30,654 nt of DNA, taken from a virus. The position numbers were made by a program, and so were the translations under genes. Location of the stretch: the IMG/VR virus record IMGVR_UViG_3300028027_000165, positions 1-30,654 of that record. One strand, written 5' to 3'. The notes beneath the pieces were generated by a model. The model had not been told where the DNA came from and made no database searches. It worked only from the letters and a program-made list of their open reading frames with translations. Of this stretch, positions 1 to 30,654 are shown in pieces. Every line of letters begins with the position of its first letter. Positions within the stretch are counted from its first letter, which is position 1.

Positions 1-148
1 GAAAGGCTTTAGCCGTTATCTTAAATTCCTCTGCTAACTTGACGTTAAGTGACCTAGATGCTGCACTCTTAAGCTGATTAGCTCGTGCAGTCTCCGAGGT
101 AATAACCTTAAGATTAGCTAAGGAATTTGGGTGTATTCCTTTTGACAT
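1..148 (-). CDS. Partial CDS, candidate terminase small subunit (N-terminus only)
   Basis: An open frame begins at an ATG (complement of 146-148) and runs leftwards off the window, so only the first 49 residues are visible. It begins MSKGIHPNSLANLK and continues with a basic, Ala/Asn-rich stretch ending near EEFKITAKAF. An AAGGA Shine-Dalgarno lies just upstream on the minus strand. A basic N-terminus with an HPNSLANLK-type segment is common in phage small terminase subunits and other DNA-binding phage proteins. As first gene behind the divergent minus-strand promoter motif it would head the late packaging and structure operon. That the frame is coding is well supported; the terminase assignment is an inference from position and the short N-terminus. 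Confidence 0.6.
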   Translation of the reverse strand, partial: MSKGIHPNSLANLKVITSETARANQLKSAASRSLNVKLAEEFKITAKAF

Positions 149-171
149 ATTTTTATCCTTCGTTGTAGTAT
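142..171 (+). promoter_or_regulatory. Candidate host sigma70 promoter for the plus-strand arm
   Basis: TTGACA at 142-147 is a perfect -35 box. TAGTAT at 166-171 matches four of six bases of a -10 box, with an 18-base spacer. It points towards the ssDNA-binding-protein gene at 215 and lies in the only divergent gap of the window. The -35 overlaps the start codon of the minus-strand gene. AT-rich DNA yields such matches by chance, so this is a positional argument, not proof. Confidence 0.35.
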
Positions 172-188
172 CCCTATTAGGGGACTAC
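170..188 (-). promoter_or_regulatory. Phage promoter-like motif, copy 1 (drives the minus-strand arm)
   Basis: The minus strand reads GTAGTCCCCTAATAGGGAT, with the 11-base core GTCCCCTAATA at 185-175. The core recurs three times on the plus strand (8020, 16669, 18840), always before a gene block. CCTAATAGGGA resembles the T7 promoter start region CACTATAGGGAGA, so initiation at the GGGA is plausible. Here the core also forms a hairpin: CCCT/AGGG around a 3-base loop, extended by GTAGT (165-169) and ACTAC (184-188). It would direct transcription into the terminase-like gene. Confidence 0.6.
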
Positions 189-214
189 TCAATCTTTAAT
201 CCATAGGAACAATC

Positions 215-724
215 ATGACAGTAGCAACAAATGACACAGTTAACGTAATCATCAAAGATGTAGAATTACATTGGGCTAAATTAGATAAGCCTGTTGATCC
301 ATTCGGTACATTACAATATGAATTACAGATTCAGGCTCCCAAGAAACGTGAGAAAGAATTAGCTGTTTTCGGTAAAGTTAAAGCCATTGATGGTGGTAAA
401 ATCTCTATCAATCTTAAGAAGAAAGCTCTTAAGGCTGATGGTAGTGATGCTGCTAAAGTACGTGTAGTAGATGCCACTAAAGAAGCACTTGATCCAAAAC
501 TTATCGGTAATGGTTCTATCGGTAATGTTATGGTTATGCAAAAACCTTATGAAATCAAAGCTCCTAACGGTAAAGTAACCAAGTCAGGTATCTCCAATAT
601 GCTCACAGCTGTACAAGTAACTAAGCTTGTTAAATATGAGCGTAATAGTGAGAACTTTGTAGACTTCGATGCTGAAGAGTCTACTGGTGTTACAGCCGCT
701 TCAGGTGATGATTCACCATTCTAA
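215..724 (+). CDS. Single-stranded DNA-binding protein
   Basis: This 169-residue protein has a beta-rich body consistent with an OB fold and a Ser/Gly-rich linker followed by an acidic C-terminal tail ending DDSPF. An acidic tail capped by Phe is the hallmark of bacterial SSB (DDDIPF) and of T7 gp2.5, where it contacts polymerase and helicase. It is shorter than gp2.5 (232 aa). The likely role is coating ssDNA at the phage fork with the polymerase and primase-helicase encoded further along. The start is set by an AGGAAC Shine-Dalgarno seven bases before the ATG. It is the first gene of the plus arm and is followed by a strong terminator, so it can be transcribed as a short abundant message. 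Function rests on tail and context; the OB fold was not verified. Confidence 0.75.
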   Translation: MTVATNDTVNVIIKDVELHWAKLDKPVDPFGTLQYELQIQAPKKREKELAVFGKVKAIDGGKISINLKKKALKADGSDAAKVRVVDATKEALDPKLIGNGSIGNVMVMQKPYEIKAPNGKVTKSGISNMLTAVQVTKLVKYERNSENFVDFDAEESTGVTAASGDDSPF

Positions 725-731
725 ATATCAG

Positions 732-749
732 TTAGTCATAACTGACTAA
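732..749. repeat. Perfect inverted repeat after the ssDNA-binding protein gene
   Basis: TTAGTCA (732-738) and TGACTAA (743-749) form a 7-bp stem around a 4-base loop, eight bases after the stop codon and just before the terminator hairpin. It has no U-run of its own. It may protect the message end or act as a processing site; its function is unknown. Confidence 0.5.
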
Positions 750-756
750 TATCAAT

Positions 757-790
757 AACCCTTCAAGGAATCCTCTTTGAAGGGTTTTTT
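757..790 (+). terminator. Rho-independent terminator after the ssDNA-binding protein gene
   Basis: AACCCTTCAA (757-766) pairs with TTGAAGGGTT (777-786), followed by a T-run at 785-790. The stem is 10 bp with a 10-base interior that includes GGAATCC. The hairpin closely resembles the one at 20422-20456. It separates the first gene from the accessory block, so readthrough would tune the ratio of ssDNA-binding protein to downstream products. Confidence 0.85.
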
Positions 791-805
791 AATCAAAGGT
801 AACAT

Positions 806-1024
806 ATGTATAAATTTCATTTCAACAACAAAGACACAATACACCTAGATTATCCTAAAGGTGAGTTATTAACTAAACAGTCATGTGCATTAATCCAATA
901 CGAAATTAATGAAAATCATCATGATGTAGTAATAAATGTAGAACATATGCACTTCAGAAAAGAAGATTTAGATGAATTAATTACTTTCTTAACTGCTCTA
1001 AACAACAAACTCAAAGGACTCTAA
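806..1024 (+). CDS. Small protein of unknown function (72 aa)
   Basis: I do not recognise this protein. It is 72 residues, His- and Asn-rich in the middle (ENHHDVV, EHMHF), with a Leu-rich amphipathic C-terminal helix (DELITFLTALNNKLKGL). There is no membrane segment or Cys pair. AAAGGT gives a Shine-Dalgarno nine bases before the ATG. It is the first gene after the terminator, separated by one base from the next gene, so the two are probably cotranslated. Codon use matches its neighbours, which supports it as coding. Confidence 0.7.
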   Translation: MYKFHFNNKDTIHLDYPKGELLTKQSCALIQYEINENHHDVVINVEHMHFRKEDLDELITFLTALNNKLKGL

Positions 1025-1025
1025 A

Positions 1026-1415
1026 ATGGCTAAGCTTAACAAAGATCAAATCAAATATGCTGTTCAACGTGCTAATGCTAAACTAAATGAAAAAGAAGAA
1101 TTACAAAAGGAATCTATTCCTGCAGTACCAGACCCACGATACGATGCAAAGGCTGTCTACAATGCCATCTACTCAGGTAAACAAATGCCTTTTGAACTAT
1201 TTGAAAAAGAATTTAATCATGGTGGTTACTACTTTGCTAATGGTGTTCGTGAGTTAGCAGCCTACGATAAAGAATTCACAGCAGAATACGATCGTTACAC
1301 TATGCTACTAAAGAAAATCTCTGAAGACATCAATGTACAACGTACTGCTATCCAAGATAAACTATACCTCTCAGATGATGCTGCTGAAGTACTAGCCTTA
1401 ATTGATGCCCTCTAA
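1026..1415 (+). CDS. Hypothetical protein (129 aa), mostly helical
   Basis: I do not recognise this protein. It has a basic, Gln/Lys-rich helical N-terminus (to about residue 30), a Pro-containing linker (AVPDPRYDAKAVYNAIYSGKQMP), and a long helical C-terminal half rich in Glu, Lys and Leu. No catalytic motif is visible. The ATG follows the preceding stop by one base. The body is clearly coding by codon pattern. A small membrane-protein frame begins inside its last codons. Confidence 0.7.
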   Translation: MAKLNKDQIKYAVQRANAKLNEKEELQKESIPAVPDPRYDAKAVYNAIYSGKQMPFELFEKEFNHGGYYFANGVRELAAYDKEFTAEYDRYTMLLKKISEDINVQRTAIQDKLYLSDDAAEVLALIDAL

Positions 1416-1611
1416 GGCACGTAGTCTTTTTGTAGCATTCGTATGTATGTGCTTAGGACTCCACATCCTGATACCATCCACTGTAGAACAAAGTACAACT
1501 AGCCAACTAATGATAAAAGCTAAAACAAGTTCTAAAGAAAAAGTATGTTATAAAAAGAAACTAAAACCTTCTGTCAAAAAACAATGTGAAAGATGGGGTA
1601 TTTATATATGA
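1405..1611 (+). CDS. Small membrane-anchored protein (68 aa)
   Basis: The frame overlaps the previous gene by 11 bases and begins MPSKARSLF. Residues about 7-26 form one hydrophobic segment (FVAFVCMCLGLHILI) preceded by Lys/Arg, so an N-in anchor or uncleaved signal peptide is likely. It is followed by a Ser/Thr linker and a Lys-rich tail with two Cys. No good Shine-Dalgarno is visible, so translational coupling to the upstream gene is probable. A TTG one codon earlier is an alternative start. The stop overlaps the next ATG (ATGA at 1608). The anchor plus basic tail could suit an envelope-acting accessory or lysis-related protein, but no family is recognised. Confidence 0.55.
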   Translation: MPSKARSLFVAFVCMCLGLHILIPSTVEQSTTSQLMIKAKTSSKEKVCYKKKLKPSVKKQCERWGIYI

Positions 1612-2117
1612 CACTTATAGATAAAGCATGTTACGAACGTGGATGCGCTTGTTATGACGACCGAGTAGATGACGATGCAGTTGAAGTAGTCTTGGCACAG
1701 ACGCAAGAGCCTGTGGTTTATCAATGTCCGAGATGTGCAACTTCTATGCAAGTTGACCTAACCGCTAAAGCAGCCTTGGCACAGACGCAAGAGCCTTGGT
1801 GCATGAAGATGAACGACTGCAAAACAAAGTGCGAAGACTGCCCCGATGAGCCACCACAGCGCACAGAGCAAGAGCCTGTGGCGTACTACTTACCACATAA
1901 GGGGTTCTATTGGGCAAAGCCCACAAGAATTTCAGCACCAACTATTGCTGATGTTGAGCCATTGCCCCTCTACACCCACCCACCACAGCGCACATGGGTA
2001 GGGCTGACAAACAATGAGCTTCAACCAATTGCCGATGAATACCGCATTCTTTTTGGTAGTTGGGTTGAAGACTTTGCTAGAGCCATTGAAGCCAAACTCA
2101 AGGAGAAGAACACATGA
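1608..2117 (+). CDS. Modular repeat protein with Cys clusters, probably acquired (169 aa)
   Basis: The protein begins MTLIDKACYERG, set by the ATGA overlap with the previous stop; an ATG at 1593 in frame is an alternative. It is built of short modules: LAQTQEPV twice, EQEPVAY once, and PPQRT twice. It ends in a FARAIEAKLKEKN-type tail. Cys pairs CPRC and CKTKCEDC suggest one or two small metal-binding knuckles. EPVAY, PLYTHPPQR and FARAIEA modules are familiar from accessory genes of phages and prophages in Betaproteobacteria and other Proteobacteria, where modules shuffle. Codons here (GCA CAG ACG, GAG CCT GTG, CAG CGC ACA) are visibly more GC-rich than in all neighbours, which supports transfer. 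The function of the family is not established. Confidence 0.75.
   Translation: MTLIDKACYERGCACYDDRVDDDAVEVVLAQTQEPVVYQCPRCATSMQVDLTAKAALAQTQEPWCMKMNDCKTKCEDCPDEPPQRTEQEPVAYYLPHKGFYWAKPTRISAPTIADVEPLPLYTHPPQRTWVGLTNNELQPIADEYRILFGSWVEDFARAIEAKLKEKNT
1691..1796 (+). repeat. 22-bp direct repeat inside the modular gene
   Basis: CTTGGCACAGACGCAAGAGC plus CT occurs exactly at 1691-1712 and 1775-1796, 84 bases apart and therefore in the same reading frame. Each copy encodes the LAQTQEP module. A shorter related unit, CAAGAGCCTGTGG, reappears near 1869, and CCACCACAGCGCACA occurs near 1852 and 1979. In-frame repeats of this kind permit module gain and loss by recombination. Confidence 0.85.
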
Positions 2118-2305
2118 CAATATACATAATAGTTTTATACATTTGCATAGAAGCTAAGTGTCAATTCTTTCAAGCAGAAGGGTATATAACAGATGAAAAA
2201 GAATGCAAAAGAGAAGTTGCAACACAAATAGAAAAAGGCAAACGTGATGGTATTAAAGTAGATGGTACATGTATTGACTTAGAAGTTCAAGGAAAAAGAG
2301 TATGA
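2114..2305 (+). CDS. Small Cys-containing protein with hydrophobic N-terminus (63 aa)
   Basis: I do not recognise this protein. An ATGA overlap couples it to the upstream gene. The first 13 residues are hydrophobic (MTIYIIVLYICIE), which could be a short export signal or anchor. The rest is soluble and charged with four Cys in all. The pattern of Cys in a short exported domain is common in small phage proteins. Codon use returns to the AT-rich type of the rest of the arm. Confidence 0.6.
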   Translation: MTIYIIVLYICIEAKCQFFQAEGYITDEKECKREVATQIEKGKRDGIKVDGTCIDLEVQGKRV

Positions 2306-2439
2306 ATGAAGTACAACAATTCTACGAAGCTATCCGTAAAAAGTGGCCTGTACCAACTAAACCTTGGGAAGAGCTTCATCCACAAGAACAAATAATGCTT
2401 ATCCAAGCTATCAACATAATCTTACAGGTATTACAATGA
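2302..2439 (+). CDS. Small phage protein (45 aa)
   Basis: This short frame begins MNEVQQFYEAIRKKWP and ends INIILQVLQ. Its ATG overlaps the preceding stop (ATGA at 2302) and its own stop overlaps the next ATG (ATGA at 2436). A GGAAAAAGAG Shine-Dalgarno-like stretch precedes it. The KKWP-P-T-PWEELHPQEQ segment and a C-terminal amphipathic helix give it a protein-like composition. Function is unknown. The two overlaps are the main evidence that it is real. Confidence 0.65.
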   Translation: MNEVQQFYEAIRKKWPVPTKPWEELHPQEQIMLIQAINIILQVLQ

Positions 2440-2987
2440 CAGATCGTATACACATAACCGCATCAGGAAAAGAAATACAAGTATGGGATGACATGATCCC
2501 AGCAAACTTACAAAGTGTATTCTTTCAATACATAGTAGCATCAAGATACTCTATTGGATGGGCTGATCAAAACTCAGAAACAGGAGCAAGATATAGATAT
2601 CTCCATTGCCAAATGACTGACGAAGAAACTTTTCATGGTGGAATATATCCATATATTCTAACAACCAAAATAAAAGATCATCTTGAAGGATATGTTTTTG
2701 AAAAGTCAGTAATCAATCTAAGCACTCCATCTGATGTAAATTTCTTTCATACTCATGACAAAAACGGCCTTATCCTACTCTACTATCCTAATCCAATTTG
2801 GCAAAATCATTGGCATGGTGAAACATTATTCTCAGATGAATCATCTAAAGAGATTGAATATGCCATATCATACAAACCTGGGAGACTAGCACTATTTAAC
2901 TCATCAATCTCACATTCTATAAGACCACAATCAATTGTTGCAGACAACTTTAGATTTACTTATGCAATGGTATTTGTAAAGGGATAA
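2436..2987 (+). CDS. 2OG-Fe(II) oxygenase, prolyl-4-hydroxylase-like (183 aa)
   Basis: The C-terminal half has the layout of phage 2-oxoglutarate/Fe(II) oxygenases: FFHTHDKNGLILLYYPNPIW, then HGETLF, then YKPGRLALF, SISHS and finally R-FTYAMVF. The HTHD cluster and the His of SISHS would bind iron; the Arg of the last strand would bind 2-oxoglutarate. The facial triad is normally written HxD...H, so here the exact first two ligands are uncertain. The start at 2436 is chosen from the ATGA overlap with the 45-aa gene. Such enzymes hydroxylate proteins, DNA bases or small molecules. The substrate cannot be told here; the neighbours are small unknown genes. Confidence 0.75.
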   Translation: MTDRIHITASGKEIQVWDDMIPANLQSVFFQYIVASRYSIGWADQNSETGARYRYLHCQMTDEETFHGGIYPYILTTKIKDHLEGYVFEKSVINLSTPSDVNFFHTHDKNGLILLYYPNPIWQNHWHGETLFSDESSKEIEYAISYKPGRLALFNSSISHSIRPQSIVADNFRFTYAMVFVKG

Positions 2988-2988
2988 A

Positions 2989-3270
2989 ATGGATATCTAT
3001 GAAGGTGAATTCAATACAGACGTACTATGGGACTTCGACTATACAGACTATGAGGATACCGAAACAACAGTTCTCTATTCTGTAGAACCCGCAGAACCTT
3101 GGGTAGGCCTCATGCATGACGGATACGATTATCAAGTCCTATTGTATCGTGATAATAAGTTATTAAAAGATATTACTGATGAATTGTCTGATAAAGATAA
3201 TGCAGCAATATATCATGCCTGTGTAACCAACTTTGAGGAGATTAAAAATAGTCAATACGAACCATTCTAA
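2989..3270 (+). CDS. Acidic hypothetical protein (93 aa)
   Basis: I do not recognise this protein. It is strongly acidic, with DFDYTDYEDTETT near residues 16-28 and a Trp-rich segment (EPWVGLMHDGYDYQVLLY) after it. This gives it a DNA-mimic-like charge pattern, though that is only a composition argument. AAAGGGA is the Shine-Dalgarno before the ATG. The end of the gene overlaps the next frame by 38 bases and ends EPF. Confidence 0.65.
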   Translation: MDIYEGEFNTDVLWDFDYTDYEDTETTVLYSVEPAEPWVGLMHDGYDYQVLLYRDNKLLKDITDELSDKDNAAIYHACVTNFEEIKNSQYEPF

Positions 3271-3460
3271 CAGCTTTGGGTCATCAAAGTATTTTGTATT
3301 TAACCAACAAGGTTATGACCGTATGTATTTCGGTGTAGCTGGTCGTGAAATCAGTCTACTAAACGCAGTTCTATTCTTAACACATAAAGAGGCACAAAAA
3401 CATGCAGACAATCTCAATTCCCGTATCACAGATCAAAAAGAAACGCACAATGAACCCTGA
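3233..3460 (+). CDS. Small phage protein with uncertain, non-ATG start
   Basis: The body FNQQGYDRMYFGVAGREISLLNAVLFLTHKEAQKHADNLNS is protein-like and of a type seen in small phage genes (an FGxxG...LF-T-EAQ-HAD-LN pattern). The only near-cognate start is TTG at 3233. A GAGGAG Shine-Dalgarno at 3235-3240 lies after that codon and is instead correctly spaced for an ATA at 3248. There is no in-frame ATG before residue 31. Either a rare start or translational coupling with the overlapping upstream gene is required. Coding status is likely, the start is unresolved, and the function is unknown. Confidence 0.6.
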   Translation: MRRLKIVNTNHSNSFGSSKYFVFNQQGYDRMYFGVAGREISLLNAVLFLTHKEAQKHADNLNSRITDQKETHNEP

Positions 3461-3710
3461 AGTACAAGCTAAAGGTGCTATTGCTCTTGAAAAATGGCGT
3501 AAAGAAAAAGCCAAAGCACATGCTAAAGGTGGTAAAACATTAGCTAACTGGATTGCTAAAGAAGAAGCTAAAAAAGCAGCTCGTACAATCTCTCCATTAA
3601 CCGCTATTCGTAACTTCTGTATTGACTGTGTAGGAGGTAGTACTCAAGAAGTATCTAACTGCTCTAACCAAAAATGTAACTTATATATTCATCGTCCTTA
3701 TCAATTATGA
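3402..3710 (+). CDS. Small zinc-knuckle protein (102 aa)
   Basis: The N-terminal half is a basic helix rich in Lys and Ala (KEKAKAHAKGGKTLANWIAKEEAKKAAR). The C-terminal half has four Cys in the pattern CIDC...NCSNQKC followed by LYIHRPYQL. A CxxC-x(9)-Cx4-C knuckle after an IRNFC segment recurs in phage proteins and probably binds zinc; with the basic helix, nucleic-acid binding is plausible. An AAAGAGG Shine-Dalgarno supports the start at 3402. MNPEVQ at 3450 is an alternative that would shorten the overlap with the preceding gene from 59 to 11 bases. No enzymatic motif is seen. Confidence 0.65.
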   Translation: MQTISIPVSQIKKKRTMNPEVQAKGAIALEKWRKEKAKAHAKGGKTLANWIAKEEAKKAARTISPLTAIRNFCIDCVGGSTQEVSNCSNQKCNLYIHRPYQL

Positions 3711-3892
3711 AACTGTATGAACTAAAACGTAATACACTATTCACTCTTGTTGGTGATGATCGTATTTACAACCTACATCACATTGATGGTATGTATTCAT
3801 ATGTCACAGACGCTATGAATAATGTATACCATTTCGCAGCATTTACTGAAGTAGAACCATATGACAACCATAGCATACAAACTGTTTCGTAA
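3707..3892 (+). CDS. Small phage protein (61 aa)
   Basis: ATGA overlap with the zinc-knuckle gene sets the start. The sequence looks like a small beta-rich domain: MKLYELKRNTLFTL, then IDGMYSYVTDAMNNVYHFAAFTEVEP. The D-G-MYSY-(linker)-V-H-AA-TEVEP layout is typical of a widespread type of small phage protein without known function. The last 32 bases overlap the next gene. Confidence 0.6.
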   Translation: MKLYELKRNTLFTLVGDDRIYNLHHIDGMYSYVTDAMNNVYHFAAFTEVEPYDNHSIQTVS

Positions 3893-4166
3893 ACGTAAAG
3901 ACGGTACATACGGACCACTCTTTATTAACCGCAAACAAAAGCTTAATGTAGGTATCCTATACTATGCTGAAAAACATCCTACTAAAGGCTATGCCTATAG
4001 ACCAGGATGGCATTGTTGTGCAGAACCTAATGCACCACACCTATCCAAAAAAGATCGTGTATGGTGTGAAGTTAAAATTGAAGAATATACAGAACACATG
4101 AGACCAGCTAACCAAGGTGGCTTGTGGTATACAGCAAACAAATTAACAATCCTACAGGAACTGTAA
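3861..4166 (+). CDS. Conserved phage protein with HCC motif (101 aa)
   Basis: It begins MTTIAYKLFRKRKDG and contains GPLFINRKQKLNVG, HPTKGYAYRPGWHCC, EPNAPHL and DRVWCEV segments. I recognise this arrangement (a basic front, then RPGWHCCAEPNAPHLS, then WCEV) as that of a common phage hypothetical protein. The WHCC pair plus further His and Cys could bind a metal. Its stop codon (TAA) overlaps the next ATG as TAATG. The cellular role is not known. Confidence 0.7.
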   Translation: MTTIAYKLFRKRKDGTYGPLFINRKQKLNVGILYYAEKHPTKGYAYRPGWHCCAEPNAPHLSKKDRVWCEVKIEEYTEHMRPANQGGLWYTANKLTILQEL

Positions 4167-4600
4167 TGTTAAGACATAAAGAACATACCTATCTTGCTGG
4201 TCCAATCGAAGGGCTAACATTATACCAAGCAACAGGATGGCGAAATGAAGCTTCTTTTGAGCTAAATAACTTCGGTGTTGATACGCTTGATCCAACTCGA
4301 AGAACATCCTTTGTTGACAGTAACCATCTAACAACTAAAAATGCTGCTAGGCGTGTATGGAAAGCTGACCTACAAGATATTGCCTACAGTACTGTTGTAT
4401 TAGCTAATCTATCAGACAGTCTGCCAGGTAAAAAGTGGGGTACTGTATGCGAAATAGCCCATGCACATACTAAAAATAAAATCATTATTGTTGTAATGGA
4501 TAAAGATCAATTCGAACATCCATTCATCACACAATATGCCACTGAAGTACATCATACTCTTAATGATGCTATTGAAGCTGTAAAAGAGTATTATCTATGA
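4166..4600 (+). CDS. Nucleoside 2-deoxyribosyltransferase-like protein (144 aa)
   Basis: From the ATG at 4166 the protein reads MLRHKEHTYLAGPIEG, the LAGPI signature that opens the Rossmann-like fold of nucleoside 2-deoxyribosyltransferases and relatives (DUF4406 type). Further on, KADLQDIAYSTVVLANLSD and GTVCEIAHAHTKNKIIIVVMD follow the family's D-x-hydrophobic strand and G-x-x-E-x-A segment; that Glu is the family's catalytic nucleophile position. The start is set by TAATG coupling and a CAGGAAC Shine-Dalgarno; an ATG at 4124 inside the previous gene is rejected. The likely role is exchange or hydrolysis of the N-glycosidic bond in deoxynucleosides or nucleotides, which fits the dCMP deaminase, MazG-like protein and ribonucleotide reductase downstream. 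True transferase versus hydrolase activity cannot be decided. Confidence 0.7.
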   Translation: MLRHKEHTYLAGPIEGLTLYQATGWRNEASFELNNFGVDTLDPTRRTSFVDSNHLTTKNAARRVWKADLQDIAYSTVVLANLSDSLPGKKWGTVCEIAHAHTKNKIIIVVMDKDQFEHPFITQYATEVHHTLNDAIEAVKEYYL

Positions 4601-4764
4601 AATTAATATTTAATCTAATAACTATACCACTATTTCTATTTATAACTTGGAATCACTTAATATCAGCTATATTTGTATTCACAATAATATTTACATTATA
4701 CCTAATAAATATATTGTTTGACAAACCAAATCTATTAGTTACTACAAACACAAGGAGATTCTAA
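4597..4764 (+). CDS. Small two-span membrane protein (55 aa)
   Basis: The frame begins MKLIFNLITIPLFLF and has two hydrophobic segments, residues about 4-17 and 21-41, then a short polar tail ending NTRRF. Its ATG overlaps the upstream stop (ATGA) and its own TAA overlaps the next ATG (TAATG), with the AAGGAGA Shine-Dalgarno of the next gene inside its last codons. Its composition is extremely Ile/Leu/Phe-rich. The function is unknown; an inner-membrane accessory role is the simplest reading. Confidence 0.6.
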   Translation: MKLIFNLITIPLFLFITWNHLISAIFVFTIIFTLYLINILFDKPNLLVTTNTRRF

Positions 4765-5276
4765 TGCCTAACTGGACAGCAAACAGTGTAATCATCACTG
4801 CAAACAATAATGCACAACAAAATAAAATCAAAGAACTACATGATAGAATGTTTAGTGGTGATGAAACCTTTTTAGATGGTTTGTTTGAATACTTCGTACC
4901 ATCTTCCAAAGGTGATGACTGGTATCAATCTAACATTGATAACTGGGGTACTAAATGGGATGCCACTGATGTAATCCTTGAAGAAAGTGATGAAACAACA
5001 TTCATCCATTTAACCTTTGATACCGCATGGAGTCCTCCTGAAGCATTCTATGATAACATGACTAAACAAGGTTATACTATCGAAGCTACTTTCTGTGAAC
5101 AAGGTTGTGACTTCATCGGCTATTATCGTGATGGTATGACTACATCAGAAGACTTCTTTGATGACTCATTTCCTGATAGTGATGCAGATGACTATTATGA
5201 AACTCATGATAAACGTATAGAAACATACTTTAAAGAAAATAACTTTACACACTGGCCACTACACTCAGGAGGTTAA
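4764..5276 (+). CDS. Api92-like (DUF1281/YubB-type) protein (170 aa)
   Basis: It opens MPNWTANSVIITA and has NWGTKWDA (residues about 59-66) and FDTAWSPPEAF (about 84-94), followed by a Cys-containing EQGCDFIGYY segment. This is the layout of the Api92-like ferredoxin-fold family (DUF1281, plasmid YubB type), which usually opens MPNWC. The family is common on phages and plasmids; no biochemical role is established. The C-terminal third is very acidic (DDSFPDSDADDYYE). A strong AAGGAG lies eight bases before the ATG. Family membership is confident; function is not. Confidence 0.8.
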   Translation: MPNWTANSVIITANNNAQQNKIKELHDRMFSGDETFLDGLFEYFVPSSKGDDWYQSNIDNWGTKWDATDVILEESDETTFIHLTFDTAWSPPEAFYDNMTKQGYTIEATFCEQGCDFIGYYRDGMTTSEDFFDDSFPDSDADDYYETHDKRIETYFKENNFTHWPLHSGG

Positions 5277-5277
5277 T

Positions 5278-5541
5278 ATGCCATACATTCGTAGCATTGA
5301 TAGAGATCGTTTAGACTATATTACTGATGCAGTACTTAATACAGGTATTACATCTGCAGGTGAAATGAACTACCTGTTTACAATCATTGCAAATGAATAT
5401 CTTAATCGTAATGGTAAAAACTACCAATACATTAATGATATTGTAGGTGCTTTAGAGGGTGCTAAACAAGAGTTTTATCGCCGAATTGCTGCACCTTATG
5501 AAGATGTTAAAATTACAGAAAATGGAGATGTATATTTATGA
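5278..5541 (+). CDS. Conserved phage protein, DUF6899-like (87 aa)
   Basis: The protein begins MPYIRSIDRDRLD and ends RRIAAPYEDVKITENGDVYL. The middle (GEMNYLFTIIANEYL, INDIVGALEGAKQEFYRR) is helical. I recognise this order (MPYI..ERD.LD, GELNY, IGALE..K.EFYRR..APYED.KI.ENGDVY) as a widespread small phage family of unknown function. AGGAGG at 5268-5273 is a near-ideal Shine-Dalgarno. The last four bases overlap the next gene. Confidence 0.75.
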   Translation: MPYIRSIDRDRLDYITDAVLNTGITSAGEMNYLFTIIANEYLNRNGKNYQYINDIVGALEGAKQEFYRRIAAPYEDVKITENGDVYL

Positions 5542-6005
5542 ACATTGATGATGACAGACAACTGTGGAAATCAAAAGATCCACGAGATGATTCATTTAAA
5601 TCAGACTTCTATGATGAATGGGCTAAGAAACAAGTATGGCCTTTCTCTATTCCTGAAGAAAAAACATGGAATAATACTTTTGCAAAAGCATACAATAAAG
5701 AAATTGATTATGAAGCAGCTAAAAAAGAAGAATATACCTTAGATGAAAACTTCTTTATTCAATCAAGCATTGATGCAGTTATTAATCCTAAGCACTATAA
5801 AAACGTGGCTGCAGGTAAACAATACATGGAATTAATGGTTGATATGCTTGATAATAAGTCAGGTGTTGAAGCACACTTGTTCGGTCAAATCTATAAATAC
5901 CTCATGCGATGCGGTAATAAAGATGATGAAGTACAAGAGTTAGAAAAAGCTCTATGGTATTTGAATGCTCTTGTTAAATACAAAAAAGAAGGTGTTGTAC
6001 TATGA
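5538..6005 (+). CDS. DUF3310 protein (155 aa)
   Basis: The C-terminal 70 residues form a DUF3310 domain: INPKHYKNVAAGKQYMELM, then AHLFGQIYKYLMRCGNKDDEVQELEKALWYLNALV. DUF3310 proteins are common in phages and sometimes annotated as nucleotide-kinase-like by association with T7 gp1.7, but no ATP-binding loop is visible here. The first 85 residues are polar, Trp- and Lys-rich and not recognised. The start is coupled (ATGA at 5538). A role near nucleotide or replication metabolism is inference from neighbours. Confidence 0.75.
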   Translation: MNIDDDRQLWKSKDPRDDSFKSDFYDEWAKKQVWPFSIPEEKTWNNTFAKAYNKEIDYEAAKKEEYTLDENFFIQSSIDAVINPKHYKNVAAGKQYMELMVDMLDNKSGVEAHLFGQIYKYLMRCGNKDDEVQELEKALWYLNALVKYKKEGVVL

Positions 6006-6229
6006 AAATAGAGTTAGGCCATGAAACCTTTTCAAGAGCAATAGCTCAAGAACTTAAAGAACAATACCATTCTTTAAAACGTGATATTGATAATAATAGA
6101 CATGTAGGTTTATTTTCCCATGATAAAGAAGAAGACCAAAGGCAAATGAAAGAATTTTTAAATGCTTTTGAAAAAGTACATAGCTTCTATTCGATTTATA
6201 GTATTAATGAACATCCACATGAAAGCTAG
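6002..6229 (+). CDS. Small helical protein (75 aa)
   Basis: I do not recognise a function. ATGA coupling at 6002 sets the start. The sequence is a long amphipathic helix pair (SRAIAQELKEQYHSLKRDID, then QRQMKEFLNAFEKVHSFYSIYS). The L-AF-KV--YYS type ending is common among small phage proteins. The 3' end overlaps the next frame. Confidence 0.65.
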   Translation: MKIELGHETFSRAIAQELKEQYHSLKRDIDNNRHVGLFSHDKEEDQRQMKEFLNAFEKVHSFYSIYSINEHPHES

Positions 6230-6404
6230 GAACAAAGTAGTCAGGGACAGTATTCGTAATCCTAAACGTAATGCTGGTAAACATAAAGATAAACGTGAAG
6301 ATATACTAAAACAATTATTTCAACTTGAAGAAGAAATGGCTTTAGTACAATCAAGAATAAAACAATTTGAGGAGATGTATAATGATAGTACAGAACGTAG
6401 ATGA
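6219..6404 (+). CDS. Small basic coiled-coil protein (61 aa)
   Basis: The likely start is ATGAAAGCTAGG at 6219, whose TAG provides the upstream stop; an ATG at 6207 is an alternative, and no clear Shine-Dalgarno decides. The N-terminal third is very basic (RNPKRNAGKHKDKRED). The rest is one heptad-like helix (LKQLFQLEEEMALVQSRIKQFEEMY). It could be a nucleic-acid-binding coiled coil. Its end overlaps the next small gene, whose GAGGAG Shine-Dalgarno is inside it. Confidence 0.55.
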   Translation: MKARNKVVRDSIRNPKRNAGKHKDKREDILKQLFQLEEEMALVQSRIKQFEEMYNDSTERR

Positions 6405-6540
6405 ACATGAAGATGGTAGCGCAACTTTAACTATGGAAATGACTAATGAAGAAATACGTACTTTAGTTGAGTATGCTATTATAGACTTACTTAAAAAGTT
6501 TATTAAAGATACAGGACAAAGTAATCAGTGGAAAGATTAA
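6382..6540 (+). CDS. Small protein (52 aa)
   Basis: The frame begins MIVQNVDEHEDGSATLTMEM and ends GQSNQWKD. GAGGAG lies six bases before the ATG, a strong signal. A short beta strand pair followed by a helix (NEEIRTLVEYAIIDLLKKFI) is suggested. Phage genes with a DGSA-L-MEMT-EE opening and a single helix are common, and their function is unknown. It overlaps the genes on both sides. Confidence 0.6.
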   Translation: MIVQNVDEHEDGSATLTMEMTNEEIRTLVEYAIIDLLKKFIKDTGQSNQWKD

Positions 6541-6698
6541 AAGAAATACGTACTTTCTTCGGTAAACTATATGGAACATACGGAAGAAAGTACACTACAA
6601 TAGTTGAATCAAGGGCATATGAATGTATCCTATGCCGACAAATATTCTTAAACAAACAACAGGGAATATACCATGAGTGTATTAAAACCATATCGTAA
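6528..6698 (+). CDS. Small zinc-finger-like protein, GTG start (56 aa)
   Basis: Reading from GTG at 6528 gives MERLKEIRTFFGKLYG, then YECILCRQIF and IYHECIK. The CxxC and HxxC spacing (residues 33, 36, 49, 51) suggests a single small zinc knuckle. There is no ATG upstream in frame. AGGA about 12 bases before the GTG is a weak Shine-Dalgarno. The coding status is moderate: the frame is open, overlaps the genes on both sides, and has a sensible Cys/His layout. Confidence 0.5.
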   Translation: MERLKEIRTFFGKLYGTYGRKYTTIVESRAYECILCRQIFLNKQQGIYHECIKTIS

Positions 6699-6849
6699 TA
6701 ATTTATTTGCCTCTAGAGATACTGTAGAAGAAGCATTAGACTATTGCACTATGATAGCTGAAGGATGTGGTGAAAACCATGGAGTAGTTCTTACTGCTAT
6801 TATGGTGTTGATAAACACTGTATGTAAATTAGAAGAAACAAGTGAGTAG
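6673..6849 (+). CDS. Small helical protein (58 aa)
   Basis: The protein begins MSVLKPYRNNLFASRDTVEEAL and continues YCTMIAEGCGENHGVVLTAIMVLINTVCKLEE. AGGGAA before the ATG is a good Shine-Dalgarno. The second half looks like a helix with three Cys, not a membrane span. The function is unknown. Confidence 0.65.
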   Translation: MSVLKPYRNNLFASRDTVEEALDYCTMIAEGCGENHGVVLTAIMVLINTVCKLEETSE

Positions 6850-6985
6850 CTGGCTCATTGTAACAATAGGTTTTGTATACCTCTATATATCAATAGAACA
6901 GCTGTACAGGGGTAACACAGGAATGGCAATAACTTACTTTGGATATGCTCTCGGTAACGTGGGTTTATATATGTTAGCAAAATGA
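6842..6985 (+). CDS. Small two-span membrane protein, GTG start (47 aa)
   Basis: From GTG at 6842 the product is SSWLIVTIGFVYLYISIEQLYRG, then NTGMAITYFGYALGNVGLYML. It has two hydrophobic helices joined by a short polar turn with a GNTG motif and a conserved-looking YFGYALGNVGLY second span. Small phage membrane proteins of this type recur across phages. The GTG overlaps the end of the previous gene and the stop overlaps the next ATG (ATGA). No function is assigned. Confidence 0.6.
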   Translation: MSSWLIVTIGFVYLYISIEQLYRGNTGMAITYFGYALGNVGLYMLAK

Positions 6986-7191
6986 ATATTGAAGAACAAA
7001 AAGCTTTTGTTAAATCCTACTCAAATAATATGGCTTATTTATCTGCAAATGAAGTTGCTGATTTTGTTGCTAAATATGAAACAGGTGAAGATATAGATTA
7101 TTCAAGTGAACATACAAGCATTATGGACGCATTAGGAATGTGGCATGACGCTATTAAATGGAAACTAAATGAACTTAATAAGAACAGTTAA
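6982..7191 (+). CDS. Hypothetical protein (69 aa)
   Basis: I do not recognise this protein. It is coupled by ATGA to the small membrane gene. It is helical and acidic (ANEVADFVAKYETGEDIDYSSEHTSIMDALGMWHDAIKWKLNEL). No Cys and no membrane segment are present. The last 23 bases overlap the start of the GIY-YIG fusion gene. Confidence 0.6.
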   Translation: MNIEEQKAFVKSYSNNMAYLSANEVADFVAKYETGEDIDYSSEHTSIMDALGMWHDAIKWKLNELNKNS

Positions 7192-7774
7192 GAAGTTTGT
7201 TACAGGCACTGATAAGTACTTTGATATCTACGAATGTACTGTTGACGAAGTTGAGTCTTACACATCTGACTCAGGTAAATCAATGATACGTGTTAAGATA
7301 AATGAAGTAGAATACTCAGGCTTATACAACAAATGGGTGTATGAATATCTTTGTGAAAACGAAGGAACACCATCCTTTGTAGTCATGTGGAGAGCACCTA
7401 AAGGTAAGCCTATGTTGGCGTATCTAAAAGAACTATGGACAAACCATATTGAAGGAGTAACAGATGGAGAAGTGTCCAGTGAATCTGACGCTTATAGCCC
7501 AAGCGGTGAGTCATTTTGTTATCTTTGGGTCAATAAAGACACAGACAGAAAGTATATCGGAAAGCACAAGGGAACAACAGATGATGGATATGTCTGCAGT
7601 TCTGAGTCGATGCTTGCAGAATACAATGATTGTCCCTCACGCTTCATCAGGACGATCTTAGCATATGGTACTGATCAAGAGATGCATGAGTTAGAAACAA
7701 TGTTATTGTTACAACTTAAAGCTTCTAAGTCAGAATTATTCTACAACTTAAGTAATAATCTAAGGAAAGATTAA
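7169..7774 (+). CDS. GIY-YIG domain protein with unrelated N-terminal domain (201 aa)
   Basis: Residues about 115-195 form a GIY-YIG-like nuclease domain: ESFCYLWVN for the first strand, KYIGKHKGTTDDGY for the second, SSESMLAEY, then a RFIRTIL helix and EMHELETMLL with the expected helix-borne Glu. The first signature is CYLW and not GIY, so the domain is somewhat degenerate. Residues 1-90 are a separate beta-rich unit (YFDIYECTVDEVES, MIRVKINEVEY) that I do not recognise. An AAGGAG at 7452-7457 and a GTG at 7472 lie exactly at the domain junction, so an internal start making a stand-alone 101-aa nuclease is possible. Homing-type or DNA-processing endonuclease is the likely activity. Confidence 0.7.
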   Translation: MNLIRTVKKFVTGTDKYFDIYECTVDEVESYTSDSGKSMIRVKINEVEYSGLYNKWVYEYLCENEGTPSFVVMWRAPKGKPMLAYLKELWTNHIEGVTDGEVSSESDAYSPSGESFCYLWVNKDTDRKYIGKHKGTTDDGYVCSSESMLAEYNDCPSRFIRTILAYGTDQEMHELETMLLLQLKASKSELFYNLSNNLRKD

Positions 7775-8010
7775 TGTCTTATAACTTCAATCAAACAATT
7801 GACAGTCGTAACTTTGAAATCTGTATTGATCTTAATGCTAAGTACGGATACTTTGAACACAAACTATTAGGAGAAGATTGTGCTGGTGGTTTGTGGTTTG
7901 ATGATTGTATGTTTCTACAAGACTACGATGGTGTGTATGAGTTACCTGGTGAAGTCATCAGAGAGCTTAGTAGTCGCAGCTATATAGACGCTGAAGAATT
8001 TCAACCTTAA
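7774..8010 (+). CDS. Hypothetical phage protein (78 aa)
   Basis: The start is coupled (TAATG) with an AAGGAAAG Shine-Dalgarno. The sequence FEICIDLNAKYGYFEHKLLGEDCAGGLWFDDCMFLQDYDGVYELP has a beta-rich, Gly/Asp-rich character; D-x-GYFEH-LGED-GGLWF is a pattern of small phage proteins. It ends the first accessory block; the next element is promoter-like motif copy 2. The function is unknown. Confidence 0.7.
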   Translation: MSYNFNQTIDSRNFEICIDLNAKYGYFEHKLLGEDCAGGLWFDDCMFLQDYDGVYELPGEVIRELSSRSYIDAEEFQP

Positions 8011-8014
8011 ACCG

Positions 8015-8034
8015 CAGTTGTCCCCTAATAGGAG
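8015..8034 (+). promoter_or_regulatory. Phage promoter-like motif, copy 2
   Basis: CAGTTGTCCCCTAATAGGAG contains the shared 11-base core at 8020-8030. It sits in one of the few real gaps of the arm (8011-8039), just before the nucleotide and DNA-replication block. The GGAG at its end may double as the Shine-Dalgarno for the ATG at 8040, five bases on. Confidence 0.65.
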
Positions 8035-8039
8035 TGAGC

Positions 8040-8195
8040 ATGAAAAAGACAATCGTAACCGTTGTGTTTGAGCTTAATGATGAACTATCTGAAGATCAAA
8101 CTTTAAATTCAATAGACTGTCTTATTGACAGTGATAGCTTTCTAAGTGGAGAAGGATATAACGTAGTAGAGATTGATTATATCGATGAACAATAA
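8040..8195 (+). CDS. Small protein (51 aa)
   Basis: The frame reads MKKTIVTVVFELNDELSEDQ and ends VVEIDYIDEQ. It has a beta-strand opening and an acidic body, a typical small ferredoxin-like or beta-alpha-beta unit, with no known motif. GGAG five bases before the ATG sets the start. It is the first gene after promoter-like copy 2. The function is unknown. Confidence 0.65.
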   Translation: MKKTIVTVVFELNDELSEDQTLNSIDCLIDSDSFLSGEGYNVVEIDYIDEQ

Positions 8196-8454
8196 CTTAA
8201 TTGCACGTATCACACAAGAAGAATGTGCTGAAGTGATACAGGCTATTTCTAAAGCATTACGCTTTGGTGTAGATCATGTGTCACCTGTTACAAACATAAC
8301 AAACAAAGCTCATCTTGAAGAAGAAATGGGTCAATTAATTGCTATGATGCAGCTATTAGCTGATGAATGGAAATTAGAACGTGTTAACGTAACAGCAGCA
8401 TATAAACAAAAACAAAAGAACTATGACTTATGGGATAAACAATATGCTGATTGA
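8185..8454 (+). CDS. MazG-like nucleotide pyrophosphohydrolase (89 aa)
   Basis: From ATG at 8185 the protein reads MNNNLIARITQEECAEVIQA, then SKALRFG, and later HLEEEMGQLIAMMQLL. EECAE on the first helix and EEEMGQ on the second are the metal-binding acidic clusters of all-alpha NTP pyrophosphohydrolases (MazG/dUTPase-like), though the second cluster has Gln where Asp is common. Phage members hydrolyse non-canonical or regulatory nucleotides. It is compact, a single domain. It overlaps the upstream gene by 11 bases. An earlier in-frame start is rejected because the N-terminus would lie inside the 51-aa gene. Confidence 0.75.
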   Translation: MNNNLIARITQEECAEVIQAISKALRFGVDHVSPVTNITNKAHLEEEMGQLIAMMQLLADEWKLERVNVTAAYKQKQKNYDLWDKQYAD

Positions 8455-8641
8455 AGATCATGGTGATATTCTTACTATTTTGTTTGTTCTTAAACCACCT
8501 AAAGACCATACTCAACTATGGCACTTAACAGAAGTATGTAAAAAATTACAGGAGCTAGTGATACAATATGAAGACTCAGAAAGATTGGGATCAGTTTTAT
8601 CTGAAAATAGCACAGCTAGTAGCCCAACAAAGTTATGCTAA
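8444..8641 (+). CDS. Small overlapping ORF (65 aa), uncertain
   Basis: The frame reads MLIEDHGDILTILFVLKPPK and has a beta-strand then helix (WHLTEVCKKLQELVIQYE). Codon pattern looks coding up to about 8570, but its last 74 bases overlap the dCMP deaminase in another frame, an unusually long overlap. Perhaps an ancestral stop was lost, extending the C-terminus into a Ser/Thr-rich tail. No family is recognised. The gene for the deaminase has its Shine-Dalgarno inside this frame. Confidence 0.45.
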   Translation: MLIEDHGDILTILFVLKPPKDHTQLWHLTEVCKKLQELVIQYEDSERLGSVLSENSTASSPTKLC

Positions 8642-9035
8642 AGACCGTAAAGTAGGTGCTGTTATCGTTAAGAATGATAACATCATCTCTTTCTCTTACA
8701 ATGGAACACCACGAGGATGGGATAATGAAACTCAAACAGATGATGGACAAACTAAGTCAATGGTATTACACGCTGAAGCTCAAGCTATTGCTAAGTTGGC
8801 TCGATCAACCTTATCTAGTGATGGCGCTACTCTCTACTGTACCCTTAGTCCTTGTATTGATTGTGCAAAGCTTATTAGTGAAGTTGGTATTAAACGGTTA
8901 GTTTATATTGATGGATATAAATGTACTGAAGGTATTGACTTTCTAAAGGCTAACAATGTATTAGTCAATGAAGAATACTCAACAACAAAATTAGCCTCTA
9001 AAGAATGGTTGGCTAGAACAGGACTATTATGGTAG
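8568..9035 (+). CDS. dCMP/cytidine deaminase family protein (155 aa)
   Basis: The zinc deaminase signature is complete: HAEAQAIAKLA (H68, E70) and TLSPCIDCAK (C96, C99). SYAKDRKVGAVIV and SYNGTPRGWDN match the N-terminal substrate region of deoxycytidylate deaminases. The enzyme would convert dCMP to dUMP for dTTP synthesis. Its length matches phage dCMP deaminases. No thymidylate synthase is in the window, so dUMP must go to a host or out-of-window enzyme. CAGGAG about 13 bases upstream is a loosely spaced Shine-Dalgarno. The last seven bases overlap the next gene. Confidence 0.9.
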   Translation: MKTQKDWDQFYLKIAQLVAQQSYAKDRKVGAVIVKNDNIISFSYNGTPRGWDNETQTDDGQTKSMVLHAEAQAIAKLARSTLSSDGATLYCTLSPCIDCAKLISEVGIKRLVYIDGYKCTEGIDFLKANNVLVNEEYSTTKLASKEWLARTGLLW

Positions 9036-9214
9036 ATATTTATTTGTTAGTTGCACTTGTATTATTTCTTGGTGTATATAACTGGAAGTTAATAACTCAG
9101 GTTAATGATCAAGAAGAACAATTAGAAATGGCTAACGATTTAATTTTAACTATGGCAGAAGAACTACAAAGTTTAGGTTCGCCTAATGTTAAGGTAGTTG
9201 AACGTGAAAAATAA
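9029..9214 (+). CDS. Small membrane-anchored coiled-coil protein (61 aa)
   Basis: Residues 4-17 are hydrophobic (IYLLVALVLFLGVY), followed by a heptad-type helix (QVNDQEEQLEMANDLILTMAEELQSL) and a charged tail. The architecture (short N-terminal anchor, periplasm- or cytoplasm-facing coiled coil) resembles i-spanin-like and other small phage membrane proteins, but no lysis neighbours are present. The ATG overlaps the deaminase stop. The function is open. Confidence 0.6.
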   Translation: MVDIYLLVALVLFLGVYNWKLITQVNDQEEQLEMANDLILTMAEELQSLGSPNVKVVEREK

Positions 9215-9680
9215 ACTATTTCCTGGTATCACAGTAGAGGTAATATGTTTACCTAATTGTGAGAAAGAAATAGGTAAACTATTCTTTGATTGCTTAAAAG
9301 ATTATGTTGAAAGGTTTAATAAACCAGTTCAATTTCTTAATTTTAAAATACAAATCTGTGCAATAGAATATCCTATTGGTGCAGAGATGGGTATCACTAT
9401 GTTTAATGAACAAGATGATCGTATACTTATACAAGTAAAAGATCCATTTGTTTCTGAATGTGAGTATAGTGATTGGGCTATGGAAAAATTTATTTGTGTG
9501 TTATGTCATGAGATTGTTCATGCCTGTCAACATTTAACAGGCAGTACTGGTATTAAAATTCCAAAGTATAAGAATAATACAAACAATATACATGATGAAT
9601 ATTTCTTTGATCCTATTGAAATAGAAGCCAGAATTTTAGAATCAGTTTATTCTACCTATTATGGACAAACTTTATTATGA
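9204..9680 (+). CDS. Putative zincin-type metalloprotease-like protein, GTG start (158 aa)
   Basis: CHEIVHACQHLTG contains an HExxH motif (H102, E103, H106), followed 35 residues later by PIEIEARILE, whose Glu could be the third zinc ligand. This is the gluzincin-type arrangement, and it lies in the C-terminal third as expected for small zincins. The start is taken as GTG at 9204 because AAGG at 9191 is well spaced for it; TTG at 9198 is too close. Related phage proteins are uncharacterised. It sits directly before DNA polymerase and overlaps it by four bases. A protease role is possible, but only the motif supports it. Confidence 0.6.
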   Translation: MKNKLFPGITVEVICLPNCEKEIGKLFFDCLKDYVERFNKPVQFLNFKIQICAIEYPIGAEMGITMFNEQDDRILIQVKDPFVSECEYSDWAMEKFICVLCHEIVHACQHLTGSTGIKIPKYKNNTNNIHDEYFFDPIEIEARILESVYSTYYGQTLL

Positions 9681-11536
9681 AAAAATTAAGGCTATGTGTA
9701 GACATAGAAACAAACGACCTGATGCCTAAAGTAGATACTATATGGTGTCTAGTAGCGGTTGATTCAGATACAGGTACTGTATATTCTTTTTCGGACTACG
9801 ATAATGAACTACCATCACTTAAAGAAGGTCTTGACTTTATTAGCACCGCTGATATTTTATTCGGTCATAACTTTATTGGTTATGATCTTGTTGTGCTTAA
9901 ACATTTACTGGGATGGAGTCCACCTGTTACAGTAAAATTAGTAGACACTTGGATACTATCTATGCTTAACCAATACAAACGAGATCACAAACATGGTCTT
10001 GAAGGTTGGGGTTCTAAGCTAGGATTTCCTAAGCTAGAGTTTAATGACTTTACTAAATACACTAAAGAAATGCTTACATACTGTATTCGTGATGTAGAAT
10101 TAAACGTTAAGGTATACAAAGTTCTTGCAGAAGAAGCTAATCGTATCCTATCTAAACATCCTACATACAAAACAGGTATCGAGGTTGAAATGGAGTTTGC
10201 TACTATTGAATCTGAAATCCAATATAAAGGCTGGATGTTTGATATGGCAAGTGCTCAGACTCTGTTAACTAAAATCAATAATAAGCTTGAAGCTATTGAA
10301 GCAATACTTGAGCCTAAGATTGGTATGCGCTGTTTAAAAGTAGATAAAGCAGATGAATACAAAGAACCTGCATGGCGTAAAGATGGTTGTTATACAGTAG
10401 CAACTGTTAAACACTTTGGACTTACTCAAGAGTCAGGACGAGAAGATAGACCTATTGTTGGCCCATATTGTCGTATTGCTTTTGAGCAAGGTAAGATTGG
10501 TAGTATTGAAGTAGTAAAAGACTGGTTGTATAGTCTTGGATGGGAGCCAGATGAATGGAACGTTGAAAGAATTAATGGAAAATTTGTTAATAAAAGTCCT
10601 AAGATTACCGAGTCATCTCTTGAACGGCTTGGCCCTGATGCTATGTTGGTTAGTGAATACTATACAATCAGATCAAGGAAAGGTATCTTGGAAGGCTGGA
10701 TTGAAGCTGTTAAAGGATCCCGTGATAATCGTCTTCACGGTCGTATGTGGACTATTGGCACTCCAACTTTCCGTTGCCGTCATGAGCTTGTGGCTAATCT
10801 GCCTAGTGTGGATTCGGTATACGGAAAAGAGATGCGAAGTCTTCTCATATGCGAACCTGGAACATCCATCATTGGAGCTGATTCTGCTGGTAATCAGATG
10901 CGGGGTCTATGTCATTACATTAACAATGATTCCTTTACTAATGAAGTAATCAATGGTGATGTGCATACAAAGAATGCTGAGATTCTTAGCACAGTATATC
11001 CATGCTCTCGTAAGACAGCTAAACCTTGGCTATATGCTTATCTCTTTGGAGCAGGTGCAGGTAAATCTGGTTTAATCCTTACAGGTAAACGTGATGCTGC
11101 TATTGGTAAAGCTTCTCAAGATAAGTTTGAAACAGCTATCCCAGGATTAAAAGAACTTAAAGATAAACTCAATAGTATGTTTGAAAGAACATCAGGTACA
11201 TTTGGTAAAGAAAAAGCTTTTATCCGTGGTATTGATGGTAGACTAATCTTTGTTAGCTCTGGTCATCAAGTATTAAACTATCTGCTGCAGACAGCTGAAG
11301 GTGTTACTTGTAAGGCAGCTATTGTTTATCTTAAACGTAAACTAATTGAACGTGGTATACACTTCTACTTTGCTATTCATTATCATGATGAATTAGCTGT
11401 GGTAGTTAAAGATGAATACGCTGAAGAAGTAAAAGAGTTAGCCATTGAAGCATTCACTGAAGCACCTAAATGGTTTGGAGTTAATTGTATGGGTGGTGAC
11501 GCTCACATTGGAAAAACATATGCAGAAGTACACTGA
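9677..11536 (+). CDS. DNA polymerase, family A, T7-like (619 aa)
   Basis: N-terminal 3'-5' exonuclease: VDIETN (D9, E11), FGHNFIGYD (D70) and YCIRD (Y135, D139), matching Exo I-III. Polymerase domain: motif A GADSAGNQMRGL (D402), motif B RKTAKPWLYAYLFGAG (R445, K449, Y453, with F457 where T7 has Tyr530), and motif C YHDE (H570, D571, E572). The order and spacing match T7 gp5, but it is about 85 residues shorter (704 in T7). It is the replicative polymerase, working with the primase-helicase and ssDNA-binding protein; a thioredoxin processivity loop is not assessed. The start is coupled (ATGA at 9677). Its last 17 bases overlap the exonuclease gene. Confidence 0.95.
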   Translation: MKKLRLCVDIETNDLMPKVDTIWCLVAVDSDTGTVYSFSDYDNELPSLKEGLDFISTADILFGHNFIGYDLVVLKHLLGWSPPVTVKLVDTWILSMLNQYKRDHKHGLEGWGSKLGFPKLEFNDFTKYTKEMLTYCIRDVELNVKVYKVLAEEANRILSKHPTYKTGIEVEMEFATIESEIQYKGWMFDMASAQTLLTKINNKLEAIEAILEPKIGMRCLKVDKADEYKEPAWRKDGCYTVATVKHFGLTQESGREDRPIVGPYCRIAFEQGKIGSIEVVKDWLYSLGWEPDEWNVERINGKFVNKSPKITESSLERLGPDAMLVSEYYTIRSRKGILEGWIEAVKGSRDNRLHGRMWTIGTPTFRCRHELVANLPSVDSVYGKEMRSLLICEPGTSIIGADSAGNQMRGLCHYINNDSFTNEVINGDVHTKNAEILSTVYPCSRKTAKPWLYAYLFGAGAGKSGLILTGKRDAAIGKASQDKFETAIPGLKELKDKLNSMFERTSGTFGKEKAFIRGIDGRLIFVSSGHQVLNYLLQTAEGVTCKAAIVYLKRKLIERGIHFYFAIHYHDELAVVVKDEYAEEVKELAIEAFTEAPKWFGVNCMGGDAHIGKTYAEVH

Positions 11537-12374
11537 TAATGATATTCAGTTTGACATGGCAATTATAGATGCAGACAGTATCATGTATCAGATTGCTTTT
11601 GTTGAACCCTCTCCAGCTAAGTGCAAGAAAGGTCTTGACAATAAGCTAAAAGAAATTATGGAAAACACTAATGCCTCTAATGGTGTGGTGTTTATTAAAG
11701 GTAGTAATAACTTTAGATATGAAGTTGATATTGCTTATAAAGGAAATCGTAAAGATACTATTGAACCTGAAGTAAAAGATCGTATTGAAATGTTATATGA
11801 ATACGCTAAAGACTTCTGTGTATTAAGCGATAAAGGTGAGGCAGATGATCTTTGTGGTATCACTGCTCGTAAAGCTCTTGATGAAGGTAAACTATATATT
11901 GTATCTCACATAGACAAAGATCTTAATGCTATCACAGGATGGCATCATAACTTTAGAACAGGTGAGATATATCATATGGATGACTCACAGGCTTATCGTT
12001 TCTTGATGACTCAAATTTTGACAGGAGATGCCACAGATAACATCCAAGGGTTACGTGGAGTAGGAACTAAAACAGCTGAAAAGCTTATTAAAGACACTCC
12101 CAATAACCTCTTGTGGGATAAGGTTATCGAGCTGTGGAAAGCAAAACAGGGAGACCTGTGGTATAATAACTTTCTGAAGTGTGCTAACTGTATTTACATC
12201 AGGGAGTTTGAGGAAGATCTCAGACCACTAACTTTTGAAGAGATAAAAGAAAGATTATTATGGACTACGGACATTGGCATCCCCTCACAGACAGACCAGA
12301 CGGAGCCTTTGGATTCATCTACTATGTCGAAAACCTCCAGTCAGGAAGACGATACATTGGAAGAAAGCAATTAA
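11520..12374 (+). CDS. 5'-3' exonuclease, T7 gp6-like (284 aa)
   Basis: From ATG at 11520 the protein has a FEN/PIN-like metal site: IDAD (D17, D19), GEADDL (E107, D109, D110), HIDKDL (D132, D134) and LTGDATDNI (D170, D173). These are followed by a helix-three-turn-helix GLRGVGTKTAEKLI. This is the phage 5' nuclease fold that removes RNA primers and degrades host DNA. A GGAAAA precedes the ATG; MAIIDAD at 11556 is an alternative. The final 38 residues (Ser/Thr/Asp/Glu-rich, after ERLLW) look unlike the rest and are encoded by the same bases as the GIY-YIG domain of the next gene. Confidence 0.85.
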   Translation: MQKYTDNDIQFDMAIIDADSIMYQIAFVEPSPAKCKKGLDNKLKEIMENTNASNGVVFIKGSNNFRYEVDIAYKGNRKDTIEPEVKDRIEMLYEYAKDFCVLSDKGEADDLCGITARKALDEGKLYIVSHIDKDLNAITGWHHNFRTGEIYHMDDSQAYRFLMTQILTGDATDNIQGLRGVGTKTAEKLIKDTPNNLLWDKVIELWKAKQGDLWYNNFLKCANCIYIREFEEDLRPLTFEEIKERLLWTTDIGIPSQTDQTEPLDSSTMSKTSSQEDDTLEESN

Positions 12375-12676
12375 TCAGTGAATCAAAAAAACTATTACCT
12401 GGAGATAGAAGAAGAACCGTCACTCGGAGAGAAAGTGATTGGAGAGATTATAAATCCTCGTGCAGAGAACTCTTGGATGATATTAACTACTACGGATTTG
12501 ATTCATTTACTTTTGTTATCTATGAATGGGTATTCGGAAAAGGAATGCTTACGTATAGGGAAGTCCAAGAGCAGTGGGAATGTGAAGTCCTTTCAAGAGT
12601 TGAAACACCTGATGGAGAACGCCTCTACTACAATGGGAATATTGGGGCAGTAAAATTTCTTAAACCAAAGCTATGA
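12260..12676 (+). CDS. GIY-YIG endonuclease (138 aa)
   Basis: The signature is GFIYYVEN and RRYIGRKQL (residues 18-38), followed by ESDWRDYKSSCRELL, an FTFVIYEW strand, and a helix with YREVQEQWECEVL that carries the catalytic-type Glu. This is the layout of phage stand-alone GIY-YIG endonucleases that use ESDW-Y-SS motifs; some are homing enzymes, others act on foreign DNA. The domain starts almost at the first residue, and its first 38 codons lie inside the exonuclease gene in another frame. It ends with an ATGA overlap. No intron signature is visible. Confidence 0.8.
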   Translation: MDYGHWHPLTDRPDGAFGFIYYVENLQSGRRYIGRKQLISESKKLLPGDRRRTVTRRESDWRDYKSSCRELLDDINYYGFDSFTFVIYEWVFGKGMLTYREVQEQWECEVLSRVETPDGERLYYNGNIGAVKFLKPKL

Positions 12677-12825
12677 AAAATAAAAAACCTGAACCTTTAA
12701 AAGAATATATTAGTCTTAAGGATGAATTTAAAAATCAATTTCAAAAGAAAAAGTCTACTCAACAAGAGGCTAGACAGCGTAGAAAAGAAATTAGAGATAT
12801 GAAGGAACAAAGGGAGTGGAATTAA
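12673..12825 (+). CDS. Small basic protein (50 aa)
   Basis: The protein reads MKNKKPEPLKEYISLKDEFK and continues as a very charged helix (KKKSTQQEARQRRKEIRDMKEQREWN). ATGA coupling to the endonuclease supports it. Its own end supplies AGGGAG, the Shine-Dalgarno for the primase-helicase. It may be a nucleic-acid-binding or assembly helper; the family is unknown. Confidence 0.6.
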   Translation: MKNKKPEPLKEYISLKDEFKNQFQKKKSTQQEARQRRKEIRDMKEQREWN

Positions 12826-12826
12826 T

Positions 12827-14431
12827 ATGTCCCGCTGGATACATGCACCATGCCCTAAATGTAGTTCATCAGACGCATTTAGCTACAAAGAAGATGATAG
12901 TCATGGCTTCTGCTTTAGCTGTCAGAAGTCTTCACCTGTAGACCTTAACTTTAAACCAACTGTATATCACAAAGAGAATTACGACATGCATACCTTAGAG
13001 GAAATTAAAGATTATGACACTAGAGGATTTCAAGAAAGAGCTATCACAAAAGTGGTTGCATCTCATTATGGAGTTAAAGTATCGTATGCAGAAGATGGTA
13101 CAATCAGTAGTCACTTCTACCCATATACTCGTGGCGGTATCGTTGTTGCCTATAAGGAACGTAAACTACCTAAAACATTCCTTATACATGGTGACTTTAA
13201 AGACACTGAGTTATTTGGCCAGAATGTTTCCTCAGGTGGTAAGCGCATTGTTATTACTGAAGGAGAACTGGATGCGCTTGCCGTGGCACAAGCCCAACAC
13301 GATAAATATTCTAAATTCTATCCGTCAGTCGCAATCCCGTCGGCATCGGCAATGTCTCTGATCCTTAATCAACGTGAGTACCTTCGTAGCTTTGATGAAG
13401 TAGTACTTATGTTTGATATGGATGAGCCAGGTAAAAAGGCTACTCAACAAGCAGCTAAGATTATTGGTTACGATAAAATTAAAGTAGCAGACTTACCTGA
13501 GAAAGATCCATGTGATGTATTAATTAAACATGGTTCAGCAGAGTTAATGAAGTGTATCTTTAATGCTCGTACATACAGCCCTGCTGGTGTAGTTAAAGGT
13601 GAAGAGATCTGGGAACAGTATCAGCGTAGACAGTCTACTGTATCTGTACCTTATCCTCATTGTTTAAATGGCTTAAATGAAAAGCTATATGGTATGAGAC
13701 AAGGTGAGATTGTATTGTTTACTTCAGGTACTGGCTCAGGTAAATCAACTGTCATTAAAGAAATTGTATTTGAAATCCTAAGTAAAACTACTGACATGGT
13801 GGGTATGGTTTCTCTTGAAGAATCTGTAGGTGATACTGCTCAAAAGTTTATTAGTATGCAGCTACAAAAGAATCTTAATGTTGATGTTGTATCTGAACAA
13901 GAACAATATGAAGCATTCCAAACAGTCTTTGGTGATGAACGATTAATCTTATTAGACCACCAAGGTTCTGTAAGTGATGAGTCACTCATTGATAAGATGG
14001 AACACCTAGCATTGATGGGTTGTAAGTATATTATCCTTGATCACATTACTATTGCTGTATCTGAAGGTGCTAAGGGTAAGACAGGTAATGAGGCAGTTGA
14101 CTCTGTTATGTCTGACTTACTTAAGATAGCTAAGAAACATAACGTATGGTTAGGTGTTGTATCTCACCTACGTAAAGGTGAAAAACCTTTTGAAGAAGGT
14201 AACTTACCTACTATTGATGACATCAAAGGTTCTGGTTCTATCAAACAAATTTCATTTGATATTATCGCTTTTGCACGTAATATGATTGCTGAAACAGAAG
14301 CAATGCGTAATACTATTCGTCTTCGTGTTCTTAAGTCTCGCTTTACTGGTCTTACAGGTGACTGTGGTACTACTAAGTATGATGCTGGTACAGGACGACT
14401 ACAACAAAATACATTCGTAGACTTTCAATAA
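12827..14431 (+). CDS. Primase-helicase, T7 gp4-like (534 aa)
   Basis: Residues 1-40 form a zinc ribbon (C9, C12, C29, C32). A TOPRIM primase domain follows (VITEGELDALA with E145, then VLMFDMDEPGKKA). The C-terminal RecA-like DnaB/gp4 helicase begins with Walker A SGTGSGKST (residues 300-308), then Walker B-type KYIILDHI, a VSHLRKGE sensor segment and DDIKGSGSIKQISFDI. It would unwind DNA 5'-3' and prime the lagging strand. Length is close to T7 gp4 (566). AGGGAG lies nine bases before the ATG. It is the last gene of the replication block before the RNA polymerase. Confidence 0.95.
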   Translation: MSRWIHAPCPKCSSSDAFSYKEDDSHGFCFSCQKSSPVDLNFKPTVYHKENYDMHTLEEIKDYDTRGFQERAITKVVASHYGVKVSYAEDGTISSHFYPYTRGGIVVAYKERKLPKTFLIHGDFKDTELFGQNVSSGGKRIVITEGELDALAVAQAQHDKYSKFYPSVAIPSASAMSLILNQREYLRSFDEVVLMFDMDEPGKKATQQAAKIIGYDKIKVADLPEKDPCDVLIKHGSAELMKCIFNARTYSPAGVVKGEEIWEQYQRRQSTVSVPYPHCLNGLNEKLYGMRQGEIVLFTSGTGSGKSTVIKEIVFEILSKTTDMVGMVSLEESVGDTAQKFISMQLQKNLNVDVVSEQEQYEAFQTVFGDERLILLDHQGSVSDESLIDKMEHLALMGCKYIILDHITIAVSEGAKGKTGNEAVDSVMSDLLKIAKKHNVWLGVVSHLRKGEKPFEEGNLPTIDDIKGSGSIKQISFDIIAFARNMIAETEAMRNTIRLRVLKSRFTGLTGDCGTTKYDAGTGRLQQNTFVDFQ

Positions 14432-14440
14432 AAGGAATAC

Positions 14441-16642
14441 ATGAATCCAGTACAATATCTATCTGAAAGAGTAGCCAAAGTCGTGGTCAACTCAGATAAG
14501 ATTTATAATGAGGGTGCTCGACTATTAGCACATCATCCAACATGGGAATATGACTTAGAAAGGTTTGTAAATGAATCGTGGGACACACTTCTCCGCTACT
14601 GTATTCGCAACAAGAATGCAACTCATAGCGCATCAGTTAAACTTACTTTTGCAAGTGACCTTATCGGAAAACGAATCGCAAGAGCTATTGGAACTGATGA
14701 AAGCAACATCAAATCAACTCTCGCTCTTGGAGACATTCTACTCGAAACATTTCTCCAAGATAGTCTTATAGATATCTTCAGAGAGTATGATGGATTTAAA
14801 GCTCCATACATGGTGCGTATTGTCAACATGCCTGACAATATTAAGCCTACATTAATAGGTACTTCATTTGAACCTTTATTACCTATAGCTGGTCTATACA
14901 GTAACCTTACTAAAGAACCATTCATTAAAGGATGGACTAACAGTAAGCTGTTTCATGAGTACTTAGATAAACCTTTTGTACGTGCATTAGAAACATTACG
15001 CCAACAACCTTGGGTATTAAATCAAGGTGTGTTAGAAGGTATGAGAAACTATAAGCCAACTGAAATACTAAAGTTGGTTGATGATGATGGTGTATTATAT
15101 GACTACAACATTCATTATGAAAATTTAGAACTACCAAAGAAGCTTAAGCACCTAGATGGTACTTTTTTCCTTGGTAAGAAAGACCCTAAGCTACAACGTA
15201 TGCTTAGTAAGTTCTTTGAATACAATCAAGTAGTAAAGAAAGCTGAATTGATTGGTGATAGATCATTCTATCAAGAAGTATCCTGTGACTATCGTGGTCG
15301 AGTATACTATGCTGAATCCTTCTTAGAGTTTCAGGGTAGTGACTTGGCTCGTAGTCTCTTTTTATTCCAGAATAAAAAAGAAATGGATGATCGTGGTTAC
15401 TTCTGGCTTAAGGTTCATACAGCAGGATGCTATAATGAATCGTTTAATGTTAATAAATTACCACATTATTTTACTACTGACTATAAGACTTATTTAAAAG
15501 GAGAAGGTTTAGATACTATTTCTCTTGATAAAATGACTCTTGAAGACAGAGCTATATGGGTAGATAATAATTTAATTAAATTAGCTAACATTGCTAATCA
15601 ATATACTATAGATACATCCGCTGAAAAGCCTTACAGTTTATTAGCTTGTTGTCTTGAAATTAAAAATTATATCCAAGCTAAATCTAAAGGTAAGAAGCAT
15701 ATGTCTGGTCTTCCTATACCTATTGATGGTAGTAATAATGGATGGCAGCATCTGGCAGCTATGTCTAGAGATACCCAAGCAGCTACCTTAGTATCATTAG
15801 TACCTACACCTATACAGAAAGACTTTTATGTAGCTGTGGCTAAAGAGCTAATTAACATTATGCCTGACTACTTTAAACAAAAGAATATGCCTATGAAAGA
15901 TATCCGTAAAGGTATTGCTAAACGAGGTTCTATGACTCGTGCATACTCAGCAGGTAAACAACGTATTGCTAAGAATATGTATGATGACTGCCATGTAGAA
16001 GGATTTACTGTTAAATATGGTATCACAGAAAAAGAATGTGGAGACTTAGCAGGTAACCTAATTAAGGCTATTAATGCAGTATGCTCTGGTCCATTAAAGA
16101 CAACTAAGTTCTTACAAAAAATTGCTGAACATGAGCTTAACTCTGGTCGTAATCAACTATCATGGCATACACCTTCAGGATTCCCTGTAGTGTATAAAGC
16201 ATTTCTTCAGCATGAACGTAAACATAGAGGTACTATTAGAGGTATACCTGGAAACCCTAAAGGAAGGATTAGACATGTTATTAAAGTGGATGTACTCAAT
16301 AAAGATACAGGTGAAAAAGTTCCTTGTAGACGCTCCTTTGCTTCTGGCATCAGCCCTAATCTCGTTCATAGTTACGATGCTGCTCATATGGCTAATGTTA
16401 TCTCTATTTTTAATGGCAACTTTGGTGCTGTCCACGACAGCTTTAGTACTCATGCCAGTGAAGTGGATTTTCTTCAGGAAGTAACTAAGATGACCTTTGT
16501 AGCACAGTATGATATAGAAAACTTCTTTAGTAATCTTATGGATACATTAATGCTTAACAAAGATACATTCACTTACCCTCCACCAGAAGAAGGTACATTA
16601 GATTTAAAACAAGTCTATGAATCTAAATACTTTTTCTGCTAG
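14441..16642 (+). CDS. T7-type single-subunit DNA-directed RNA polymerase (733 aa)
   Basis: All core motifs are present: SCDYRGRVYYAES (DxxGR), PIDGSNNGWQHLAAMSRD for motif A (catalytic D429), AKRGSMTRAYSAG for motif B (K494, Y502; the R of Rx3K is K490 or R489), and NLVHSYDAAHMAN plus VHDSF for motif C (H665, D666). The protein is about 150 residues shorter than T7 gp1 (883). It likely transcribes from the GTCCCCTAATA sites, three of which lie downstream or on the opposite arm. AAAGGAATAC provides the Shine-Dalgarno. It is encoded after the replication genes, unlike the early position of T7 gene 1, so an earlier polymerase (host or virion) must express it first. Confidence 0.95.
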   Translation: MNPVQYLSERVAKVVVNSDKIYNEGARLLAHHPTWEYDLERFVNESWDTLLRYCIRNKNATHSASVKLTFASDLIGKRIARAIGTDESNIKSTLALGDILLETFLQDSLIDIFREYDGFKAPYMVRIVNMPDNIKPTLIGTSFEPLLPIAGLYSNLTKEPFIKGWTNSKLFHEYLDKPFVRALETLRQQPWVLNQGVLEGMRNYKPTEILKLVDDDGVLYDYNIHYENLELPKKLKHLDGTFFLGKKDPKLQRMLSKFFEYNQVVKKAELIGDRSFYQEVSCDYRGRVYYAESFLEFQGSDLARSLFLFQNKKEMDDRGYFWLKVHTAGCYNESFNVNKLPHYFTTDYKTYLKGEGLDTISLDKMTLEDRAIWVDNNLIKLANIANQYTIDTSAEKPYSLLACCLEIKNYIQAKSKGKKHMSGLPIPIDGSNNGWQHLAAMSRDTQAATLVSLVPTPIQKDFYVAVAKELINIMPDYFKQKNMPMKDIRKGIAKRGSMTRAYSAGKQRIAKNMYDDCHVEGFTVKYGITEKECGDLAGNLIKAINAVCSGPLKTTKFLQKIAEHELNSGRNQLSWHTPSGFPVVYKAFLQHERKHRGTIRGIPGNPKGRIRHVIKVDVLNKDTGEKVPCRRSFASGISPNLVHSYDAAHMANVISIFNGNFGAVHDSFSTHASEVDFLQEVTKMTFVAQYDIENFFSNLMDTLMLNKDTFTYPPPEEGTLDLKQVYESKYFFC

Positions 16643-16663
16643 TACTAGCTAGCCATAGCTGGC

Positions 16664-16686
16664 CAGTTGTCCCCTAATACCGAAGA
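16664..16686 (+). promoter_or_regulatory. Phage promoter-like motif, copy 3
   Basis: CCAGTTGTCCCCTAATACCG holds the 11-base core at 16669-16679, in the 62-base gap between the RNA polymerase and the ribonucleotide reductase. The three bases after the core are CCG, unlike the GG of the other copies, so this may be a weaker site. A palindrome CTAGTACTAG (16639-16648) lies just before it. Confidence 0.6.
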
Positions 16687-16704
16687 ATAAAACAAAAGGA
16701 ACTC

Positions 16705-18582
16705 ATGAACTCTTATCAACAACTTATCGCTAAATCCCGTTATGCACGTTACTTACCTGAAAAGAAACGTAGGGAGAATTGGAATGAAACCTCTGAACGT
16801 TGGATAGCTTTCTTTCAAAGAGAATTAAAAAATAAAATTAAACCAGATGACAGTATCTGGAATATTCTAGGTAATGAGATTAATAATTTGTCTACATTAC
16901 CCTCAATGCGTTCTATCATGACAGCTGGTGAGGCTCTTCGCCGCACTAATGTAGCCGCATATAATTGTTCTTATTTACCTATAGATAATCCTCGTTGTTT
17001 TGATGAGGCCATGTACATCCTATTATGTGGCACTGGAGTGGGCTTCTCAGCTGAACAACAATATACGGGTCTATTACCCCCAGTACCTTCCCTTGTAAAT
17101 GATCATAATGTTATCATTAAAGTGCAAGACAGTAAAGAAGGTTGGTGTGACGCCTATCGTATCCTTGTTAATATGTTATATCAAGGTACCATCCCTACAT
17201 GGGATGTATCCTTAGTACGTCCTGCAGGTGCTCCGCTTAAGACCTTTGGTGGTCGTGCTTCTGGTCCTGGTCCATTGATTGACTTGTTTATTTATACAGT
17301 TAATAAATTTATGATTGCCCAAGGACGTCAGCTAAAGCCTATCGAGTGCCATGATATCATGTGTAAGATTGGTGAAGTAGTTGTAGTAGGTGGTGTACGC
17401 CGTAGTGCTATGATTAGCTTAGGTGACTTAGGAGACTATGACCATGCTACCGCTAAGACAGGTACATGGTGGGAACAACATGGTGAACGTGCTCTGGCTA
17501 ATAACTCAGCTGTATACAATAGTAAGCCTTCTGTAGGCGAGTTCATGAAGGAGTGGTTAGATATCTACAACAGTCATTCAGGTGAACGAGGAATCTTTAA
17601 TCGTGAAGCATCACAAAAACAAGCAGCAAAATGGGGTCGTCGTGATAGTACCACAGACTATGGAACAAACCCTTGTTCAGAAATTATCCTCAAGCCCTAC
17701 CAATTCTGTAATCTATCTACCGTTGTTGTATCTCCCGAAGATACTTTGGAATCACTCAAACACAAAGTAAGAATTGCTACTATCATGGGTACTATGCAGT
17801 CAACTCTAACTTACTTCCCTTACCTACGTGATATCTGGCGTACTAATACTGAGTCAGAACGTTTGTTAGGTGTGTCTATGACTGGTATTTTAGATAATCA
17901 ACTATTACGTGGTCAAGGTAATATGAATCTAGAAGAAGTTTTATCTACCCTACGTGACGTAGCTCGTGATACTAACCAAGAATGGGCTGAGATCTTAGGT
18001 ATACCTGCTTCAACAGCTATTACCTGTGTTAAGCCTGAAGGTACTGTATCTCAGTTAACACAAACAAGTAGTGGTATTCATGCTGGACATGCACCATATT
18101 ATATCAGACGTATTCGTCAAGATAAAAAGGATCCTTTAACACAGTTCTTAATTGAACAAGGTGTTCCTCATGAAGACTGTGTGATGAAGCCTGATCAAAC
18201 ATCTGTGTTTAGCTTCCCACAACGTTCACCAGGATTTACCCGCAAAGACTTAACCGCTATTGATCATTTAAATATCTGGTTAATGTATCAGCGTTATTGG
18301 TGCGAACACAAACCATCTGTTACTATCTCTGTTAAGGAACATGAATGGATGGAGGTAGGTGCATGGGTATATGAACACTTTGATGAGTGTACTGGTATCA
18401 GCTTCTTACCTGATGATGGTGGTACTTATCGTCAGGCTCCATACGAAGATATTGACTTGTCAGTATATCATCGTTTAAAAGATACACAACCCACTATTGA
18501 TTGGGAAAATTTTATTGAAGATCGTGATAATGTTGAGGGTGCTCAAACATTAGCATGTGCAGCAGGAGGATGTGAGATTTGA
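16705..18582 (+). CDS. Class II (B12-dependent) ribonucleotide reductase, monomeric type (625 aa)
   Basis: The catalytic Cys and Glu layout is that of Lactobacillus RTPR: NCSYLP (C88), NPCSEI (C324 thiyl radical site, E326) and FCNLS (C335), with the same 11-residue spacing between the latter two. CVKPEGTVSQLTQTSSGIH is the conserved substrate-phosphate loop. The C-terminal redox pair C618-x4-C623 (ACAAGGCEI) matches C731/C736 of RTPR. It reduces ribonucleotides to deoxyribonucleotides using adenosylcobalamin from the host and independent of oxygen. It is about 110 residues shorter than RTPR. The Shine-Dalgarno is AAAAGGAAC. The thioredoxin gene overlaps its stop, and promoter-like copy 3 precedes it. 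Confidence 0.92.
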   Translation: MNSYQQLIAKSRYARYLPEKKRRENWNETSERWIAFFQRELKNKIKPDDSIWNILGNEINNLSTLPSMRSIMTAGEALRRTNVAAYNCSYLPIDNPRCFDEAMYILLCGTGVGFSAEQQYTGLLPPVPSLVNDHNVIIKVQDSKEGWCDAYRILVNMLYQGTIPTWDVSLVRPAGAPLKTFGGRASGPGPLIDLFIYTVNKFMIAQGRQLKPIECHDIMCKIGEVVVVGGVRRSAMISLGDLGDYDHATAKTGTWWEQHGERALANNSAVYNSKPSVGEFMKEWLDIYNSHSGERGIFNREASQKQAAKWGRRDSTTDYGTNPCSEIILKPYQFCNLSTVVVSPEDTLESLKHKVRIATIMGTMQSTLTYFPYLRDIWRTNTESERLLGVSMTGILDNQLLRGQGNMNLEEVLSTLRDVARDTNQEWAEILGIPASTAITCVKPEGTVSQLTQTSSGIHAGHAPYYIRRIRQDKKDPLTQFLIEQGVPHEDCVMKPDQTSVFSFPQRSPGFTRKDLTAIDHLNIWLMYQRYWCEHKPSVTISVKEHEWMEVGAWVYEHFDECTGISFLPDDGGTYRQAPYEDIDLSVYHRLKDTQPTIDWENFIEDRDNVEGAQTLACAAGGCEI

Positions 18583-18848
18583 ACTTATATAAATTTTATA
18601 CTGATACATGTGTACCATGCAGACAAATGAATAATCGTATTAAAGATGTAGATTTTCATTTTGATTATGGTGTAATATTAACTAATGTTAATGCTACTGA
18701 AAACACAGAGCTTAGAGACAAGTATGGGGTTAAGACTGTACCTACCTTTGTACTAGCCGATGATAAAGATAATATGATTCGTAAGATCAGTGGATCTATT
18801 TCTTTACCTGAGTTAGATACTTTTATTACAGGCACAGCCGTCCCCTAA
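18579..18848 (+). CDS. Thioredoxin/glutaredoxin-like protein, TTG start (89 aa)
   Basis: The active site is TCVPC at the N-terminus (C11, C14), followed by a KTVPTFVL cis-Pro segment: a compact thioredoxin fold. No ATG is available before the Cys pair. AGGAGG at the end of the reductase gene is spaced nine bases from TTG at 18579, whose last two bases open the reductase stop, so the two genes are tightly coupled. The likely job is to reduce the C618/C623 pair of the reductase. The last codons, GTC CCC TAA, are part of promoter-like copy 4, so stop and promoter share sequence. Confidence 0.85.
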   Translation: MNLYKFYTDTCVPCRQMNNRIKDVDFHFDYGVILTNVNATENTELRDKYGVKTVPTFVLADDKDNMIRKISGSISLPELDTFITGTAVP

Positions 18849-18855
18849 TAGGGAA
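18834..18855 (+). promoter_or_regulatory. Phage promoter-like motif, copy 4
   Basis: ACAGCCGTCCCCTAATAGGG contains the core at 18840-18850 and a 4-bp CCCT/AGGG hairpin around the loop AAT. Initiation at the GGGA would start a transcript a few bases before the tRNA-CAU gene. It overlaps the 3' end of the thioredoxin gene. Confidence 0.65.
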
Positions 18856-18858
18856 CAT

Positions 18859-18933
18859 TGCGGAATAGCTCAGTAGGAGAGCGCTGGACTCATAATCCAG
18901 AGGTCAGTGGTGCGAATCCACTTTCCGCAACCA
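18859..18933 (+). tRNA. tRNA with anticodon CAU (Met, or Ile2 if lysidine-modified)
   Basis: The acceptor is TGCGGAA (18859-18865) paired with TTCCGCA (18923-18929), discriminator A, encoded CCA (18931-18933). The anticodon stem CTGGA/TCCAG encloses CTCATAA, giving CAT at 18891-18893. The D-arm is AGCTC...GAGC. The T-loop is TGCGAAT, with G where T is nearly invariant (position 55). U1-A72 is paired and the anticodon stem lacks the three G-C pairs of initiators, so it is not an initiator. Elongator Met versus Ile2 (reading AUA, frequent here) cannot be settled by eye. Confidence 0.9.
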
Positions 18934-18941
18934 CCATACAA

Positions 18942-19016
18942 GGGTCATTAGTTCAATGGATAGAACAGTGATCTTCTAAGTCACGAGTGCATGTTCGATT
19001 CATGCATGACCCACCA
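18942..19016 (+). tRNA. tRNA-Arg (UCU)
   Basis: The acceptor GGGTCAT (18942-18948) pairs with ATGACCC (19006-19012), discriminator A, encoded CCA (19014-19016). The anticodon stem GTGAT/GTCAC encloses CTTCTAA, giving TCT at 18975-18977. The T-arm GCATG TTCGATT CATGC is regular. It decodes AGA and probably AGG, which are used in this phage's Arg-rich small genes. It is eight bases from the first tRNA, so the two are likely cotranscribed. Confidence 0.93.
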
Positions 19017-19026
19017 TAGGACACAT

Positions 19027-19380
19027 ATGAAATATAAAACACATAACTCAAGGAAATTCCTTAATAACAAACATGGGTTAGCAGCTATCCAAACTAGTTG
19101 TGATATCTCTGGTTGGGCTATGGATGCTAGTGTTACTATTTCCGACTGTAACAGGAATATTACATTAGACTTTAGTGTATACCGAGAAAAAGATTATGCT
19201 GAGAAGGCTAAAAAGTTAGCTTTAATTATTAATGAATTAGTAGCAGTACAATCATTTATGGAAGCAAATCTAGATACCTTTATTGAAGCTAAAAAGAAAG
19301 CAGACTTAGAAAGAAAAGAGTCTTTAAGTAAGAGAAAATCAACACCACTTTCACAAATATTAGAGGGATTAGATGATTAA
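19027..19380 (+). CDS. Hypothetical protein (117 aa)
   Basis: The start at 19027 follows an AGGA Shine-Dalgarno; the frame is open further upstream into the tRNA, which is not coding. The protein begins MKYKTHNSRKFLNNKHGLAA with a basic patch, continues as beta-strands (DISGWAMDASVTISDCNRNITLDFSVY), and ends in a long Lys/Glu helix (IEAKKKADLERKESLSKRKS). I do not recognise a family. It overlaps the next gene by eight bases. Confidence 0.7.
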   Translation: MKYKTHNSRKFLNNKHGLAAIQTSCDISGWAMDASVTISDCNRNITLDFSVYREKDYAEKAKKLALIINELVAVQSFMEANLDTFIEAKKKADLERKESLSKRKSTPLSQILEGLDD

Positions 19381-19612
19381 TGAATATGATATCCGAGATA
19401 TGCGTGATGACAGCATTATCTTTGAATGTAAACACAGTAACCCTAAGTTAATTACTCGTATGGAAATGTCTGCTCACTCTCATATCACTGAGGTAGTAGA
19501 ACAGTTTGAAAGATTCCTACGAGGTATGGGATACTTTCCTCCATCAGGATGTCATCTGGAATTTGTAGATGACCATACATATACTATGGATTGGGCAGAC
19601 GCTAATGAGTAA
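19373..19612 (+). CDS. Small conserved phage protein (79 aa)
   Basis: The segments SHITEVVEQFERFLRGMGYFPPSGCHLEFV and MDWADANE give it a recognisable small-phage-protein look (ITEVVE-FE-FLRG-GF-P-G-LE-V). No catalytic residues stand out. The ATG overlaps the upstream stop by eight bases. It lies between the tRNA genes and the Dps-like gene. The function is unknown. Confidence 0.7.
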   Translation: MINEYDIRDMRDDSIIFECKHSNPKLITRMEMSAHSHITEVVEQFERFLRGMGYFPPSGCHLEFVDDHTYTMDWADANE

Positions 19613-19703
19613 GGGTAGTAATCGTAGACCTACTGATGAACAAAAATTTAAAGATAATTATGATAGAATCTTTGGACAAAAGAAAAAGGAAGAAAAGAAA
19701 TGA
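19605..19703 (+). CDS. Very small phage protein (32 aa)
   Basis: The frame reads MSKGSNRRPTDEQKFKDNYD and ends RIFGQKKKEEKK. It overlaps both neighbours (eight bases upstream, an ATGA downstream). The SKGS-RRP...F--NYDRIFG pattern is one I know from short phage genes, usually unannotated. It also carries the Shine-Dalgarno for the Dps-like gene (AAGGAAGA). The function is unknown. Confidence 0.6.
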   Translation: MSKGSNRRPTDEQKFKDNYDRIFGQKKKEEKK

Positions 19704-20158
19704 GTGAATATAATTCAATAGCGCCAGCATTAAAGTGTCTTCATGCTGATAATTTTACAACATACTTTAAATCACACGCATTTCATTTTAATGTTCAAGG
19801 AAATACCTTTGCACAAGATCATGGATTATTAGAAGAAATTTATTCTTTTTTGTGGGAACAACATGATACTTTAGGTGAACAAATTCGTCAATTAAATTTA
19901 CCTACTTCAATTAGCATGAGTGATATGCTTAAAACAACTGAAATTAGTGAAGCTTCAGGAGTAACTAGCAATAGTGTTAACATGTTTGAATCCATATTAA
20001 AAGATTTTAATATACTTATGGCTAATGCTCAATGGGTTTATGATAAAGCAGAATCAAGTAATATGGGTGGCTTGTCAACTTTAGTTGGTGATTATTTAAA
20101 AGACTTATCTAAGTTACGTTGGAAAGTACGTGCAACATTAGGAAAGAGTATGCCATGA
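19700..20158 (+). CDS. Dps-like ferritin-family protein (152 aa)
   Basis: The ferroxidase ligands of Dps are all placed as in Escherichia coli Dps: H29 and H41 (SHAFHFNV, QDHG), E45 in place of Asp67, D56 (EQHD) and E60 (LGEQI). The rest is a four-helix layout of normal Dps length, with no obvious basic DNA-binding tail. Dps oligomers oxidise and store iron and protect DNA from peroxide. In a phage it could shield DNA, sequester iron, or serve as a structural component; it lies just before the terminator at the end of the plus arm. The start is set by an ATGA overlap. Confidence 0.8.
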   Translation: MSEYNSIAPALKCLHADNFTTYFKSHAFHFNVQGNTFAQDHGLLEEIYSFLWEQHDTLGEQIRQLNLPTSISMSDMLKTTEISEASGVTSNSVNMFESILKDFNILMANAQWVYDKAESSNMGGLSTLVGDYLKDLSKLRWKVRATLGKSMP

Positions 20159-20412
20159 ATAATGTAAAAAATTATAACATCTTTGCATTAAAAGGTGATA
20201 CACAAACTTCAGATGCGGATGTATGTGAAGCACTAGGGCTAGATCCTAATTTAGCTAACACACCAGAATTAAATGAGGCTGCTATTAGAAAAATGCACAA
20301 GGAAAATTATGATGGGTATATCAAACAAGGTATGCCATCAGATGATGCTTTAGCTAAAGCAGATAAGCTTGCTTACAACGCAAGAAAAGAAATTCGTAGT
20401 CTTACTAAATAA
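20155..20412 (+). CDS. Hypothetical protein (85 aa)
   Basis: From the ATGA-coupled start the protein reads MNNVKNYNIFALKGDTQTSD, then helices (DVCEALGLDPNLANTPELNEAAIRKMHKENYDGYIKQG, DDALAKADKLAYNARKEIRSL). It is soluble and has no known motif. It is the last plus-strand gene, ten bases before the convergent terminator. Confidence 0.65.
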   Translation: MNNVKNYNIFALKGDTQTSDADVCEALGLDPNLANTPELNEAAIRKMHKENYDGYIKQGMPSDDALAKADKLAYNARKEIRSLTK

Positions 20413-20421
20413 AGAAAAAAT

Positions 20422-20456
20422 AACCCCTTCAAGGAATAATCCTTGAGGGGGTTTTT
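20422..20456. terminator. Bidirectional rho-independent terminator between the two arms
   Basis: AACCCCTTCAAGGA (20422-20435) pairs with TCCTTGAGGGGGTT (20440-20453), with one mismatch, around a 4-base loop. A T-run at 20452-20457 terminates plus-strand transcripts, and the A-run at 20414-20420 gives a U-run on the minus strand. It lies between a stop at 20412 and the opposing stop at 20463. The hairpin closely resembles the one at 757-790. Confidence 0.9.
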
Positions 20457-20462
20457 TATTTG

Positions 20463-23400
20463 TTAAGCGTGATTCATTTGAGCAATACCTGCATTACCTA
20501 AATTACGTTTAAATTCTTTGAATCCTTCTTCTACTTCATGAGCAAAATTATCTACCCATAATTTAAACTTATTATTGGCACCACCCATTCCAAAAGCTTC
20601 TTCAGCTATATTGAATAAGTCTCTAAATGATTTAGCATCTACTGCTAGATTAGGTTTACCTTGAATCCATCCAGCATCAGTAGCTTTCTTAAGAATGATT
20701 TTTTGTTTAGCAACATAGTCATTCCAACTATCCTCGCTATTATGAGACCTTCTTAAGAATACTTCTTTATATGCAGAACTTTCTATCTTCTTTGCTATTT
20801 CATCAAAGACACCACCAAGAGTAGGATAGTCGCCATTATCTCCAATGCCAATATACTTTTCACCTGAAAGTTTATCAAATAAATTTCTTTTAGCTTCATT
20901 GTATGCTTTATCTAGCTTAACTCCAAACTTAGCAATTTCTTTTACAGCTTGTGGTATAGCAATATTGTTATAAGCATTTCTATAAATGTGCATACTATCA
21001 GCAGTTGTAATTAAAGCATCATGAATAGTAGCTACTGGCATAGGCATTTTAAGTCTTGAATTAACTGCAAGCATCATAAGCTTAATTAAATCCCCATCAG
21101 TAGATTGAACAGGCATAACTCCCATTTGCCTAGATAATGCAGATCCAATTGCATTCTCAAATAAATCAAATGTTTTTGTTTTCTTATTAAAGAATCTTTG
21201 AATACCTTTAGAAGAATTAGGGTTTAAACCTCGTTTAGCCATTGGTGCTTCTACAATACCATTAGGTGTTTGATATTGAGTAGTTGTTTGACCAATAATT
21301 TTTTCTACATACTCCTGTCCTTCAGCTGTAATAGCTTGGCTAATAATATTTTTATTATAGTCAGGTATAAATCCACAATCAACCGAACTAAAAGACCAAT
21401 GATCTTTAGCGGTACCTTCAATAGTAGGTACAGTATCCATAACAGCAAACATACGACCTACTCGTTTAAGTGATTCAACAAATTTAGGGTTAATTGTTTT
21501 TCTTAATGTAGCTTCCATAGCATTAGATAAGTCGGTTGCTGCGGCATTAAAATCATTACCGTAAGCTTGGCTTAACACAGTACCATAGATATCTGAATAT
21601 TCCTGGGTATCCTGTAAGAATTCTCTGATATGATCAAAGAACATACCTGCATCTTTACCATAAGAGTTTTGCATCATAGGTACTTTAAACAAATCAGATG
21701 CTAATTTATCTGGTAGTTTAGAGTATGCTTCCATAAAGAACTTAGTCCAAGCTTGTTTCTTTTCAGGTTGATCAGGAATTAATTCATCTAATTGATCACC
21801 AATTATATTTAAAGCATGCCCACGCATATCTTCTAATGAAGGGTTGTAAGAACCTAATCGAGTTGCAACAGGGGTATTTCCTGCATAAAGGGCTTGAATA
21901 AAAATACCATTTTGATTTCCATCATCATAATTTAATGCTGTTAATCTTACAGGTGATCTAGATAGTTCAGGAGATTTTGCAGCTGTTTCTATTTGAAACA
22001 TATCATCCCATAAATTTTGAAATCCTTGAGCTTCACCTCTAGGCATTTTACTAAGCTTATCTAAAACAAATGAGCTATCATTGTCTATTTTACCATCTAA
22101 CCAGTCATTATATTCTTTACCTAATGCAGCTAAATATCCTGCTATTTCTGGTGTATACATTTTGATTAAATCAATTTCAGAATATTTTTTAATATTCTTT
22201 TTTATATTAGCAGGATCAGCAGAAAAAGAATAGTAATTAACTACAGCCATTTCCATTAAACCTAAGGTAGCTCTTTCAAAAGGAGTAAGTGCTATCAAAG
22301 CTTTATGCCTATCTTCTCCCTGTTTAGCAAATATAGATACTGCTTTATCTTTTAATTCTTGAACCTTTGTGGGATTAAAAAATGATGTTGAAGTAACGTG
22401 TCCTTGTACACCAAAATTAAGCATTTCTCGAATACCACTTTTAGAACCCATGATATCAGTGCCATCGCTGTTTCTAAAGAAACGCTGATTAGCACTACTA
22501 TGTATGTAAGCGCTATATAATAACCCTCTTAAGCCTGATGCATTTTTAATATCTCTTTCTAGAGCCTTTTCTTTAGTATTCATTTGTTGAACAGCATGAT
22601 CAATTTTAGTTTGATTAAATTTAGCTCTTTGTTCAGGATCACTATCATTATAATCTTTAGGTGGAGAAACATTATTTAAAAGATTTTTATAAGAAGCTTC
22701 ATCCATTTTATGTCGTTTAGCAAACACACTAGTGGAGTAGTATCCTGTTTCATCATTTACCATTTTATTTTTGATATCGGTAAGTTGAAAGTAAGTAGAC
22801 TTTACATTCTTCTTTAAAAACTTTTCAGCTATAGAACCAAAAATATCTTTAACAGCTTCTGCTACAGTAGAGGTTGTTCCAGGAATCTTCATAGTATTTT
22901 TACTAGTTTGACTTCCTGGTCTTAAGAAATTAGAACCTGATAATTGAGGTACCTTAGAAGGAGGAGATCTACGAGTATCCCCTGCTAATGCTTCAGATAG
23001 CATACTTAATTCTCTAGCATAATCTTTAATTCTAGGTGTAGAACCTAAAACCCATCTGCCATTTTTATCCTGCATTAGCCTATGGTTTCCATTATACTTT
23101 TCTGCTTGTACTTTAGCTTCAACTAATTGTCTAACAGCATCTGGAGGTATATTAATACCTACTCTATCAAGAGCATTTTGAGCAGAATGTATCATAGAAT
23201 TAATTAGATTAACTTCTGGTACAGCATCCTCAATAACATCTCCATTTTTATCTACAATAAGGCCACTATCTTCTTTAGTATACCCTGTGTTAGGGCTATC
23301 TTTAAATTGATTAGTTTCACTTGTAGCTAAAATATGAGCAATACCTATAATAGTAGCTAAAGGTTTAACTTGTTCTTGTGGAATATCAAATTCATGTTGT

Positions 23401-24068
23401 ATTTGAATACCCACAGGAACACCTTCATACCCTGCTTTTGTGCTTCCTATAGTGGCATCTAATGGATTAAACAAATCATGTTCTGTGCTATTAGAAATAG
23501 TAGCTAAAACAGGAGCCATTTTATCAGCCATTCTATTGATTGTTACTTCATCAAAATCGCCTTTATTATTAGTAGTTATAATGGCTTTAGCCATAGCTAC
23601 AGGATTGTCTTCCATTAAAGCAGCATCAAAATTAGGGACAGTTTCTAATTGCGCTGCTTGTTCTTCTCCAAACCTTTCCATAGGTATTTCTTGTAGCTGA
23701 TGCTCACCTGTTGTGGGGTCCACAATTGCTCTACCTAATTCATCAAATGCAGGCTCCATCCTTGTTAGGTTAGCATGAGGAGATTGAGTAACCTCTGCAA
23801 GGGCTTCTGGAGATGATAACCCTGTAATCCTATTAGACTCTATTACCCCTTTCATTCCAGGAGCTGGCATAGGAGGAGGGGATAAAGGCACTGGGTTGTA
23901 TGTGTTAACACCTTCTTGAGCAGCAACAGAGCCAGGGATTACTGGAGTAGACCCCTGACCATATCTGTCTACAGCTTGGTTCATTAGGTCTTGAACCGAT
24001 AATTTACCACCAATAGGCGCAGCAATATTAGCATTGCTTGTTGATGGCGTTGAAACTTTTCCGACCAT
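20463..24068 (-). CDS. Putative virion RNA polymerase (single-subunit RNAP core), 1201 aa
   Basis: The C-terminal two-thirds carries the single-subunit RNA polymerase motifs in order. SSANQRFFRNSDG (residues 524-536) resembles the DxxGR region. DGNQNGIFIQAL (motif A, D716) is followed by a segment like that after T7 D537. LFKVPMMQNSYGK (motif B, K795-x7-Y803-G804) has T7 spacing; the usual Arg four before the Lys is S791. QSTDGDLIKLM then IHDALITTAD (motif C, H1016, D1017) matches T7 HSQDGSHLR...IHDSF. Residues 1-500 are unrecognised, with a Pro-rich patch near 58-70. AGAAGG precedes the ATG; the start overlaps the upstream stop (TAATG). Its late-arm position beside internal virion proteins suggests packaging and injection, as in N4 (about 3500 aa there). 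The polymerase core is strongly supported; virion location is inference. Confidence 0.8.
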   Translation of the reverse strand: MVGKVSTPSTSNANIAAPIGGKLSVQDLMNQAVDRYGQGSTPVIPGSVAAQEGVNTYNPVPLSPPPMPAPGMKGVIESNRITGLSSPEALAEVTQSPHANLTRMEPAFDELGRAIVDPTTGEHQLQEIPMERFGEEQAAQLETVPNFDAALMEDNPVAMAKAIITTNNKGDFDEVTINRMADKMAPVLATISNSTEHDLFNPLDATIGSTKAGYEGVPVGIQIQHEFDIPQEQVKPLATIIGIAHILATSETNQFKDSPNTGYTKEDSGLIVDKNGDVIEDAVPEVNLINSMIHSAQNALDRVGINIPPDAVRQLVEAKVQAEKYNGNHRLMQDKNGRWVLGSTPRIKDYARELSMLSEALAGDTRRSPPSKVPQLSGSNFLRPGSQTSKNTMKIPGTTSTVAEAVKDIFGSIAEKFLKKNVKSTYFQLTDIKNKMVNDETGYYSTSVFAKRHKMDEASYKNLLNNVSPPKDYNDSDPEQRAKFNQTKIDHAVQQMNTKEKALERDIKNASGLRGLLYSAYIHSSANQRFFRNSDGTDIMGSKSGIREMLNFGVQGHVTSTSFFNPTKVQELKDKAVSIFAKQGEDRHKALIALTPFERATLGLMEMAVVNYYSFSADPANIKKNIKKYSEIDLIKMYTPEIAGYLAALGKEYNDWLDGKIDNDSSFVLDKLSKMPRGEAQGFQNLWDDMFQIETAAKSPELSRSPVRLTALNYDDGNQNGIFIQALYAGNTPVATRLGSYNPSLEDMRGHALNIIGDQLDELIPDQPEKKQAWTKFFMEAYSKLPDKLASDLFKVPMMQNSYGKDAGMFFDHIREFLQDTQEYSDIYGTVLSQAYGNDFNAAATDLSNAMEATLRKTINPKFVESLKRVGRMFAVMDTVPTIEGTAKDHWSFSSVDCGFIPDYNKNIISQAITAEGQEYVEKIIGQTTTQYQTPNGIVEAPMAKRGLNPNSSKGIQRFFNKKTKTFDLFENAIGSALSRQMGVMPVQSTDGDLIKLMMLAVNSRLKMPMPVATIHDALITTADSMHIYRNAYNNIAIPQAVKEIAKFGVKLDKAYNEAKRNLFDKLSGEKYIGIGDNGDYPTLGGVFDEIAKKIESSAYKEVFLRRSHNSEDSWNDYVAKQKIILKKATDAGWIQGKPNLAVDAKSFRDLFNIAEEAFGMGGANNKFKLWVDNFAHEVEEGFKEFKRNLGNAGIAQMNHA

Positions 24069-27000
24069 TATTTACCTTCTTTCTTAAATGCGTTAGCAAT
24101 AGCTTGTTGTGTCCAAGGAAAGCTTCCTAATACAGGAGCTGCTTTGGCAAGCTTCTTTGCACCTTTATCTGTTTTACCTTCTTCAATATCGTATAGACCT
24201 TCACCAACATTTGCAGCCCAAGATGCTTGTGGTGATGCATTTTTAATTTGGCTATAAGCCCAGTCAACTGGTTTACCTTCTATGACTTTACCTTTAGGTG
24301 TTGTTGTATCAAACAAGTTAGGTGACTTATGGAAATCATACAAAGGATCAACTCTTTCCCATAGTTTTTCACCTTGACCTAACAAACCTGAGCTATATAT
24401 TAGTCTTTGTGTTTTCTTAGCAGTTGATTTTACATAAGGACTATCATCATCTCCATAAGATAAACCATTTTTAAGCATATTAACCATATGACCTGCAATA
24501 AGCGACATTGCAATAGTAGTAAATGCACTATAGCGCATAGCCATATTACCCTCTAATAAATATTGTTTGTATAATCTAGGTAACACAACTGCTTGAGCTG
24601 TAGCCATGAATCTTCCCATAGCTGTAATTATTCTAAATCTAGGATCATTAAATATTTTAGGAGTGTTAAACGCCTGAGGATTAACAATTCTTTGATCAAC
24701 CATATTTGATAATGCAGTAGCCACGTTATCTTGGAGATGCTGTGCTTCAGGAGTAGTAGCATTAAAGCTCATAAAGTCTTGACTAAAAGGGTTTAAGTCT
24801 GGCATCTTATCCATTTGAGATAAGAAACCATGTACATCTAAACCATAAGATTGTAATTCTGTTAATGCCTGAGCTTGTTCTTTTGTAAGACCCATACCTG
24901 TTGAAAACATTGCTATTCTATTTGTTTCAGGAACAGAGGCTAACGATTGTAGTTGTGTAAGCATAATATCAGAACCCACAGAAAGAACAGCAATACGATT
25001 TGCATCTGTTTGCGCTCTTAAAGTAATAGCTCTTGCAAATATACCCATTATTTTTCTTTGAATACCTGCTGCAGTGTTTGCATAATCATACCGTAAAGCT
25101 GCACCAGCACCAGTCTCATTATAGCCTAATCTATTAATCATTTTTTGGCCAAAATTTTCTTTAACTAATTTATCAACTTCGTCTTGGATAGCCTTATATT
25201 CTTCTAAAGTTAAATTAGGGTCTTGTTGTTTATTAATAAGGGTATCAATTTTATTTTGTAAAGATACACTAGGTACTGATCTTAACATATTGATACCTAT
25301 CCTAGAGGCAGCATAAGATACCCCTTTATTTATATCAGAAGCTGTTTCTTTAAAATAGGATTTAAAAAAGGTACTTAATTGTTTTCCTATTAAATGACCA
25401 GGAGTTCCAAGAGTTGCTATAGAAGTTTCTGCCATTGAAGACACTGCTGCTTTACCTAAATAAGCTAACATAGACATTGTGGTACTCCATCCTAATGTCT
25501 TATTAATTAAAGATTCTTCTGCTAATGGGTGAAAATTATTATTCATAATATCATAAAAAGCTTTAACCTGTGTTGCAGTGTTCTTATAATCAGCATCATC
25601 TTTAAATTCACCAGCAGCTTTTGCTTTTCTTAGTAACTCAGCTAACACTTGTCCATTCTTACCAAAATAAGTATTAGCCATAATGCTATTAGCCATTTGA
25701 TCTTTATGGTGTTCAATATTATCAAAGATACCTTGTTTAAATAAATGACTTAAATTAGGATTAGTGAATACATTAAATTGATTTAAATAATCTCTAGCTA
25801 AGCTAGCTTCTTGTTTATTTTTTGAAGTTAAATTATTAATAGCAGTTCTTGCAGAGTTTTGATCTGCATTAGCATTAACCATTTCAGTAAGAATATTTAA
25901 CTTATTAGCAGCCCATAAAGCAGGATCAACCTCAGCTGCCTGAAACAAGGCATTAGTGTCAGATAAATGTAAAGTATTTACTCCAGCTACTTGTCCTAAG
26001 CTAATCATAGATTGTTGTACGTTATCTAATCTATCTTTCCATGCTTGTAACGTATCACTAAAAGCATCTCCACCTAATGTACCTCCTTGACTCCATACTT
26101 GATCATAATTAACCTGAACATATTTTTGTGCTTCTTCTTTGCTAACTCCTAATTGTGCAGCTAAATCATCACCACTAATTTCTTCAGACCATTTACCTAG
26201 TAATCTTTGTCTAAAACCAGAGGCATGCTCTCCAGGAAGTATACCAAACCCACCCATAATAGATTTTATTTTTGCTAAGTTAGTTTTAAAACTACCATCT
26301 TCATTAACAATAGAAGGAATAGCTGTATGAGCAAGTTGTCTAAGGTTAGACAAGGGATTAGTAATCATAGGTAATACTGTTTCTCTAAAGAAACCTGTAT
26401 GGGTAGGTATTGTATCTAATCCACCAGCATTATTATTTTGAGCATTTTTGCTTTCAGTTCTAGACATTTCTTGAACAGTTCTATACCCGCCAGTTTGATT
26501 TAAAAGGTTTTCATGGTTTTGAGCATTAAACCTTTGAGCATCTCCTAACATTTTTTCATTTAATGCTTGTAAATCAGCAGCCCCATGCCATCCAGCCATG
26601 TCAATACTATGATGTACACCGCCAAAAGCACCTCCAACTAAAAAGCCCCCACCTGCTGCTTCTTTAAGTTGGTTATAATAGTCAGGAGTATAATGGTAAT
26701 TAAGATTACGTTGACCAGATTGGCCTAGCATTTCTAATTCTTGTTGTGCAGTTTCTGTAATTGATTCAGCTCCTGCTCTAATAACTAAATCACCAGATCT
26801 TTTAGCCATAGCTTCTGCTGATTTAATTTGCTTCATAGCAAATTCATTAGAAAAACCTGTTAGCTTAAGTATCTCACTTTTTGTTTCAGTATGAAGAAGA
26901 TTTCTTGCTTCTGCTTCGGTTAGCCTACCATTACTTTTAGCTACTATAGCAGATACAGCCTCTTTTTCTCCCACCTTAGTAAATAAATTTGCACCTAATA

Positions 27001-28318
27001 ATAAATTTAAACTGAATTTATCTAATATACCAGAACCTAAAGCAGTCATAACTGCTAGCATAGGGTCTTTTTTGTCATCAGGTTGTTCAGCATAAAATTG
27101 CCCTGCATACAAAGCAGATACAGGAATTGTAGCTAATGTACCTGCAATCAATGGGCTTGCCATACCTCCTGTAGCTATTTCAGCTCCTGTAATAGCAACT
27201 ATATAAGGTAAGGAATTAATAAGTTGACCTGCAATAAAAGATGCACCTGTAGAAATAGTACCCCATGCACCATTTGCATTTCCTATATCTGAGAAAGATA
27301 ATGACTCAGGTAATTGTCCTTTTTCCATTTGATTAAGCTTAACATTTTTAGATGCCTTTTGGCTTAATGTTTCCCAACCAGTAGAATCACCTATTAATTG
27401 ACCTATTCCATATGTGTTTTCATATAAGCCTAACCACATACTATCAGACATAGTTCCAAGATTACTCCTGGATTTGTTCATTATAGTGCGGTCTTGACTA
27501 CGAACATCTACCCCTGTATAAACATCAGGAGCCATTGCAGCATATTGAAGGTCATTAACTAGATTTGCTTTTTCTTTAAGCAACATATTTCTTTGCGAAT
27601 CAGTAATACCGCTAGGTGCTTCTCCTAAAACTGCACCAGTTAAAGGGTCATATATTTCAGACGTCCCACCATAAGTATTTAAATCAGATTCAATCTGTTT
27701 TAATCTTTCTAAGATCCTATTTTGAGCACCAGTACCTACTGCATTTTTGTGATAGGCATATGTAGCTTCATTTGGAGCATTTAAGCCTACAATGTATCGA
27801 GGTAAACCTTGTTCTTTTAAAGCTTTTTGCTTAGCCTTTTTAAGCTCTTTAGCAGCAGCAAGTACTGGGTCTTGATCAGCTAATTCAGGATATAAAATAG
27901 AAAAAGATTTTAAATAAGTTTTATCAGATATAGCAGATTCACTTGTACGATTATTTACGGGTGCTAAACCTGTTTTAACAGCAAAATTGCTTAATGTTTC
28001 TCCAGTAGTTGGATTAGTTACATTAGCAAGTTGGCGTTTATATTTATCAGTACCAGTAATATCAACTTGATTAAAGCCACTTATGCGAGCCGCTTCAGGT
28101 ATTAAAGCAGATTCACCTTGGTATTGTCCAGTAATCCATCTACCATCTTTAATATGATTTACTTCAGGGGCATTATATCCTTGAACACGATATGTGTTTT
28201 TATCAGTAGTTTTTGATTTTGATTTAAATGTGTCAGGGTCTATCCAATTAGCAGTAGCAGCAGTTGCGGGGAGTATACTACTATCTTCCTCTATTGGTGC
28301 GAGATCGGTTGGTTTCAT
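24068..28318 (-). CDS. Internal virion/ejection protein with SNase-like N-terminal domain (1416 aa)
   Basis: Residues about 25-122 resemble staphylococcal nuclease: DPDT (D29 = Asp21), TYRVQGYNAPE (R44 = Arg35, N49 in place of Asp40, E52 = Glu43), TDKYKRQLANV (R95 = Arg87) and LSNFAVKTGLAPV. A hydrophobic region follows at about 350-405 (FIAGQLINSLPYIVAITGAEI...), then AGAESITETAQQE and long helical stretches, with further hydrophobic patches near 945-960 and 1260-1275. Length, composition and place between two giant late proteins fit podovirus ejection proteins (T7 gp15/gp16 role: building a channel across the envelope). No lysozyme or transglycosylase motif was seen. AAAGGAGAG is a strong Shine-Dalgarno. 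Confidence 0.65.
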   Translation of the reverse strand: MKPTDLAPIEEDSSILPATAATANWIDPDTFKSKSKTTDKNTYRVQGYNAPEVNHIKDGRWITGQYQGESALIPEAARISGFNQVDITGTDKYKRQLANVTNPTTGETLSNFAVKTGLAPVNNRTSESAISDKTYLKSFSILYPELADQDPVLAAAKELKKAKQKALKEQGLPRYIVGLNAPNEATYAYHKNAVGTGAQNRILERLKQIESDLNTYGGTSEIYDPLTGAVLGEAPSGITDSQRNMLLKEKANLVNDLQYAAMAPDVYTGVDVRSQDRTIMNKSRSNLGTMSDSMWLGLYENTYGIGQLIGDSTGWETLSQKASKNVKLNQMEKGQLPESLSFSDIGNANGAWGTISTGASFIAGQLINSLPYIVAITGAEIATGGMASPLIAGTLATIPVSALYAGQFYAEQPDDKKDPMLAVMTALGSGILDKFSLNLLLGANLFTKVGEKEAVSAIVAKSNGRLTEAEARNLLHTETKSEILKLTGFSNEFAMKQIKSAEAMAKRSGDLVIRAGAESITETAQQELEMLGQSGQRNLNYHYTPDYYNQLKEAAGGGFLVGGAFGGVHHSIDMAGWHGAADLQALNEKMLGDAQRFNAQNHENLLNQTGGYRTVQEMSRTESKNAQNNNAGGLDTIPTHTGFFRETVLPMITNPLSNLRQLAHTAIPSIVNEDGSFKTNLAKIKSIMGGFGILPGEHASGFRQRLLGKWSEEISGDDLAAQLGVSKEEAQKYVQVNYDQVWSQGGTLGGDAFSDTLQAWKDRLDNVQQSMISLGQVAGVNTLHLSDTNALFQAAEVDPALWAANKLNILTEMVNANADQNSARTAINNLTSKNKQEASLARDYLNQFNVFTNPNLSHLFKQGIFDNIEHHKDQMANSIMANTYFGKNGQVLAELLRKAKAAGEFKDDADYKNTATQVKAFYDIMNNNFHPLAEESLINKTLGWSTTMSMLAYLGKAAVSSMAETSIATLGTPGHLIGKQLSTFFKSYFKETASDINKGVSYAASRIGINMLRSVPSVSLQNKIDTLINKQQDPNLTLEEYKAIQDEVDKLVKENFGQKMINRLGYNETGAGAALRYDYANTAAGIQRKIMGIFARAITLRAQTDANRIAVLSVGSDIMLTQLQSLASVPETNRIAMFSTGMGLTKEQAQALTELQSYGLDVHGFLSQMDKMPDLNPFSQDFMSFNATTPEAQHLQDNVATALSNMVDQRIVNPQAFNTPKIFNDPRFRIITAMGRFMATAQAVVLPRLYKQYLLEGNMAMRYSAFTTIAMSLIAGHMVNMLKNGLSYGDDDSPYVKSTAKKTQRLIYSSGLLGQGEKLWERVDPLYDFHKSPNLFDTTTPKGKVIEGKPVDWAYSQIKNASPQASWAANVGEGLYDIEEGKTDKGAKKLAKAAPVLGSFPWTQQAIANAFKKEGK

Positions 28319-28333
28319 ATACTCTCCTTTTGT

Positions 28334-30654
28334 TTACTTAATTGTTTTTAGCCACGGATAATCACGATTTTCTGGGGGTTTAGCCATTTGGATAACGAAT
28401 TCACTATATGCTGAATAACCTTCTCTTCGTTTTCCAACGTCTTGTCCTTTACCATTACTACCTATACGAAGCATAGTTTCTCTTTGTTCTGGAGTTAAAC
28501 TATTCCATTTAGTTTTCATATCTTTATCGGCAACGTCAAGTTTACCTTTATGAGTTCTAGATAATTGCTCCATAGCTTTACCCATATCAACCTGGGCTCG
28601 ATCAGATAAATAACCTGATTTACCTTCTTTATCAGTGCCACTATATAAATGAGAGCTTGAAGGATTCATTTCAACAATTGCTGTTGTAGTGAATGCGTGC
28701 TTAAATGCATCACTAGATAAGCCTTCGCCCTTTTCTTTAAGATTGCTAAATGTCTTTTCTAAAGCATGTGAAAATTGAACAGGATTAATATGTTGGAATT
28801 GTTGTGACATTAACACAGCATCTTCTTTCATTTTACCTACTTGTCCTTCATTAATACCTTTAATAGCTTTAACCCTATTTTCAACAATAGTTCTGACATT
28901 ATTTTCATTATCTTTTTTCTCATTATAATTAACAGCATAGTTAGAAGGTACAGCAACAACTCCTTGGGGTGTTGCAACATCTAAATGGCCATCTGGTCTA
29001 CGTGACGCCGTAATAGTATTGCCTTCTGGAGTAACATAAGATTGCCAATTTGGTTTATACTTTTTATTCTTACCACTACTACCACCTTCACCATCGTCAT
29101 CACCACTACCACTACCACCTCTACGACCATATCCAGGAGGATAATGCTGAACATTAGCTGCTAGATATGTAGTAGCATTACGCATATTGTTCATCCAGTC
29201 TTCAGGTGTTTTAGCTTCTGCAAACGCCATACCTAAACCTTTTGATCTTACTGCAGGAGGAATATCTTTAGATATATACAACAGTAATTGATCGTTAAGG
29301 TGTTGTTGTTCTGCTCTGGCATCTTTAGATTGAGTATGACTCCATCTATTATCCTCTTTTAATATTTCAAATCTTCTATCAGCTTCTCTAGCAGCTTGGA
29401 TAGCCTCTTCTTTTCTTTCTTGTAAAGATAATCTTTTCTCAGCAAGCTTTCTATCAGCTTCTGCTTTCTTATCAGACTTAGCTTGTCCAGCTAATGTAAT
29501 AGCAGTACGCATATCTTCACGTTCTGTTTGAGCAGCTAATTGTTTATCTTGACGCTTGTTAGCCTCTTCTTGAGCCTGTCTACGTAAAGAAGTTTCAAAT
29601 GCTTGTCTACCACCATAAGATAATGCACGAGCAGTATCATAGCCCATAGCACGACCTGCTACAGTAGCTACAGCTAACCGAGCAACTTCTTGATCATTTA
29701 AGCCTAAGACACTCTTAATACCTTTGTATGTAAATAAATCTTTAAGCGAGTTAATAGCAGACTCATCGTCTTTATTAGCTATAGCTTTATCAACATCTTT
29801 TTGGGAACCCCTTAATTGTTTAATCCAGTATTCAGGTCTAGTATCATCATCTTCTGGTTTTAATGGAGGAACAATTTTACCTTCATTAACATCTATTAAT
29901 GCTTGCATCTCAGCATTAGATGCTTGTTTAGCATCTGGATCAGGGATAAATGCAACTGGCTCTGCAGGCATATCAATAGTACTATTGTTACCACCAACAG
30001 ACTTAGCTACAACAGGAGAAGGTACAGGAAAACGATCTTTACCTTCAACAACTACTTTAGGTTTAGCAGCAAGCATTGGTAAAGGTTCAATTACCTCCAT
30101 ACCTACATTTTTAAAAGGTCTCTCTGGAATATCGAACTCTGAGCTGACACTACCATTAATCTTTGCTTGTACATCTTTAAGCTTCATGTCTGCAGTTACA
30201 TCTGGATAAACAGAACGAGGAACCGCATCTTCTATTTTATTTTCTATTTTATCTTTTATTGTAGAAACCCTAACTAGATTTTCAGGGATTACTTTTTGAT
30301 AATCTATTACTGGGCCAGCAATTACTGTTGGTTCAAGCATAGGTACATCTTCAACACCATCTTCATAATGATAACTAGCTGAACTACCTCTATTAAAGTC
30401 ATATACTCTTTCAGTACCGTCTTCAAAAGAAGATCCAGGTACATCAGAATGCTCATATGCTAATGATGGTACTGGTACCTGAATAGTACCTTCATTATAG
30501 TTCATTAATTGAGGTACTGCAGAAGTACCGTCAGCATATAACGTATCAGTATATCCTACAGGTATTTTAACACCTAGTCTATCAGCAAAAGGTGATTGAC
30601 CAGCATTAACTCGCATGTCTCTATAAGCAGCAGCTTTATTAGCTATTGCATCAT
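28334..30654 (-). CDS. Large virion-type protein with repeats and coiled coil, 5' end outside window
   Basis: The frame stays open to the right edge (DAIANKAAAYRD precedes the first Met at 30616), and that Met has no clear Shine-Dalgarno, so the N-terminus probably lies beyond the window. Counting from M at 30616: four related units YADGTSAVP, YNEGTIQVP, FEDGTERVY and YEDGVEDVP (about 27-92); a Pro/Val-rich middle; a strongly charged coiled coil (about 340-435); and a Gly/Ser/Asp linker (GGSGSGDDDGEGGSSG). No enzyme motif is seen. DGT-VP repeats occur in phage tail-length and internal proteins. It is the first visible gene upstream of the ejection protein, 15 bases away, so all three late genes probably share one message. 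Confidence 0.65.
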   Translation of the reverse strand, partial: DAIANKAAAYRDMRVNAGQSPFADRLGVKIPVGYTDTLYADGTSAVPQLMNYNEGTIQVPVPSLAYEHSDVPGSSFEDGTERVYDFNRGSSASYHYEDGVEDVPMLEPTVIAGPVIDYQKVIPENLVRVSTIKDKIENKIEDAVPRSVYPDVTADMKLKDVQAKINGSVSSEFDIPERPFKNVGMEVIEPLPMLAAKPKVVVEGKDRFPVPSPVVAKSVGGNNSTIDMPAEPVAFIPDPDAKQASNAEMQALIDVNEGKIVPPLKPEDDDTRPEYWIKQLRGSQKDVDKAIANKDDESAINSLKDLFTYKGIKSVLGLNDQEVARLAVATVAGRAMGYDTARALSYGGRQAFETSLRRQAQEEANKRQDKQLAAQTEREDMRTAITLAGQAKSDKKAEADRKLAEKRLSLQERKEEAIQAAREADRRFEILKEDNRWSHTQSKDARAEQQHLNDQLLLYISKDIPPAVRSKGLGMAFAEAKTPEDWMNNMRNATTYLAANVQHYPPGYGRRGGSGSGDDDGEGGSSGKNKKYKPNWQSYVTPEGNTITASRRPDGHLDVATPQGVVAVPSNYAVNYNEKKDNENNVRTIVENRVKAIKGINEGQVGKMKEDAVLMSQQFQHINPVQFSHALEKTFSNLKEKGEGLSSDAFKHAFTTTAIVEMNPSSSHLYSGTDKEGKSGYLSDRAQVDMGKAMEQLSRTHKGKLDVADKDMKTKWNSLTPEQRETMLRIGSNGKGQDVGKRREGYSAYSEFVIQMAKPPENRDYPWLKTIK

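Follow-up and report, generated by a model that had tools for sequence, protein, structure and literature searches.

The window, by which we mean the whole analysed stretch of 30,654 bases, belongs to a virus record that encodes an RNA polymerase of the single-subunit type; among the matches listed, the best named relative of this enzyme is that of Roseobacter phage CRP-7 (33%). On its plus strand, a gene encoding 169 amino acids (positions 1608 to 2117) lies between two ATGA stop/start overlaps. The ORF is open, and an alternative ATG start is located upstream at 1593. At the left junction (1608 to 1613) the gene overlaps by ATGA with the upstream gene (1402 to 1611), and the sequence ATGACA found there occurs again at 2114, where the downstream gene (2114 to 2305) begins; all features described here are read from the plus strand. 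The gene is modular. It starts with the N-slot module MTLIDKACYERGCACYDDRVDDDAVEVV (1608 to 1691; 93% DNA identity to locus L039 over 113 nt), which is followed by a LAQTQEP linker (peptide at 1692 to 1712), a Cys-pair module VVYQCPRCATSMQVDLTAKAA (1713 to 1775; 83% DNA identity to locus L043 over 64 nt), a second LAQTQEP linker (peptide at 1776 to 1796) and a Cys-rich module WCMKMNDCKTKCEDCPDE (1797 to 1850), the latter as read from the sequence. A joint PPQRT-EQ-EPVAY (1851 to 1886) leads to the middle module YLPHKGFYWAKPTRISAPTIADVEPLPLYTH (1887 to 1979), which is common to many phages at about 70-82% DNA identity. The DNA-conserved linker PPQRTWVGLT (1980 to 2009; core CCACAGCGCACATGGGT) then connects to the C-slot module NNELQPIADEYRILFGSWVEDFARAIE (2010 to 2090), present in about 20 further loci with different 5' parts, and the tail linker AKLKEKNT (2091 to 2117, including the stop codon) also encodes AAGGAG and, as ATGA, the start of the gene that follows.

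GC content is highest within this cassette gene (48.4% versus 35.4% for the rest of the window), a value reached by only one of 3,015 windows of 510 nt. The two LAQTQEP linkers are part of an exact in-frame repeat of 22 bp (1691 to 1712 and 1775 to 1796), whereas shuffling the codons of the gene 1000 times never produced an exact repeat longer than 13 nt. Cys-rich stretches in the protein read CYERGCACY, CPRC and C-K-M-N-D-C...C..C. The original prediction of an open, GC-rich gene with Cys clusters and an exact 22-bp repeat at this place is thus borne out, and so are the repeated LAQTQEP and PPQRT modules (two copies each, the latter at 1851 to 1865 and 1980 to 1994); its EPVAY repeat is so only as a loose repeat, the exact string occurring once (1872 to 1886) beside the variants EPVVY and EPWC. 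What such repeated strings represent lay beyond the view of that prediction, since they are joints conserved as DNA across a very large family. The gene follows the grammar of this family, in which slots are joined by QEPVA, PPQRTWVGLT and KLKEKNT linkers, and its PPQRTWVGLT linker, CCACAGCGCACATGGGTAGGGCTGACA, is the third commonest DNA form (10 of 129 contexts).

A scan with the upstream gene yielded 11 loci, of which one (L053) is a second cut of the L002 contig, and the other ten were compared with the window. L002 is 99.93% identical over 7.1 kb and carries the identical cassette gene. In L054 and L063 the site is empty, and the upstream gene runs straight into the downstream gene with a single ATGACA, whereas the window cassette sits between two copies of this sequence; the segment missing from L054 corresponds to 1608-2113, a placement that is defined only to within the ATGACA repeat. 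L055 carries a different cassette with the same tail at the window's site, and in L058 another cassette lies between the upstream flank and a segment that matches the window from 2303. Family genes are found further downstream in L059, L061 and L062, and no family gene was detected in L056, L057 and L060 within the stretch compared. Cassette gain or loss is therefore polymorphic at this place, and close relatives display occupied, empty and alternative states. Together with the assortment of modules described below, this strongly supports the proposed shuffling cassette. A recent acquisition, as had been proposed, is plausible, but its direction does not follow, since loss via the ATGACA repeats would give the same pattern. 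The L063 contig also holds two copies of the window segment 2303-2439 (at 36-121 and 638-774), the first of them partial.

A protein search led to 51 viral loci with patchy matches. The C-terminal module recurs in many loci at roughly 80-98% DNA identity, the module YLPHKGFYWAKP recurs in loci other than those sharing the N-terminal or the first Cys module, and the closest DNA matches to the individual segments of the gene come from different phages. Two scans with degenerate linker patterns gave at least 120 stretches each. A profile built from 18 members detected (E ≤ 1e-5) 515 ORFs in 338 of 356 loci, corresponding to 424 distinct proteins; the loci had mostly been chosen for matching, and these counts are hence no estimate of frequency. 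Few records in reference collections belong to the family (the window protein finds 3 phage records and L055 finds 4), and the plasmid collection contained no family match at the DNA level. We found no description of the family in the openly licensed literature, and it is a real and strong case of in-gene combinatorial shuffling, apparently one so far undescribed.

Regarding hosts, one peptide pattern found 6 loci in bacterial genome contigs, 5 in beta-proteobacterial/Comamonadaceae MAGs and 1 in an Armatimonadetes MAG, all of which are probably phage contigs in bins. Matches occur in 3 of 399 genomes of the order to which the beta-proteobacterial MAGs belong. Family members also turned up in 2 of 19 genomes from the class of the Armatimonadetes MAG (G006 and G415); either some hosts lie outside Proteobacteria or phage contigs were binned wrongly. 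Of 369 genomes compared at class level, one contains the exact linker pattern, and it had been found before. The tail module also occurs in two named freshwater phage genomes, DSL-LC04 and DSL-LC05, with the host label Gammaproteobacteria; the lake phage report, in the excerpts considered, predicts them to be virulent and their hosts to be Pseudomonas and Enterobacterales (PMC10611076). The suggestion that the modules point to a Burkholderiales host is therefore weakly supported: five of the six bacterial loci agree with it, but the low count within the order and the Gammaproteobacteria label do not. The named sources and MAGs suggest that the family is a freshwater one, a statement to which the IMG/VR contig names, which give no habitat, do not contribute. 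In DSL-LC04 (about 1700-4149) small ORFs surround the tail module, most overlapping by exactly 4 nt, and apparently form a chain of coupled genes.

Clearly, the linkers are conserved as DNA and not only as peptides. The search pattern had fixed the amino acids and left silent sites free, and still in 129 distinct in-frame contexts of PQRTWVGLT the codons were CCA in 128, CAG in 111, CGC in 127, ACA in 129, GTA in 88, GGG in 112, CTG in 113 and ACG in 92 cases, while the local background for CCA, CGC, ACA, GGG and CTG amounts to 0.35, 0.27, 0.31, 0.13 and 0.21, respectively. Hardly any variation is seen at the fourfold sites +2, +8 and +11, although +17 and +26 vary. Information content drops toward zero within roughly 15-20 nt to the left of the linker and over 30-40 nt to its right. 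Joints of the types EPVA, LYTxPPQR and EAKLKEKN are likewise codon-fixed. Of 148 copies of the 17-nt core, 146 fall within ORFs detected as family members, and the remaining two also read PQRTWVGL in frame. In-frame control motifs from the same loci (LRDYFAAKA, EREACAKVC and IREFDRWTH) showed raised synonymous identity too (about 0.33-0.62); these are the real controls retained from a 9-mer set whose mean of 0.694 is unusable, as inspection by eye revealed contamination by antisense or out-of-frame linker readings (IRQPYPCAL, SCVLLLEFG). The recurrent phage peptides GMTLRDYFAAKAM and EREACAKVC are present in many of the same loci and show more silent variation than the linkers. Pairing of the EPVA and PPQR linkers as inverted repeats (CTGTGG/CCACAG) was considered and set aside, since the EPVA proline codon is CCG in 34% of contexts and would there disrupt such pairing.

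The usual tail joint, ACTCAAGGAGAAGAACACATGA, holds a Shine-Dalgarno sequence and the start of the next gene within the last codons, and thereby couples neighbouring genes. An ATGA ending is found in 278 of 418 family ORFs versus 290 of 1193 long ORFs, and an overlap of exactly 4 nt in 56 of 141 tandem neighbours. The GC content of cassettes depends only weakly on that of their locus (slope 0.37, 190 ORFs).

The modules assort almost freely across the linkers. Using 128 linker contexts, with identical 150-nt contexts collapsed, all 53 pairs that share the right module (at least 80% identity) had a left identity below 50%, and all 24 pairs that share the left module had a right identity below 50%. 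When entire genes were compared, 5' ends were unrelated in 83 of the 94 family pairs with common 3' DNA, compared to 54 of 636 control pairs from other genes of the same loci, where some of the exceptions are possibly unrecognised relatives. Linker alleles at +17, +20 and +26 were at shuffle expectation in right-shared pairs, and association with the shared right module, whose third positions are 83% identical, appeared only from about +29 to +35. This gradient is in keeping with crossovers distributed along the linker rather than with a single fixed cut, although numbers are small and pairs are not independent. Among right-shared pairs from different loci, 39 of 52 lacked other blastn similarity in the stretches compared, as did 14 of the 24 left-shared pairs. 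For 123 loci, 94% of locus pairs are without a match of at least 300 nt, yet 101 of the 123 fall into one single-linkage chain; some DNA is thus common to many of the sampled loci, which limits the independence of the contexts. A segmentation into slots by regular expressions made misassignments (the C-module QPIA was counted as a middle unit), and the resulting repertoire and Chao1 figures are rough and not used as evidence here. On one contig (L218), two genes (2300-2935 and 3410-3754) have the same C module and unrelated 5' parts, as would be expected under exchange inside one genome.

Shared right modules show a third-position identity of 0.83 versus 0.96 at positions one and two, and a dN/dS of about 0.10 was obtained for 42 of the 53 right-shared pairs (those with stops or undefined values were dropped). 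The modules are therefore under purifying selection and are functional pieces of protein. The window protein had no meaningful match in Pfam or PHROGs (best E 0.014 and 0.021, respectively), and family members had none in NCBIfam. Searches of 100 members gave weak matches to phrog_60 (7 members, covering profile positions about 117-194) and phrog_660 (4 members), with a best E of 8.9e-07, both of function unknown in PHROGs and neither reached by the window protein; matches to PADLOC models were scattered and weak, each in one of 100 members (best E 9.9e-05, PD-Lambda-5_A). Structural models are of limited confidence (pLDDT 79.6 and pTM 0.44 for the member from L290, 70.9 and 0.40 for the window protein). 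In the L290 model a hairpin of helices is followed by a beta unit of two strands and, at the C-terminus, by a pair of helices, and most joints fall into loops. With Foldseek, the L290 model had no match in the PDB at E ≤ 0.001, and its best BFVD matches were uncharacterised phage proteins. Ten large genes near cassettes were scanned out of 20 neighbours picked by script, and nine were replication genes and one a terminase. The genes are small, located in the early region, highly variable, tandem and coupled, and on these grounds, by analogy with the argument made for Ea22 in the text available of PMC10834534, the cassette products may tentatively be regarded as host-interaction adaptors under diversifying pressure, a function that we consider possible but short of probable.

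Several known systems resemble the family in part. According to the portions considered of Smug et al. (2023; PMC10684548), phage proteins recombine fragments that are unrelated to each other, and more mosaicism is expected in proteins of unknown function. Judged on DNA and not with that study's own thresholds, the family has the same feature, a shared fragment with an unrelated remainder; but the cases in those portions are folded domains of tail, lysis and replication proteins, whereas our units are of about 15-40 amino acids, are joined by codon-fixed in-frame linkers and show almost no linkage. The lambdoid early proteins of the Ea22/DUF551 type, as depicted in the available parts of PMC10834534 and PMC7093339, are also short and encoded in the early region, with swappable C-terminal parts, but the window family differs by having no long coiled coil, different C modules and no tie to lysogeny. 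Lambda Ea22 itself belongs to phrog_250 as its best family (E 3.9e-63); neither Ead_Ea22 nor phrog_250 was matched by any of 100 members at E ≤ 1e-3 or by the window protein, and DUF551 (PF04448) was matched by 2 of 100 members and not by the window protein. Lambdoid phages also possess conserved boundary or linker sequences between genes, short conserved stretches of DNA at mosaic joints. Their joints lie between genes, whereas those of the window family are mainly inside one gene and also at its ends. Relaxed homologous recombination by Redbeta or Rad52-like proteins likewise exchanges DNA between diverged phages at short identity, but spans longer homology in the cases given in the part of PMC3945230 considered; a reusable joint within a gene is the feature of the window family. 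Shufflons and invertible cassettes carry inverted recombination sites around their segments, which the window lacks at 1400-2400, and diversity-generating retroelements employ a reverse transcriptase with template and variable repeats; variation in the window family consists of whole-module replacement.

We think it likely that recombination within in-frame linkers shuffles the modules of a combinatorial gene family in the early/replication region of freshwater tailed phages. Under this model three kinds of unit would be joined in frame to make a gene. The N-terminal unit would usually be a helical hairpin and the C-terminal one helical as well; between them would lie any number of middle units from none to several, each either a beta-hairpin from EPVA to PLYTxPP or made of Cys-rich knuckles. 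Homologous or annealing recombination of the phage type would swap units within linkers and keep the frame, during co-infection or between tandem copies within one genome, and linkers drifting from the shared sequence would drop out of exchange. As the 3' linker supplies both Shine-Dalgarno sequence and start codon for the gene that follows, whole genes could move between ATGA joints. Among 7,984 pairs with no relatedness on either side, the stretch of exact identity at the linker had a median of 20 nt, and reached at least 23 nt in 38% and at least 31 nt in 14%; according to PMC3945230, pairing needs a minimum of 23-27 bp with Redbeta and 31-34 bp with RecA. The window itself encodes a gp2.5-like ssDNA-binding/annealing protein (215 to 724; phrog_112, E 1.9e-10), a candidate recombination helper. 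Because identity runs are near the Redbeta minimum and such a protein is present, homologous annealing is the most economical engine. While the pattern of recombination is itself shown by the data, we infer that annealing recombinases drive the exchange and that linkers are kept for being recombination joints. The tightness of +2, +8 and +11 exceeds what homology alone would predict, and these sites could reflect a recognised site or another role of the DNA or RNA.

Other explanations were weighed against linker recombination. The near invariance of +2, +8 and +11 next to variable +17 and +26, together with the confinement of nearly all core copies to family ORFs, would suit a dedicated site-specific recombination system that recognises the core of roughly 17 nt, CCACARCGCACATGGGT, for programmed shuffling of modules. 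Such a system is improbable in our judgement, as linker alleles are unlinked to modules at several positions without a single switch point, no inverted repeat pairs exist at 1400-2400 and no adjoining recombinase was recognised by eye in the ORF list. A related proposal, that a recombinase recognising or favouring the joints assembles hundreds of mini-modules shared among freshwater phages into new small effectors against host factors or defences, also appears unlikely; if true, phages would have in such recombinase-run module assembly an equivalent of shufflons or of V(D)J-like assembly. Alternatively, the linkers might be kept for their peptide or for RNA and translation, the mosaic arising by illegitimate recombination with selection for frame. 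The tail linker does double as Shine-Dalgarno sequence and start for the next gene, and the modules are under purifying selection; peptide constraint, however, leaves fourfold sites free and so does not account for codons as fixed as ACA (129 of 129), breakpoints coincide with the linker and Rfam gave no match at 1400-2400, making this reading a rather unlikely one.

The usual assembly k-mers exceed the linkers, of about 20-35 nt, in length, which counts against the view that chimeric metagenome assembly at short repeats created the apparent combinations. Most members do come from metagenome contigs and linkers are repeats, but the window cassette recurs in the second record mentioned above with its near-identical flanks, the same protein match coordinates and percent identity are found in contigs of different IMG datasets (L008-L010, L026-L027 and L035-L037) and members are present in records labelled circular, and we hold such an artefact to be very improbable. 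Least of all do we believe in a recently acquired but otherwise ordinary accessory ORF with internal repeats due to slippage or duplication; the GC contrast and the 22-bp repeat had suggested it, but it is contradicted by the family-wide data, in which each repeat is a joint that separates unrelated modules.

Mosaicism of phage proteins is already known; what is new is that in-frame joints are frozen, that the slots follow a grammar and that linkage is lost almost completely. In this family the joints of protein shuffling are readable in DNA, with silent sites frozen and both sides variable, and it allows a direct test of whether short homology is kept for promoting recombination. Uncultured phages carry this family in abundance, as the at least 120 stretches from each linker scan show, and it is essentially unannotated; naming it and its parts would structure a sizeable piece of viral dark matter.

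Elsewhere in the window, the ORF at 2436-2987 has a weak match to 2OG-Fe(II) oxygenase in Pfam (E 1.4e-4, below the cut-off) and a stronger one to the PHROG annotated as DNA endonuclease V (E 2.3e-12), which disagrees with the Pfam label. By eye, a large ribonucleotide reductase-like ORF followed by a small thioredoxin-like ORF was recognised at 16705-18848, and adjacent tRNA genes for Met(CAT) and Arg(TCT) are located at 18859-19016. A second GC-rich stretch (0.43) at 23501-24250 marks the meeting point of two very long ORFs on the minus strand.
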